From positions 1 through 41,250 of the IMG/VR virus record IMGVR_UViG_3300025325_000060: 41,250 bases of DNA, one strand, 5' to 3'. Positions 1-41,250 of this stretch are shown one piece after another. Under the pieces are notes generated by a model. The model was not told the DNA's origin. It saw only the letters and a list, made by a program, of their open reading frames with translations, and did not search any database. Both the position numbers and the translations under genes were made by a program. How positions within the stretch are numbered: position 1 is the first letter of the stretch; every line of letters starts with the position of its first letter. Source of the stretch: a virus.

Positions 1-37
1 CAGGTTTCAATCAACAGGCACAGTTGATTGAAACCTG
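1..37. other. Fold-back inverted repeat at contig start
   Basis: Bases 1-15 are the exact reverse complement of 23-37 (15-bp arms, 7-base loop). The second copy of this locus near 41125-41150 keeps only the inner 4-bp arm (CAAC/GTTG); upstream of that it reads normal coding sequence. Bases 1-11 are therefore absent from the other copy. The pattern is what a polymerase fold-back primed on the natural 4-bp palindrome would make, so I read it as artefact rather than a phage terminus. Confidence 0.8.
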
Positions 38-137
38 CACCCCATTGCCTTGGATGAGCGTGAGCACCTTGCTCCCGCAGCACTCCGGGCAAGGCATCCT
101 CTCGGTGCGCGAGCCGTAGCCAACCCACCAGATTGTT
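12..137. repeat. Terminal direct repeat, left copy (126 bp)
   Basis: Identical to 41125-41250, base for base. It lies inside a coding sequence that reads continuously when the ends are joined, so the repeat is an assembly overlap of a circular or circularly permuted molecule rather than a separate functional repeat. The closed genome would be about 41,113 bp. Physical terminal redundancy from headful packaging would give the same picture. Confidence 0.95.
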
Positions 138-175
138 TCGCCGATGGCGAAGGGGATTACCAGGGTGGCGGTCAT
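12..175 (-). CDS. Zinc-ribbon protein, N-terminal part (split by contig ends)
   Basis: ATG at 175 overlaps the TGA of the preceding gene (ATGA, 172-175). It encodes 26 residues (MTATLVIPFAIG..., then WWVGYGSRTER) leading straight in frame into the CPEC zinc knuckle of the gene annotated at 40737-41250. Joined across the circle the protein is 183 aa. Read within the contig alone, it runs into the fold-back bases and stops near position 9. The short beta-like N-terminus followed by CPEC resembles many small phage zinc-ribbon proteins. Function is unknown. The real start is here, not the internal methionine at 41210. Confidence 0.85.
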
Positions 176-429
176 GGCCTGGGCCAGTACCCGGCCGCGT
201 GCATGGCCACGACGATCCGGGCGAGGACATCGACCTCCTCGACGGCCTGGAGGCCATAGGTCGGCTCATCCGCCGTCACCCTCTCTCTGTGCCCCATGAT
301 CCAGCCGTCCGGGTCACCGCGGTAGATGCCGTCCACGGGACCGGACAACTTCCCATTGCGGTCGAACCACAGGGGCGGGCTATCCGGGGGGGCCAGGGCC
401 TTGGGCGGGTCGATCAGGATCTTGGACAT
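172..429 (-). CDS. Hypothetical protein, 85 aa
   Basis: Second gene of the early unit. The start at 429 is chosen because AAAGGAGA sits 5-6 bases upstream, better than any upstream alternative. Its 5' end lies inside the 3' end of the HTH gene (380-610), and its stop overlaps the next ATG by four bases. The protein has a proline-rich beginning (ILIDPPKALAPPDSPP), a central aromatic segment (GWIMGHRERV) and a hydrophobic helix near the end (VLARIVVAMHAAGYW). I recognise no family. A regulatory partner of the HTH protein is possible from position only. Confidence 0.7.
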   Translation of the reverse strand: MSKILIDPPKALAPPDSPPLWFDRNGKLSGPVDGIYRGDPDGWIMGHRERVTADEPTYGLQAVEEVDVLARIVVAMHAAGYWPRP

Positions 430-610
430 CGAACTCTCCTTTCGAGGCCTCGGCGATGGCCGCCTCGCAGGCGGCAAGGATCGGGCGGGACTTGAACCGG
501 CCTTTCAGCGCGTTACACACCGATGTCGGATGCCGCCCGATTTTCCGCGCGATCGAGGCCTGCGTGATCCCGAACCGGTGCATGGACCTGATGAGTTCTC
601 GTCGTTCCAT
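380..610 (-). CDS. Small helix-turn-helix DNA-binding protein, probable early repressor/Cro-like regulator
   Basis: 76 aa. Residues about 5-37 (RELIRSMHRFGITQASIARKIG, then HPTSVCNALKGR) form a classical HTH: ITQASIARKIG fits helix 2 and the turn, and HPTSVCNALKG the recognition helix. The C-terminus is a short helix and a disordered Pro/Gly tail. It is the first gene after a good sigma70-like promoter, and its own start codon lies in a repeated TAGCTAATG element, which suggests autoregulation. GGAGG precedes the ATG. It could be a lytic-switch Cro-type protein or a lysogeny repressor; no integrase is visible, so a lytic role is somewhat favoured. Confidence 0.8.
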   Translation of the reverse strand: MERRELIRSMHRFGITQASIARKIGRHPTSVCNALKGRFKSRPILAACEAAIAEASKGEFDVQDPDRPAQGPGPPG

Positions 611-657
611 TAGCTAACCTCCGCTAATAGTATTGTCCACCATTAGCTATTTGTCAA
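608..657 (-). promoter_or_regulatory. Early promoter with overlapping operator repeats
   Basis: On the minus strand there is a perfect -35 TTGACA (657-652), a 17-base spacer and a -10 AATACT (634-629). TAGCTAATG occurs twice in direct orientation, at 649-641 in the spacer and at 616-608 where its ATG is the start codon of the HTH gene. An inverted half-site ATTAGC lies between them (628-623). The arrangement fits a repressor covering both promoter and start codon. Confidence 0.8.
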
Positions 658-710
658 GGGCAATCTGAATGCGTATCGGTGAGGCACTGGAATTCGAGGG
701 TTGCGGGAAG

Positions 711-756
711 GAAAACGACGGTGGCGGGTGTCGAGAGATGGTCTCCCGCCACCGTC
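711..756 (-). terminator. Intrinsic terminator ending the late unit
   Basis: Perfect 12-bp inverted repeat (717-728 with 745-756, GACGGTGGCGGG), 16-base loop, followed on the minus strand by GTTTTCCTT. It begins six bases after the stop of the last late gene (762) and lies just upstream of the early promoter, so it insulates the two transcription units. Confidence 0.88.
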
Positions 757-761
757 TACGG

Positions 762-1067
762 TCAGGCCGCCGGGGTGTTCTCGGCCACGGCGTCAGCCAG
801 GGCCTGGGCCGAGGCATCGAGCGACGCGGCGAGTTCTGCCACCTTGATCGGATCGGCCTGGGCGTCGCGGATGAGCTGCGCGAGCGCGCGCAAGAGGACT
901 ACGGCAGACTCCACGACTTCGGTCACGCGCGCCACGCGCGCGGTCAACGCGGTCAGGTCAACGGCCATGCTGTCCACCTTTCGTTGAATGGCTCGCGCGA
1001 CGGCGAGCACTTGGTCTACCTTCTGTTCCACCTGCGACGAATACTGCGGCTCGAAGTGGTGGTACAC
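762..1067 (-). CDS. Small alpha-helical coiled-coil protein, last gene of late unit
   Basis: 101 aa from the GTG at 1067. Nearly all helix: heptad-like hydrophobics run from VEQKVDQVLAVARAI through VVESAVVLLRALAQLI. No signal or clear membrane segment. The start is uncertain: the strong GGAGGAAAGGAGGG ribosome site lies about 20 bases upstream of GTG but only 4-5 bases from an in-frame ATT at 1085, which would add IDLRID before VYHHFEP. It follows the lysis-like cluster and precedes the terminator. Function unknown; a spanin-like or virion-linker role cannot be told from sequence. Confidence 0.7.
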   Translation of the reverse strand: MYHHFEPQYSSQVEQKVDQVLAVARAIQRKVDSMAVDLTALTARVARVTEVVESAVVLLRALAQLIRDAQADPIKVAELAASLDASAQALADAVAENTPAA

Positions 1068-1112
1068 ATCAATTCTCAGGTCAATGGCGCCCTCCTTTCC
1101 TCCTGGATCAGT

Positions 1113-1319
1113 TCACCGCAAGATCCCCGCCGGCTCGCAGGCTTCCTTGTGGATCACGTTCACCCCAGGGCCGGGGCTCGGCAAAAGTTGCTGCGCGAGT
1201 AACAGCGTCCGGAACAGGTCCGCCTGGCACGCCTCCGAGGTCGCGTGAACTCGCACGACCTGGGCCGAACCCGCCTGGCCCGGCGCGACGAACAGGAAGC
1301 TCATGATCAAGAGCCACAT
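1113..1319 (-). CDS. Small exported protein, possible lysis-cluster member
   Basis: 68 aa from the ATG at 1319, chosen for AAGGAGG seven bases upstream. The N-terminus MWLLIMSFLFVAPGQAGSAQ is a short Sec-type signal peptide with likely cleavage after GSA. The mature part has two cysteines (EACQADLF and KEACEPAG) that could form a disulphide. The start overlaps the 3' end of the preceding 53-aa frame. Position after the M15 peptidase and two membrane proteins suggests an outer-spanin or periplasmic lysis accessory, but there is no lipobox. Confidence 0.65.
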   Translation of the reverse strand: MWLLIMSFLFVAPGQAGSAQVVRVHATSEACQADLFRTLLLAQQLLPSPGPGVNVIHKEACEPAGILR

Positions 1320-1468
1320 GGCGCATCCTCCTTGGCCCGCGTGTTGTGCGCGGTGTAGTGCTCCCACAGCGTGTAGCCGACAATCGTGTCCGCGATCTCC
1401 GACAGGGCCGCACAGACCATTACGATCGGCAGCCGAACGGGGAGCAGTAGCAACCGGAGCAGCATCAT
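1307..1468 (-). CDS. 53-aa membrane-type microprotein
   Basis: ATG-ATG start (1468 or 1465) preceded by GAGGAG. The N-terminus MMLLRLLLLPVRLPIVMVC is strongly hydrophobic, followed by LSEIADTIVGYTLWEHY and a charged tail ending KEDAPCGS. The ATG at 1465 is the first base overlap with the previous gene's stop (1465), and the 3' end overlaps the next start by 13 bases, so the frame fits the tight coupling of the cluster. Possible holin or antiholin; family not recognised. Confidence 0.6.
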   Translation of the reverse strand: MMLLRLLLLPVRLPIVMVCAALSEIADTIVGYTLWEHYTAHNTRAKEDAPCGS

Positions 1469-1671
1469 CGCTCCTCGTCGTGTTCGTACCGCATCTTCGC
1501 CTGGCTCGCCGCCTGACGGGCCAGCGGAATCAGGGCGTCGATATCGTGGGGGAGCGGTGGGGGACTCGCCAACCCGCGGATGGCGGACAACGCCACCTCG
1601 CCTATCGTCGCCGTGGCGAGGAGAATCAGGAAGGGTGGCCAGACGAAGGCGGCGATCAGGAAGCCCACCAT
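1465..1671 (-). CDS. 68-aa single-span membrane protein, candidate holin
   Basis: The hydrophobic N-terminal segment VGFLIAAFVWPPFLILLATATIG makes one strong membrane span, followed by an alanine-rich helix, a PPPLPHD linker and a charged tail ending KMRYEHDEER. Size, topology and position two frames after the M15 endopeptidase fit a class III-like phage holin, but no sequence signature proves it. The start at 1671 follows GACTAGGTG and overlaps a 36-aa TM frame by 16 bases. Confidence 0.65.
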   Translation of the reverse strand: MVGFLIAAFVWPPFLILLATATIGEVALSAIRGLASPPPLPHDIDALIPLARQAASQAKMRYEHDEER

Positions 1672-1766
1672 GTCACACCTAGTCCCACGAACGCCCCCAA
1701 AAGGAACGTCGCGATCAGCGCCGCGATCTGCCAGGCTGGGTCAGTGAAGCGTCCGCCCGCGCCCAC
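1656..1766 (-). CDS. 36-aa transmembrane frame, in frame with the endolysin stop
   Basis: From GTG at 1766 it encodes GAGGRFTDPAWQIAALIA, then TFLLGAFVGLGVTWWAS, a clear membrane span. No good ribosome site precedes the GTG. The frame is open from the UGA of the M15 peptidase (1806-1808), so it is either a microprotein reached by coupling or a readthrough extension that would tether the peptidase to membrane. It overlaps the next gene by 16 bases. The hydrophobic composition is the main support; translation is unproven. Confidence 0.4.
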   Translation of the reverse strand: MGAGGRFTDPAWQIAALIATFLLGAFVGLGVTWWAS

Positions 1767-1805
1767 AACGCCACCAGCACCACAGGTCCCACTCCTCGGC
1801 CTCGG

Positions 1806-2381
1806 TCAGGACGGCGTAGGGTCCTCCGAGCGCACGGCAGGCAGCTCTTGGTCTCCGCTCTGCAGGGCCGCGAGCTGGAGGCCCAGGGTCATCTGGAAGT
1901 GCGGCCGGTCGGGGAAGTGCCGGAATCGGCCTCCCCACTGGAGGTCCAGGTCTTCGCCGATCTCCCCGATGCGTCGCCACAGGGCCTCGTCCTCGGGCCA
2001 GGACGGGTTCCCGCCGGCGTCGATCACGGCCACGTCCACGGCGAGGCCCCAGTTGTGCCAGGACTCACCACCCCGTGCGCGCGTGACGGTGGCCCCGAGC
2101 GGGTGCTCACCGCACGTCCCGGACTTCCTCAGCTCCGACCCGTGCCGACAGGGGATCTCGGACTGCTTGGTCCGGCCACAGGCATAGAGGTCGTCCTGGT
2201 CCTCGGTCGAGCGAAACCCGTGAGTGATGCAGAGCAGGATCCCGGCCTTCTTGGCGCGAGCGATGAGGGTCCGGGCTCGCCCGGCCACCTCGGGTCGCAC
2301 GCCCAGGAGATGCGCCTCCGTCGCCGCGTCGGCCGCCGCCCGCGAATCCTCGCTGGTGAGGACACCGAATCCGGTGCTCAT
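1806..2381 (-). CDS. M15-family peptidoglycan peptidase (endolysin or virion lysin)
   Basis: 191 aa; the start at 2381 overlaps the JAMM gene stop (ATGA) with GGAGG upstream. Zinc-site motifs of M15 peptidases are present: SWHNWGLAVD supplies His109 and Asp116, and DRPHFQM supplies His161. ITHGFRSTEDQDDLY is the typical first conserved block. Length and the HFQ ending resemble the M15C L-Ala-D-Glu/CwlK-type branch. An insert between blocks carries three cysteines (ACGR, PCRHG, GTCGE). There is no signal peptide, so it needs a holin or acts in the virion. It cleaves the peptide stem of cell-wall peptidoglycan; exact bond not determinable. Confidence 0.9.
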   Translation of the reverse strand: MSTGFGVLTSEDSRAAADAATEAHLLGVRPEVAGRARTLIARAKKAGILLCITHGFRSTEDQDDLYACGRTKQSEIPCRHGSELRKSGTCGEHPLGATVTRARGGESWHNWGLAVDVAVIDAGGNPSWPEDEALWRRIGEIGEDLDLQWGGRFRHFPDRPHFQMTLGLQLAALQSGDQELPAVRSEDPTPS

Positions 2382-2788
2382 ACGACCTCCACGATCAGTT
2401 CGTCCCACATGCCCGCCGGCTTCTGGTGGAGCCGGAAGGCCCGCAGAGAGACCGTCTCGGGAAGCTGCGCCAACCCGATGATGATGGTCACCACATCGTT
2501 CCAGGCGGTCATGTAGTCGAAGCTGGACGGTACGGCCCCCGCGGTGGGGTGGGAGTGGTAGATGGCGAGGGGGACGAGGCCTGCGGCCTCGATCTGCTTT
2601 TCGATCCGGAGCTGCTCCTTGGCGCCCACCTGGTAGGTCTGGCGAGGCTCCGCGGCCACGTTCGTCAGGCGGAAGATGCGCGTGAGCGCCCCGTCCTGCG
2701 GACCGGCCAAGAGGCCGACGCATTCGTTGGGTCGTTCTTCGAGCGCGTGAGCCAACATACTGAGATAGAAGCCGCGGTCGAGCTTCAC
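2378..2788 (-). CDS. JAMM/MPN+ metalloprotease domain protein (Mov34/PAD-1 type)
   Basis: 136 aa from GTG at 2788, which overlaps the previous stop (GTGA). All JAMM zinc-site residues are present: Glu22 in NECVGLLAG and the HxHx7SxxD set His78, His80, Ser88, Asp91 (YHSHPTAGAVPSSFD). In siphophages a JAMM domain is fused to a peptidoglycan hydrolase in the lambda gpK-type tail-tip protein. Here the JAMM and M15 genes are separate but coupled, consistent with a split version or with a virion maturation protease. Substrate unknown. Confidence 0.88.
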   Translation of the reverse strand: MKLDRGFYLSMLAHALEERPNECVGLLAGPQDGALTRIFRLTNVAAEPRQTYQVGAKEQLRIEKQIEAAGLVPLAIYHSHPTAGAVPSSFDYMTAWNDVVTIIIGLAQLPETVSLRAFRLHQKPAGMWDELIVEVV

Positions 2789-2967
2789 GCCCGCTTCCGG
2801 TAGCCCGCCACGCTGGCCCGGCTGTGCCCAGGTTTCTTGCGCCCCTCGGCCCCCGAGATCTTACCGGCGTGGATCGAGCCGTAGAAGACCTCGTTCGCCT
2901 TCTGCTCGGTGGGGTAGGTCTTGCGCATGCTGGCGAGGATCTTCCGGCCCTTAGGTGTTCGAGGCAT
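2785..2967 (-). CDS. Small basic phage protein, 60 aa
   Basis: Begins MPRTPKGRKILASMRKTYP and continues with EVFYGSIHAGKISG. The pattern KGxKI...MxxxY...VFY-S---GKI-G recurs in many podovirus genomes as a conserved hypothetical protein of about this size, usually near structural genes. Very basic, with no cysteines and no membrane segment. It overlaps the preceding gene by 17 bases and the JAMM gene by four. Role unknown; nucleic-acid or capsid-interior binding would fit the charge. Confidence 0.75.
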   Translation of the reverse strand: MPRTPKGRKILASMRKTYPTEQKANEVFYGSIHAGKISGAEGRKKPGHSRASVAGYRKRA

Positions 2968-3214
2968 GGGAGACCCTCACGCTCCGCCTTCCATGGGCCC
3001 GTTCCTGAATCCAGCCATACAGCGGGGTTGCCGCCTCGAGGTTCTTGAGCACTTCGTACCTGTACTGCTTCCAGGTCTCCGCATAGAGTGCGTCGAGGGT
3101 GAAGGCCGGCGCGGCGTACACCGGGGACGGCACGGGCAGCAGGGCGATGAGGGGGGACGCGGCGTGGGCCACGCCCAAGGCCAGGATGGACTTGAAGAAC
3201 CCCCGGCGATCCAT
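2951..3214 (-). CDS. Tat-like signal fused to a capsid N-arm-like segment, 87 aa
   Basis: Starts MDRRGFFKSILALGVAHAAS: a twin-arginine-like motif (RRGFFK) and hydrophobic stretch ending near VYAAPA. Residues 39-77 (TLDALYAETWKQYR, EVLKNLEAATPLYGW, HGRR) line up by eye with residues 36-74 of this phage's major capsid protein (TLDNLYSTTWQLMN, EVVDNIFGSTPLWYW, VRR). The match covers only the capsid N-arm; the HK97-type body is missing. The ATG shares a base with the upstream stop (TGATG), the same junction used between scaffold and capsid at 17673. It may be a remnant of duplication or a repurposed capsid-binding peptide. The start at 3214 is preferred over the upstream GTG because it restores the signal and the coupling. 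Confidence 0.7.
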   Translation of the reverse strand: MDRRGFFKSILALGVAHAASPLIALLPVPSPVYAAPAFTLDALYAETWKQYRYEVLKNLEAATPLYGWIQERAHGRRSVRVSHASNT

Positions 3215-3417
3215 CAGCCACCCCACAAGTGGCAGAGCTCGCGGAAGTCCGTACACTGAGACTTGGCGAGGTTGTAGAGTGCCTCAAGATTTAGACGCAG
3301 GTTCGCGTTCTTCTTGGCCAGGGCGACCATTTCGTGCTTGTACTCCCAGAAATCTGGGTACTTGTGCACCATCTCGTCGACCTTATGCCCCAGGTCAAGT
3401 GGATGCAGGATAATCAT
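3214..3417 (-). CDS. Miniature scaffold-like protein, 67 aa
   Basis: Residues 20-52 (YPDFWEYKHEMVALAKKN followed by ANLRLNLEALYNLAKS) align by eye with residues 134-162 of the scaffold protein (ADFWEYRETLEQIAQAYP, then NLHPEHAYLLAKQ), sharing DFWEY, a conserved A, NL and Y-LAK. The long scaffold coiled coil and C-terminal capsid-binding helix are missing. It sits directly upstream of the capsid-arm-like gene, reproducing scaffold-capsid order and the TGATG junction. Two cysteines lie near the C-terminus. A GGAAG ribosome site lies about nine bases upstream of ATG 3417. Confidence 0.7.
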   Translation of the reverse strand: MIILHPLDLGHKVDEMVHKYPDFWEYKHEMVALAKKNANLRLNLEALYNLAKSQCTDFRELCHLWGG

Positions 3418-3434
3418 CGCTCATCTTCCGGTGC

Positions 3435-3653
3435 TCACAGAATCTCCTCATATTCTGTGTGCTCGTCCCTGCGCAGAGTGTTATAGAAGGACCGCGGCAT
3501 CGTCTCCTCCTCGGTGTACGTCTCGATCTCTCCGGTCAGCGGATTTACGGTGCGCGTGGTCACGCGGTACTTCACCACCTCGTCTCCATGAGCTCGACAC
3601 CACTCCACCACATCCATTATCGGTTCGCCCCGATGCTTCAGGAAGGTCGCCAC
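3435..3653 (-). CDS. Hypothetical protein, 72 aa
   Basis: GTG start at 3653 sharing a base with the previous TAG. The protein is charged, with a beta-rich centre (KYRVTTRTVNPLTGEIETYTEEE) reading like a strand-turn-strand hairpin, and an acidic tail HTEYEEIL. An alternative start is the internal Met 13 (MDVVEWCRAHGDEVV). No family recognised. Neighbours are small structural-region proteins. Confidence 0.65.
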   Translation of the reverse strand: MATFLKHRGEPIMDVVEWCRAHGDEVVKYRVTTRTVNPLTGEIETYTEEETMPRSFYNTLRRDEHTEYEEIL

Positions 3654-3907
3654 TACCGTTCGTCCTCTTGTTGGTCGAAGGCCTCATCCGTTGCCTCGGC
3701 CTCCGGCTCCTCCGGGAAGAAGCACTCGTAGTGGAAGATCTGCCGGCCGGTCACGTCCTCCATGCCGCCCTCGGGCGTGAGCAGGCCGTCAAGGAACTGG
3801 ATGACGCGGTCGCCGGGAACGAGGTCATGGCCGCAGGTCGCGCAGGGCAGGGCAGGAGAGGGTGGCGCGTCTTCGAGTTCCAGGACCCGCTTGCCTTCCT
3901 CGCTCAT
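3653..3907 (-). CDS. Small zinc-binding protein, 84 aa
   Basis: Start at 3907 (MSEEGKRVLELED) chosen for GAGGA about seven bases upstream and a short gap to the previous gene. CATCGHDLVPGDRVIQF, then GGMEDVTGRQIFHYECFFP, gives a CxxC plus HxxC pair about 30 residues apart, a likely one-zinc treble-clef or LIM-like knuckle. The C-terminus is very acidic (EEPEAEATDEAFDQQEDER). Function unknown. Confidence 0.7.
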   Translation of the reverse strand: MSEEGKRVLELEDAPPSPALPCATCGHDLVPGDRVIQFLDGLLTPEGGMEDVTGRQIFHYECFFPEEPEAEATDEAFDQQEDER

Positions 3908-3917
3908 CACTGCGTCC

Positions 3918-4064
3918 TCATATCCTCGCCCACCCGAACGTCTTTTTCCCGATGACTCTAAACGCCCAGACATAACATTCCCAACACAACTCATCTCCGC
4001 ACTTCAGGTGGAAGTGGTACATGTCGGGAAAGATGAACCCGCACACCGAACAGGTTCTTCTCAT
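3918..4064 (-). CDS. 48-aa zinc-knuckle protein
   Basis: ATG at 4064 overlaps the stop of the 1593-aa gene by four bases, with GGAGGAAC upstream. Four cysteines in two pairs, CSVC near the N-terminus and CWEC about 25 residues on, plus HFHLKC between them, make a compact zinc ribbon. The tail is aromatic and basic (YVWAFRVIGKKTFGWARI). Position next to another zinc protein suggests a small virion-assembly or host-directed factor, but no family is recognised. Confidence 0.7.
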   Translation of the reverse strand: MRRTCSVCGFIFPDMYHFHLKCGDELCWECYVWAFRVIGKKTFGWARI

Positions 4065-7000
4065 CGTAGTTCCTCCCCCACCGCCTGCTGCCGTAACCCC
4101 ACCGGCAACCCCCGCCCGAACTGCTGCGGCACCGGGCGCATCCGTTCCTGTTGAACCCGCAGGACATCCTCGGGGCGGATGGCTTCGTTCCAGCGCTTCG
4201 AGAAGCTCGTCGCCGCGTCGAGGTCCCCTTCGAGGATCGCGTCGATCGCCCCCCGCTTGTCGCGCCGGTGCTCGTAGGAATCCATCATCAACCGGCGGGC
4301 GAGGTGTTGGGCCTGCGCGCGCTCAGGGGGCGCCACGCCCGCCAGCCGCATCAACTCCCCCCATGGTGTGGTGTTATATAGGTATCGAGCCTTCGTGTCA
4401 ACGGCGTAGCCCCGGCTGATGCCCTCGATCACGTCCGCGGCCTTCTTGCCCCAGCGGTACTGCGGCCTCGTTAAGGTCTTGAAGAAGTCGGTCAACTCCT
4501 GTCGGGCCTCGTCCCGGTCGGCCAGGGTGTAGCCCATGAGCGCCGCGTAGCCGTTCCGGATCATCCGCCAGAAGGGATTCATGGTGAGGTCCAACACGGA
4601 CTTCATCCCCCAGCTGTCGTTCACTCCGTAGCCGAAGACCTCGTACATGATATAGGGCAGCGCCGTGAACCCGCCGGTCAGGGCCATAAACCGCACGAGG
4701 CGCCCCGCGTCCCCGGCCGCCACCGCCTCCGCGAATCCCTCCGACAGGCTCTTGCCTTGCAGGTGTTGAGCCATGGCCTTGCTGGACTGCACGAGGCCCC
4801 GGATCTCGAAGGCCGCCTGCTGCGTCGGGTAGGTGACGAGGAGGCTGCTGACCCGCCCCAGGACCCCGCGGAACATGGGGGCCATCTCGGCCGAGGACAT
4901 CCCGAACTGCGTCTGCGGGACCACCTTGAAGAGCGCGTGCTGAATCTGCTCGGAGAGCTCCAGGGGGGGCACAAGGCTGCTCGCCTTGGCGTAGGCGTTG
5001 ACCAGCATGGCCTTCGGGCTGAGCCCCCGGGCCGCCGCCTCCTCCATCCCGACGGCAAACGCGGCCCCGCGGTTCGCGTACTCCGTGATGGACATCGGCG
5101 ACAGGACCGCGCGCGTGAGCGCCTGATCCCACCGAAGCACCTTCTCCATGACCCCGGAGCGCATCCGGGCCGGGAAGTCCTCGGTCGTCAGGTCCACGAA
5201 CTGACCCACCAGCCCCCGCTGGCGCAGATCAGAGAACGCGGAGATGTGCTTGAACAACGGCCCGACGACCTTGCCGTTCTGGGCCCAGTTGTTCAGCACC
5301 TGGGTCGTGTTGGTCAAGGCCGAGTCGATGCCGAGGGAGCCCCGGTAGAAACCGGACCGGAACAAGGTGACGCCGGCGTGGATCTGGTCCACGTTCAACA
5401 GCGGCTTGCCGAGGGCCAGGTTGATCCGGTCGGTCAGGTAGCCGAGCATCTGGTCGGTCTGGGTGGGCCGGCCGAGGATGCGGCCCTCGAGGTAGGTCCG
5501 CATGTAGCGCTTCTCGGTCAGGGGCAGGTCGGGGCCCGGGAGTTCCGTCAGGATCTTGTTCCACTTGGCGAGGAGCGGGTCGAACTCGATCTTCTTCACG
5601 GCGATCGGCACGTAGTGCTGCCAGGCCGCAACCAGGCTTTCCTTGTACGGGGCCTCGCCGATCCTGGGGAGCAGGTACCGGTCGAACACGGCCTTGGGCA
5701 GTTGCTGCTGCAAGAACTCGGGCAGGCTGTCCCAGGTGTCGGCAATCGTGTTGAATTTCCACAGCTCCTTCAGCTCGGTCTTGACCGTGCGCGGGAGCCG
5801 CTCCCAGTCGGGGAAGCCCTGGAACACCTTCCGGAAGTGCTCGAAGCGCGCCGGGGAGCCGACGCGGAACGCGACCTTGGTGTCGAGGTCCGCCAGCGTG
5901 ACCTTGCCCGCAAAGTGCCCGCGCAAGGCCTGGTAGATCGTCTCGAAGTCCGTCACGTGGGTCACGTAGTTGAGCCAGTCGGGGGTCCCGAGCCGCTGGG
6001 CGAAGTCCCGCATGGCCTCGCGCCAGCTCTCGACCGCGATCCGCTCCTGGGGCGTGGCCTTGGCCAGCGGGATCTCCCCCTGGACCATCTTGAAGGCCCG
6101 GGCGTCCGAGGGCGTCCCGGCCCCCCCGACCGCTCCCACGATCCGCTCCCGACCCCAGTCGCCCCACTTCTTGAGCTGGTCAACCGCCGAGGATTCCGCC
6201 TTCTTGCCCTCGAACCCGAGCTGGGCGATGAAGGGGTTCTGGCTCTGCTGAGGCTGGACCCAGGGCATGGCGAAGCGCCACCGGGAGGGCGCGGATTCAC
6301 CGGCCTGCACCCGGGGGATGCCCTCGCCAGGCGCCAGGCGAGCCATGGCCTGGTCCCCCAGGTCCCGGAGTTGCCGCCGCGTCTGCTCGGGGGTGAGGCC
6401 GGCTTTGACGTCTAGCCCGGCGGCCTGCCGCACTTCGCCGATGGTCATGCCCTTGCGGAGGCCGAGTCGGCGGGCGATGCCTGGCGAAGTTTCCACCAGG
6501 AAGTCGGCCGAGGCGTCTTCGGGGGCCCGCGTGGTCATCATCCGCACAGCCTCACGATCCGACTTCGTGAAGTCCGGTCCCGCCCCGCGGCGCTTGACCG
6601 TCCGCCCATGCAGGCGCCCCTCGGCTGCCCCGAAGGGGAAGTCGGTTCCCGCCTCCTCGGCCGCGGCGCGGGTCTCCATGCTGGCGATGAGTTCGCGCTC
6701 CTGTTCCGCGGTGATATTGCCACCGGCTTTCGCCTCCCGCAGCAGATCCTTCGTGCTCTCCCTCTCCGCCTTGAGCTTCGCCATGGTCTCTGCGGCGATG
6801 CGCCGCTCTTCCTCACTCGCCACCTGGCCTGGGCGGAACGTTGGCGTCTTGCGGATCTGGCCGATCTCCGCCTTCCCGGCCGTGGCCGATGGGCCTGGCG
6901 CCTTGGCGGCGGCCATCTCCGCGGCGATCTCGGCCTCGGTCTTGCCGAACATGCGGCCAACGAACTGCTGGTTCTCCGCGGACAACTTCCCTGAGGGGAC

Positions 7001-8842
7001 GATGAGGCTCCGGACTTGCCGCTGGAGACCGATCGCCTTGGTGATGCTCGGCGACTTCGCAAAGTAGTAGTACAGGTCGAACCCGCCTGGGCCTGTGCGA
7101 GCAGGTACCTGAGCCAAGGTGAACTTGTAGCCGGCCCTCTCGACGGCCGCCTGGGCCTGTGCGAGGTCACCCCGCGTTCGGATGCCGGTCAGCACCCGCA
7201 CCTGGCCCTTGGGCAGGTCGGGCACCACCTCCCAGGACGGCGACCCCTCGACCCGGGCCGGGTCAGCGATCTCTGCCGCGAAGGGGTCCTTGCCGGAGGC
7301 GTTGGCGAGACGCTGGCGCTGAAGGTTCGCCTGGTCATCGACTCCCAGCGCCGCACCGCGCATCGCCTTGTCGAGCGTGCTGGTCCCCCCCGACGTCGTC
7401 TGCTCGACCGGTTGCTTCAGGGCGGCCCCCCCGGACTGAGTCGCGCCTTGGACGAACTTCCCGGCCGCCGCCTCGTCCGGGAAGATGTCGAGGGTTCCCC
7501 CGCGGCCAACCGCCTCCACCTGCCCATCCGGGCGGGCGCGAATGGTGAATCCCGCCGTCTCGCCGGCCCCCCGCAGCTCGACCTTGACCCCCTCGATGCT
7601 GGCCAGGTCCTCCAGGCCAAGAGACTCCACCGGCCGCATGACGCGCTGGCCGGACGCGGTGATGACCGGGACCTTGGGGCCCCCGCGCCCTGTGCGCCTG
7701 GGCGGGGGACCTGGTCGGCCTTCTCCTGTCGGTCCCCCTGGGAGCGGCCCGGGTGGGGTTCCACGTGGAACACCTGGCGGGGAGGGGGGCGGCTCAGGAG
7801 AGAATCCGCCTGCCCTGGGGATCGGGCGCTCCGGCGGGAACCACGGCTGGGTGGTGGTCTGGCCTTCCATCTCGAACCGGGCCGAAGGCAACGCCCGCTG
7901 CCCTGGTCGAGGCAGGATGCCCCGCAAGGCCTCGTCGTAGGCCTCCATCCCTCTCACGTAGCGCTCCGGCCATCTCACCGGACGCGCCGCCCCAGGCACC
8001 GCCTCGCTGGACGGGGGCATCGCATACGCCCCAGGAGGCAACGCCAGTTGTCCGGGGACACTGGGAGTCTCGGTCCCAGGGAACAATCGCCGCTTGGCCG
8101 CTCCCAGGCCCGCGCCGAGGCCTCTGAGGGCCAGGGCGAGCGGGGGGGCGGTCACGGCCCCGATGGCGGCGCTCTCGACCCGCTGGCCCATCCCCCCTTC
8201 TTCGGGGTTCCAGAGCCCACCGAAGGCCGCACCGGTTGCTGCCTCGCGTGCCAGGGCTCCGATGCCGGCGGCGCCCGTCTGCCCCAATCCCAGGCGGGCG
8301 GCCACGGGGCCGAAACGGGCGGCCAGTGGGGCAAAGCGCGAGGCGCCAACGAGGCCGGCGGTGATGCCACCGACCGGAGCAGCGGCGGCGAACAGGGCCG
8401 CGCCGGGCACGATCCCGCCAAGGATTTCCCCGGCAATGGTGGCTAGCGGGTGCTCAGGGGTGTACTCCCCGGCGTAGCCCAGCGTGAGCCCCCGGAGCAT
8501 GCCCCGGCCGAAGGCGGACAGGAGGCCGGGAGGTTCGGGCGGTGGCCCGCCAAGGCTGGCCATCTCCTGCTGGAAGGCGGCGAAGGCCTCGCGGTCTCCC
8601 ATCCCCCCGATGGCTCCCGGGGAGTAGACCGGCATCGGGTGCCTGAGTCCCTGGCGGGCGACGGTCTCGACCTGCTGGCGGGTGTATCCCTGGCCCTCGG
8701 CCTCCCGGAGTTGCCGCTCCACCGAGTCCTCGATGATGGACTCGGAGACCCCCGCCGCCCTGAGTCGGGCGATGTGCTGAGCCAGTGCCGGGTACTTGAG
8801 GTCGAGCGTGCGCTCGTGAAACCCGCGGACCGCGACGGCCAT
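4061..8842 (-). CDS. Giant internal virion / DNA-ejection-type protein, 1593 aa
   Basis: Largest gene. Residues 1-70 are helical and charged. Residues 130-235 are an Ala/Gly-rich hydrophobic block with GxxxG spacings (AGEILGGIVPGAALF, AAPVGGITAGLVG), typical of proteins that enter or cross the membrane during ejection. Residues about 250-400 are proline/glycine-rich and low-complexity. The C-terminal two thirds is a long helical region with a further hydrophobic stretch near residue 1385 (FMALTGGFTALPYIMYEVFG). Size, position after the tail genes and absence of a tape measure fit a podovirus core or ejection protein (T7 gp16-like in role). I see no lysozyme or transglycosylase motif. Confidence 0.75.
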   Translation of the reverse strand: MAVAVRGFHERTLDLKYPALAQHIARLRAAGVSESIIEDSVERQLREAEGQGYTRQQVETVARQGLRHPMPVYSPGAIGGMGDREAFAAFQQEMASLGGPPPEPPGLLSAFGRGMLRGLTLGYAGEYTPEHPLATIAGEILGGIVPGAALFAAAAPVGGITAGLVGASRFAPLAARFGPVAARLGLGQTGAAGIGALAREAATGAAFGGLWNPEEGGMGQRVESAAIGAVTAPPLALALRGLGAGLGAAKRRLFPGTETPSVPGQLALPPGAYAMPPSSEAVPGAARPVRWPERYVRGMEAYDEALRGILPRPGQRALPSARFEMEGQTTTQPWFPPERPIPRAGGFSPEPPPSPPGVPRGTPPGPLPGGPTGEGRPGPPPRRTGRGGPKVPVITASGQRVMRPVESLGLEDLASIEGVKVELRGAGETAGFTIRARPDGQVEAVGRGGTLDIFPDEAAAGKFVQGATQSGGAALKQPVEQTTSGGTSTLDKAMRGAALGVDDQANLQRQRLANASGKDPFAAEIADPARVEGSPSWEVVPDLPKGQVRVLTGIRTRGDLAQAQAAVERAGYKFTLAQVPARTGPGGFDLYYYFAKSPSITKAIGLQRQVRSLIVPSGKLSAENQQFVGRMFGKTEAEIAAEMAAAKAPGPSATAGKAEIGQIRKTPTFRPGQVASEEERRIAAETMAKLKAERESTKDLLREAKAGGNITAEQERELIASMETRAAAEEAGTDFPFGAAEGRLHGRTVKRRGAGPDFTKSDREAVRMMTTRAPEDASADFLVETSPGIARRLGLRKGMTIGEVRQAAGLDVKAGLTPEQTRRQLRDLGDQAMARLAPGEGIPRVQAGESAPSRWRFAMPWVQPQQSQNPFIAQLGFEGKKAESSAVDQLKKWGDWGRERIVGAVGGAGTPSDARAFKMVQGEIPLAKATPQERIAVESWREAMRDFAQRLGTPDWLNYVTHVTDFETIYQALRGHFAGKVTLADLDTKVAFRVGSPARFEHFRKVFQGFPDWERLPRTVKTELKELWKFNTIADTWDSLPEFLQQQLPKAVFDRYLLPRIGEAPYKESLVAAWQHYVPIAVKKIEFDPLLAKWNKILTELPGPDLPLTEKRYMRTYLEGRILGRPTQTDQMLGYLTDRINLALGKPLLNVDQIHAGVTLFRSGFYRGSLGIDSALTNTTQVLNNWAQNGKVVGPLFKHISAFSDLRQRGLVGQFVDLTTEDFPARMRSGVMEKVLRWDQALTRAVLSPMSITEYANRGAAFAVGMEEAAARGLSPKAMLVNAYAKASSLVPPLELSEQIQHALFKVVPQTQFGMSSAEMAPMFRGVLGRVSSLLVTYPTQQAAFEIRGLVQSSKAMAQHLQGKSLSEGFAEAVAAGDAGRLVRFMALTGGFTALPYIMYEVFGYGVNDSWGMKSVLDLTMNPFWRMIRNGYAALMGYTLADRDEARQELTDFFKTLTRPQYRWGKKAADVIEGISRGYAVDTKARYLYNTTPWGELMRLAGVAPPERAQAQHLARRLMMDSYEHRRDKRGAIDAILEGDLDAATSFSKRWNEAIRPEDVLRVQQERMRPVPQQFGRGLPVGLRQQAVGEELR

Positions 8843-8845
8843 GGC

Positions 8846-9745
8846 CTACCTCATCAACGTATGACCGGGGGAGAATCCCGTCCGAGGCCCCTCCAGTGGA
8901 ATCCCGGGGAAGGTCGGGAGGCCGGTGGCCCCAGCCCCCGGCTGTTGCGCCTGTCGCTGCCGCTTTCGCTCCTGCAGGAGTTGCATTAGCTCGAGCAGCA
9001 TCTCCGGGTCGACCCCCTGCAGCGCCGATGCCCCTCCGCCGGCCGCTGGGGCGGGAGCCAGGGCGCCGATGCCAGGTCCGGTGGGGGGCGCGGTGGGCCG
9101 GGGCGACGTCCCCATGGGCGCCACGGTTGGACCAGGCGGCGCCGCCGGCGCGGCCGCCTTCTGCGGAGGAGTGACGGAGAGCAAGGGAAGGCCCTGGAGG
9201 TCTGCCCGGCCCCGGCCGATCAGTTCTTGCGCGAAGGGATCCCCGGAAACCGCGGGGTTGGCCTTGTAGAGGTCGAACCAGGAGGACGCGGCCTCTCGAA
9301 CCGTCTGAATCGCGGCGGCCTTGCGCGCAGGATCCTTGAACAGCTGCGGATCGTTCTGAATCGAGGAAATCGCCCGCAGCGTGTCTTGCCGGACCTGACG
9401 CATGTCCTGCATGATCTCCGCCCGGCCCCGCTGCTCGCCGGCTCGCGTCTCGCCGGTCCGGAAGCCGGCCGTCGCTTCCCCCCAGGGGATCTTCCCGCCC
9501 GTCCAGGTCGCCGTCCATTGCTGCTGGGCCCAGGCGGGGACCTTCTCGGGACTCCCCCAAGCGTCTACGAGATGCTCCTTCTGCGCCTGAGCCTGCGGAG
9601 AGATCGCGCGGCCTCCGTACTGCTCCTGATGCTGTCGGAACAGTTCGGCCTGCCGGTTGGCCTGCTCCATCTGCTCGTAGGTGTTGTAGGCCTCCCGGAG
9701 GGACCGGTAGAGATCGCCCAACTGCCCGCCCATGATCGGGTACAT
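8846..9745 (-). CDS. Internal virion or tail-associated protein, 299 aa
   Basis: The N-terminal half is helical and Gln-rich (SLREAYNTYEQMEQANRQAE, then AQAQKEHLV). A central helical block MQDMRQVRQDTLRAISSIQN follows, then a long Pro/Ala/Gly-rich disordered stretch with a Gln/Arg coiled segment (LLELMQLLQERKRQRQAQQ). AGGAGG lies nine bases upstream of ATG 9745. It sits directly before the giant ejection-type protein, and such pairs are commonly co-packaged core proteins. Function inferred from position only. Confidence 0.7.
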   Translation of the reverse strand: MYPIMGGQLGDLYRSLREAYNTYEQMEQANRQAELFRQHQEQYGGRAISPQAQAQKEHLVDAWGSPEKVPAWAQQQWTATWTGGKIPWGEATAGFRTGETRAGEQRGRAEIMQDMRQVRQDTLRAISSIQNDPQLFKDPARKAAAIQTVREAASSWFDLYKANPAVSGDPFAQELIGRGRADLQGLPLLSVTPPQKAAAPAAPPGPTVAPMGTSPRPTAPPTGPGIGALAPAPAAGGGASALQGVDPEMLLELMQLLQERKRQRQAQQPGAGATGLPTFPGIPLEGPRTGFSPGHTLMR

Positions 9746-9755
9746 GGCTTGCCTC

Positions 9756-10823
9756 CTAGTATCCCGGGAACGCCCCGTAGGGGACGAGACCGCTCATCCC
9801 GCCAAAGTCGATCGCAGATCCCCCCCCGCCGCCACCACCGCTGAAGAGTCCGAGGTTCTTCAGCAGTTGCGAAAGCATCAAGGCCGACCCGATCCCGCCG
9901 CCCACCTCCGTGCCCCAGGAGGGCGCGGTCGTGGTCATCGTGCCCGTCGGCGCTCCGAAGGGGGACGGCGTGCCACTGATCCCGCGGAGCAACGTGTCCA
10001 TTGGCGAGCTCGCGGACCGCACGGCCAGGTCCCGCACCAGGGCCGCGAGGGTGGCCTCGGCCTTCGGGCCGGCCAGTTCCGCCTCACCCGCTCCAGGGAT
10101 CAACGCCCCCGCCGTGGTCAGAGCCCCGAGCCCGAGTTGACGTCTGGCCAGCTCTGCCCGACTCACCGCCTCGGACGCCTCGCTCCCGAATCGGCCCGCC
10201 GCCCGGGTGATGAGGTCCTGCTCCCCCGTGCCCCCTGGCGTCCCGGCCGACATCGCGGATCGGCGGACCTCGGGGGCGACCGTCTCCGTGAAGGCCCTCC
10301 GGATTGGTCCGATCGTGCCCTCCGTGTCCAGCGGGGCCCCGGCCCCGCTGATGAGCCGGCCGATGACCTCCCGGAGTCCTCCGGAGACCTGGCCCCCGAC
10401 CCCGCCAATCACGCCGGGGAGACCCGTTTCCGCGGCGCCGGGGACGAGCAGGCCGGGGAGGGCCTTGATGAGCGCGTCGATCATCCCAGGAGTTCCCGGC
10501 GTCCCAGGAACCGCCGGTGTGCCCGCGGTCCCCAGGCCAGGTACGCCGCCCTCGCCTCCGGCCCCCTCGTCGGTCGTCCGTGGCAAGATCCCGGTCATGC
10601 CGGGACTTCCCGGAACGGCCGGGGTGCCGGGGGTGCCCGGCGTGCCCCAGAGCTTCCCGTAGGCCCCCAAGAGGTAGGGAGTGAGGCTCCGGAGGAGTTC
10701 CGCCTGGGCCTCGGCAGCCGGGCCGGTCTGCGTGACGGTCTGGCCGCCGCTGTCCCGGCTGAGGAGGCCGCCCAGGATACCACCCCCGGCAATGATCGCC
10801 GGACCGATCAGGGCTTGAGGCAT
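9756..10823 (-). CDS. Structural protein with collagen-like Gly-X-Y repeats, 355 aa
   Basis: Start at 10823 (MPQALIGPAIIAGGGILGG) follows a GAGGATC ribosome site two bases after the preceding stop. The N-terminus has a glycine-rich hydrophobic segment. Residues about 55-115 carry two short collagen-like tracts (GTPGTPGTPAVPGSPG, then GTPAVPGTPGTPG). The C-terminus is low-complexity with a Gly run (SGGGGGGGS) and ends GYGAFPGY-like. Likely a virion component of the tail or internal core. The upstream 21 residues of the longer frame overlap the previous gene and are not used. Confidence 0.7.
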   Translation of the reverse strand: MPQALIGPAIIAGGGILGGLLSRDSGGQTVTQTGPAAEAQAELLRSLTPYLLGAYGKLWGTPGTPGTPAVPGSPGMTGILPRTTDEGAGGEGGVPGLGTAGTPAVPGTPGTPGMIDALIKALPGLLVPGAAETGLPGVIGGVGGQVSGGLREVIGRLISGAGAPLDTEGTIGPIRRAFTETVAPEVRRSAMSAGTPGGTGEQDLITRAAGRFGSEASEAVSRAELARRQLGLGALTTAGALIPGAGEAELAGPKAEATLAALVRDLAVRSASSPMDTLLRGISGTPSPFGAPTGTMTTTAPSWGTEVGGGIGSALMLSQLLKNLGLFSGGGGGGGSAIDFGGMSGLVPYGAFPGY

Positions 10824-10825
10824 GG

Positions 10826-11302
10826 TCAGATCCTCTTCAGGTAGGTGACGGACACCTGACGAAATCCCCGCAGGAGTCGCTCCCATGGTCCCCGGCGACC
10901 CGTGCTGAACAGCATCGCCGTCGCCCCTCGGCGCTTCCCCCAGCCCTGCGCCTCCGCCACGACGTCTTGGGCGAACCTCCGGTTGGTTCGCCCTCGATGG
11001 GCGACCTCGAGCACCACGACCGGCGTTTCTGACCCATCCGCGTCCGGGTCGTTCAGGACGCCATGGACGATGTGCGCGGCAAGGACTCCCCCATCGCCAT
11101 CCACCCAGACCTCTGACTCGTCATCGCCCCTCCGCTGCTCGGCCAGTCGGCCACTGACGGTTCGGAGCCACGTGGGTTCATGGAGGAGCGCCGCGATCAT
11201 CTCCCGCACATCCTGGGCACTCCGGACGGGCCGGATCGAGCTCCCCCTCCCATCCGCAACGCTGACACCGGACGAAGGTTCGTCCTCCGCGAAGCGGATC
11301 AT
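10826..11302 (-). CDS. GNAT-fold-like protein of tail region, 158 aa
   Basis: ATG 11302 overlaps the nozzle gene stop (ATGA). The middle and C-terminal half read like an acetyltransferase core: VVVLEVAHRGRTNRRFAQDV for the central strand and loop, then a helix and TAMLFSTGRRGPWERLLRGF followed by VSVTYLKRI as the closing strand. The acetyl-CoA loop RxxGxG/A is only weakly matched. GNAT-like proteins of this size are common beside podovirus tail genes, often without proven activity. N-terminus up to about residue 30 looks disordered. Confidence 0.6.
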   Translation of the reverse strand: MIRFAEDEPSSGVSVADGRGSSIRPVRSAQDVREMIAALLHEPTWLRTVSGRLAEQRRGDDESEVWVDGDGGVLAAHIVHGVLNDPDADGSETPVVVLEVAHRGRTNRRFAQDVVAEAQGWGKRRGATAMLFSTGRRGPWERLLRGFRQVSVTYLKRI

Positions 11303-12873
11303 GGGCGGTCCCCTGCGGGAGCGAACCAAGCGGTGACGCCGGAGACGGCCCAGGGTTGGCTGGCTCCGGTGGTGCGGAAGCGGAAGGCGAAGTAGCGGGA
11401 TCGGAGGCGCGGGAAGATGGAGCGAACCGCCCCCGTGGCGAGAAGAGTGAAGGCGGTCCAGGTGATCCCGGCGTCTCCCAGGAGCGTCTTTTGCGTGCCA
11501 ACGCTGACCTCCAGGTTGTGGGCGCCCTTGTTCTCTTGGTCGATGTCGAGCCGCTGCAGCTCGGCAAAGCCTCCATCGACGAAGTCCGGCTTGCCCTGCC
11601 GGGCCAGCACGTCGGCCGCCGCCACGAGCCCGGTCTCGGCGATGCGCGTGAGCGCGCCGCCCGCCTCGTTGACCACGGACGAGTCCAGGAACCGGAAGGC
11701 CCCGGTCTCGAGGCCCAGGGCCACGGTCGGGATCTGGGCGGTCGGGTTCATCTGCGCCCAGGTCGGGACCTGCGAGGCCCAATCCCCCGTCACGGAGTTC
11801 CAGGTCGGCCCGCTGATCGACTTCCAGGTGCCACTGGCCGTTGCTCGCAGTGTACTCTCCCGCCAGCCCCCCGTCACGTAGTTCCAGACCCAGGCCTTGG
11901 TCGGCACCCCGTCCGAGGAGCCGGCCGGCGGGTACCACCAATAGACCTCGTGCCCCATCCAGTCCACCGTCGCGTGGATCTGGTCGGCGTAGGTCTTCGC
12001 GTAGCTCGACACCGCGTCGTCCACGATGGCGTTTCCGATCGGCGTGCGCGTGGCGCCGTCGGTCACGTAGAAGTTGTCGGTGCCCCAGTAGGCGTGCCGG
12101 CCGATCAGGTCCACCACGGCCATCTTGGCCAGGAGCCCGTGGGCGTTCGTCTGCTGCTGCTGGCCCAGGATGAACGGGGGCCCCACGTAGTAGACCAGGT
12201 GAATCGCCGTGCTCCGGTAGACCATCAGGTAGTTGCCGAGCGGGAGGAGACGGAGCGTCTGCCCGGCACCCTGGTAGATGTTGAAGAACCCGGCATCCCC
12301 GTTCGGCGCGTCGCCCGGGTTCCGCCACGCCTCCGGGTTCCCGGTGTCGGACCACTGGATGCGGGTCGGGTCGCCCGAGACGTCGCCGAGGACGAGGTAG
12401 GTCAGGAAACCCGACAGCGCGCCGCACTGCGGCGCGGACCCGGGGAGGTCGATCGCCAGGGCGCCGCCCATCGGGTCGTTCGTCTGGATCTTGTCCACGA
12501 AGTTCGTGGCGAAGACCCGGCTGAGGAAGGTCGCCATGTCCCAGCGCTGGAACGCCGACCCGTTGTAGGCCCCGCTCGCGCGCGTCACGTCCATCAAGGT
12601 CCCCGACGCACTGTCGACCCGGTAGAGCTTGTCGGGCGTCCCGGCATGCAGGTAGGGCAGGCCGTCCGGCCCTTCCCACCCTAGGAGGCCGAGGACCTTG
12701 CCCGAGCCCAGTCCGGCGAGGATGGCGGTGTCACCCGGCGCCGTCTGCATCTTCCCCTGGAAGGATCGGACGTTGGACATCACCCGGGCCTGGCGCGGGT
12801 CGAGCTGCTCGCGCGGGTCGTTCGTAGCGAGGCCCTGTTTGCCGAGGCCGAGGAGGGTCAGCGGGGAAGCCAT
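11299..12873 (-). CDS. Tail nozzle / packaged-DNA stabilisation protein, P22 gp10-like beta-propeller
   Basis: 524 aa. Repeated blade-like segments carry the motifs typical of the podovirus nozzle family: RIQWSDTGNPEAWRNPG, LLPLGNYLMVYRS, HAYWGTDNFYVTDGATRTPI and ATVDWMGHEVYWWYPP. The short N-terminus (GLATNDPREQLDPRQARVMS) matches the usual beginning in which the ring anchors to the adaptor. It would form the hexameric distal tube closing the portal. It lies three genes downstream of the adaptor with only fibre-type genes between. The C-terminal 150 residues are beta-rich and may be a separate domain. Confidence 0.75.
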   Translation of the reverse strand: MASPLTLLGLGKQGLATNDPREQLDPRQARVMSNVRSFQGKMQTAPGDTAILAGLGSGKVLGLLGWEGPDGLPYLHAGTPDKLYRVDSASGTLMDVTRASGAYNGSAFQRWDMATFLSRVFATNFVDKIQTNDPMGGALAIDLPGSAPQCGALSGFLTYLVLGDVSGDPTRIQWSDTGNPEAWRNPGDAPNGDAGFFNIYQGAGQTLRLLPLGNYLMVYRSTAIHLVYYVGPPFILGQQQQTNAHGLLAKMAVVDLIGRHAYWGTDNFYVTDGATRTPIGNAIVDDAVSSYAKTYADQIHATVDWMGHEVYWWYPPAGSSDGVPTKAWVWNYVTGGWRESTLRATASGTWKSISGPTWNSVTGDWASQVPTWAQMNPTAQIPTVALGLETGAFRFLDSSVVNEAGGALTRIAETGLVAAADVLARQGKPDFVDGGFAELQRLDIDQENKGAHNLEVSVGTQKTLLGDAGITWTAFTLLATGAVRSIFPRLRSRYFAFRFRTTGASQPWAVSGVTAWFAPAGDRP

Positions 12874-12874
12874 C

Positions 12875-14065
12875 TCAGATCAGCGCGATCACGTACCAGC
12901 TGCCCGCCGCGTCGTTGGTGAGCAAGGCGCCGTTCCATTGCGCCGCGAGGGTCAGGCTGGTGGCCCCGTCGATCGTGTTCGTGAGGCTGCGGGCGATCGT
13001 CACCGCGTTCGCGCTCGCATCCACTTTCTTGATGAAGTAGATGATCTTGGGCGCGTCCGTTGACGCAGGAAGGGTCATGGTTCTCGCGCCCCCGGACGCA
13101 TCCACGTAGACCGCGAAGTCGTCAGCGGTCAACGTGTAGTTCACCGCCTTGTTCACGAACCCCAGGGCCAGCCCCCCGAGCACGTCCAGCGTGACGTTGG
13201 CCTGCCCGGCGCCAACCCGCACCCGGCCTCCGGTGTGGATGGTCATCCGGGTCGTGCCGGTCGGGCCCCCCGCCTTCATCTGCCAGAGCGAGTTGTCGCC
13301 GAACACCCCATGGGTGAAGCTATTCACGGAGTTGGCGTTGTCGAAGTGGGTGAACGAGGCGTTGGCGGTCAGGGCGTTCTTCTGCACCGCGATCTGGCCC
13401 GAGCGGTTCCCGCCGATCCCCCCGGCGACCAGGGCGGTCAGGGACGCCCCGAAGGACAGATAGAAGGCCGCGTCGCTACCCAGGACACTCGCCGCCGTCC
13501 AGTAGGCCAACCGGTCCACGACTCCGGACCCACTCAGAGCGCCCGCCGCCCCCAAGGCCGTCCATCCGGTGGTGCCCGCCCCCGTTTCCTTCACGTAGAG
13601 CGTTGTGCCACCTGCCCCGTCCGTCCGGAGGTAGAGCGAGCCGACCACAGCCGCCACCACGCCCTCGGGGGTCCCGGTGCCCTGGGTGACGGAGGGAATG
13701 CCGACCGTGAGGGTCTTGGCCGTCGCGTCCCAGGTGAAGTCTGCGTACCCGGACAGCGCCGCGGCGGCGGTCCAGACGGCGAGTCGCTGTGCGGCCCCCG
13801 CGCCCGTGAGGCCGGCGGCCCCGAGCGCCGTCCAGCCGGTGAGGCCCTCGCCGGACTCCTTCACGTAGAGGGTGGCGCCGGCGACCCCATCGAGACGCTC
13901 GTAGAGCGAGCCCACGGGGGCGGCGATGACCCCTTCGGGGGTCCCGGTGCCCTGGTAGAGGGTTCCCAGGGCGGCGTCGAGTTCGAGGAGTTTGGTGGTG
14001 AGGAACTGGCGCAGCTGGCTCAGGTCATGCGGGACGAGGACCGGCAGGCGAGCGCGCGCGGGCAT
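12875..14065 (-). CDS. Tail fibre protein with duplicated GTGTPEG modules, 396 aa
   Basis: Two copies of a roughly 46-residue module: residues about 38-83 (QGTGTPEGVIAAPVGSLYER ... LYVKESGEGLTGWTALG) and 127-172 (QGTGTPEGVVAAVVGSLYLR ... LYVKETGAGTTGWTALG). Modules of this type occur in phage fibre shafts and glycan-binding appendages. The C-terminal half is beta-rich (FDNANSVNSFTHGVFGDNS, then VYVDASGGARTMTLPAS, ending WYVIALI), as in trimeric fibre tips. The N-terminus (RARLPVLVPHDLSQLRQFL) may attach to the tail. Host-receptor binding is the likely role. Confidence 0.8.
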   Translation of the reverse strand: MPARARLPVLVPHDLSQLRQFLTTKLLELDAALGTLYQGTGTPEGVIAAPVGSLYERLDGVAGATLYVKESGEGLTGWTALGAAGLTGAGAAQRLAVWTAAAALSGYADFTWDATAKTLTVGIPSVTQGTGTPEGVVAAVVGSLYLRTDGAGGTTLYVKETGAGTTGWTALGAAGALSGSGVVDRLAYWTAASVLGSDAAFYLSFGASLTALVAGGIGGNRSGQIAVQKNALTANASFTHFDNANSVNSFTHGVFGDNSLWQMKAGGPTGTTRMTIHTGGRVRVGAGQANVTLDVLGGLALGFVNKAVNYTLTADDFAVYVDASGGARTMTLPASTDAPKIIYFIKKVDASANAVTIARSLTNTIDGATSLTLAAQWNGALLTNDAAGSWYVIALI

Positions 14066-14071
14066 GTCCGG

Positions 14072-14326
14072 TCACTTCAGGCGCTTGATGACCTGATGGA
14101 CCTGCTCACGCATCTTCAGGCTTTCCTCGCGGAGATTCTCCACGGCCAGTTCGATCGCGCCGATGCGCCGATCGAAGCCTTCGACTTGCGTGATGAGGCG
14201 CTCGACCTGCAAGGATCGGTGCTGCTGCTGCTCGTACGTGGCCTTCGCAAAGTAGGTCAACACGCCCAGGAGGGCGACGATGGCCCCGCGCCCGATCAAG
14301 TTCAGCGTGCCGTTGATCGGAGGCAT
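14072..14326 (-). CDS. Membrane-anchored coiled-coil protein, 84 aa
   Basis: One N-terminal span (GAIVALLGVLTYFAKATY) followed by a continuous coiled coil to the C-terminus (LQVERLITQVEGFDRRIGAI, ENLREESLKMREQVHQVIK). TGATG junction with the upstream gene. The topology resembles inner-membrane spanins (Rz) or haemolysin XhlA-type lysis proteins. Its place between fibre genes, far from the M15 peptidase, is unusual for either. Function uncertain. Confidence 0.7.
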   Translation of the reverse strand: MPPINGTLNLIGRGAIVALLGVLTYFAKATYEQQQHRSLQVERLITQVEGFDRRIGAIELAVENLREESLKMREQVHQVIKRLK

Positions 14327-15048
14327 CAGTTCCCAGATCCGACATTGTCGACCACCGTCACCCCCGTCGTGCTGGTGCCTGAGTAGGCGACGAGCTTGAG
14401 GGTGCCCGCGTTCGTGCCGGTCTCCCAGCGGAGGAGACCGACGCCGGAGCTCGGCGCGGAGACGGCCGCCGTGCTCTTGCTCATCGTGAAGGGCTTGGCG
14501 TTGTTGCCTTGAATGTCAAACGTCCCCCGCGCCGGGGAGATCGGCGCAGTAGAGGACATGGACGATCCCCCGGAGTCGATCGTAAAGAAGTTCGTGGACG
14601 TCTGAATGGCGAAGGTGGATGAAAGGAGAGTAAGTGGCCGGTACGCGGCTCCGGTGTAGGTGTAGGAATAGATCCAGCCGATGTTCCCAAAGTAACTCAG
14701 GAAGAGCCCCTCACCTGATGCCGGCGTGGTCTCACCCGTGACGAACACTCCCTTCGTCGCGTTGAGGCGGTTGTCCACACCAGTGGTCAGGGTGATGGCG
14801 GAGGGCACCGTGATCTTCCCGTCCGTGGCGATGCTCATGGCCGCCGAGGTCACGGCGACGTTGTTCGGAAGGCCGAACACGTCGATCAGGTACTGCTTGA
14901 AGTTCCGGATCTGCCCGGCCCCCGCGCTCACCAGGTCGGTGTTGGCGGGCGTCGCCGGGTTGAGCGTGTTGGGCAGCGCGGCGTAGGTGACGCAGGCCGC
15001 GAGCAACACGGCAGGGACCAGGACATACAGCACCTTGCGGATGCGCAT
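14326..15048 (-). CDS. Fibre-like protein with lipoprotein-type signal, 240 aa
   Basis: Start at 15048 has GGAGGAG upstream. The N-terminus MRIRKVLYVLVPAVLLAAC is a signal peptide with a lipobox-like LAAC. Next comes LPNTLNPATPANTDLVSAGA followed by GQIRNFKQYLIDVFG, a segment common at the beginning of podovirus fibre or head-decoration proteins. The remainder is Ser/Thr/Gly-rich and beta-like, ending VVDNVGSGN. A signal peptide on a virion-type protein is odd: it could be cell-surface displayed for superinfection exclusion, or mis-predicted. It overlaps nothing upstream and shares TGATG with the next gene. Confidence 0.7.
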   Translation of the reverse strand: MRIRKVLYVLVPAVLLAACVTYAALPNTLNPATPANTDLVSAGAGQIRNFKQYLIDVFGLPNNVAVTSAAMSIATDGKITVPSAITLTTGVDNRLNATKGVFVTGETTPASGEGLFLSYFGNIGWIYSYTYTGAAYRPLTLLSSTFAIQTSTNFFTIDSGGSSMSSTAPISPARGTFDIQGNNAKPFTMSKSTAAVSAPSSGVGLLRWETGTNAGTLKLVAYSGTSTTGVTVVDNVGSGN

Positions 15049-15059
15049 GACGGCTCCTC

Positions 15060-15824
15060 CTACTCCTGGCTCCGGCTCCACGGGTTCGCCCAGTAGGCGG
15101 AACGGGGCACCGTGTCGCGAGCCATGAACGGCTGCATGGGGTAGCTGAGGTTCGGCTTCTCGCGGTCGTCCTTGATGACGGCCAGGATCTCCTGCTCGAG
15201 CTGCCCCGCGATGGCCCCCGCGGCGGTCCAGTCGCGCGCGTAGCGGTACATGCGCATGAGCAGGCCGAGGTAGACCGCCTCCTCGGCGCGGGGGGCGAAG
15301 AAGCTGTTCCCCACCAGGGTCGGATCGAACAGGTCCTTGGTGAAGTCGGCGATGGCCGTGTACTCGGGCCAGTAGGTGATCTTGAAGCTGTGGCTGGCCG
15401 ACTCGGGCGGCGGGGCCACGAGGAACGAGTACTTGCCGACCTTGGCGTAGACGCGCGGCTTGCTGTTGGACTCGTAGAGGACGTTGGCCCAGTCCCTGCG
15501 GTAGCGGGTGAGCGGGATCTCCTCCATCGGAAAGCTGTCCACCGCCGCCGTGTCGAGCACCATGCCGGCGATGTCCTGGATCTTAACGCCCCCGCCGCCC
15601 GCCGAGGCGTCGTACAGGACCGTGGGCGGGCTGGTCACGGCACAGGCCACGGACAAGACCGTGGGCAAGACGCGCCACGTGAAGTCGTGGCGGTTTACGA
15701 GCGTGCGGATCGCGTCGTCGAGATAGGCCTTCGCCTGGGCAACGTTGGTCCCGGTCGAGCCGAGGTCATCGACCCGGTTGACCTCCAGCGCCGCCCGGTC
15801 GAGCAGGCCGTTGCCCGTGGGCAT
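15060..15824 (-). CDS. Head-tail adaptor (P22 gp4 / T7 gp11-type), 254 aa
   Basis: The opening LLDRAALEVNRVDDLGSTGT followed by YLDDAIRTLVNRHDFTWRVL is typical of podovirus adaptors, in which helices pack on the portal. LYESNSKPRVYAKVG and FKITYWPEYT match the beta subdomain. The helix AEEAVYLGLLMRMYRYARDW and the C-terminal arm complete the fold. It should form the dodecameric ring between portal and nozzle. Position after capsid and decoration genes and before fibres/nozzle supports this. Confidence 0.8.
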   Translation of the reverse strand: MPTGNGLLDRAALEVNRVDDLGSTGTNVAQAKAYLDDAIRTLVNRHDFTWRVLPTVLSVACAVTSPPTVLYDASAGGGGVKIQDIAGMVLDTAAVDSFPMEEIPLTRYRRDWANVLYESNSKPRVYAKVGKYSFLVAPPPESASHSFKITYWPEYTAIADFTKDLFDPTLVGNSFFAPRAEEAVYLGLLMRMYRYARDWTAAGAIAGQLEQEILAVIKDDREKPNLSYPMQPFMARDTVPRSAYWANPWSRSQE

Positions 15825-15836
15825 GGGGCCGTCCGG

Positions 15837-16559
15837 TCACCGGCTCGGCCCGAAGAGCCGCACCACCGTGCGGTTGCGCACGGCATCGCTCTGGATGCCC
15901 ACCAGCACCACGGCCACCGCCTCCCCGGAATCCTCGGTATCGGTGACCACGTCCAGCACGCCCGCGCCGGGCTTCATGAGGGCGCCCTCGGCGTAGGCCG
16001 TGCTCGCCTTGACCTTCGCGGCCGGGTGAATGCCGGCGACCTGGAACCACCCGTAGCCGAGCGTCACCACGGCGGCCATGGCGATGCCGGCGTACTCCGG
16101 GGCCCCGCAGGCGTCGGCCGCAGTCTTCACGGACGACCGCCGGAAGAAGTTGACCTTATCCCCCGACACCAGGGCCACCGTCAACTCCGGCGAGAAGTCG
16201 ATCTGCAGGGCCGTGACGCCGGTGACGATCGAGTACTCCTGCTCCGGGGCGGCGCCCGCGGCGCCCGCGTCGTCGGTGCAGACGATGAGGTCGCCGACCT
16301 TGACGCCGTCGGTGATGAACGAGCCCGAGGAGCGGATGGCCTTGCTCACGGAGCCGTCGCTCAGGGTCACCTCGGTCCCGGCGCCCTCGAGCATGGCCGA
16401 TTCGCCTTCGGCGATGGTCGAGGCGCTGATGTTGAAGCAGTACAGGAAGTCCCGGGCCCCGTACGTGGAGTCCACCTCGGTGCGCGGGGTGCCCAGGCGC
16501 TCATTGGGCGTGGTCCCGGTGTCGGTCAGGGCCGTCGGATGCGTCGTCGGAATAGGCAT
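15837..16559 (-). CDS. Probable head decoration or structural protein, 240 aa
   Basis: Directly follows the capsid gene. Beta-rich throughout: TIAEGESAMLEGAGTEVTL, then DGVKVGDLIVCTDDAGA, then YSIVTGVTALQIDFSP. The ending (EGALMKPGAGVLDVVTDTED, AVAVVLVGIQ, RTVVRLFGPSR) is like the capsid-bound beta barrels that sit next to major capsid genes. No catalytic motif. The role as decoration protein is inference from position and composition. Confidence 0.6.
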   Translation of the reverse strand: MPIPTTHPTALTDTGTTPNERLGTPRTEVDSTYGARDFLYCFNISASTIAEGESAMLEGAGTEVTLSDGSVSKAIRSSGSFITDGVKVGDLIVCTDDAGAAGAAPEQEYSIVTGVTALQIDFSPELTVALVSGDKVNFFRRSSVKTAADACGAPEYAGIAMAAVVTLGYGWFQVAGIHPAAKVKASTAYAEGALMKPGAGVLDVVTDTEDSGEAVAVVLVGIQSDAVRNRTVVRLFGPSR

Positions 16560-16596
16560 CGGATGTCTCCTTTGCCGCCCCTGCTCGGGGCCGCGG

Positions 16597-17673
16597 TTAA
16601 CTCGGCATCCCCGTGAGGACGCCCTGCATGCGCCGGTTGTTCGTGGTGAACTGGCACGTCACGATCACCTGGGCCACCCGGTCGAACTGGTCCGGGATGC
16701 CCTTCCACTCGGTCATGTCGAAGTCGGCGGCCTGGTCGATGTAGAGCAGCAGGTAGCGCTCGTTCAGCTCGTAGAGCGTCCCTGCCGGGCAGGAGTCCCC
16801 GAAGGTCAGCGCCGACCCCTTGAAGCGCAGCGCCTGGAAGCCCAGGTCGCCGAACTCCGACACATCGTAGACCTGCAGCTTCCCCAGGAGGCTCGCCTCG
16901 TAGCGCTCGTACTGGGTCACCTCGGTCAGGAGCAGCGTCGGGTGGTCGTTGCTCTTGGAGCAGAGGTTGTAGAGCTTCCGGAGGTTGAAGGCGATGTCGG
17001 TGTCCCCGGACAGCAGGCCCATGGTGTCCCAGGTCCGCTGCTTGTTCCGCCACCACGTGTTGGTCGCCGCGTCGATCCCGCCGATGTTCCCCGGCGGCGT
17101 GGCCGGGTTCGTGGTCGGGTCTGACTTCACGATCGCGCGCAGGCCGAGGATGTCCTTGCCGTCATTGCCGGACCCGTCCCCGAAGGACTGCACCTCGAGC
17201 TGGTCGATCAGCGACAGCTCCAGGTTCTTGATCTTGTCGAGGGCCAGGTCCCGGATCTCGCTGGCGCCGGTGTTCTGCTGATCGTCCTGGCGATAGCGGA
17301 CCACGCTCCCCGCCACGTTCTTCCAGTCGTACTTCCCCGTGGTCTCGATGTTGGTCTCGGTGATCGGCACCTGCCCGCCGCGGCCGACGGAGCCGACGGT
17401 CGCGTTCTTGCCGTACATCAACGGCACGCCGATCCACCGGCTGCCCTTCGTCCGGCGCACCCGGTTCCGAGAGCTCATCCAGTACCAGAGCGGCGTCGAG
17501 CCGAAGATGTTGTCCACGACCTCCTTGTTCATCAACTGCCAGGTCGTGGAGTAGAGGTTGTCGAGCGTCTCGATCAGGCTCTCCGGGGTCGCCGCGCCGC
17601 CCATCAACGGGAAGCGGGGCCGGGGCACCCGAAGGATGGTGTGCGGGCGGATGCGGACGACCTCGGTGTTCAT
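16597..17673 (-). CDS. Major capsid protein, HK97-fold type, 358 aa
   Basis: Start at 17673 shares a base with the scaffold stop (TGATG) and has AAGGAGA upstream. The N-arm (ESLIETLDNLYSTTWQLMNK, then TPLWYWMSSRNRV) precedes a beta segment SRWIGVPLMYGKN, then a spine-helix-like region (DLALDKIKNLELSLIDQLEV) and a C-terminal strand block with YELNERYLLLYIDQAAD, the usual podovirus capsid layout. No protease gene is needed because a separate scaffold is present. Forms the icosahedral shell. Confidence 0.85.
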   Translation of the reverse strand: MNTEVVRIRPHTILRVPRPRFPLMGGAATPESLIETLDNLYSTTWQLMNKEVVDNIFGSTPLWYWMSSRNRVRRTKGSRWIGVPLMYGKNATVGSVGRGGQVPITETNIETTGKYDWKNVAGSVVRYRQDDQQNTGASEIRDLALDKIKNLELSLIDQLEVQSFGDGSGNDGKDILGLRAIVKSDPTTNPATPPGNIGGIDAATNTWWRNKQRTWDTMGLLSGDTDIAFNLRKLYNLCSKSNDHPTLLLTEVTQYERYEASLLGKLQVYDVSEFGDLGFQALRFKGSALTFGDSCPAGTLYELNERYLLLYIDQAADFDMTEWKGIPDQFDRVAQVIVTCQFTTNNRRMQGVLTGMPS

Positions 17674-18347
17674 CACAGGCTCTCCTTGTTGCCCACGTGT
17701 TGTTTCCAGGCCTTCTTGAAGGCGTCGGCCCCGTTCGCGGCGGCCGGGACGCGCGTGGAGCGGTTGGCGTTGCTCGGGCGCTCGCTCGGGGTGGCCCGCG
17801 GTTCCACGGCGGCCGCGACTTCCTCGCGGGCGGCCGCGGCCTTGGCCGGCTTGGGGAGCTGCTTGGCAAGCAGGTAGGCGTGCTCGGGGTGGAGGTTCGG
17901 ATAGGCCTGGGCGATCTGCTCCAGGGTCTCCCGGTACTCCCAGAAGTCCGCATGCCGGCCGGCGGTCTCGTTGATGACGCGCACGGACCGGTCGTGCGCC
18001 GACTCCTCGCGCACGCCCTTGACCAGCTCCGACACGCGCTGTTCCCATCGGCCGTCCAGGAACTTCACCAGATCCTTGGTGGACATGGCGTCGAAATCGG
18101 GCTCGTTCTCCGCCGCCTTGCCCTCGGGCTTCTCCTTCACGCCCCCCTTGGTCCGCGTGGCGATGAACTCCACGTAGGAGGGGTCGAGCAGCATGGCTTC
18201 CAGCTTCTTGCGGTTCCCCTCCGCCTGCTGGAGCTGCTGCTGCAGCTCGGCCACCTCCGCCTTGGTCGGTCCCTGGGAGTCCTCGGGCGGGTCCCCCTTG
18301 GGCTCGTCCTCCCCACCGCAGATCGGGAACAGCCTCATCCGGTGCAT
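17673..18347 (-). CDS. Capsid scaffolding protein, 224 aa
   Basis: Start at 18347 with GAGGAGG about five bases upstream. Acidic, helical and low in hydrophobics: coiled coil at about 28-55 (EVAELQQQLQQAEGNRKKLE), central ADFWEYRETLEQIAQAYP then NLHPEHAYLLAK motif at 133-162, Ala/Glu-rich linker, and a C-terminal basic helix DAFKKAWKQHVGNKESL of the kind that contacts the capsid in other phages. Located immediately before the capsid gene. Expected to direct shell assembly and then leave. The DFWEY segment has a second, shorter relative at 3214-3417. Confidence 0.8.
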   Translation of the reverse strand: MHRMRLFPICGGEDEPKGDPPEDSQGPTKAEVAELQQQLQQAEGNRKKLEAMLLDPSYVEFIATRTKGGVKEKPEGKAAENEPDFDAMSTKDLVKFLDGRWEQRVSELVKGVREESAHDRSVRVINETAGRHADFWEYRETLEQIAQAYPNLHPEHAYLLAKQLPKPAKAAAAREEVAAAVEPRATPSERPSNANRSTRVPAAANGADAFKKAWKQHVGNKESL

Positions 18348-18637
18348 TGCGCCTCCTCGTAGGTTTGCGGGAGCCGCTCCGGCGGCCCCGTCTTCCGGGC
18401 CGGCTTGATGTAGCCCCCCACGGCGTCCAGGGCGCGATCCAGGCCCTTCGCCGAGTCGATGTAGACCGGCTCGTGCCCCAGGTGCGGATGCCAGAATCCC
18501 TGAAAGATCGGCTGCGTCATGGCCTGGGGCAGCCACAGCGTCTGCCGGGATCCGCATCCGGGACAGGGCGTGCCGTCGGTCGTCCCCGCTTCGAACACCA
18601 CCCGGCACGACTGGCACTCCACGTCATGCCGGACCAC
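18335..18637 (-). CDS. Zinc-ribbon protein between portal and scaffold, 100 aa
   Basis: GTG at 18637 overlaps the portal 3' end by 14 bases; another in-frame GTG lies at 18622. CQSC and CPGC pairs 17 residues apart form an N-terminal zinc ribbon (FmdB-like in pattern). The second half, HLGHEPVYIDSAKGLDRALD, then AVGGYIKPARK, matches small proteins found at this position in many podovirus genomes. Role unknown, possibly DNA or protein binding in head assembly. Confidence 0.75.
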   Translation of the reverse strand: MVRHDVECQSCRVVFEAGTTDGTPCPGCGSRQTLWLPQAMTQPIFQGFWHPHLGHEPVYIDSAKGLDRALDAVGGYIKPARKTGPPERLPQTYEEAQCTG

Positions 18638-20420
18638 CGCGCCCTCCGAGTGCGCCGGCCGGTTGGCCCATCCCGCCCTTGGTGGGCTGGTGCGGCCGGA
18701 GCTTGGACAGTTCCAGCAGCTGCATCATCGCCTGCTTCTGCTGGGCGATCTGCTGGTAGACCTCCTCGGGCAGCATGAGGTCGGCCGGCAACACGTCGTC
18801 GAACGCATCCAGCGTGGCCTGGAGCAGCCGCCGCTGGTCGAGCCGGTCGTTGTTCACGAAGGTCTTGTACGCCATCAACACGCCCTGCTGCCGGAGCGCG
18901 CGCGAGAGCGGAACAGCGCTGTCCGCCACGGCCTGGACGAGGTAGTCACCCTGGATCTCGGCCGCCGTGAACTCCGTCCAGGTGCCCTGCCCGCTGATCT
19001 GCACCGCACGGGGCGTGGTCCAGAAGGTGAAGAGCATCGGGTGGATCTTCCGCTGGAAGAGCGCCGACAGGAGGTCGGCCACCTGATCCCGGCGCTCATC
19101 GGAGCGCAGCTGCAGGGCGGCCTGGACGGCGGCCACCTCGTGGGCGGTCCGGCGAGACGAGGTGTCGTACTCGCCCTGCTGGTTCCGGCCGTATCCGGTC
19201 ACCGACCGGAGGTCGCGCTCGATCTCCTGGCCGACGGCGAACACGTCCCGGGACATCTGTGGTTGGAGTTGAAAGACCCCGCCGGCGCCCGGGGGACCGT
19301 TCGTGAAGATGGCCGAGACCTCGCCCTTCGTGAACTTCTCCCGGTCGGCATCGTTCTGGAGCAAACCCGCGTCGATGAGGATTTTCAGAACGGCCGCCCG
19401 CTTGTGCCGCATCTCCAGGGTGCGCGTCTCGTTGAGCTCGATAACCTGCTTGTGGATTTCCTGCACGTCGCTCGGGCCCCAGAAGTCCCAGGGGACCGGG
19501 TTGAACTGGAGCAGCTCGGCCGGGAGGCCGTCGATGCCGAGGTTGTGTTCCTCGTTCCGGAGGTAGCGTTCCTCGGTGTCCTCGGCGATGACCCGGATCC
19601 GGCCGTCCCGCTTGTCCCAGATCTCCCACCCCTGCCAGAGCTCCGGCTCGCGGATCTGCTGGTGTTCCTTGGGCGAGACCACGCCCCGGCGCCTGGGCTG
19701 GATGCCGGTGTTCGCCTCCAGGTCCTCCCGGACGGCCTTTCGGTAGACCGGGTCCGCCTGTACGTCCTCGAGGGGTCGCACGATCCGGAAGGCACACCAC
19801 GGGGCGCCGCTCCAGCGCTTCGTGCCGGCCGGGACGAGGAAGTCATCGGGCCGGACCCCGAGGACCCAGGGCGCGTTGGGGCGCACGGAGTCGTCGTACG
19901 AGTAGGCCCGGCGCTCCGTCTCCTCCTCGGCCAGGGCCTCGGCGGCCGGCTCGCCCAGGAGCACCGCGGCCTCGTCGATCATCTGCTGGGTGATCGGGTC
20001 CTGGGTCCGCTGGCGGGGGGTTTCGGTGGCGAGCGAGTGGTAGCCGGCCTTGAAGACCGCGAGGTTGGACGTGAAGCTGTCCAGGATGCCGATCTTGATC
20101 TGCTGCTTGAGGCCGATGTGCGGGATGAGCCACTGGTCCACGGCTTCGAGCGCTCGAGCCGCGGCCGTGGCCCGCGCTTGATCGACGCCGACCCGTGGGA
20201 GGGCTCGGACCGTCATGGTCGGGTTCTTGAAGTAGAGCGAAGGCACCAGGCCGCGCCCGATCGCGAAGACGTGGTTCACGGAGAATACGTTGTCGCCGTA
20301 GTCGTTGTCGTACCAGGTCCGGGCGCGCTTCCAGTTCTCCAGGCGGCCGCCCTCCTCGAGGAAGCGCTCCGCCTGGCGGATCTGCTCCTGCCAGTCCTGG
20401 ACCTCGTCGCGTTCGCTCAT
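18624..20420 (-). CDS. Portal protein, 598 aa
   Basis: Start at 20420 preceded by AGGAG. The N-terminal ARTWYDNDYGDNVFSVNHVF followed by AIGRGLVPSLYFKNPTMTV is the standard podovirus portal opening. RPDDFLVPAGTKRW, LWQGWEIWDKRDGRIRVI and PWDFWGPSDVQEIHKQVIEL, then NETRTLEMRHKR, are wing and stem blocks. EVAAVQAALQLRSDERRDQV leads to the crown and a Gln-rich C-terminal barrel (IAQQKQAMMQLLELSKL). Forms the dodecameric vertex through which terminase packages DNA. Separated from terminase by fibre-type genes, an unusual order. Confidence 0.88.
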   Translation of the reverse strand: MSERDEVQDWQEQIRQAERFLEEGGRLENWKRARTWYDNDYGDNVFSVNHVFAIGRGLVPSLYFKNPTMTVRALPRVGVDQARATAAARALEAVDQWLIPHIGLKQQIKIGILDSFTSNLAVFKAGYHSLATETPRQRTQDPITQQMIDEAAVLLGEPAAEALAEEETERRAYSYDDSVRPNAPWVLGVRPDDFLVPAGTKRWSGAPWCAFRIVRPLEDVQADPVYRKAVREDLEANTGIQPRRRGVVSPKEHQQIREPELWQGWEIWDKRDGRIRVIAEDTEERYLRNEEHNLGIDGLPAELLQFNPVPWDFWGPSDVQEIHKQVIELNETRTLEMRHKRAAVLKILIDAGLLQNDADREKFTKGEVSAIFTNGPPGAGGVFQLQPQMSRDVFAVGQEIERDLRSVTGYGRNQQGEYDTSSRRTAHEVAAVQAALQLRSDERRDQVADLLSALFQRKIHPMLFTFWTTPRAVQISGQGTWTEFTAAEIQGDYLVQAVADSAVPLSRALRQQGVLMAYKTFVNNDRLDQRRLLQATLDAFDDVLPADLMLPEEVYQQIAQQKQAMMQLLELSKLRPHQPTKGGMGQPAGALGGRGGPA

Positions 20421-20432
20421 GGCTCCTGCGAA

Positions 20433-20477
20433 GCACAAAGGGCACCGTGGGGTGGGCGCCCACGATGCCCTCTGTGC
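20433..20477 (-). promoter_or_regulatory. Strong RNA hairpin in the portal leader
   Basis: 19-bp stem (20433-20451 with 20459-20477; two mismatches on DNA become G-U pairs in the minus-strand RNA) and a 7-base loop. It ends about 10 bases before the portal start, next to its ribosome site. No U tract follows, so it is not a standard terminator. It could be an RNA processing site, a stabiliser of the capsid-gene messages, or a partial attenuator. Confidence 0.75.
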
Positions 20478-20529
20478 CTGGCCCGCCCCCCCGTCGAGGG
20501 GCGTCAGGAACGATCGAGAGTGCTTCGGG

Positions 20530-20649
20530 TTACTTCTTCGGCTGCGCCGCACCCTTCGGGAGCGTGCTGCCGGTGAACTTCGGCACGCCGTCCGGGCTTT
20601 CCGTCTGCTTCGGGCTCACGATCTTCCCCCAGGGACGCTTGCCTGACAT
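20530..20649 (-). CDS. 39-aa basic microprotein
   Basis: ATG 20649 with AGGAGG six bases upstream, ten bases after the preceding stop. The sequence MSGKRPWGKIVSPKQTESPD followed by GVPKFTGSTLPKGAAQPKK is rich in Lys and Pro and has no hydrophobic core, as in small phage head peptides. It fills the gap between the exported protein and the portal, and its stop lies about 50 bases before the portal hairpin. Function unknown. Confidence 0.65.
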   Translation of the reverse strand: MSGKRPWGKIVSPKQTESPDGVPKFTGSTLPKGAAQPKK

Positions 20650-20658
20650 CGGTGCCTC

Positions 20659-21384
20659 CTACTTGAAGATCAGGTTGTAGACCATCCCGGCGGCGCCACC
20701 CGCCCCCCCGCAACCCGTCGCTCCGGTGGCCGTCGTGGTACTGCCGGCGGCCAGGGCAGTGGTGAAGTCCACCCCGTAGGGGAAGGTGATCGTCGTCGCT
20801 CCGGCATTCACGAGACCCAGGGAGAGCAAGGGCGCATCGGTGCCGAGTGTCGGCGAGGCCTTGTTGATGATCTGCAGGTAGCACGTCGCCGAGTGGGGGT
20901 TGTTCATCGTCACGGCGTAGAGCCGGGCCGGGGCCGCGCGGATGTTCGTGGCAAGAGACGTGGTCTGGGGGCTCGCGCTCATCGTCAACCCGCCGATGCT
21001 CGAGGAGACCGGGGAGCCGAAGAGCGTATAACTCACCGTGCCGGCGGTTGTGACGGCGGTGACGCGGAGCCGAATCTGCTGGAGGCCCGAGACCGGGAAG
21101 ACGCGGATCACGTTGCCGGAGGTCGCGCCGACCGACCCGCCGAAGCCGATCCAGTTGGTCTTGTCGACCGTGCCCTCGTAGAGGATCGTCCCCACGAAGG
21201 CCGAGCCGCTCACCTGGAGGCCAATGTCGGCGTTCACGCCGACGTCGAACGTGGCCACGTCCCCGGTGGCGGCCACCGTGCCGCTGGAGAGGGTGACCCC
21301 GACCAGGCGCTGGGCGTGGGCGGGCGCGAGGAGCGCAAGCAAGAGGAGGAGGGCGAGGGTCAGGACTCCCCAGGGGCGCTTCAT
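20659..21384 (-). CDS. Exported beta-sandwich-like protein, 241 aa
   Basis: ATG 21384 overlaps the previous stop (ATGA). A clear Sec signal, MKRPWGVLTLALLLLLALLA then PAHA|Q, is followed by an all-beta protein (LVGVTLSSGTVAATGDVATF, then GLQVSGSAFVGTILYEGTVD) in two halves. The first resembles a jelly-roll or Ig-like domain; the second (RLYAVTMNNPHSATCYLQII, PYGVDFTTALAAGS) ends in a Gly/Ala/Thr-rich tail with two cysteines in the whole protein. It sits among structural genes just before the portal, where an exported protein is unexpected. Surface-receptor masking or a virion protein with a signal-like anchor are possibilities. Confidence 0.7.
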   Translation of the reverse strand: MKRPWGVLTLALLLLLALLAPAHAQRLVGVTLSSGTVAATGDVATFDVGVNADIGLQVSGSAFVGTILYEGTVDKTNWIGFGGSVGATSGNVIRVFPVSGLQQIRLRVTAVTTAGTVSYTLFGSPVSSSIGGLTMSASPQTTSLATNIRAAPARLYAVTMNNPHSATCYLQIINKASPTLGTDAPLLSLGLVNAGATTITFPYGVDFTTALAAGSTTTATGATGCGGAGGAAGMVYNLIFK

Positions 21385-21563
21385 GACATCATTCCTTTCA
21401 TTCCCTTCATCCCGCGGTAGCCGGCCGCGGAGGTCCGGGGGGGTTTGGGCGTGCCCCGCTTCGGCGCCGCCGCCTTGAGGCCTCCCAACAGGTCGAAGTC
21501 GGGCCCGGGTGGGGCCGCCTTGCCGGCCCGGCCTGCACGCATTTTCATCGGGCGTTTCGCCAT
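21381..21563 (-). CDS. 60-aa basic protein with GMKGMKGMM tail
   Basis: AGGAGG precedes ATG 21563. Highly basic and Ala/Gly/Pro-rich (MAKRPMKMRAGRAGKAAPPG), then a short hydrophobic patch FDLLGGLKAAAPK, and a repetitive C-terminus YRGMKGMKGMMS. The stop overlaps the exported protein's ATG by four bases. Likely a small DNA- or capsid-associated protein; family not recognised. Confidence 0.65.
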   Translation of the reverse strand: MAKRPMKMRAGRAGKAAPPGPDFDLLGGLKAAAPKRGTPKPPRTSAAGYRGMKGMKGMMS

Positions 21564-21623
21564 CTCCCGTTCCTCCTACCCCATCTAGCATGTCAAAGCT
21601 GCGCCACCCCTGTCAAGCCTTCT

Positions 21624-21839
21624 CTACCGCCGGCGCGGTCGGAAGAGCGGCTGATAGCTCTGGACGCCCACTGCCGATGCCGCTTTGCCCCCGAAGTTCC
21701 CATACCGTCGTCCCCAGAGTCCCGTCGGGACCGGCTGCGTGATCGGTGCAGTCCCGGGCGTCGAGGCCGATTTCCCGACGAAACTCCCATAGAGCTTGCC
21801 CCACAGCCCCGTCGGGACCGGCTGCGTGATCTGGGCCAT
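21624..21839 (-). CDS. 71-aa protein made of a tandem repeat
   Basis: Two copies of a 25-residue unit: QITQPVPTGLWGKLYGSFVG and PITQPVPTGLWGRRYGNFGG, followed by a basic tail PLFRPRRR. ATG 21839 lies directly after the TAA of the appendage gene. The aromatic PTGLWG core suggests a short adhesive or linker peptide of the virion appendage. No catalytic features. The repeat is also visible in the DNA (21645-21735 against 21736-21830) as near-identical blocks. Confidence 0.7.
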   Translation of the reverse strand: MAQITQPVPTGLWGKLYGSFVGKSASTPGTAPITQPVPTGLWGRRYGNFGGKAASAVGVQSYQPLFRPRRR

Positions 21840-22976
21840 TTACATGATGACCCCGGTGTCCCCGTTCACCGGGGCATCCGTCAGGGCGGTGACGGTGAAG
21901 TGCTGTGTCCCGAAGTTCCCCGTGGTGATCGTCGTCTTCTGGCCCCGCAGGTTCGCCGTGGTCGTATCCTTGTCGAACGCGAGCACCAGCCCCTTGAACT
22001 GGTCGTTGGCGAGGAAGGCCGGGTCGATGGCCGAGAGCACGAGGTCTGTGGTCGTCGAACCCGCGCCGATCGTGAACGTCGTGATCGCCCGCATGCCGCG
22101 CTCGAACCGCGCAATCCCCCCGGTCGCGTTCGCCACGGCCTCCACGTCCGCGGCCATGCGCCCGCCAATCAGGGCTGCGGGGATGCGACCGTCTAGCGTG
22201 GTCCCGGTGTCCACGAGGATCGCCGCCGTGTCCACCTTCACCGCGGCCACATCCGCGCTGACGCTCGCTCCCGCTGGGGCCCCGAGTCGCGCAAAGTTGT
22301 CGCCGGTCTGGTTCACGCTGAGCGCGGTGAACGTGGCCGCCGCGACATCGAACACCTTCTTGAAGGCGGCGGCAATCTGACCCGCCGTCTCTGTGAGGGC
22401 CGTGCCGAGGATCTGCGCGAGGTTGGCCTTTACCACCCCCGCCGCGAAGTCCAACTGCCCCGCCCCGGCCCCGGCGGACAGGAGCACGCTGGCGCCCACA
22501 TCCCGCCCGGTCTGTGCCGTCCCGCCCAGGAGTTTCGTATTCACGTCGGGGGTCCCGGCCACGCCCGGGGCGAGCCAGGCCGTCCCGAGAAGCTGCGTCA
22601 CGTTCGCGGGCAGGTTCGCTAGGGACAGATCCGCGGCGTACATCGCCGAGGCGTGGCCGAAGGTCTCGACAATGAAGGCCTGGTCCTCGACGGCCTTGGC
22701 GGCCGCGTCGGCAACCATCACGAGGACCTGCTTGCCAGAGAGCTCGGCGGCCGTCAGGATGAACTCCCACTGCGCCGTGTTGCCTGAGGCGATGGCCGTG
22801 GGGAGGTTCGTGATGTTCGCCACGGCGACGGCATCGGTGAACACCTTCACGTCGCCGGCTGCGGGGGTCCAGTCTGCACCCACCGCGAAGTCCACGACGT
22901 CGCGCTTGATGATCGGAATCCGAATAGCCGTGGTCCCAGTCACGAGGAGCGTGTTGTACTTGCGCAAGAATGGCAT
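21840..22976 (-). CDS. Virion appendage / fibre protein, 378 aa
   Basis: The N-terminal module (RIPIIKRDVVDFAVGADWTP ... VFTDAVAVANITNLPTAIA ... EFILTAAELSGKQVLVMVAD) is a beta-sandwich seen in many metagenomic phage fibre proteins. The central shaft has NLPANVTQLLGTAW and ADVAAVKVDTAAILVDTGTT repeats in helical-rod style. The C-terminal domain is beta-rich (RAITTFTIGAGSTTTDLVLS, FGTQHFTVTALTDAPVNG). TGATG junction with the upstream gene. Probably part of the tail or head fibre complex encoded at 21.6-24.7 kb. Confidence 0.75.
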   Translation of the reverse strand: MPFLRKYNTLLVTGTTAIRIPIIKRDVVDFAVGADWTPAAGDVKVFTDAVAVANITNLPTAIASGNTAQWEFILTAAELSGKQVLVMVADAAAKAVEDQAFIVETFGHASAMYAADLSLANLPANVTQLLGTAWLAPGVAGTPDVNTKLLGGTAQTGRDVGASVLLSAGAGAGQLDFAAGVVKANLAQILGTALTETAGQIAAAFKKVFDVAAATFTALSVNQTGDNFARLGAPAGASVSADVAAVKVDTAAILVDTGTTLDGRIPAALIGGRMAADVEAVANATGGIARFERGMRAITTFTIGAGSTTTDLVLSAIDPAFLANDQFKGLVLAFDKDTTTANLRGQKTTITTGNFGTQHFTVTALTDAPVNGDTGVIM

Positions 22977-24289
22977 CAGCGCATCCCCACTGCCAGGCCA
23001 CGATTCAGGCCGCGGATGCCGCGCTCAAGTCGCGGGTAGGTCACGCCGGCCGCCGCCAGGTCCGCCGCCTGGAAGTTGTCCGCGATGGCATCCGCCGCCA
23101 CGCCGGTGCCCGTGCGGAGCAAGACCCCTGTGCGGGTGCCGCTCACCACGGCGGAGTCCGATTGCGTGATTTGCGTCACTGCGTTGAAGTCGCAGGTGAT
23201 CGTTGATCCATTAGCCTGCGTCAAGATCACGTCGTTTCCGAGCAGGGTCACGCTGATCGTTGACCCCAACTGCGTAAACGTGTTCGAGACGCGCTTGAAC
23301 AGATCCACAAATCTCAACGGCGCCGGCGTGCTTCGCGCACCGATGCGCCCCTGGTAGAAGTCGGGCGTCGCGCCGCTCGGTTGATAGCGGGCAAGCGTGC
23401 CAATCAGGTGAACTGTGGCACCCGCGTTAGCAAAGTTGACACTGCCGAGTTGTGCGTAATGATCGTTGCCGGCAAGATCAGATTGCGCCCGACTGCGGCT
23501 CTGCGTGGTGTCCCCCGGTGGCTCGGCCACGTTCCCCGCCACCTGAGAGTTGCTGCCTTCGATCTGGGACCAGGCCCAGCCGTCGGACGAGGTGCCCAGC
23601 GGGGCCTGGTTGGCCCGGTTGAAGGTGTCGTTGAGCGTCGTCCCATGCGGGAGCGGCGTCTCCCGCGGCAGGCCGGCGAGGATGAACCGCTCGAACGGCA
23701 GCCCGTATTTCTCCACGAGCACCTGCAAATACCGCCGATGGAAGTCGCGGTCCGGCGGACCACCGCGCCCAGGGCCCATCTCTCCCCGCAGCGCGGCCGC
23801 GCGGATGGCGCGGTAGTTCCCTTGTTCCATCTCAATCACGCGAGGATGACGCACTGGGCTGAAGCGCTCGCGCCAGACGACAGAGTTCCCGGGCAGGTGC
23901 CACTCCATGATGCCGTCTCGCGTGGGCATCAGCGGCCGGACGCGCAGGACGCCCTCGGGGTCGGCCATCTGTGTCAGGAGTTCCACGCCGCAGTCCAGGA
24001 GCACCGACGAGGAGAACTGACCCGGGGCGCTCACGAGGCCTTCCGCGTCCCGAAGCTGTGCCAGGGACAGGGCGCCCGCGAGGTCTGGACCAAGGTAGAG
24101 CCAGTCCGAGGGATCGGTGGCGGGTCGGTCGGTGAGCACGAAGAAACCGACGCCTCCGCCGGGAGGCGGGCCCTGCTCGGGCAAGGAACGGAGGTCACTT
24201 CCCCCAAGGTTGAGGTCGGGGCGCGGGCGCTCCCAGAATGGCTCCGCCTCGGTGGTGTTCCAGGCCCACGGGGCGAGGTAGTAGTGCAT
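22976..24289 (-). CDS. Tail appendage protein with LamG-like domain, 437 aa
   Basis: ATG 24289 shares a base with the upstream stop (TGATG); no strong ribosome site, so coupled translation is likely. The N-terminal half is a distinct domain (WERPRPDLNLGGSDLRSLPE ... MEWHLPGNSVVWRERFSP ... RRYLQVLVEKYGLPFERFIL). The C-terminal half from about residue 220 is concanavalin/LamG-like (NDTFNRANQAPLGTSSDGWA, then VSVTLLGNDVILTQANGSTI), a fold often used for glycan binding. Likely receptor-binding or fibre protein. It ends ERGIRGLNRGLAVGMR, resembling an ARFERGMRAI segment in the next gene. Confidence 0.7.
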   Translation of the reverse strand: MHYYLAPWAWNTTEAEPFWERPRPDLNLGGSDLRSLPEQGPPPGGGVGFFVLTDRPATDPSDWLYLGPDLAGALSLAQLRDAEGLVSAPGQFSSSVLLDCGVELLTQMADPEGVLRVRPLMPTRDGIMEWHLPGNSVVWRERFSPVRHPRVIEMEQGNYRAIRAAALRGEMGPGRGGPPDRDFHRRYLQVLVEKYGLPFERFILAGLPRETPLPHGTTLNDTFNRANQAPLGTSSDGWAWSQIEGSNSQVAGNVAEPPGDTTQSRSRAQSDLAGNDHYAQLGSVNFANAGATVHLIGTLARYQPSGATPDFYQGRIGARSTPAPLRFVDLFKRVSNTFTQLGSTISVTLLGNDVILTQANGSTITCDFNAVTQITQSDSAVVSGTRTGVLLRTGTGVAADAIADNFQAADLAAAGVTYPRLERGIRGLNRGLAVGMR

Positions 24290-24654
24290 CAGCGCCGACT
24301 GCCCGGCGTGAAGATGTCCACGGTCACGCTCGTCGTTCCGTCCCCCCCGGTGTTCCTGGGCCGGACATGGAGACACGGATCGAGGATCGTCCGGAGCTGG
24401 GGCAAGGTCGTGTAGCTGAGGGCGGTGTTGAACGGATCGCGGAGGGTCACCAGGTTCGCGGGGGCCATGCTCGCCTCGTCCGAGCCTTCGATGACGATCC
24501 CGAAGCCGACCCCGGGCGTCCCGTAGAGGTGAACGGAGCGGTCATGGCCGGCCCCGGGCATCGTGGCCACGGCGCCCACGTCTCCGTTCCCGAGGACCCA
24601 CCGCAAGATGATGGATCCGAGGAAGGAGATCCGGGTGACGGGGACCGTGGCCAT
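24289..24654 (-). CDS. Small structural protein, 121 aa
   Basis: ATG 24654 abuts the TAA of the coiled-coil gene. Beta-rich: PVTRISFLGSIILRWVLGNG, RSVHLYGTPGVGFGIVIEGS, TTSVTVDIFTPGSRR. No catalytic motif. It lies between terminase-proximal coiled-coil and appendage genes, so a virion accessory role is likely, but the family is not recognised. Confidence 0.65.
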   Translation of the reverse strand: MATVPVTRISFLGSIILRWVLGNGDVGAVATMPGAGHDRSVHLYGTPGVGFGIVIEGSDEASMAPANLVTLRDPFNTALSYTTLPQLRTILDPCLHVRPRNTGGDGTTSVTVDIFTPGSRR

Positions 24655-25131
24655 TTACGCGCGCATGCCGGCGAGTTGGTCGTGGAGCGTCGCCAAGGCC
24701 TCGCGGTTCGCCTTGAGCTGCGCGCTGGTCTCGTCCCGGGCCTGCGTCAAGGCGTCGAGCTCCTGGCCCAGCACCGCGATCCGCTCGGCATGCAGCGCCT
24801 CGGCCTGCTTCGCGTCATCCTGCATCTGCTGGCCGATCTGGGCCAGGCGAGCCCGCAACTCGGCCACTTTCTGATTGCCGTCGTGCTGGATCTTCCGGTA
24901 CTGGGCATCCAGCCGGGCCGCTTCCGTTTCGGCCTGCTGGCGCTTCGTGGTGAGGACCTCCTCGAGGCGAGCGCTCTGGGCCGTGAGCCCTACGTGGGCT
25001 TCGGTGGCCTCGGCTAGGCGCTGCTCGATCTCGCCGGCCTGATCGAGGGTCGTGATGAGGGCCTGAAACTGGGTGAGCAACGGGCGAAGGATGGCGAGGG
25101 CGGCGATCGCGGGAGCGCTGGCGTTGTCCAT
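24655..25131 (-). CDS. Long coiled-coil protein after terminase, 158 aa
   Basis: Continuous heptads from residue 20 to the end (LDQAGEIEQRLAEATEAHVG, ARLEEVLTTKRQQAETEAAR, VAELRARLAQIGQQMQDDAK). AGGAGGA lies five to nine bases upstream of ATG 25131. No membrane segment. It could be a fibre shaft, a second scaffold-like factor or a terminase accessory; position after the large terminase does not discriminate. Confidence 0.7.
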   Translation of the reverse strand: MDNASAPAIAALAILRPLLTQFQALITTLDQAGEIEQRLAEATEAHVGLTAQSARLEEVLTTKRQQAETEAARLDAQYRKIQHDGNQKVAELRARLAQIGQQMQDDAKQAEALHAERIAVLGQELDALTQARDETSAQLKANREALATLHDQLAGMRA

Positions 25132-25175
25132 GGGTCCTCCTCAGCCGGGAGTGTGCGCCGTGCCCGGCCCCGTTG

Positions 25176-26651
25176 TCAAGCCCGATGCGGCCAGGACCAC
25201 GGCGCGGGTCCCTGTCCGGCCTTCTGCCGTAACTCGGCCAGGATGTTCTCGACCACGAAGGGGTTGGTGGTCTGCACCTGCTCCCGGGAGGCCGGCCGGG
25301 CGAGGCGCACCGCGTAGGCCAGGCCATCCAGCAGGTCGTCGTGCTGTCCGAGCGGGAACTCCGCCAGCTCGGTCTCGAGCTCGGGCATGTTCGGGCCGAT
25401 CCACAGGCTGCCGTTGGCCAGGTACTCGTGCAGCGTCTCGATGTGCGCGATCTTCCGGCCCCGGGCGATGGCGGACATGGCCTGGATGTTCAGCGTCACC
25501 CCGTGCCGGCGCATGGCCTCCCGGATCGGCCAGAAGAAGAGCTTCTGGTAGCCGTCCGCCTCGAACCCGATGACCCGGGGCTTCCAGATCGCCTGCACGT
25601 CGAAGAGGTGATCGATGAACTCGTCCACGCCCCACCGGCCGCGCCGGGCATCCAGGACGTAGATAGAGTAGTCCGGGTCCATCCCGATCGTAACGATGGC
25701 CCGGGGGTCGGCGGTCTTCCGCTCGCTGATGGACGGGTCCACCGCGGTCAACACCCGCAAGGGCAACTCCGGGAGCTTGCCATACTTGCGGAGCATGGTG
25801 GGGTCGAAGCTGCGGGAATCCTCGGCCACCGGGTTGTTTGCGTAGAACGCGGAGTACAGACGCGGGCCGAGGGTCGTCAGGAGCTGCGGGAGCACCCCGT
25901 CCCCGAACCGTTCCGGCCAGATCGCCGGGCCATCGACGGTCCCGTCCGTCGTCGCCCCCTTGCTCAGGATCTGGTAGTGCGGCTCGTTGGCGCGGATCCA
26001 GGAGTTCAGGTCGTTGAAGGCCCAGCGGTTCCCGACGACGATCACCTGGTCATGCTTCCGGTCGTTCATCCGCCCCACGTGGGCCTTGTGAACCTCGATC
26101 GGATGGGCCATCTGCTCGGGGCCCGGCGTGTGGTCCTCGTTCACGAGGTCGTCCTCGATGATGAGGTTGTAGTGGCCACCGGTGGCGGTCCCCTTCGACC
26201 CCGTGGCCGTTACCGTGTGCTCGGGGTAGAACTTCTTCCGGCAGGGCAAGGTGAAGGCCCCGCTGTGCCAGGTGGTCTTCGAGACGTCGGCCGGGATCAG
26301 GTCGGCGTAGATGGCTCGGAAGAGGGCATTGTCGGTAAAGTGCCACTTCATCGCCGAGACGAACCCCTCCGCCTTCTCCAGGACGGCGTTCCGGATCAGA
26401 ATTCGGATGCTGGGGTCCTGGACGATGCGCCAGAGGGAGTAGCCGATGGTGCACGTGTGGCTCTTCAGGTGGCCCATCGGGAGTTCGAGCAGCTTAAACT
26501 GCCCGGGCGCCTGCAGGAACTCGCAGATCTCCCCATGCAGGTCGGGCGTGAGATCCTCGAAGCCGAGAATCACCTTCTCGAAGAAGTACAGGCTCCGGTC
26601 AGCGAGACTGCGGAGCTTCCGGCAGAAGTCGGCCGGCGCGCGCTGCGACAT
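25176..26651 (-). CDS. terL: Terminase large subunit, 491 aa
   Basis: Start at 26651 has GGGAGG six bases upstream; it lies inside the small-subunit gene (53-base overlap). ATPase domain: Walker A-like LPMGHLKSHT at about 58-66 (the usual PRGHLKST with Met and His substitutions), Walker B IIEDD at 164-168, GNRW motif at 207-210. RNase H-type nuclease domain: Asp305 (AVDPSISE), FEADGY at 363-368 and Asp439/Asp442 (QHDDLLDGLAYAV). It packages DNA into the prohead through the portal and makes the packaging cuts. Packaging strategy (pac versus cos) cannot be read directly. Confidence 0.93.
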   Translation of the reverse strand: MSQRAPADFCRKLRSLADRSLYFFEKVILGFEDLTPDLHGEICEFLQAPGQFKLLELPMGHLKSHTCTIGYSLWRIVQDPSIRILIRNAVLEKAEGFVSAMKWHFTDNALFRAIYADLIPADVSKTTWHSGAFTLPCRKKFYPEHTVTATGSKGTATGGHYNLIIEDDLVNEDHTPGPEQMAHPIEVHKAHVGRMNDRKHDQVIVVGNRWAFNDLNSWIRANEPHYQILSKGATTDGTVDGPAIWPERFGDGVLPQLLTTLGPRLYSAFYANNPVAEDSRSFDPTMLRKYGKLPELPLRVLTAVDPSISERKTADPRAIVTIGMDPDYSIYVLDARRGRWGVDEFIDHLFDVQAIWKPRVIGFEADGYQKLFFWPIREAMRRHGVTLNIQAMSAIARGRKIAHIETLHEYLANGSLWIGPNMPELETELAEFPLGQHDDLLDGLAYAVRLARPASREQVQTTNPFVVENILAELRQKAGQGPAPWSWPHRA

Positions 26652-27069
26652 CGGCGGCCTCCCGGAGCACCCGCTCAAGCCGTTCGAGCAGGTCATCCGT
26701 TACGTTCACGGTTGCTGTGATCTGCACCGTCTTCGCGATCGGCCCGTGCCCCCCGGACGCGAGGAGGGACTTGGCCGCGTCGTTCTGGACCACGCCCGAG
26801 GCGTGATCGAGGTTCGTCTCCAGGGTCTTGACGGCGGGCAGGAGCGTCGTCTCGATTTTCTGGACTACCTTCTCGTGGATCGTTTTCAAGTTCTCGCGCG
26901 CGTTCGTGATCTCGGCGGAGAAGAGGGGGTTGTTGAGCCAGTGCTGGATGCGGGTGCCGACCGTCTTTACAAGATCCGCCGTCTCCTGGACGGACTTGCC
27001 TTCGGCGATCAGGCGGGCCGCCATGAGCTGGCGCGGGGTCAGGTAGTCGCGGCGTCGGCCTTTGGGCAT
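26599..27069 (-). CDS. terS: Terminase small subunit, 156 aa
   Basis: First late gene. Residues 10-48 form an HTH typical of small terminases (LTPRQLMAARLIAEGKSVQE, VGTRIQHWLNNPLFSAEI), followed by a helical oligomerisation region (NARENLKTIHEKVVQKIETT) and a C-terminal tail overlapping terL. It binds the packaging site. The ATG at 27069 has only a weak GGAA site. The frame stays open upstream to 27375, but that stretch reads Pro/Arg/Gly-rich through G/C runs and is not credible coding. Confidence 0.85.
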   Translation of the reverse strand: MPKGRRRDYLTPRQLMAARLIAEGKSVQETADLVKTVGTRIQHWLNNPLFSAEITNARENLKTIHEKVVQKIETTLLPAVKTLETNLDHASGVVQNDAAKSLLASGGHGPIAKTVQITATVNVTDDLLERLERVLREAADVAARAGRLLPEAPQSR

Positions 27070-27091
27070 GGAATCAGTTCCGCAGAGTTTT

Positions 27092-27146
27092 GGGGGTTGC
27101 AGAGGGGGGGGGGGATATTGGGGAAAGGGGGCTGGCCTGGGGGGGG
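27092..27146 (+). repeat. G-tract cluster, potential G-quadruplex
   Basis: Five G runs on the plus strand within 55 bases: G5 (27092-27096), G11 (27104-27114), G4 (27120-27123), G5 (27127-27131), G8 (27139-27146), loops of 3-7 bases. This more than satisfies the simple four-tract rule for a quadruplex. It lies 23 bases before the terS start on the template strand of late transcription. The G11 run is also prone to sequencing length error. Confidence 0.8.
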
Positions 27147-27321
27147 TAGGCTCCACGCCAGCGCTCGGCTCGTCCCGGCTTGGCGCCATCCCCCGCCAAG
27201 CGCCCCCTGTCCCGGCTCGTCTCGGCCCGACGTCCCACCCCGCCCCGGTCCGCCTTCCCCGCCCTCGCCCACGCTCCCGTCCATGCCCAGGACGGTATCC
27301 CAGGACCATGAAGCCTGTCAA

Positions 27322-27339
27322 GGGGATCATGGGGATCAT
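27322..27339. repeat. 9-bp tandem repeat GGGGATCAT x2
   Basis: Two perfect adjacent copies, 27322-27330 and 27331-27339, in the noncoding terS leader. Could be a binding site for the small terminase or a chance duplication. Nothing else in the region repeats this unit. Confidence 0.55.
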
Positions 27340-27518
27340 GGACGCTGGCAGGAGTCCCGAGCGCGAGACGCTCACGCGGGCCCCATCGGGCCCTGGTGCG
27401 CTGTCGATGCAGGCTGGTCTATAGAGGACGAGGCGACCGGGGGTGCACCAAGGCCACGCTCGGAGGATATGCTGGTCTGGACCAACACCCAGGCGCCTGG
27501 AGCCGTGGGGCGGAATGC

Positions 27519-27546
27519 CATACTAGTATGCGAGTATGAGAGTATG
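27519..27546. promoter_or_regulatory. AGTATG half-site array with perfect palindrome
   Basis: CATACTAGTATG (27519-27530) is a perfect 12-bp palindrome; AGTATG then recurs at 27533 and 27541, giving three direct copies at exact 8-bp spacing (27525, 27533, 27541). CCATAC follows at 27555-27560. It lies about 80-110 bases downstream of the putative late promoter in transcript direction. Likely protein-binding iterons: regulator, packaging or origin site. Confidence 0.65.
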
Positions 27547-27627
27547 AGGCACTACCATACATGCGGCAGGTGGGTTGCGGGGAATTTCGTAAGGCAGGAA
27601 TTACGGACAGCCTGGAATCATGATCTT

Positions 27628-27656
27628 AACATATGCCCACGGCGTGGGCCTTGCAA
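27628..27656 (-). promoter_or_regulatory. Putative late promoter with operator-like palindrome in the spacer
   Basis: Minus strand: TTGCAA (27656-27651), 17-base spacer, TATGTT (27633-27628). The spacer contains the inverted repeat GCCCAC-ggc-GTGGGC (27635-27649). GGGCATAT occurs in direct orientation just upstream and again across the -10. The hexamers are only moderate matches to sigma70, fitting a promoter that needs activation. Confidence 0.5.
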
Positions 27657-27814
27657 ACAAGGGCTATATGCCCAATACTAGAAAACAACGTGAGCCTGGG
27701 AGAGAGACAGGAAGCGCCGCAAGCTCACCACGCCCGTCCCTGACATCCTCCTACCCTCACCACATTGTACCCCCAAGCCCCTCGAACTCCCCCTGAGCAT
27801 GGATCGTGCCCAGG

Positions 27815-27852
27815 AACACAAACCCCGTCCCGAGGTCACCCCCGAGACGGGG
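27815..27852 (-). terminator. Intrinsic terminator ending the early unit
   Basis: On the minus strand a 13-bp stem (two G-U pairs) with a GTGA tetraloop spans 27852-27823, followed immediately by TTTGTGTT. It starts 32 bases after the stop of the DUF932 gene and separates the early unit from the late promoter region. Confidence 0.88.
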
Positions 27853-27883
27853 CAGGTGCTACCGCGAGGAGCAGAGGGGTAAT

Positions 27884-28984
27884 TCAGCGAGCCGGTACGT
27901 CAACCATCAGCTTCCGAGCGACATCCCACGCGCGAGCCTTCATCGCGGCTCCAGCCCCGAACAGCGCGGACTCGACGCCGCGCGTCTTCGGGCTACCGTC
28001 TGCCCGCGATACGTACACATGGTCAACGTATTCGGTCACCGCGTTGTACGCGCCCCACACCGTCTGCCCTGCCCCCTGGGCACCGCAGCTGAGCAGGTAT
28101 TCAACGGCGGCGCGGCGTTCCTCGACCCCCTTGCTTCCCCCGTTCCCCTTCGCCTCCCCGTTTCCCGACGGGACGCCCGCGAGGGCCAGCTGCCCGGGCG
28201 TGCCGAGGAGCTCGGCCACGAGGTCTGCCCCGACGCCGTCCGGGATCGCCGGCGAGAGCGCGGCCGGCTTCGGCATCGGGAACACGGTCTCGAGCAGTCG
28301 CGTGACCTCTGCCCCGCTCACCTCCCGCTGAGCCATCGCCGTATACGTGTGGGCCGTCGCATCCACGACCTTCCCGTATCCGGCCAGGATCGCCTTGGCG
28401 GCCTTGACCCGTTCCCCCGCGCTGGCGGTATGGCGCACCGACAGGTGCACCTTGTCCCGCACCATATCCAGGGTGTTCTGACAGACCACCCGTACCGCCG
28501 TCGGGATCGCCTGCAGGCTACGGCTGCCGTCGTGCGACGTCACGATCAACAGGTGCGGCTTCACCACGTCGCCGGGGCAGGCCTCGATCTGCGTGCCGTT
28601 GCTCATCAGGAGCCATGCCGTCTCCCCTCGCCCCAGTGCGCCAGCCGTCTCGATCCGCAGGTCTCCAAGCTGCACGAGGTCGTCGACCACGCCGAAGGCC
28701 TCCGCGTTTTGGATACACTCATACCCCGGGCCGACGGTGCCCAGGACGGCCGTAACGTCGTCATCCCGGATCACGGCCTGTCGGATCTCGCATTCGATCA
28801 TGCCCGTCACCCCGCTGAGGTAGAGCGGCGCCAGCCTGACCCCATACGTCAGGTGCGCGAGGTCGAGGGCCTCGGCGAGGGCCGCTCGCTCGGGCAGGTG
28901 GGCCCCGAGACGGTGCCAGGGGCTTTCCCCGCGGTACGCCATGCGCACCGCTCCCGCCGCGTTGTACGCCAGGTTGTGGGCCAT
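27884..28984 (-). CDS. DUF932 family phage/plasmid-like protein, 366 aa
   Basis: Start at 28984 with AAAGGAGA upstream. Family features: the N-terminal RGESPWHRLGAHLPERA, the YECIQNAEAFGVVDDLV block, and VRVVCQNTLDMVRDKVHLSV followed by RHTASAGERVKAAKAIL. DUF932 proteins are widespread in phages and plasmids, often near early or replication genes; biochemical role not established. It is the last gene of the early unit, right before the terminator. A low-complexity insert (SGNGEAKGNGGSKG) interrupts the C-terminal third. Usual family length is about 300-400, so it looks complete. Confidence 0.85.
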   Translation of the reverse strand: MAHNLAYNAAGAVRMAYRGESPWHRLGAHLPERAALAEALDLAHLTYGVRLAPLYLSGVTGMIECEIRQAVIRDDDVTAVLGTVGPGYECIQNAEAFGVVDDLVQLGDLRIETAGALGRGETAWLLMSNGTQIEACPGDVVKPHLLIVTSHDGSRSLQAIPTAVRVVCQNTLDMVRDKVHLSVRHTASAGERVKAAKAILAGYGKVVDATAHTYTAMAQREVSGAEVTRLLETVFPMPKPAALSPAIPDGVGADLVAELLGTPGQLALAGVPSGNGEAKGNGGSKGVEERRAAVEYLLSCGAQGAGQTVWGAYNAVTEYVDHVYVSRADGSPKTRGVESALFGAGAAMKARAWDVARKLMVDVPAR

Positions 28985-29009
28985 CCTTCGCTCTCCTTTC
29001 GTGCCCGCG

Positions 29010-29264
29010 CTAGCGGGCAGTGTTGCCGGCCAGGAGCCGCACCACGCGGTCCCAGGCCGGCGGGTCAACGAGATACTTCGCCGGGCTGACCGGTAGCTCC
29101 GCGACGGCGCGGCGCAGACGGAGCAACTCCAGCCGATCTTGCCGGGCCCGGACGACGCGGCCGGCGAGGGCGAGGGCCCCCTTGCGGTACACCGTCACTG
29201 CCAAGAGGCGGCGCCCCTCGCGCACCGCCCACGTTCTACTGCCGTACCGGTCAACGCTTACCAT
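29010..29264 (-). CDS. Hypothetical protein, 84 aa
   Basis: Basic, with an antiparallel beta start (VSVDRYGSRTWAVREGRRLL followed by AVTVYRKGALALAGRV) and helical end (LELLRLRRAVAEL, WDRVVRLLAG). The upstream junction GGAGGCCTGAGCCATG is identical to the one before the 29268-29414 gene. No recognised family. Possibly a small nucleic-acid-binding protein from its Arg content. Confidence 0.65.
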   Translation of the reverse strand: MVSVDRYGSRTWAVREGRRLLAVTVYRKGALALAGRVVRARQDRLELLRLRRAVAELPVSPAKYLVDPPAWDRVVRLLAGNTAR

Positions 29265-29267
29265 GGC

Positions 29268-29414
29268 TCAGGCCTCCTGTCTCACCCGGCGTCTGACGTA
29301 CCGCCAGGCCTGTGATGGTACGTGCCAATAGGGTTGATCCCACCGCCGCTGCGAGTACAGCCGGAACAACCGGAGCAGGCGATCTCGGGCTTTCCAGGCT
29401 TGCCGAGGGGTCAT
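29268..29414 (-). CDS. 48-aa Arg/Trp-rich protein
   Basis: MTPRQAWKARDRLLRLFRLY, then QPYWHVPSQAWRYVRRRVRQ. Amphipathic and very basic, with four tryptophans. Start at 29414 follows GGGGAGGCCTGAGCC and lies four bases after the previous stop. Coding is supported by the fit to the overlapping-gene pattern. DNA or RNA binding is plausible from charge only. Confidence 0.65.
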   Translation of the reverse strand: MTPRQAWKARDRLLRLFRLYSQRRWDQPYWHVPSQAWRYVRRRVRQEA

Positions 29415-29417
29415 GGC

Positions 29418-29738
29418 TCAGGCCTCCCCGTCGATCTTGGCCAGGAGGGCTCGGGCCTCGTTGCCGACCAATGAGATGTCTGACTCCAGTTCCCCGTGGA
29501 TCGGGGAGCCGGCGCGCCAACCGATGCACTCCAGGAGCCGTGTGCATTTCCGCAGCGCCTCCGCCATCTCGGGTGCGCGGGCGATGAGGCGGGCATTGGC
29601 GATTTCCACAGCTCGCTCACTGCCTTCGTCTCTCGGGTCACAGGTCATTGCCACCACGCCATGCAAGGTCTCGGCTTGGGCGATTACTCGGCACGGGTGC
29701 CTCTTTCCGGTGTGCCACGGTCCCGGTGTGTGCTTCAT
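29418..29738 (-). CDS. Conserved phage hypothetical protein (TPGPW...ANARLIARAPEM type), 106 aa
   Basis: Opening KHTPGPWHTGK and the block EIANARLIARAPEMAEALRK are the hallmarks of a very common small phage protein of unknown function, present in many early regions. AAGGAGGGAGC precedes ATG 29738. The second half (ECIGWRAGSPIHGELESDIS) is variable in relatives. Function is not known experimentally as far as I can state. Confidence 0.8.
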   Translation of the reverse strand: MKHTPGPWHTGKRHPCRVIAQAETLHGVVAMTCDPRDEGSERAVEIANARLIARAPEMAEALRKCTRLLECIGWRAGSPIHGELESDISLVGNEARALLAKIDGEA

Positions 29739-29769
29739 GCTCCCTCCTTCTCGCGCGCGTCCATGCGCG

Positions 29770-29837
29770 CCCCGGATGCCAGGTCCGGGGCTGGTTGCGC
29801 CGCCTGGCCGGCGAGGGGGCTAGATCTCCTCGCCGGC
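29770..29837 (-). promoter_or_regulatory. Two GC-rich hairpins in the leader of the 29418-29738 gene
   Basis: Hairpin A: GCCGGCGAGG (29807-29816) with 29828-29837, 10-bp stem, 11-base loop. Hairpin B: CCCCGGA (29770-29776) with 29784-29790, 7-bp stem, 7-base loop. They occupy the 119-base gap after the DUF1874 gene, with no U tract, so attenuation or message processing is more likely than full termination. Confidence 0.6.
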
Positions 29838-29857
29838 CGGGCGGCCTCGCCGTTAGA

Positions 29858-30202
29858 TCAAGTGTCAGCATGCAGGTGGCGCAACAGGCCGATCTCACAA
29901 TGAGCCGCGACGAACTCGACACCCACGCCCCCCTTGAGGCGCGGATCGTCGAGCCTGACCGTCAACCGGAAGACGAGGCACTCGTCCCCCGGTTCGGTGG
30001 TTATCATCCCCCGCGCGACGGCGGGGCGGTGGCCGAGAAGCTGGGCCATCACGTCGGCCGTCTCGGCGTAGCCGACGTGATCGGTGTCGATCGGCCCGGC
30101 GGCGAGCCAGGCCCGGGCCTCGTCGGCCGAGAGGCGTCGATACTCAAAGCGCCCCTCGGCCGTGATAACGGCCGAGTTGAGGAGGTGGCGGCGGGAGGTC
30201 AC
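29858..30202 (-). CDS. DUF1874 family protein (AcrIII-1 / STIV B116 / YddF-like), possible anti-type III CRISPR factor
   Basis: 114 aa; ATGA overlap with the upstream gene. Follows the family outline: HLLNSAVITAEGRFEYRRLS, DEARAWLAAG, VGYAETADVMAQLLGHRPAV, then PGDECLVFRLTVRLDDP, ending AAHCEIGLLRHLH. Characterised AcrIII-1 members are ring nucleases that degrade cyclic tetra-adenylate and so silence type III CRISPR effectors; their catalytic histidine sits in a G-H-x-x-T segment. Here that position is Tyr45 (VGYAETA). It may bind but not cleave the nucleotide, or do something else. Family assignment is by eye but the pattern is close; function is inferred. Confidence 0.75.
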   Translation of the reverse strand: MTSRRHLLNSAVITAEGRFEYRRLSADEARAWLAAGPIDTDHVGYAETADVMAQLLGHRPAVARGMITTEPGDECLVFRLTVRLDDPRLKGGVGVEFVAAHCEIGLLRHLHADT

Positions 30203-30702
30203 TGGATCACCCCCGCTGCCCGCAGTGCCGTGGCCATCGCGGTGTCCGGCTCCCGGGCCGGCTCGACTTCAGCCGGCGGTTCGTCCGGCTGGATCAGCCC
30301 GAGAGCGAGGAGGACTGACGCGGGCACGTCGACCAGCCGGCCATCACCGCCGACGGCCTGGAACCCGGCGGCGCGGCCCTTGTACCCGGTCCAGCGCAGA
30401 ATCGCGCCGGCCCGGGCGTTGATAATCGTCCCAGTCTGGTACGATTGGAGGGATATGCTCTTGATGAGCACGGCCCCGGAACCTTCGACGGGGACCAAGT
30501 CGCCCCCGCAGACCACCCACTCCCCGGGCTCCCCGGGGTCGAGCCGGAACGTCGCCGTCCCGGCCACCTCCCCGAGCGGCACGGCCCGCCCGGGGAAGAT
30601 CGAACGCCGCCCCTCGATCGGGGCGGCGGCTACCAGGGCCATGCCCCAGCGGCCGTTTGTGGACCTACACTCCCATACCTTACTCCAAGTGTTCTCGCTC
30701 AT
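30199..30702 (-). CDS. Hypothetical early protein, 167 aa
   Basis: First gene after the palindrome-rich region; GGGAGG precedes ATG 30702. Beta-rich first part (KVWECRSTNGRWGMALVAAA, TFRLDPGEPGEWVVCGGDLV), a central SLQSYQTGTIINARAGAILR, then a helical C-terminus (LVDVPASVLLALGLI, ATALRAAGVI) with an acidic proline linker. No family recognised. It overlaps the DUF1874 gene by four bases, so the two may act together. Confidence 0.7.
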   Translation of the reverse strand: MSENTWSKVWECRSTNGRWGMALVAAAPIEGRRSIFPGRAVPLGEVAGTATFRLDPGEPGEWVVCGGDLVPVEGSGAVLIKSISLQSYQTGTIINARAGAILRWTGYKGRAAGFQAVGGDGRLVDVPASVLLALGLIQPDEPPAEVEPAREPDTAMATALRAAGVIQ

Positions 30703-31086
30703 GGCTGGCCTCCCTATGGCCGGTTGACTGCATCACCCGACCTATAGCTATAGCAGATTGCGTGCCAGCGGGCAGACCACAATCCCTTGCATAGCTATGC
30801 TTTACCTATACCAGGGGTTGACTCCCGACTGGTGAGAATCAACACTTTTGGTGAACTTTTCACCATGTGGCAGATTGCCACACAGTGAGCCCTGCCCGCG
30901 CAAAGATTGCGTTGGGGAGAAATGCCACAACCCCCGGAAGGGTGCGGCGCGCTAGGCGCCCCCAGGATCGACGACTATAGGTGGGACACTGCCCATGGGT
31001 CGCCGGCGAGGCCGGTCGGGGCAGGACGGGGCGGCCGACGCGGCGATGGGCGGGAATCCTGAGCGGGTCACGGGCGCGACAGCACG
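30703..31086. promoter_or_regulatory. Palindrome- and iteron-rich intergenic region, candidate origin or middle promoter
   Basis: 384 bp without a credible gene. Contents: CTATAGCTATAG (30742-30753) and GCATAGCTATGC (30789-30800), both perfect 12-bp palindromes centred 47 bp apart; GGTGAA-ctt-TTCACC (30850-30864); TGTGGCA-gat-TGCCACA (30866-30882); CGCAA-aga-TTGCG (30899-30911); three AGATTGC direct repeats (30755, 30872, 30904). Minus-strand extended -10 candidates TGGTATAGG (TATAGG at 30810-30805) and TGCTATAGC overlap or adjoin the first two palindromes. The AT-rich 30720-30870 part contrasts with GC-rich surroundings. Bases 30912-31086 show nothing notable. Confidence 0.65.
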
Positions 31087-31584
31087 CTAGAACGGAACCT
31101 CGTCCAGCTCCACAGGCGCGATCCGCTCGTGGACCACACGCTCCACAGGCGCGACAGCCGCCCGAGTGACCAGGGCGATCACGGCCCGGATCCTCTCGCG
31201 CCCGGCCTCCGGCGAGACGGGAGGCCTCGTCCACGGCCCGGCCTCGTCGCTCACCGTCCAGACGCCCCGGTGCCCTGACTCGTCCTGGTGCAGGAGGGCC
31301 GGCGCCACCTGGCCGGGGCAGCTCCCACACATCCCGTTCGTCCCGACTTTCCCCCCGCAGGCCGGGCAGGCGCGCGGGGGCGTGGGGACGTCCCAGGCCG
31401 GCGCCCCGTGGGGGAACCGGAGCGGGACGCCCGTGCTGCGCTCGACCAGCCAGACGCAGTATGGCCACCCCCCGCAGTCCGCGCACCGGCCGTCCGGTTC
31501 CAACGGCCGGCGGCAGTTGCCGCAGAGGTCGGGGAAGCCGCCGGGAGGGGGTGGGGAATCTTGAGGCGTGTTTTTCTTAGCCAT
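31087..31584 (-). CDS. Double zinc-ribbon protein, 165 aa
   Basis: Start at 31584 with CGGAGG upstream, overlapping the replisome-like gene by 8 bases. Four CxxC pairs: CGNC and CADC, then CPAC and CGSC, making two zinc ribbons within residues 20-95, with proline-rich linkers. The C-terminal helix (IRAVIALVTRAAVAPVERVV) ends in the acidic ELDEVPF, resembling the acidic tip by which ssDNA-binding proteins recruit partners. Follows the replication-initiation gene, so a DNA-binding replication accessory is plausible. Confidence 0.75.
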   Translation of the reverse strand: MAKKNTPQDSPPPPGGFPDLCGNCRRPLEPDGRCADCGGWPYCVWLVERSTGVPLRFPHGAPAWDVPTPPRACPACGGKVGTNGMCGSCPGQVAPALLHQDESGHRGVWTVSDEAGPWTRPPVSPEAGRERIRAVIALVTRAAVAPVERVVHERIAPVELDEVPF

Positions 31585-32287
31585 GGGTCCTCCGGCCGTA
31601 CTCGACGGCCCGCTCCATCCAGTTCCGCACGAACCTCGGGAGGCCTCGGGGCGTAGGCTTTCGGCCACGGTTCGCTTCGATCCAGGCGTCCATCTTGGCG
31701 ATCTCCTGCTCGAAGTAGAGCCAGGGGTACTGGTCGTAGGCCCGTTCGAGGGTGGACCACAGGTCGGCGTGCTTGTCCTCAGCAAGCGGGCCGAGGTGCT
31801 TGCTCTTTCCCAACCAGACCTTGACCTCCGGGTCGAGCCAAGAGGCGGGGGCCGAGGACCGCCCGTTCCCGGGCGGCTCCGAGGTAGCTTCTTTCCGAGG
31901 ATGTTCTACATCCGAGGAAGAAGCAGAAACCTCTCTTCTCCTCTTAGACCGTTTCATTTGCCGAAATCTACGTACTCGTTCCGTGCTGAAATCGCCCTGA
32001 TATTTCAACCAGTTAGAGAATGTAACGGTTGCAAACGTTTCAAGTGAAACAGTGATTCCCGGTAACAGTTGCGCGCACGAAATGAGCGCATCGAAGTCCG
32101 CAACTTGGAGGTGGGAACAGAGGGCTCTGGCGGGGGGAATCAAGACAAGCACGCCGTCCGTCCCGTGCAGCTTGCAATAGGTCCCGAGCTTCGCCCATCG
32201 GCCGAAGTCGGCCACGCTCAGGTTGTCGAGGTGGGGGTCGGAAAGGGCCGAGACCCAGAGCTTGAACCATCGGCCTTGATCGGCCAT
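31577..32287 (-). CDS. Replisome-organiser-like replication initiation protein, 236 aa
   Basis: The N-terminal 110 residues match the phage replisome organiser / winged-helix pattern: WFKLWVSALSDPHLDNLSVA, FGRWAKLGTYCKLHGTDGVL, then VTFSNWLKYQGDFSTERVRR with a basic tail (RQMKRSKRRREV). A disordered Ser/Pro linker follows, then a C-terminal helical domain (WSTLERAYDQYPWLYFEQEI, MDAWIEANRGR) of the kind that loads helicase. It lies about 490 bp from the palindromic region 30703-31086. Expected to bind the origin and recruit host helicase. Confidence 0.75.
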   Translation of the reverse strand: MADQGRWFKLWVSALSDPHLDNLSVADFGRWAKLGTYCKLHGTDGVLVLIPPARALCSHLQVADFDALISCAQLLPGITVSLETFATVTFSNWLKYQGDFSTERVRRFRQMKRSKRRREVSASSSDVEHPRKEATSEPPGNGRSSAPASWLDPEVKVWLGKSKHLGPLAEDKHADLWSTLERAYDQYPWLYFEQEIAKMDAWIEANRGRKPTPRGLPRFVRNWMERAVEYGRRTHG

Positions 32288-32290
32288 GAC

Positions 32291-32404
32291 TCACTCAGAA
32301 ACGGAACGGGCCCCGGCCAGGCGCTGGCACGCCCAACCGGGGCCCGGACCCGGGTGCGGGTCCCCGGACGCTGCACCGCGTTGCCAGCCGCGGAAAGTCA
32401 TCAT
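32291..32404 (-). CDS. Doubtful 37-aa frame in the resolvase-initiator gap
   Basis: ATG-ATG at 32404/32401 two bases after the RusA stop; encodes MMTFRGWQRGAASGDPHPGP, then GPGWACQRLAGARSVSE. No ribosome site of note. The DNA also forms a GC-rich hairpin around 32335-32365 (GGACCCG with CGGGTCC), so this gap may be a structured leader for the initiator gene rather than coding. Confidence 0.25.
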   Translation of the reverse strand: MMTFRGWQRGAASGDPHPGPGPGWACQRLAGARSVSE

Positions 32405-32406
32405 CG

Positions 32407-32880
32407 TCACTCGTCCGTTACAGGATAGTCCGCTGGCGCACAGCTGTCAAGGGCCAGATCGGCCCGCCGGACCTCGATCATCACCCCTGGCGGGTCCCCG
32501 AACTCCTTCGAGGACTCCATCCGCACCACCTGCGAGTCATCGACCCACACGATCCCGGTCAGCGCATCCTCGACCCCCTTCTGCAAGTTCGTCAGGTCCG
32601 GCCGCTTTGTGGGTATCGTCACCCGTTTCGGGGCCGAGGTTGGGCGCGGCAGGTACACGCGCACCACCAGAGCGAGCGGCCCGTCGAACAGCGCACTCGG
32701 GGCGCTCGGCGCGGCCTGCGCCTGCACGGTGCGCTTCCAATCCGCCCACTTTTCCGCGGGGCGGGCTTTCACCAAGAAACCTCCGGCCGGAGTTTTCACC
32801 AGAGAACGCTTCGCGGCGGCCCACGCGACGGGGAGACCGCGCACGCGGAAGCGCCAGAGCAGCGGCCCAGGGACGATCAT
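32407..32880 (-). CDS. rusA: RusA-like Holliday junction resolvase, 157 aa
   Basis: ATG 32880 overlaps the methyltransferase stop (ATGA), with GGGAGGGG upstream. Core motif RPDLTNLQKGVEDALTGIVW followed by VDDSQVV at residues 93-119: Asp95, Asp105 and Asp114/115 are in place. In E. coli RusA the first motif has two catalytic Asp (DxD); here the second is Thr97, a variant seen in phage homologues. N-terminal RVRGLPVAW and WADWKRTVQA fit the family. It resolves branched DNA before packaging. Length is slightly above the usual 120-140 aa. Confidence 0.88.
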   Translation of the reverse strand: MIVPGPLLWRFRVRGLPVAWAAAKRSLVKTPAGGFLVKARPAEKWADWKRTVQAQAAPSAPSALFDGPLALVVRVYLPRPTSAPKRVTIPTKRPDLTNLQKGVEDALTGIVWVDDSQVVRMESSKEFGDPPGVMIEVRRADLALDSCAPADYPVTDE

Positions 32881-34247
32881 CCCTTCCCCTCCCATACCTG
32901 CCCCGATAGCAGCGGCGCCACCTCGCCGATCCGCCGCCGCGCCATCTCGCAGTGGGGTGTTGACAGCTCAATCCCGATGAACCGCCGGCCGAGCTTCACG
33001 GCCACGACGCCCGCAGTCCCGCTGCCGGCGAATGGGTCAAGAACGGTCGCGGGGACGGAATCATCACCGCAGGTGCAGGTGGGGCGCCAGCCGTAGGTTA
33101 CTGAGGCAAGGACACATTGCCCGGGATCGCCCAGTTCCCGACCGTTCCTGTGGTACGACCCATGCCCTCCAGGGTGGGTTGCCCACCCGTCAGCTTTCTT
33201 CTGGATCTGTTCGGTTGGTCGTCTCTCTAGCACCCTCGCCCACGGCGCCCCGCAGCTCGCGCACACGCCGCGCTCGGAGGTGCCAGCCTTGATGCATGGG
33301 ACCACCAGAGCCTCTGGAAAAGTAGCGAAATGCGCCTCCCGGGACGGCTGGGTTGCGATGGTCCAGACGGAGCGGAGGTTGCGGCCTCTGCCATCCGGCA
33401 CGTAAGGGATGCTCCGCGCAAGTTGGCAGCCTGGCCTTCCACGTTCGCTGGCAAGCACCGCATGCGTATTCCCGCTAGGGCGCTCGGTTGAAAGCTCCCT
33501 TACCGCCACCCCGTCCGCGTAGTAATCCGGGCTCTTCGCCAGCATGAATATGTAATCATGCCCCTTCGTCGGCCGCCAGGCGCCGCGGCGCAGGACCAGG
33601 CCGCCGTTCGGCGCGCACCTGGGGCAGCCGGGGCAGGGGGACCATGCGGGTGACGGCGCCGCCTCTACTCCCCCATGCGTATGATCCCGGTGGTTCCCGG
33701 CCTGAGCGTAGCCTTGCTCTTGGGTCCGCTGGCCAGGAGATACTTTTACCCGGCACCGCTCCCACCTCCACCCGGCCACGCTCTCCGGCATCGGGTTGGG
33801 CTTGGCCCAGATCACGTCACTCCGCAAGTACCACCCGTCGGCCCGCAGCGCGAACGCCAAGAGCCACGGTTGGCCGATGATGTCGAGGGGCTTGTGACCT
33901 GTTCGCCGGTGGGAACGATCACCGCTGGAATGCTTGTTCTTCCCACCGCTGTTTCCGCCCCACTTGGTTTCATTCGAGTAACTATCCCCCAGGTTCACCC
34001 AGCACACCCCGTCATCCCGCAGTACTCGGCGGACGGCGCGGAGCACCTCGACCAGGTGTGCGGTCCACATCTCCACGGTAGGCTCCATCCCGAGGTGCCC
34101 CGTCCAACCGTCGGGCCAGGTGACGGGCGGGAGTTTGTAGTCGCGGAGGCCCCAGTACGGGGGGCTGGTGACGATGCAGTGGACAGAGGACGCGGGCAGA
34201 TCTGCCAGCACATCCAGCACGTGTCCCTGCCGCAGATCCCAGGTCAC
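32877..34247 (-). CDS. Beta-class DNA methyltransferase (N4-cytosine or N6-adenine), 456 aa
   Basis: The catalytic motif IV SPPY (28-31, TSPPYWGLRDY) comes first and the AdoMet motif I DPFAGSG (404-410) last, the order of beta-class amino-methyltransferases. Start GTG 34247 overlaps the previous stop. The central region carries extra Cys clusters: CPGCPRC, CASCGAPW and CTCGDD, likely zinc knuckles placed in or near the target-recognition part. No restriction enzyme lies nearby, so it is an orphan phage methylase: protection from host restriction or regulation of its own DNA. Sequence specificity cannot be predicted. Confidence 0.9.
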   Translation of the reverse strand: MTWDLRQGHVLDVLADLPASSVHCIVTSPPYWGLRDYKLPPVTWPDGWTGHLGMEPTVEMWTAHLVEVLRAVRRVLRDDGVCWVNLGDSYSNETKWGGNSGGKNKHSSGDRSHRRTGHKPLDIIGQPWLLAFALRADGWYLRSDVIWAKPNPMPESVAGWRWERCRVKVSPGQRTQEQGYAQAGNHRDHTHGGVEAAPSPAWSPCPGCPRCAPNGGLVLRRGAWRPTKGHDYIFMLAKSPDYYADGVAVRELSTERPSGNTHAVLASERGRPGCQLARSIPYVPDGRGRNLRSVWTIATQPSREAHFATFPEALVVPCIKAGTSERGVCASCGAPWARVLERRPTEQIQKKADGWATHPGGHGSYHRNGRELGDPGQCVLASVTYGWRPTCTCGDDSVPATVLDPFAGSGTAGVVAVKLGRRFIGIELSTPHCEMARRRIGEVAPLLSGQVWEGKG

Positions 34248-34477
34248 CGTCCCTCCCACACCTTCCCCGCGGCCCGGCGGATGGCGCGGCGGCGCTCGCG
34301 GCCGTGCTCGAGCCCGATTCCCTGCCAGAGATTGAAACCGACCGCCTCATCCCTCGCCACCGCCCCGGCGAGGAAGGCGGCGCGGGCAATGCGCAGGACC
34401 GCAGATACCCCGACGCCATCCACCTCGCCGATGACGTTCTCATTCGTTAGCTGCTCGAACCGCGCCTTGGGGGTCAT
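34244..34477 (-). CDS. Hypothetical protein, 77 aa
   Basis: Helical, with an N-terminal TPKARFEQLTNENVIGEVDG and Ala/Arg-rich helix VLRIARAAFLAGAVARDEAV, ending in a basic RERRRAIRRAAGKVWEGR. ATGA overlap with the upstream gene; ends at the methyltransferase GTG. No family recognised. Confidence 0.65.
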   Translation of the reverse strand: MTPKARFEQLTNENVIGEVDGVGVSAVLRIARAAFLAGAVARDEAVGFNLWQGIGLEHGRERRRAIRRAAGKVWEGR

Positions 34478-34665
34478 CCATCCCTCCCGTCGGCGACTGG
34501 CGGCGAAGGATTAGGCTCCAGCACTTCTCGGAGTATCGGGAAGTCTTGGGACGAAAAAGTAAATCTCGCCTGCGTCGGGCCACGAGTTCCCCAGAACCAC
34601 TCGCCGCAGCGCGGAGGGCGGACCTCCCCGGTGCGCTCATACCGCAGAGACATCGGTGTTGGCAT
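34474..34665 (-). CDS. Small conserved-type phage protein (RPPRCGEWFW), 63 aa
   Basis: Start at 34665 shares a base with the previous stop (TGATG) behind GGGAGGGA. LRYERTGEVRPPRCGEWFWG resembles a short motif (TGE-RxPxxGEWY) found in many unrelated phage early proteins. FTFSSQDFPILREVLEPN follows. The C-terminus DGRDG is encoded by the next gene's ribosome site. Function unknown. Confidence 0.7.
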   Translation of the reverse strand: MPTPMSLRYERTGEVRPPRCGEWFWGTRGPTQARFTFSSQDFPILREVLEPNPSPPVADGRDG

Positions 34666-35000
34666 CACTCCCTCCCGTCCGGCGCCTCCGGCACCTCGTC
34701 CACGTCCGCAGCGAGCAAGCCGCCAAGATCCCGCCTCCACTGCGCGTACAGCCGTTCTCCCCCCGCGTGGCCGATGGCGGCCCGGATGGCGGCCAGCGCG
34801 AGCTGCACATCAGACGGGGAGAGCGGGGTGAATACGTCCTCGGGATAGGGCGCCCGCACCGCCTCGACCATCGCGCGGCCCTTGGCCTGGACGGCATCCA
34901 CGAGCGCCCTGGCGCCGGGCCGCGGGAGTCCGTGGTAGGTCGGCGACTCCAGCCATCCGGTCGCGCGGTCGAGGTGCTCCTCGTGGGTCACTCCTGGCAT
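34665..35000 (-). CDS. Hypothetical protein, 111 aa
   Basis: AGGAGG precedes ATG 35000. Helical: EEHLDRATGWLES, ARALVDAVQAKGRAMVEAVR, then DVQLALAAIRAAIGHAGGER followed by LYAQWRRDLGGLLAADVDEV. No cysteines or membrane span. It overlaps the 58-aa gene upstream by 13 bases. No recognised family. Confidence 0.65.
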   Translation of the reverse strand: MPGVTHEEHLDRATGWLESPTYHGLPRPGARALVDAVQAKGRAMVEAVRAPYPEDVFTPLSPSDVQLALAAIRAAIGHAGGERLYAQWRRDLGGLLAADVDEVPEAPDGRE

Positions 35001-35164
35001 AGTTCCTCCTCATCCTCCTCGTAGGCCACACACCGGCATGGTTCCTCGCTCTCGACAAGCGTGAGGCGGTCCTTGCCAAGCTCACGCGGCAGGCGAACCG
35101 TTCCCGAGCACTCCCCCCTCTCATCCTGGTGTTCCTCGATCGAGTGACCGCAGGTGCAGCTCAT
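34988..35164 (-). CDS. 58-aa cysteine-rich acidic protein
   Basis: ATG 35164 overlaps the upstream stop by four bases. MSCTCGHSIEEHQ starts with CxC-H, with further cysteines in ECSG, PCRC and LCQE, giving six Cys and two His for metal binding. The acidic tail YEEDEEELCQE is encoded by the AGGAGG ribosome region of the next gene. Function unknown. Confidence 0.65.
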   Translation of the reverse strand: MSCTCGHSIEEHQDERGECSGTVRLPRELGKDRLTLVESEEPCRCVAYEEDEEELCQE

Positions 35165-36033
35165 GCCTCTCCTCTCTCCCGCCAGATACCCGTGAGCGAT
35201 GGGGCGCAGGCGCGGGCCTGGCGGGAGTAGCCTGTGAGCGCCTCCTCGGCCTGCCTGATGGCGTCACAGAGCATGCAGCTTCGCCCAGCAGCGCTCCGGT
35301 CTGACTGGTGTTTCTTACGCTGATGTTCTTCACCAAGCGCATCGAGCATCTTGGCCACATCTTCCAGCTTGTGCAGCCGGTCGAGCAGGGCACGTCCGGC
35401 GTCTCCATCAATCGCAGCCTCCAGCAGAGATACCCAGCATCCGGGCTTACAGGGCTCGCTGCGGCCGCACGCGCTGCAACTCACCGACTCGCATCCAGAG
35501 CACTCCATGTGTCCAATATCATGGCACCCCTGCGGGTCAGGACCACGCAGGCAGATGGGAACCTTGCGGAGGACATCGCGCATCCCAGCCGCCTCGGCCT
35601 CCAGGCCGTCAGCCCGGGCCTTCTCCTGGTCGCGCCCGATCTCGGCTACTCGCACCAACCCATGCGGCGCATACGGATAGCGCGCGAAGGCCTCCGCCTT
35701 GATCTTGGTCACATCCGACTGCCACATCGTTCCCTTGGTGGACTCGAACTCCCACCACTTGGCCCCGGCCACAAAGGCGTACCAGGCGGCGGTCTTGGCA
35801 TCGGCCAACTCCGCCCTGGCCTCGTCGCGCTCCACCAGCACCTCGTCCAGCCGGCCCCGGTAGTGGTCGCTCTCGGCCTGCGCCTGCGCCACGAGATCGG
35901 TGAGCCGATCGACCTCGCGCAAGCCATCGGCCGCCGCCTCGCGCATGGCCGACATGGCCGCCTCGCTGGGCGTCGGCCAGCCGTCCGTGGCGGCCAGCAA
36001 GCGTTCGATCCGGTCGCGGGCCTGCGGGGTCAT
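35161..36033 (-). CDS. Coiled-coil protein with cysteine cluster, 290 aa
   Basis: Residues 28-85 form a coiled coil (LREVDRLTDLVAQAQAESDH, DEARAELADAKTAAWYAFVA). The block GAKWWEFESTKGTMWQSDVT recurs in phage early proteins of otherwise different architecture. A central cluster CHDIGHMECSGCESVSCSAC, then GRSEPCKPGC, is a likely metal site, and another CxxC (CMLC) lies near 255. ATGA junctions at both ends. The modular look suggests a fusion of small early modules. Role unknown. Confidence 0.7.
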   Translation of the reverse strand: MTPQARDRIERLLAATDGWPTPSEAAMSAMREAAADGLREVDRLTDLVAQAQAESDHYRGRLDEVLVERDEARAELADAKTAAWYAFVAGAKWWEFESTKGTMWQSDVTKIKAEAFARYPYAPHGLVRVAEIGRDQEKARADGLEAEAAGMRDVLRKVPICLRGPDPQGCHDIGHMECSGCESVSCSACGRSEPCKPGCWVSLLEAAIDGDAGRALLDRLHKLEDVAKMLDALGEEHQRKKHQSDRSAAGRSCMLCDAIRQAEEALTGYSRQARACAPSLTGIWRERGEA

Positions 36034-36236
36034 GGCTTATACTCCCAGCCTGCGCCGATGGCCCTCGCTTCCATCCGATCGGCACGGGCACGGGCCTCGT
36101 CCCGCTCGGCCGTGAGGGAATCGACCAGCGCAATCACCATGGCGAGATCTCCGCGGTTGACCAGTCCGTACTGCGCACCGGTCCCGGCGACGGCTCGACG
36201 GAGGATTTCCAGCGAGGCCGACTGTTCTGTGGTCAT
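36030..36236 (-). CDS. Hypothetical protein, 68 aa
   Basis: Two helices: ASLEILRRAVAGTGAQY and DLAMVIALVDSLTAERDEAR followed by ARADRMEARAIGAGWEYKP. Start 36236 overlaps the previous stop (ATGA). Its C-terminal coiled segment resembles the coiled start of the next protein. No recognised family. Confidence 0.65.
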   Translation of the reverse strand: MTTEQSASLEILRRAVAGTGAQYGLVNRGDLAMVIALVDSLTAERDEARARADRMEARAIGAGWEYKP

Positions 36237-36436
36237 GGCTCGCGCTCCCAGGAAGAGCACATCCATTCATCTGGTCGCCTGAGGCCATCCCGATGCACCC
36301 AAATATAATCTCCCCAGAAGCGATGCTTGGTGATGAACACTCCGGTGGCAGACTTCCGTTTGTTGACGAGCCGACATTCATGGGTCATACGCAGGCGATC
36401 TCCCGGTTTGAGGGTCGCGGCTTCGTCGGCGGTCAC
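36233..36436 (-). CDS. Hypothetical protein, 67 aa
   Basis: GTG 36436 overlaps the preceding microprotein stop (GTGA), with GAGAGG upstream. Small beta-type protein: ATLKPGDRLRMTHECRLVNK, then SATGVFITKHRFWGDYIWVH. The pattern of a KPGD turn followed by strands recalls SH3-like or KOW-type folds. Ends EWMCSSWEREP. Function unknown. Confidence 0.65.
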   Translation of the reverse strand: MTADEAATLKPGDRLRMTHECRLVNKRKSATGVFITKHRFWGDYIWVHRDGLRRPDEWMCSSWEREP

Positions 36437-36528
36437 GGCTTCCTCTCCCATGGCCATCGGTTGTATCGCAGCATGTGCCAGATCAGGAAACAGTAGACCG
36501 AGGCGCAGAGCAGGGCCGCCCCACCCAT
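36433..36528 (-). CDS. 31-aa membrane microprotein
   Basis: ATG 36528, nine bases after GGGAGG, four bases after the previous stop. MGGAALLCASVYCFLIWHML is one membrane span, then a basic tail RYNRWPWERKP. GTGA overlap with the next gene supports translation. It fills an otherwise empty 100-base slot. Confidence 0.6.
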   Translation of the reverse strand: MGGAALLCASVYCFLIWHMLRYNRWPWERKP

Positions 36529-36531
36529 GGC

Positions 36532-36750
36532 TCAGTTCCTCCCGCCCCGCCGGCATGCCGCCGTGGCCGCCTGATATGTCAGGCCGGCCAGGCAGAGGCC
36601 AAGCGTGTCCTCATAGGCCACCGCGGTCTCGTACACCACACCCCGGTCCGGTGTGGTGACGAGGTAGATCGGGCCGAAGTCCGAGAGGCGCAGGGAGGCC
36701 CGCACCTCGCGGGTGATGGTGCCGACGGTGATGAGGTGCCGGCCGCTCAT
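36532..36750 (-). CDS. Hypothetical protein, 72 aa
   Basis: ATG 36750 overlaps the upstream stop. Beta-rich: HLITVGTITREVRASLRLSD and GPIYLVTTPDRGVVYETAVA, with a helical end LAGLTYQAATAACRRGGRN. No family recognised. Coding supported by four-base overlap and ribosome site GGGGGAGGAAG. Confidence 0.65.
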   Translation of the reverse strand: MSGRHLITVGTITREVRASLRLSDFGPIYLVTTPDRGVVYETAVAYEDTLGLCLAGLTYQAATAACRRGGRN

Positions 36751-37013
36751 GCTTCCTCCTCCCCCTCCGGCCGCTCGGTCAGGTCGAGGTTCCGCCGGCC
36801 CTCCAGCACCTCCACCGGCACCAGGCATGTCGCTGCCGAGACGATGCGCCATGGCGGGCGCCCGTCCGCGGCCGGGGTGAGGTTCGCCAGAAAGTCCCGC
36901 GTCTCGGTGAACGCGTCCTCGAGGTCCTTGGCCGCCACCGCCAGGGTGGCGGTCCGGTCGCGCTTCTCCGCGCCGTGCCGTGCGCGCTCGACTGTGACCC
37001 GCCAGAGCTTCAT
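36747..37013 (-). CDS. Hypothetical protein downstream of the P-loop ATPase, 88 aa
   Basis: Alpha/beta: KLWRVTVERARHGAEKRDRT (strand), LAVAAKDLEDAFTETRDFLA (helix), then WRIVSAATCLVPVEVLEGRR (strands), acidic tail. The compact strand-helix-strand order resembles small ferredoxin-like or OB-type partners. Three bases separate it from the ATPase stop. Perhaps a partner of the ATPase; no direct evidence. Confidence 0.65.
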   Translation of the reverse strand: MKLWRVTVERARHGAEKRDRTATLAVAAKDLEDAFTETRDFLANLTPAADGRPPWRIVSAATCLVPVEVLEGRRNLDLTERPEGEEEA

Positions 37014-37016
37014 GCG

Positions 37017-38183
37017 TTATCCCTCCTCCCCAGGTTCCCGTTCGGTGGGGGGCTGTGCCGTGGGAGCAGGACTCGTGTCGCCCGCTGGCTTCCCCGCCCC
37101 GCCCCGCTTCCCCGCTGCCTCCAGCATCTCCCGGATGGCCTGTAAGCCCGAACGCAGCTTCCCGGATTCCATCCCCTCCACTGCCGTCCACGACCTGGTG
37201 CCGAACACGGAGTGGATCAGTTCGGTCTTGGCCTTCTTCTCCGGTGAGGACATCCCAGGGTACGCCGCGACCAGCTCCCCCTGGATCTCCTCGCAGAGGA
37301 TTGTGCGGGTCTTCCGCTCCCGCGCCCACTCCGTATCCCCCGAGTCGTCCGCGCCCGTCTCGGTCTTCAGCGCGGTGTCCACCGGGGCATGCGCCCCAGC
37401 ACGGAGCAGCTCGACGTGCGGCCGGAAGAAATCGAAGGTGGGATTGAGGGCGGTCGCTCCGTCGATCACGCTGAAGCGATCTCCAATCACCGTCGCCCGG
37501 CGGCGCAGGAAGAACCCCCCGGGGGCGTTCACATCCGGAACCTGCTCGCGCTCCATCTCCACGAGCAGGCTGGGCTCGAAGCCGAACTCCCCTTCGGTCT
37601 TCATCTTGATCCCGGTCTTCACCAGGTCCTTCTTGCCGGTGTCCTCGTTCTCTTGCATGTCATACTCGAACCCGGCGCGGCCGGCGATGATGATGTGCAG
37701 AGGCGAGTTGAGATAGCAATCCGTCCAGTGCGACCAGATTCCCTTCAGAGGCATCCAGTCCTGGAACTCCAGGTTCTTCTTGAGCGGGCGCTTCTTGTCG
37801 TACCGCTCGTTCTGCTCGCGCACCTTCGCGTTGACCTGCTTCAGGTAGCTATCGCACAACTCCCGCCACACGTGCGTCATCGACTCGGCGATCAGCACAG
37901 AAACGCCGGCCGTCTGGCACTCCTGTGTGGTGGCCATGAGGTCGTCGAAGGCCCGGCTGCGGACGCCGACCAGCTCCTTCCCGGTCTGCTTCTGAATCAG
38001 ACCGGCGATGTACTCCGACCCACCCTCGGTGTCGAACATGGCGATCGGCCCCTCCAGGCCGAAGTGCTTCCGCACCCCGATTGCGAGGATGGCCGCCGTG
38101 TAGGTCTTCCCGGACTTGTTGAATCCCAGAAACCCCGCCTTGAGATACCCCTGTCCCTTGCCGAGCGTTTGTAACAGGGCCAT
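37017..38183 (-). CDS. RecA/AAA-type P-loop ATPase (Sak4-like phage recombination family), 388 aa
   Basis: AAGGAG precedes ATG 38183. Walker A GFNKSGKT (20-27), an acidic DTEGGSEY loop at 51-58, and Walker B-like VSVLIAES at 95-101. The beginning YLKAGFLGFNKSGKTYTAAI is that of phage AAA-24/RecA-like NTPases found with annealases and nucleases in early regions. Residues from about 330 are a Pro/Gly-rich tail ending EREPGEEG. Probably helps homologous pairing or replication-fork repair, together with the RusA resolvase. Exact subfamily not settled. Confidence 0.82.
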   Translation of the reverse strand: MALLQTLGKGQGYLKAGFLGFNKSGKTYTAAILAIGVRKHFGLEGPIAMFDTEGGSEYIAGLIQKQTGKELVGVRSRAFDDLMATTQECQTAGVSVLIAESMTHVWRELCDSYLKQVNAKVREQNERYDKKRPLKKNLEFQDWMPLKGIWSHWTDCYLNSPLHIIIAGRAGFEYDMQENEDTGKKDLVKTGIKMKTEGEFGFEPSLLVEMEREQVPDVNAPGGFFLRRRATVIGDRFSVIDGATALNPTFDFFRPHVELLRAGAHAPVDTALKTETGADDSGDTEWARERKTRTILCEEIQGELVAAYPGMSSPEKKAKTELIHSVFGTRSWTAVEGMESGKLRSGLQAIREMLEAAGKRGGAGKPAGDTSPAPTAQPPTEREPGEEG

Positions 38184-38238
38184 GATGTCTCCTTCCGATG
38201 CGCCCCAGTTCCCCCCCACCCAGGGCGCGTGGCCGAGG

Positions 38239-38520
38239 CTACTCGATCCCGTTGTAGTCCAGCGCGTCCCGCAATCGACAATACCAGCAATTCTTGTCCG
38301 CTCCGATACGGCAACAGCAGATTGGTTCCCCCGATGGCGCGTGCAACCCCTGTCGCACCGTATCATTGAGTCGCGCGATAATGCGTTTGTACCGCGCCAC
38401 CTCCCGCTCCAGCGAGGCGATCACCACCTGGCAGTGTTCGTGCATTGCGGGGGACGCCATTCCGCGATTCCCCCCCTGGTTAATCGTCTGGAATGCATAC
38501 GGATCTTCAACCATTGCCAT
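38239..38520 (-). CDS. Cysteine-rich protein with coiled coil, 93 aa
   Basis: Start at 38520 (MAMVEDPYAF) chosen for AAGGAG six bases upstream. A helix QVVIASLEREVARYKRIIAR precedes a C-terminal zinc-type cluster CCCRIGADKNCWYC. Such LEREVARYKR plus C-rich tails occur in small phage early proteins. It lies just before the ATPase gene (55-base gap). Function unknown. Confidence 0.65.
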   Translation of the reverse strand: MAMVEDPYAFQTINQGGNRGMASPAMHEHCQVVIASLEREVARYKRIIARLNDTVRQGLHAPSGEPICCCRIGADKNCWYCRLRDALDYNGIE

Positions 38521-38537
38521 TGTGGTCTCCTTTCGGT

Positions 38538-38966
38538 TCACAGCACCTTCATCCCTTCCAGGCTGTCCGCCTCCCGGTAGTTCCGCGGCTCTGGGAGGCG
38601 CGTCATGCTGTGCTCCTCAGTTACTTCTTCATCGGTGATCGGTCTGCCCACCCATCCACCCCGCCGGCGCACCCACGAGCACGGCAGGCACGTACAAATG
38701 CCCGCCTCGACCCGCGGCAGGCGGCAGCCCCAGCCCTGGACGTAGAGCCGTCCCAGGGCCTCCTTGGTGCGATGGCGGGTCTGCCCGTGGCACGCCCCGA
38801 AGAGTTCCAGGCGCCGCGCGGTCGGCACACCGATGGCGTCCACAGCCTCCGTGAGCCGCTTCTGCTCGACCGCCGTGCAGCCCGGCAGGGTATCGGACGC
38901 GCGCTCGGGGACGCCGACGGTGGCGCGGTAGGGGCGCGTGGTGTGGCGGGTGCGGGGCATCCTCAT
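38538..38966 (-). CDS. Hypothetical protein, 142 aa
   Basis: ATG 38966 overlaps the upstream zinc-ribbon stop, with GAGGAGG before it. Helical middle (AVEQKRLTEAVDAIGVPTAR, HRTKEALGRLYVQGWG) and one CxxC (CTCLPC). The last 25 residues (TRLPEPRNYREADSLEGMKV) look like an unrelated tail. No family recognised. Confidence 0.65.
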   Translation of the reverse strand: MRMPRTRHTTRPYRATVGVPERASDTLPGCTAVEQKRLTEAVDAIGVPTARRLELFGACHGQTRHRTKEALGRLYVQGWGCRLPRVEAGICTCLPCSWVRRRGGWVGRPITDEEVTEEHSMTRLPEPRNYREADSLEGMKVL

Positions 38967-39148
38967 CGCCTCCTCTTCGCCCGAACCATCCGCACGCCCC
39001 ACAATTCCCACTTCACCTCGCAGGTCGGGCACAGATTCCACTCTTCTCTGCCCACCTCGACCTTCACTACGCCGCCCTTGCCACCGCAGCGGTCACAGAG
39101 CTGGGCGAGGAACCGGCCACGCTTTCCGCGGGCCTTACCGGCGGGCAT
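38963..39148 (-). CDS. Zinc-ribbon protein, 61 aa
   Basis: CDRCGGKGG and LCPTCEV, 18-20 residues apart, make a single zinc ribbon with a basic N-terminus (PAGKARGKRGRFLAQ) and basic tail (RMVRAKRRR). TGATG junction with the previous gene. Likely nucleic-acid binding; specific role unknown. Confidence 0.75.
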   Translation of the reverse strand: MPAGKARGKRGRFLAQLCDRCGGKGGVVKVEVGREEWNLCPTCEVKWELWGVRMVRAKRRR

Positions 39149-39372
39149 CAGCGGCTCCTCGCCGCCATCATCTGCGCAATTTTGGTTAAGACTTCTTGCA
39201 TGCAACCTTTCGACCACACGGTATGCTCCACCGGAAAAAAGCAGTACGCCCGCCACGGGCCGTACCAGGAGATTTTCCCGAGCAGCCCACCGGTAGAGAT
39301 AGACCGGACTTCCTGGACCTCGGTTGTTCGATCGGAGGGCATGTGGACGAAGCAAAGATGGCGAGAGTCCAT
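39148..39372 (-). CDS. Conserved-type small phage protein, 74 aa
   Basis: Start 39372 (or GTG 39375) overlaps the membrane-protein stop. The block GKISWYGPWRAYCFFPVEHT, then VWSKGCMQEVLTKIAQ matches a pattern (W-xYxFFPxxxTVxxxxCxxxI) of small phage early proteins of unknown function. N-terminus SRHLCFVHMPSDRTTEVQEV is strand-like. No catalytic motif known. Confidence 0.72.
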   Translation of the reverse strand: MDSRHLCFVHMPSDRTTEVQEVRSISTGGLLGKISWYGPWRAYCFFPVEHTVWSKGCMQEVLTKIAQMMAARSR

Positions 39373-39536
39373 CACCGCATCCCCCTAACTATCAACCCCA
39401 CCACCCGCCCGGCCAGCCACATCAGCCCCCACGTCACCATCATCCACGCCCACGGGTCCAGGAACTCCCGGAGGCCGTGGGCCCACAGCAAGATGCCGAG
39501 GCCGAACCAGAGGCCGAAGAGGATGGGGAGCATCAT
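39372..39536 (-). CDS. 54-aa two-span membrane protein
   Basis: MMLPILFGLWFGLGILLWAH and AWMMVTWGLMWLAGRVVGLI form two spans separated by GLREFLDP, with a basic tail VRGMR. ATG-ATG start at 39536/39533; the first overlaps the preceding stop by four bases. Early expression suggests superinfection exclusion or host-membrane targeting rather than lysis, but this is inference. Confidence 0.65.
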   Translation of the reverse strand: MMLPILFGLWFGLGILLWAHGLREFLDPWAWMMVTWGLMWLAGRVVGLIVRGMR

Positions 39537-39721
39537 CCCCCCAGCGCCTCGATGGACCGTGCAAGGCGGTCGGAGACGACTCTGGCCTCTTTGGCCAGTG
39601 CGTCTGCATGTTGCCTGTGTAGCGGATTGGACGGGTGGAGCCGCTTCAGGCGATCAACCAAGTGCCACGCCTCGCGGAGCACGTCGATCAGCTCCGCGCG
39701 GGCGTCTACCGCCCGATCCAC
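39533..39721 (-). CDS. Small helical protein, 62 aa
   Basis: GTG 39721 chosen for GGAGG seven bases upstream; a longer frame from ATG 39760 would overlap the previous gene by 55 bases. Two helices: RAELIDVLREAWHLVDRLKR and QHADALAKEARVVSDRLARS. No family recognised. Confidence 0.6.
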   Translation of the reverse strand: MDRAVDARAELIDVLREAWHLVDRLKRLHPSNPLHRQHADALAKEARVVSDRLARSIEALGG

Positions 39722-40074
39722 GCCCTGGCCTCCGTGACCACTGCCTTCATCTGCATGCATTGGCTAATCTCCTGATGGCCCTTGGTCCAGTGGCCCCTTT
39801 GTAGCAGCCACCACATGGCATAGAGCGCCGTGCCGCGGCCCATCCGATTATGCAGGCCCCATATGGGCTGGAGCACGGCATACCCGCTGTGGTGCGACAC
39901 GACCCAGCCCCGGAACCGGATCTGTCGGTGGACGCACAGGCCACCATCGGCCCAAGCACCCACCTGCTCGATCCCCTCATGGGTGCGCACGTCTATCACA
40001 CAGCGGCCGGTCGCCAGCAGGGCGGCCCGCCAGGCGAGGTACGGGGCGAGGGCGGTCCGGTCGGGGAGTTTCAC
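39706..40074 (-). CDS. Hypothetical protein, 122 aa
   Basis: GTG 40074 overlaps the previous stop (GTGA) behind GGGGAGG. Mixed alpha/beta: APYLAWRAALLATGRCVIDV, HEGIEQVGAWADGGLCVHRQ, then IRFRGWVVSHHSGYAVLQPI and a helix RGTALYAMWWLLQRG. Could be a small enzyme or binding domain; nothing diagnostic. Confidence 0.65.
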   Translation of the reverse strand: MKLPDRTALAPYLAWRAALLATGRCVIDVRTHEGIEQVGAWADGGLCVHRQIRFRGWVVSHHSGYAVLQPIWGLHNRMGRGTALYAMWWLLQRGHWTKGHQEISQCMQMKAVVTEARAWIGR

Positions 40075-40265
40075 GGTTGCCTCCCCTGTGCCAACGCCAA
40101 CGCCATCTCCGTCACCCGCATCCGTGCCTCGGCGACTTCCCATGGACGGCTCTCGCGTTTCCGGTCATCGAGCAGAGCCACGGCCGCGTCGTATTCGGCA
40201 CGGGCCGCGTTGAGGCGGTGGATGGCCTCAACCAACAACTCGATGCGGCGCTCGGAGTGGTTCAT
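40071..40265 (-). CDS. Small helical protein, 64 aa
   Basis: Two-helix hairpin: RRIELLVEAIHRLNAARAEY and VAEARMRVTEMALALAQGR. TGATG junction behind GGGAGGGA. Function unknown. Confidence 0.65.
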   Translation of the reverse strand: MNHSERRIELLVEAIHRLNAARAEYDAAVALLDDRKRESRPWEVAEARMRVTEMALALAQGRQP

Positions 40266-40468
40266 CACTCCCTCCCATCGTAGGCGAGGGCTGCCTTGAG
40301 CCGGGACTTGACATCCACCCACAACTCGTCCTCGTTTTCGATGGTCGCGGCGATTTCCCGCCGCAACCGCTCGATGATGCGCTCTTTGCGCCGGGTCGAG
40401 TCTCCAGGGACACGGCCGCCAACGTCATTCATGCGCTGCGAGAAATACGGGTCGTCTAGTACGCCCAT
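40265..40468 (-). CDS. Hypothetical protein, 67 aa
   Basis: Helical: STRRKERIIERLRREIAATI then DELWVDVKSRLKAALAYDGR. The ending ALAYDGRE nearly repeats that of the upstream gene (ALAYDGRD); part of this is dictated by the embedded ribosome site GGGAGGGA of the next gene. TGATG at both ends. Confidence 0.65.
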   Translation of the reverse strand: MGVLDDPYFSQRMNDVGGRVPGDSTRRKERIIERLRREIAATIENEDELWVDVKSRLKAALAYDGRE

Positions 40469-40740
40469 CAGTCCCTCCCGTCATAGGCCAGCGCGGCGAG
40501 GATCCGTCCGAGGTGAACCTCGGCGATGACCACCTGAACTGAATTGCCCAGGTGCTTGGCCTCCTGGATGTCTCCTTTGTGGGAAACCCCCTGCTCATTC
40601 AGGACTGCTCGTAGCCGCGCGACGATGCGCAGGAGTAACGCGATGTCCACGCGGTCTTCGATCGCGTCCTCCAGGCTGGGCGTGCCAGGCGACTTCAGCC
40701 TGGCCTGCACCTCGGCGAGGTACTGCTCGACTGGGGTCAT
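40468..40740 (-). CDS. Hypothetical protein, 90 aa
   Basis: Helical throughout: EQYLAEVQARLKS, LEDAIEDRVDIALLLRIVAR, then LGNSVQVVIAEVHLGRILAA. ATGA overlap with the zinc-ribbon gene upstream. Ends ALAYDGRD. No family recognised; no cysteines or membrane span. Confidence 0.65.
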   Translation of the reverse strand: MTPVEQYLAEVQARLKSPGTPSLEDAIEDRVDIALLLRIVARLRAVLNEQGVSHKGDIQEAKHLGNSVQVVIAEVHLGRILAALAYDGRD

Positions 40741-41250
40741 GCCACCACCTTCTTCCGTGCCTTGCAGGCGTCCAGGCGTGACTCAGCCAGCTCCAGGTCA
40801 CGCCGCAGATCCGTCACTCGCCGCCCCCAGTAGTGGACGGACCAGGCCATGTCCCGGCGCTTCGACGCCAGGTGGTTGATGGATTGCTTCTCGCGGTGCT
40901 TTCGGTCGGCCTCGTTCAACGCCTCGCACCGCCGCGCACATTCGGCCTCGTCGCGGAACAGGTTCTCCACTTCGACCGGTCGCCAGCAATTCGAGGCTGG
41001 GTTGTCCTCGCTGTATCGGATGGTCTCACCGGAGATATCCACCCGCCGAGGCGTGAAGCTCGTTGGCCGGTGCTCCATGATGGTCTGCTCGATCCAGCCG
41101 CGGGGTTCCTCGTATCCATGTCCGCAACAGGCACAGTTGATTGAAACCTGCACCCCATTGCCTTGGATGAGCGTGAGCACCTTGCTCCCGCAGCACTCCG
41201 GGCAAGGCATCCTCTCGGTGCGCGAGCCGTAGCCAACCCACCAGATTGTT
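40737..41250 (-). CDS. Zinc-ribbon plus coiled-coil protein, C-terminal part (start lies across the contig junction)
   Basis: The frame is open to the contig end and continues in frame at 137-175, giving 183 aa from ATG 175. CPECCG and CACCG, 18 residues apart, form a zinc ribbon. The rest is charged and helical (EAECARRCEALNEADRKHRE, VTDLRRDLELAESRLDACKA), probably a coiled coil. The internal methionine at 41210 would remove the N-terminal strand region and has no better ribosome site. Third gene of the early unit. Function unknown; nucleic-acid binding likely from the zinc ribbon. Confidence 0.85.
   Translation of the reverse strand, partial: TIWWVGYGSRTERMPCPECCGSKVLTLIQGNGVQVSINCACCGHGYEEPRGWIEQTIMEHRPTSFTPRRVDISGETIRYSEDNPASNCWRPVEVENLFRDEAECARRCEALNEADRKHREKQSINHLASKRRDMAWSVHYWGRRVTDLRRDLELAESRLDACKARKKVVA
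41125..41250. repeat. Terminal direct repeat, right copy (126 bp)
   Basis: Identical to 12-137. This copy has true coding sequence upstream (41101-41124 differs from 1-11), so it is the reliable side of the junction. Confidence 0.95.

Follow-up and report, generated by a model that had tools for sequence, protein, structure and literature searches.

Why would a phage with a complete scaffold gene and a complete capsid gene carry two further, very small genes that resemble one piece of each? The question is raised by virus record IMGVR_UViG_3300025325_000060, of which we analyzed a stretch of 41,250 nt (hereafter the window) with a mini scaffold-capsid pair at 2951-3417 on the minus strand. 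An original prediction had described the pair as adjacent fragments of the phage's own scaffold and capsid N-arm genes; its coordinates were correct, and the 67-aa and 87-aa ORFs are joined by a TGATG stop-start junction. The four genes to be compared are:

3214-3417, minus strand: 67-aa mini-scaffold ORF, with the DFWEY…LAK three-helix domain at residues ~11-54
2951-3214, minus strand: 87-aa ORF, with a leader at residues 1-~35 and a capsid N-arm homologue at residues ~37-78
17673-18347, minus strand: full-size scaffold of 224 aa, homologue of the mini-scaffold, with a C-terminal tail matching the group's scaffold-tail profile
16597-17673, minus strand: major capsid protein (phrog_9953, HK97 fold), with the copied part in its N-arm (helices 32-59 and 61-68)

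The homology of the mini pair to scaffold and capsid arm is real. In Smith-Waterman alignments with the full-size proteins of the phage, the 67-aa protein scored 62 on the scaffold (fitted p 6e-6) and the 87-aa protein 89 on the capsid (p 2e-9), with 0 of 2000 shuffles as high in either case, and the crossed comparisons (67-aa against capsid, 87-aa against scaffold) stayed at or near background. In a search of 24,654 ORFs with HMMs of the scaffold motif and capsid N-arm, built from relatives and the full-size genes with the mini proteins left out, both mini proteins were recovered: the 67-aa protein scored 36.6 bits (E=3.8e-9), the 87-aa protein 26.5 bits (E=5.3e-6). The 87-aa protein also matched the capsid in a search of the window's own genome (E=5e-7). 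Chance similarity is ruled out by the shuffles together with the matches to HMMs built without the mini proteins. Searches of NCBIfam, Pfam, and PHROGs returned no family for either protein.

The gene order of the mini pair is that of the full-size pair, as had been proposed. The proposal that both pairs share the TGATG junction stands for the mini pair and is weak for the full-size pair, because the capsid start at 17673 gives residues that no relative has: this N-terminal extension, the first ~25-30 residues (17603-17673, minus strand), was absent from all relatives compared and had low prediction confidence in the structure model. Met24 is a plausible true capsid start, and no TGATG was found at the scaffold-capsid junction of the four sister phages examined. 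As a separate observation, an ORF ending near 9960 and lying just upstream of the capsid gene in a 59.9-kb contig (L064) contains a long A/Y/D-rich run, AYAAYAAYAAAYAAAAAY….

What the pair kept and what it lost differ between its halves. AlphaFold2 predicted three helices for the 67-aa protein, with a mean pLDDT of 77 and values of 85-90 over the homologous part; fold searches with this model gave no significant match, nor did the protein's profile in the PDB. In the HK97-fold model of the capsid protein, the kept part is made up of helices 32-59 and 61-68; the arm's conserved D-x-I-F core is lost. As predicted, the capsid body is missing: the 87-aa ORF ends right after the N-arm, and the E-loop, P-domain, and A-domain are absent from it. 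The scaffold C-terminal tail carries a motif (GF-x-x-x-FLxAW-like) conserved across the phage group, and its profile scored 28.7 bits on the phage's own scaffold tail and found nothing in the mini pair in any frame, which also rules out that the leader of the 87-aa protein is a frameshifted scaffold tail.

The source of the segment was traced through similarity, spacing, and phylogeny. The mini-scaffold scored 103 against the scaffolds of L115 and L110 and 101 against that of L109, compared with 62 for the phage's own scaffold, while the mini-arm was about as near to L106 (97) as to the own capsid (89). The mini pair has 158 nt between the end of the scaffold-motif match and the beginning of the arm match; this spacer measures 141-149 nt in L106, L107, L109, and L110 but 260 nt in the window's full-size pair. 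In a concatenated tree, the mini pair grouped with the window's full-size pair and the same four loci with a bootstrap of 92; L038 also fell inside this group, likely through a long-branch effect, and supports in the single-gene trees were low. No DNA-level repeat linking the mini-pair site with the full-size pair was found. A recent copying of the full-size genes was rejected on the nearer sister-clade scaffold, the different spacer, and this lack of a repeat, and the idea that the pair consists of fragments of the phage's own genes is not supported. Of the uses originally suggested, a partial copy that has degenerated agrees with the drift of the arm described below. It is more likely that the mini pair is one contiguous segment of this lineage, taken from a related phage rather than from its own locus, and we regard an origin as a partial foreign copy as highly probable. 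Direct homologues of both halves, in the same order, are the Mx8/BUCT555-type capsid (phrog_9953) and scaffold of uncultured phages G047-G050, which, unlike the window, have full-length single-copy genes and no second pair; in G047, G048, and G049, other genes lie downstream of the counterpart large protein.

How rare such a second copy is was examined in related loci, of which a capsid-profile scan yielded 80 and an arm-profile scan 44. Whole-record searches with the arm and scaffold profiles covered 80 of the related loci's records and named phage records. Apart from the same virus, none of the ~80 related records held more than one convincing copy each of the arm and scaffold motifs, many of the records being fragments and the denominator being smaller for the scaffold than for the arm, given that the scaffold profile matched nothing in 21 of 51 first-batch records. 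G031 had an extra weak arm-like match of 25 residues (E=5.7e-4) within a 536-aa frame. The only other record with the mini pair, IMGVR_UViG_3300002120_000024, was 100% identical to the window across 14,000 bases and differed at 2 of the remaining 13,100, and is therefore the same virus. Scanning viral contigs with the 67-aa and 87-aa proteins returned this virus only, as did a search for closer relatives via the terminase and the 1593-aa protein encoded upstream; alignment-based scans of viral contigs gave, the same virus aside, full-length pairs only; no further copies were found in genome contigs, and phage and plasmid records held nothing convincing. The search for the same pair in related genomes, proposed with the original prediction, thus located a second copy in one virus only.

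The window looks like a complete genome of ~41.1 kb, circularly closed or terminally redundant, given that an exact direct repeat of 126 bases lies at both ends (12-137 and 41125-41250). Its bases 1-11 are an inverted copy of part of this repeat (arms 1-26 / 41125-41150), probably an assembly artefact. The mini pair sits in a packed minus-strand series of small ORFs downstream of the 1593-aa ORF (4061-8842), which matched no characterized family. Its neighbors are:

3653-3994, minus strand: 113-aa ORF, part of the packed small-ORF series
3435-3653, minus strand: 72-aa ORF directly upstream of the mini-scaffold, without a family match
2785-2967, minus strand: 60-aa ORF, with a 17-nt overlap with the 3' end of the 87-aa ORF
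2378-2788, minus strand: JAB-domain protein, in the packed series
1806-2366, minus strand: M15 endolysin-like protein (phrog_2649)

The overlap of the 60-aa ORF, to which a single phage protein was weakly similar, shows tight gene packing around the mini pair, and junctions were overlapping or coupled throughout this same-strand series, within which no promoter-like site was found. Comparison of the other small neighbors with structural genes, to see whether they too are fragments, gave nothing significant once corrected for multiple testing. The JAB-domain protein matched a tail-protein PHROG and, below the cut-off, the desampylase model NF041370 (E=6e-20). Elsewhere in the window, two direct copies of 152 bases, 72% alike, occupy 13541-13962 within ORF 12875-14065, possibly a tail-fibre gene.

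The test for purifying selection, also proposed for the pair, gave different pictures of the two halves. The mini-scaffold, with pS 0.70 and pN 0.28 against L110, had a tree branch of 0.42 (median terminal branch 0.50), whereas the mini-arm had a branch of 1.11 (median 0.15), a drift about seven times that of the median arm, and a pN to relatives of 0.45-0.51. Among the window and its four sisters, the full-size arms differ from one another by only 0.08-0.28. From these sequence comparisons, the scaffold domain looks constrained and the capsid arm drifted. In neutral simulations at matched nucleotide divergence, protein identity fell below that observed in 8 of 8 comparisons (P 0/1500 to 0.028), an excess that also takes in constraint in the donor before capture; 31-40% of runs per segment had no stop. 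Given that the pair is known in one virus only, post-capture constraint is inseparable from donor constraint, and the values show a history of constraint, stronger in the scaffold domain, and fall short of proving present-day function.

Our preferred reading, held tentatively and at somewhat under an even chance, is that the mini pair is an old partial second scaffold-capsid junction from the phage's own lineage, whose 67-aa protein modulates head assembly. It is supported because both halves match independent profiles and because their order and 158-nt spacer fit the sister clade. Recombination with a related phage would have brought in a contiguous segment that was later trimmed. The scaffold part would have become an independent three-helix domain protein with a start and a stop of its own, and the capsid part would have lost everything past the N-arm and gained a new hydrophobic leader. 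In this model, expression, folding in vivo, and any role in assembly are inferred: the 67-aa protein would still be made and folded, and would join or modulate head assembly, perhaps as a sub-stoichiometric core or ejection-protein partner, using the contact that this domain makes in the complete scaffold. The 87-aa protein may be a drifting or repurposed passenger retained through translational coupling. Retention of the domain is favored by the normal mini-scaffold branch, the identity above neutral, the confident three-helix model, and the gene packing; it is weakened by the occurrence in one virus only, the drifted arm, the absent C-terminal tail, and the low single-gene supports. A present function of some kind has about an even chance.

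A retained mini-scaffold domain and a relic are about equally likely, and a decoy or an exported peptide less so. As a relic, quite credible though still short of an even chance, the pair would be a captured scaffold-capsid fragment of a related phage without present function, its frames still open because capture was recent and GC-rich DNA is stop-poor. This fits its presence in one virus only, the fast evolution of the arm, the loss of scaffold tail and capsid body, and the 0.31-0.40 chance per segment of meeting no stop under neutral drift. However, phage genomes usually shed unused DNA, both ORFs are packed within an overlapping-gene series, the scaffold domain is still a complete three-helix unit of normal branch length, and a shifted reading of the scaffold tail does not account for the leader.

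That the mini proteins act as an assembly decoy or size modifier, disturbing or resizing the heads of this or competing phages as satellites do, appears improbable. Precedents exist. SaPI1 CpmB is small, shares homology with part of a phage scaffolding protein, and competes with it as an alternative internal scaffold (PMC5644958). The capsid homologue Ccm of SaPIbov5 (PMC8569155) is a second capsid-related protein that could enter or disturb heads, as the mini-arm potentially could. A contact between scaffold and capsid N-terminus is a widespread interface in assembly (PMC5644958, PMC6813328). In phage 80-alpha, it is the scaffold C-terminus that binds the capsid N-arm (PMC5644958), and by analogy the scaffold tail here may do the same. 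However, CpmB acts through its C-terminus, a coat-binding helix with an RIIK hook that is the homologue of the scaffold C-terminus (PMC5644958), whereas the mini-scaffold lacks the tail and keeps a different domain; a coat-binding tail was sought and not found, so a CpmB-like role is not supported, which counts against the decoy or resizer of the original prediction. Ccm is full-length, at 355 residues with an HK97 fold, whereas the mini version has ~40 N-arm residues behind a hydrophobic leader, and the mini genes belong to the phage itself, unlike those of a satellite. It is similarly doubtful that a foreign scaffold-capsid junction has been domesticated, with the stand-alone scaffold domain and coupled arm protein tuning assembly or excluding related phages.

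The 87-aa protein begins, as predicted, with RRGFFK and a hydrophobic stretch (MDRRGFFK at the start, a possible VYA|AP cleavage site, Tat-signal likeness by eye). A simple Tat-like filter passed 1 of 431 ATG starts in the window and 0 of 3727 in shuffled DNA. Export is a possibility that the leader raises, and the 87-aa protein could take the Tat or Sec route to an envelope role, such as one near the lysis step with the arm helices reused; we consider this very unlikely, since, despite the rarity of the leader and the nearby endolysin (1806-2366, phrog_2649) and small hydrophobic ORFs, no Pfam or NCBIfam Tat model matched it, relatives' DNA held a handful of distinct filter-passing leaders among 15,071 starts (mostly in frames unlikely as genes), and all homologues found lack it.

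The existence of the mini pair in the sequence is solid and unusual, although its occurrence in a single virus limits what may be inferred, and in the literature searched we found no described system of this form, in agreement with the original prediction. Satellites use scaffold and capsid homologues to control the heads of their helpers. A phage with fragments of a related phage's genes would reveal the starting material for this trick, or even its completed form, inside a phage, and would allow the roles of the individual scaffold domains to be tested simply.
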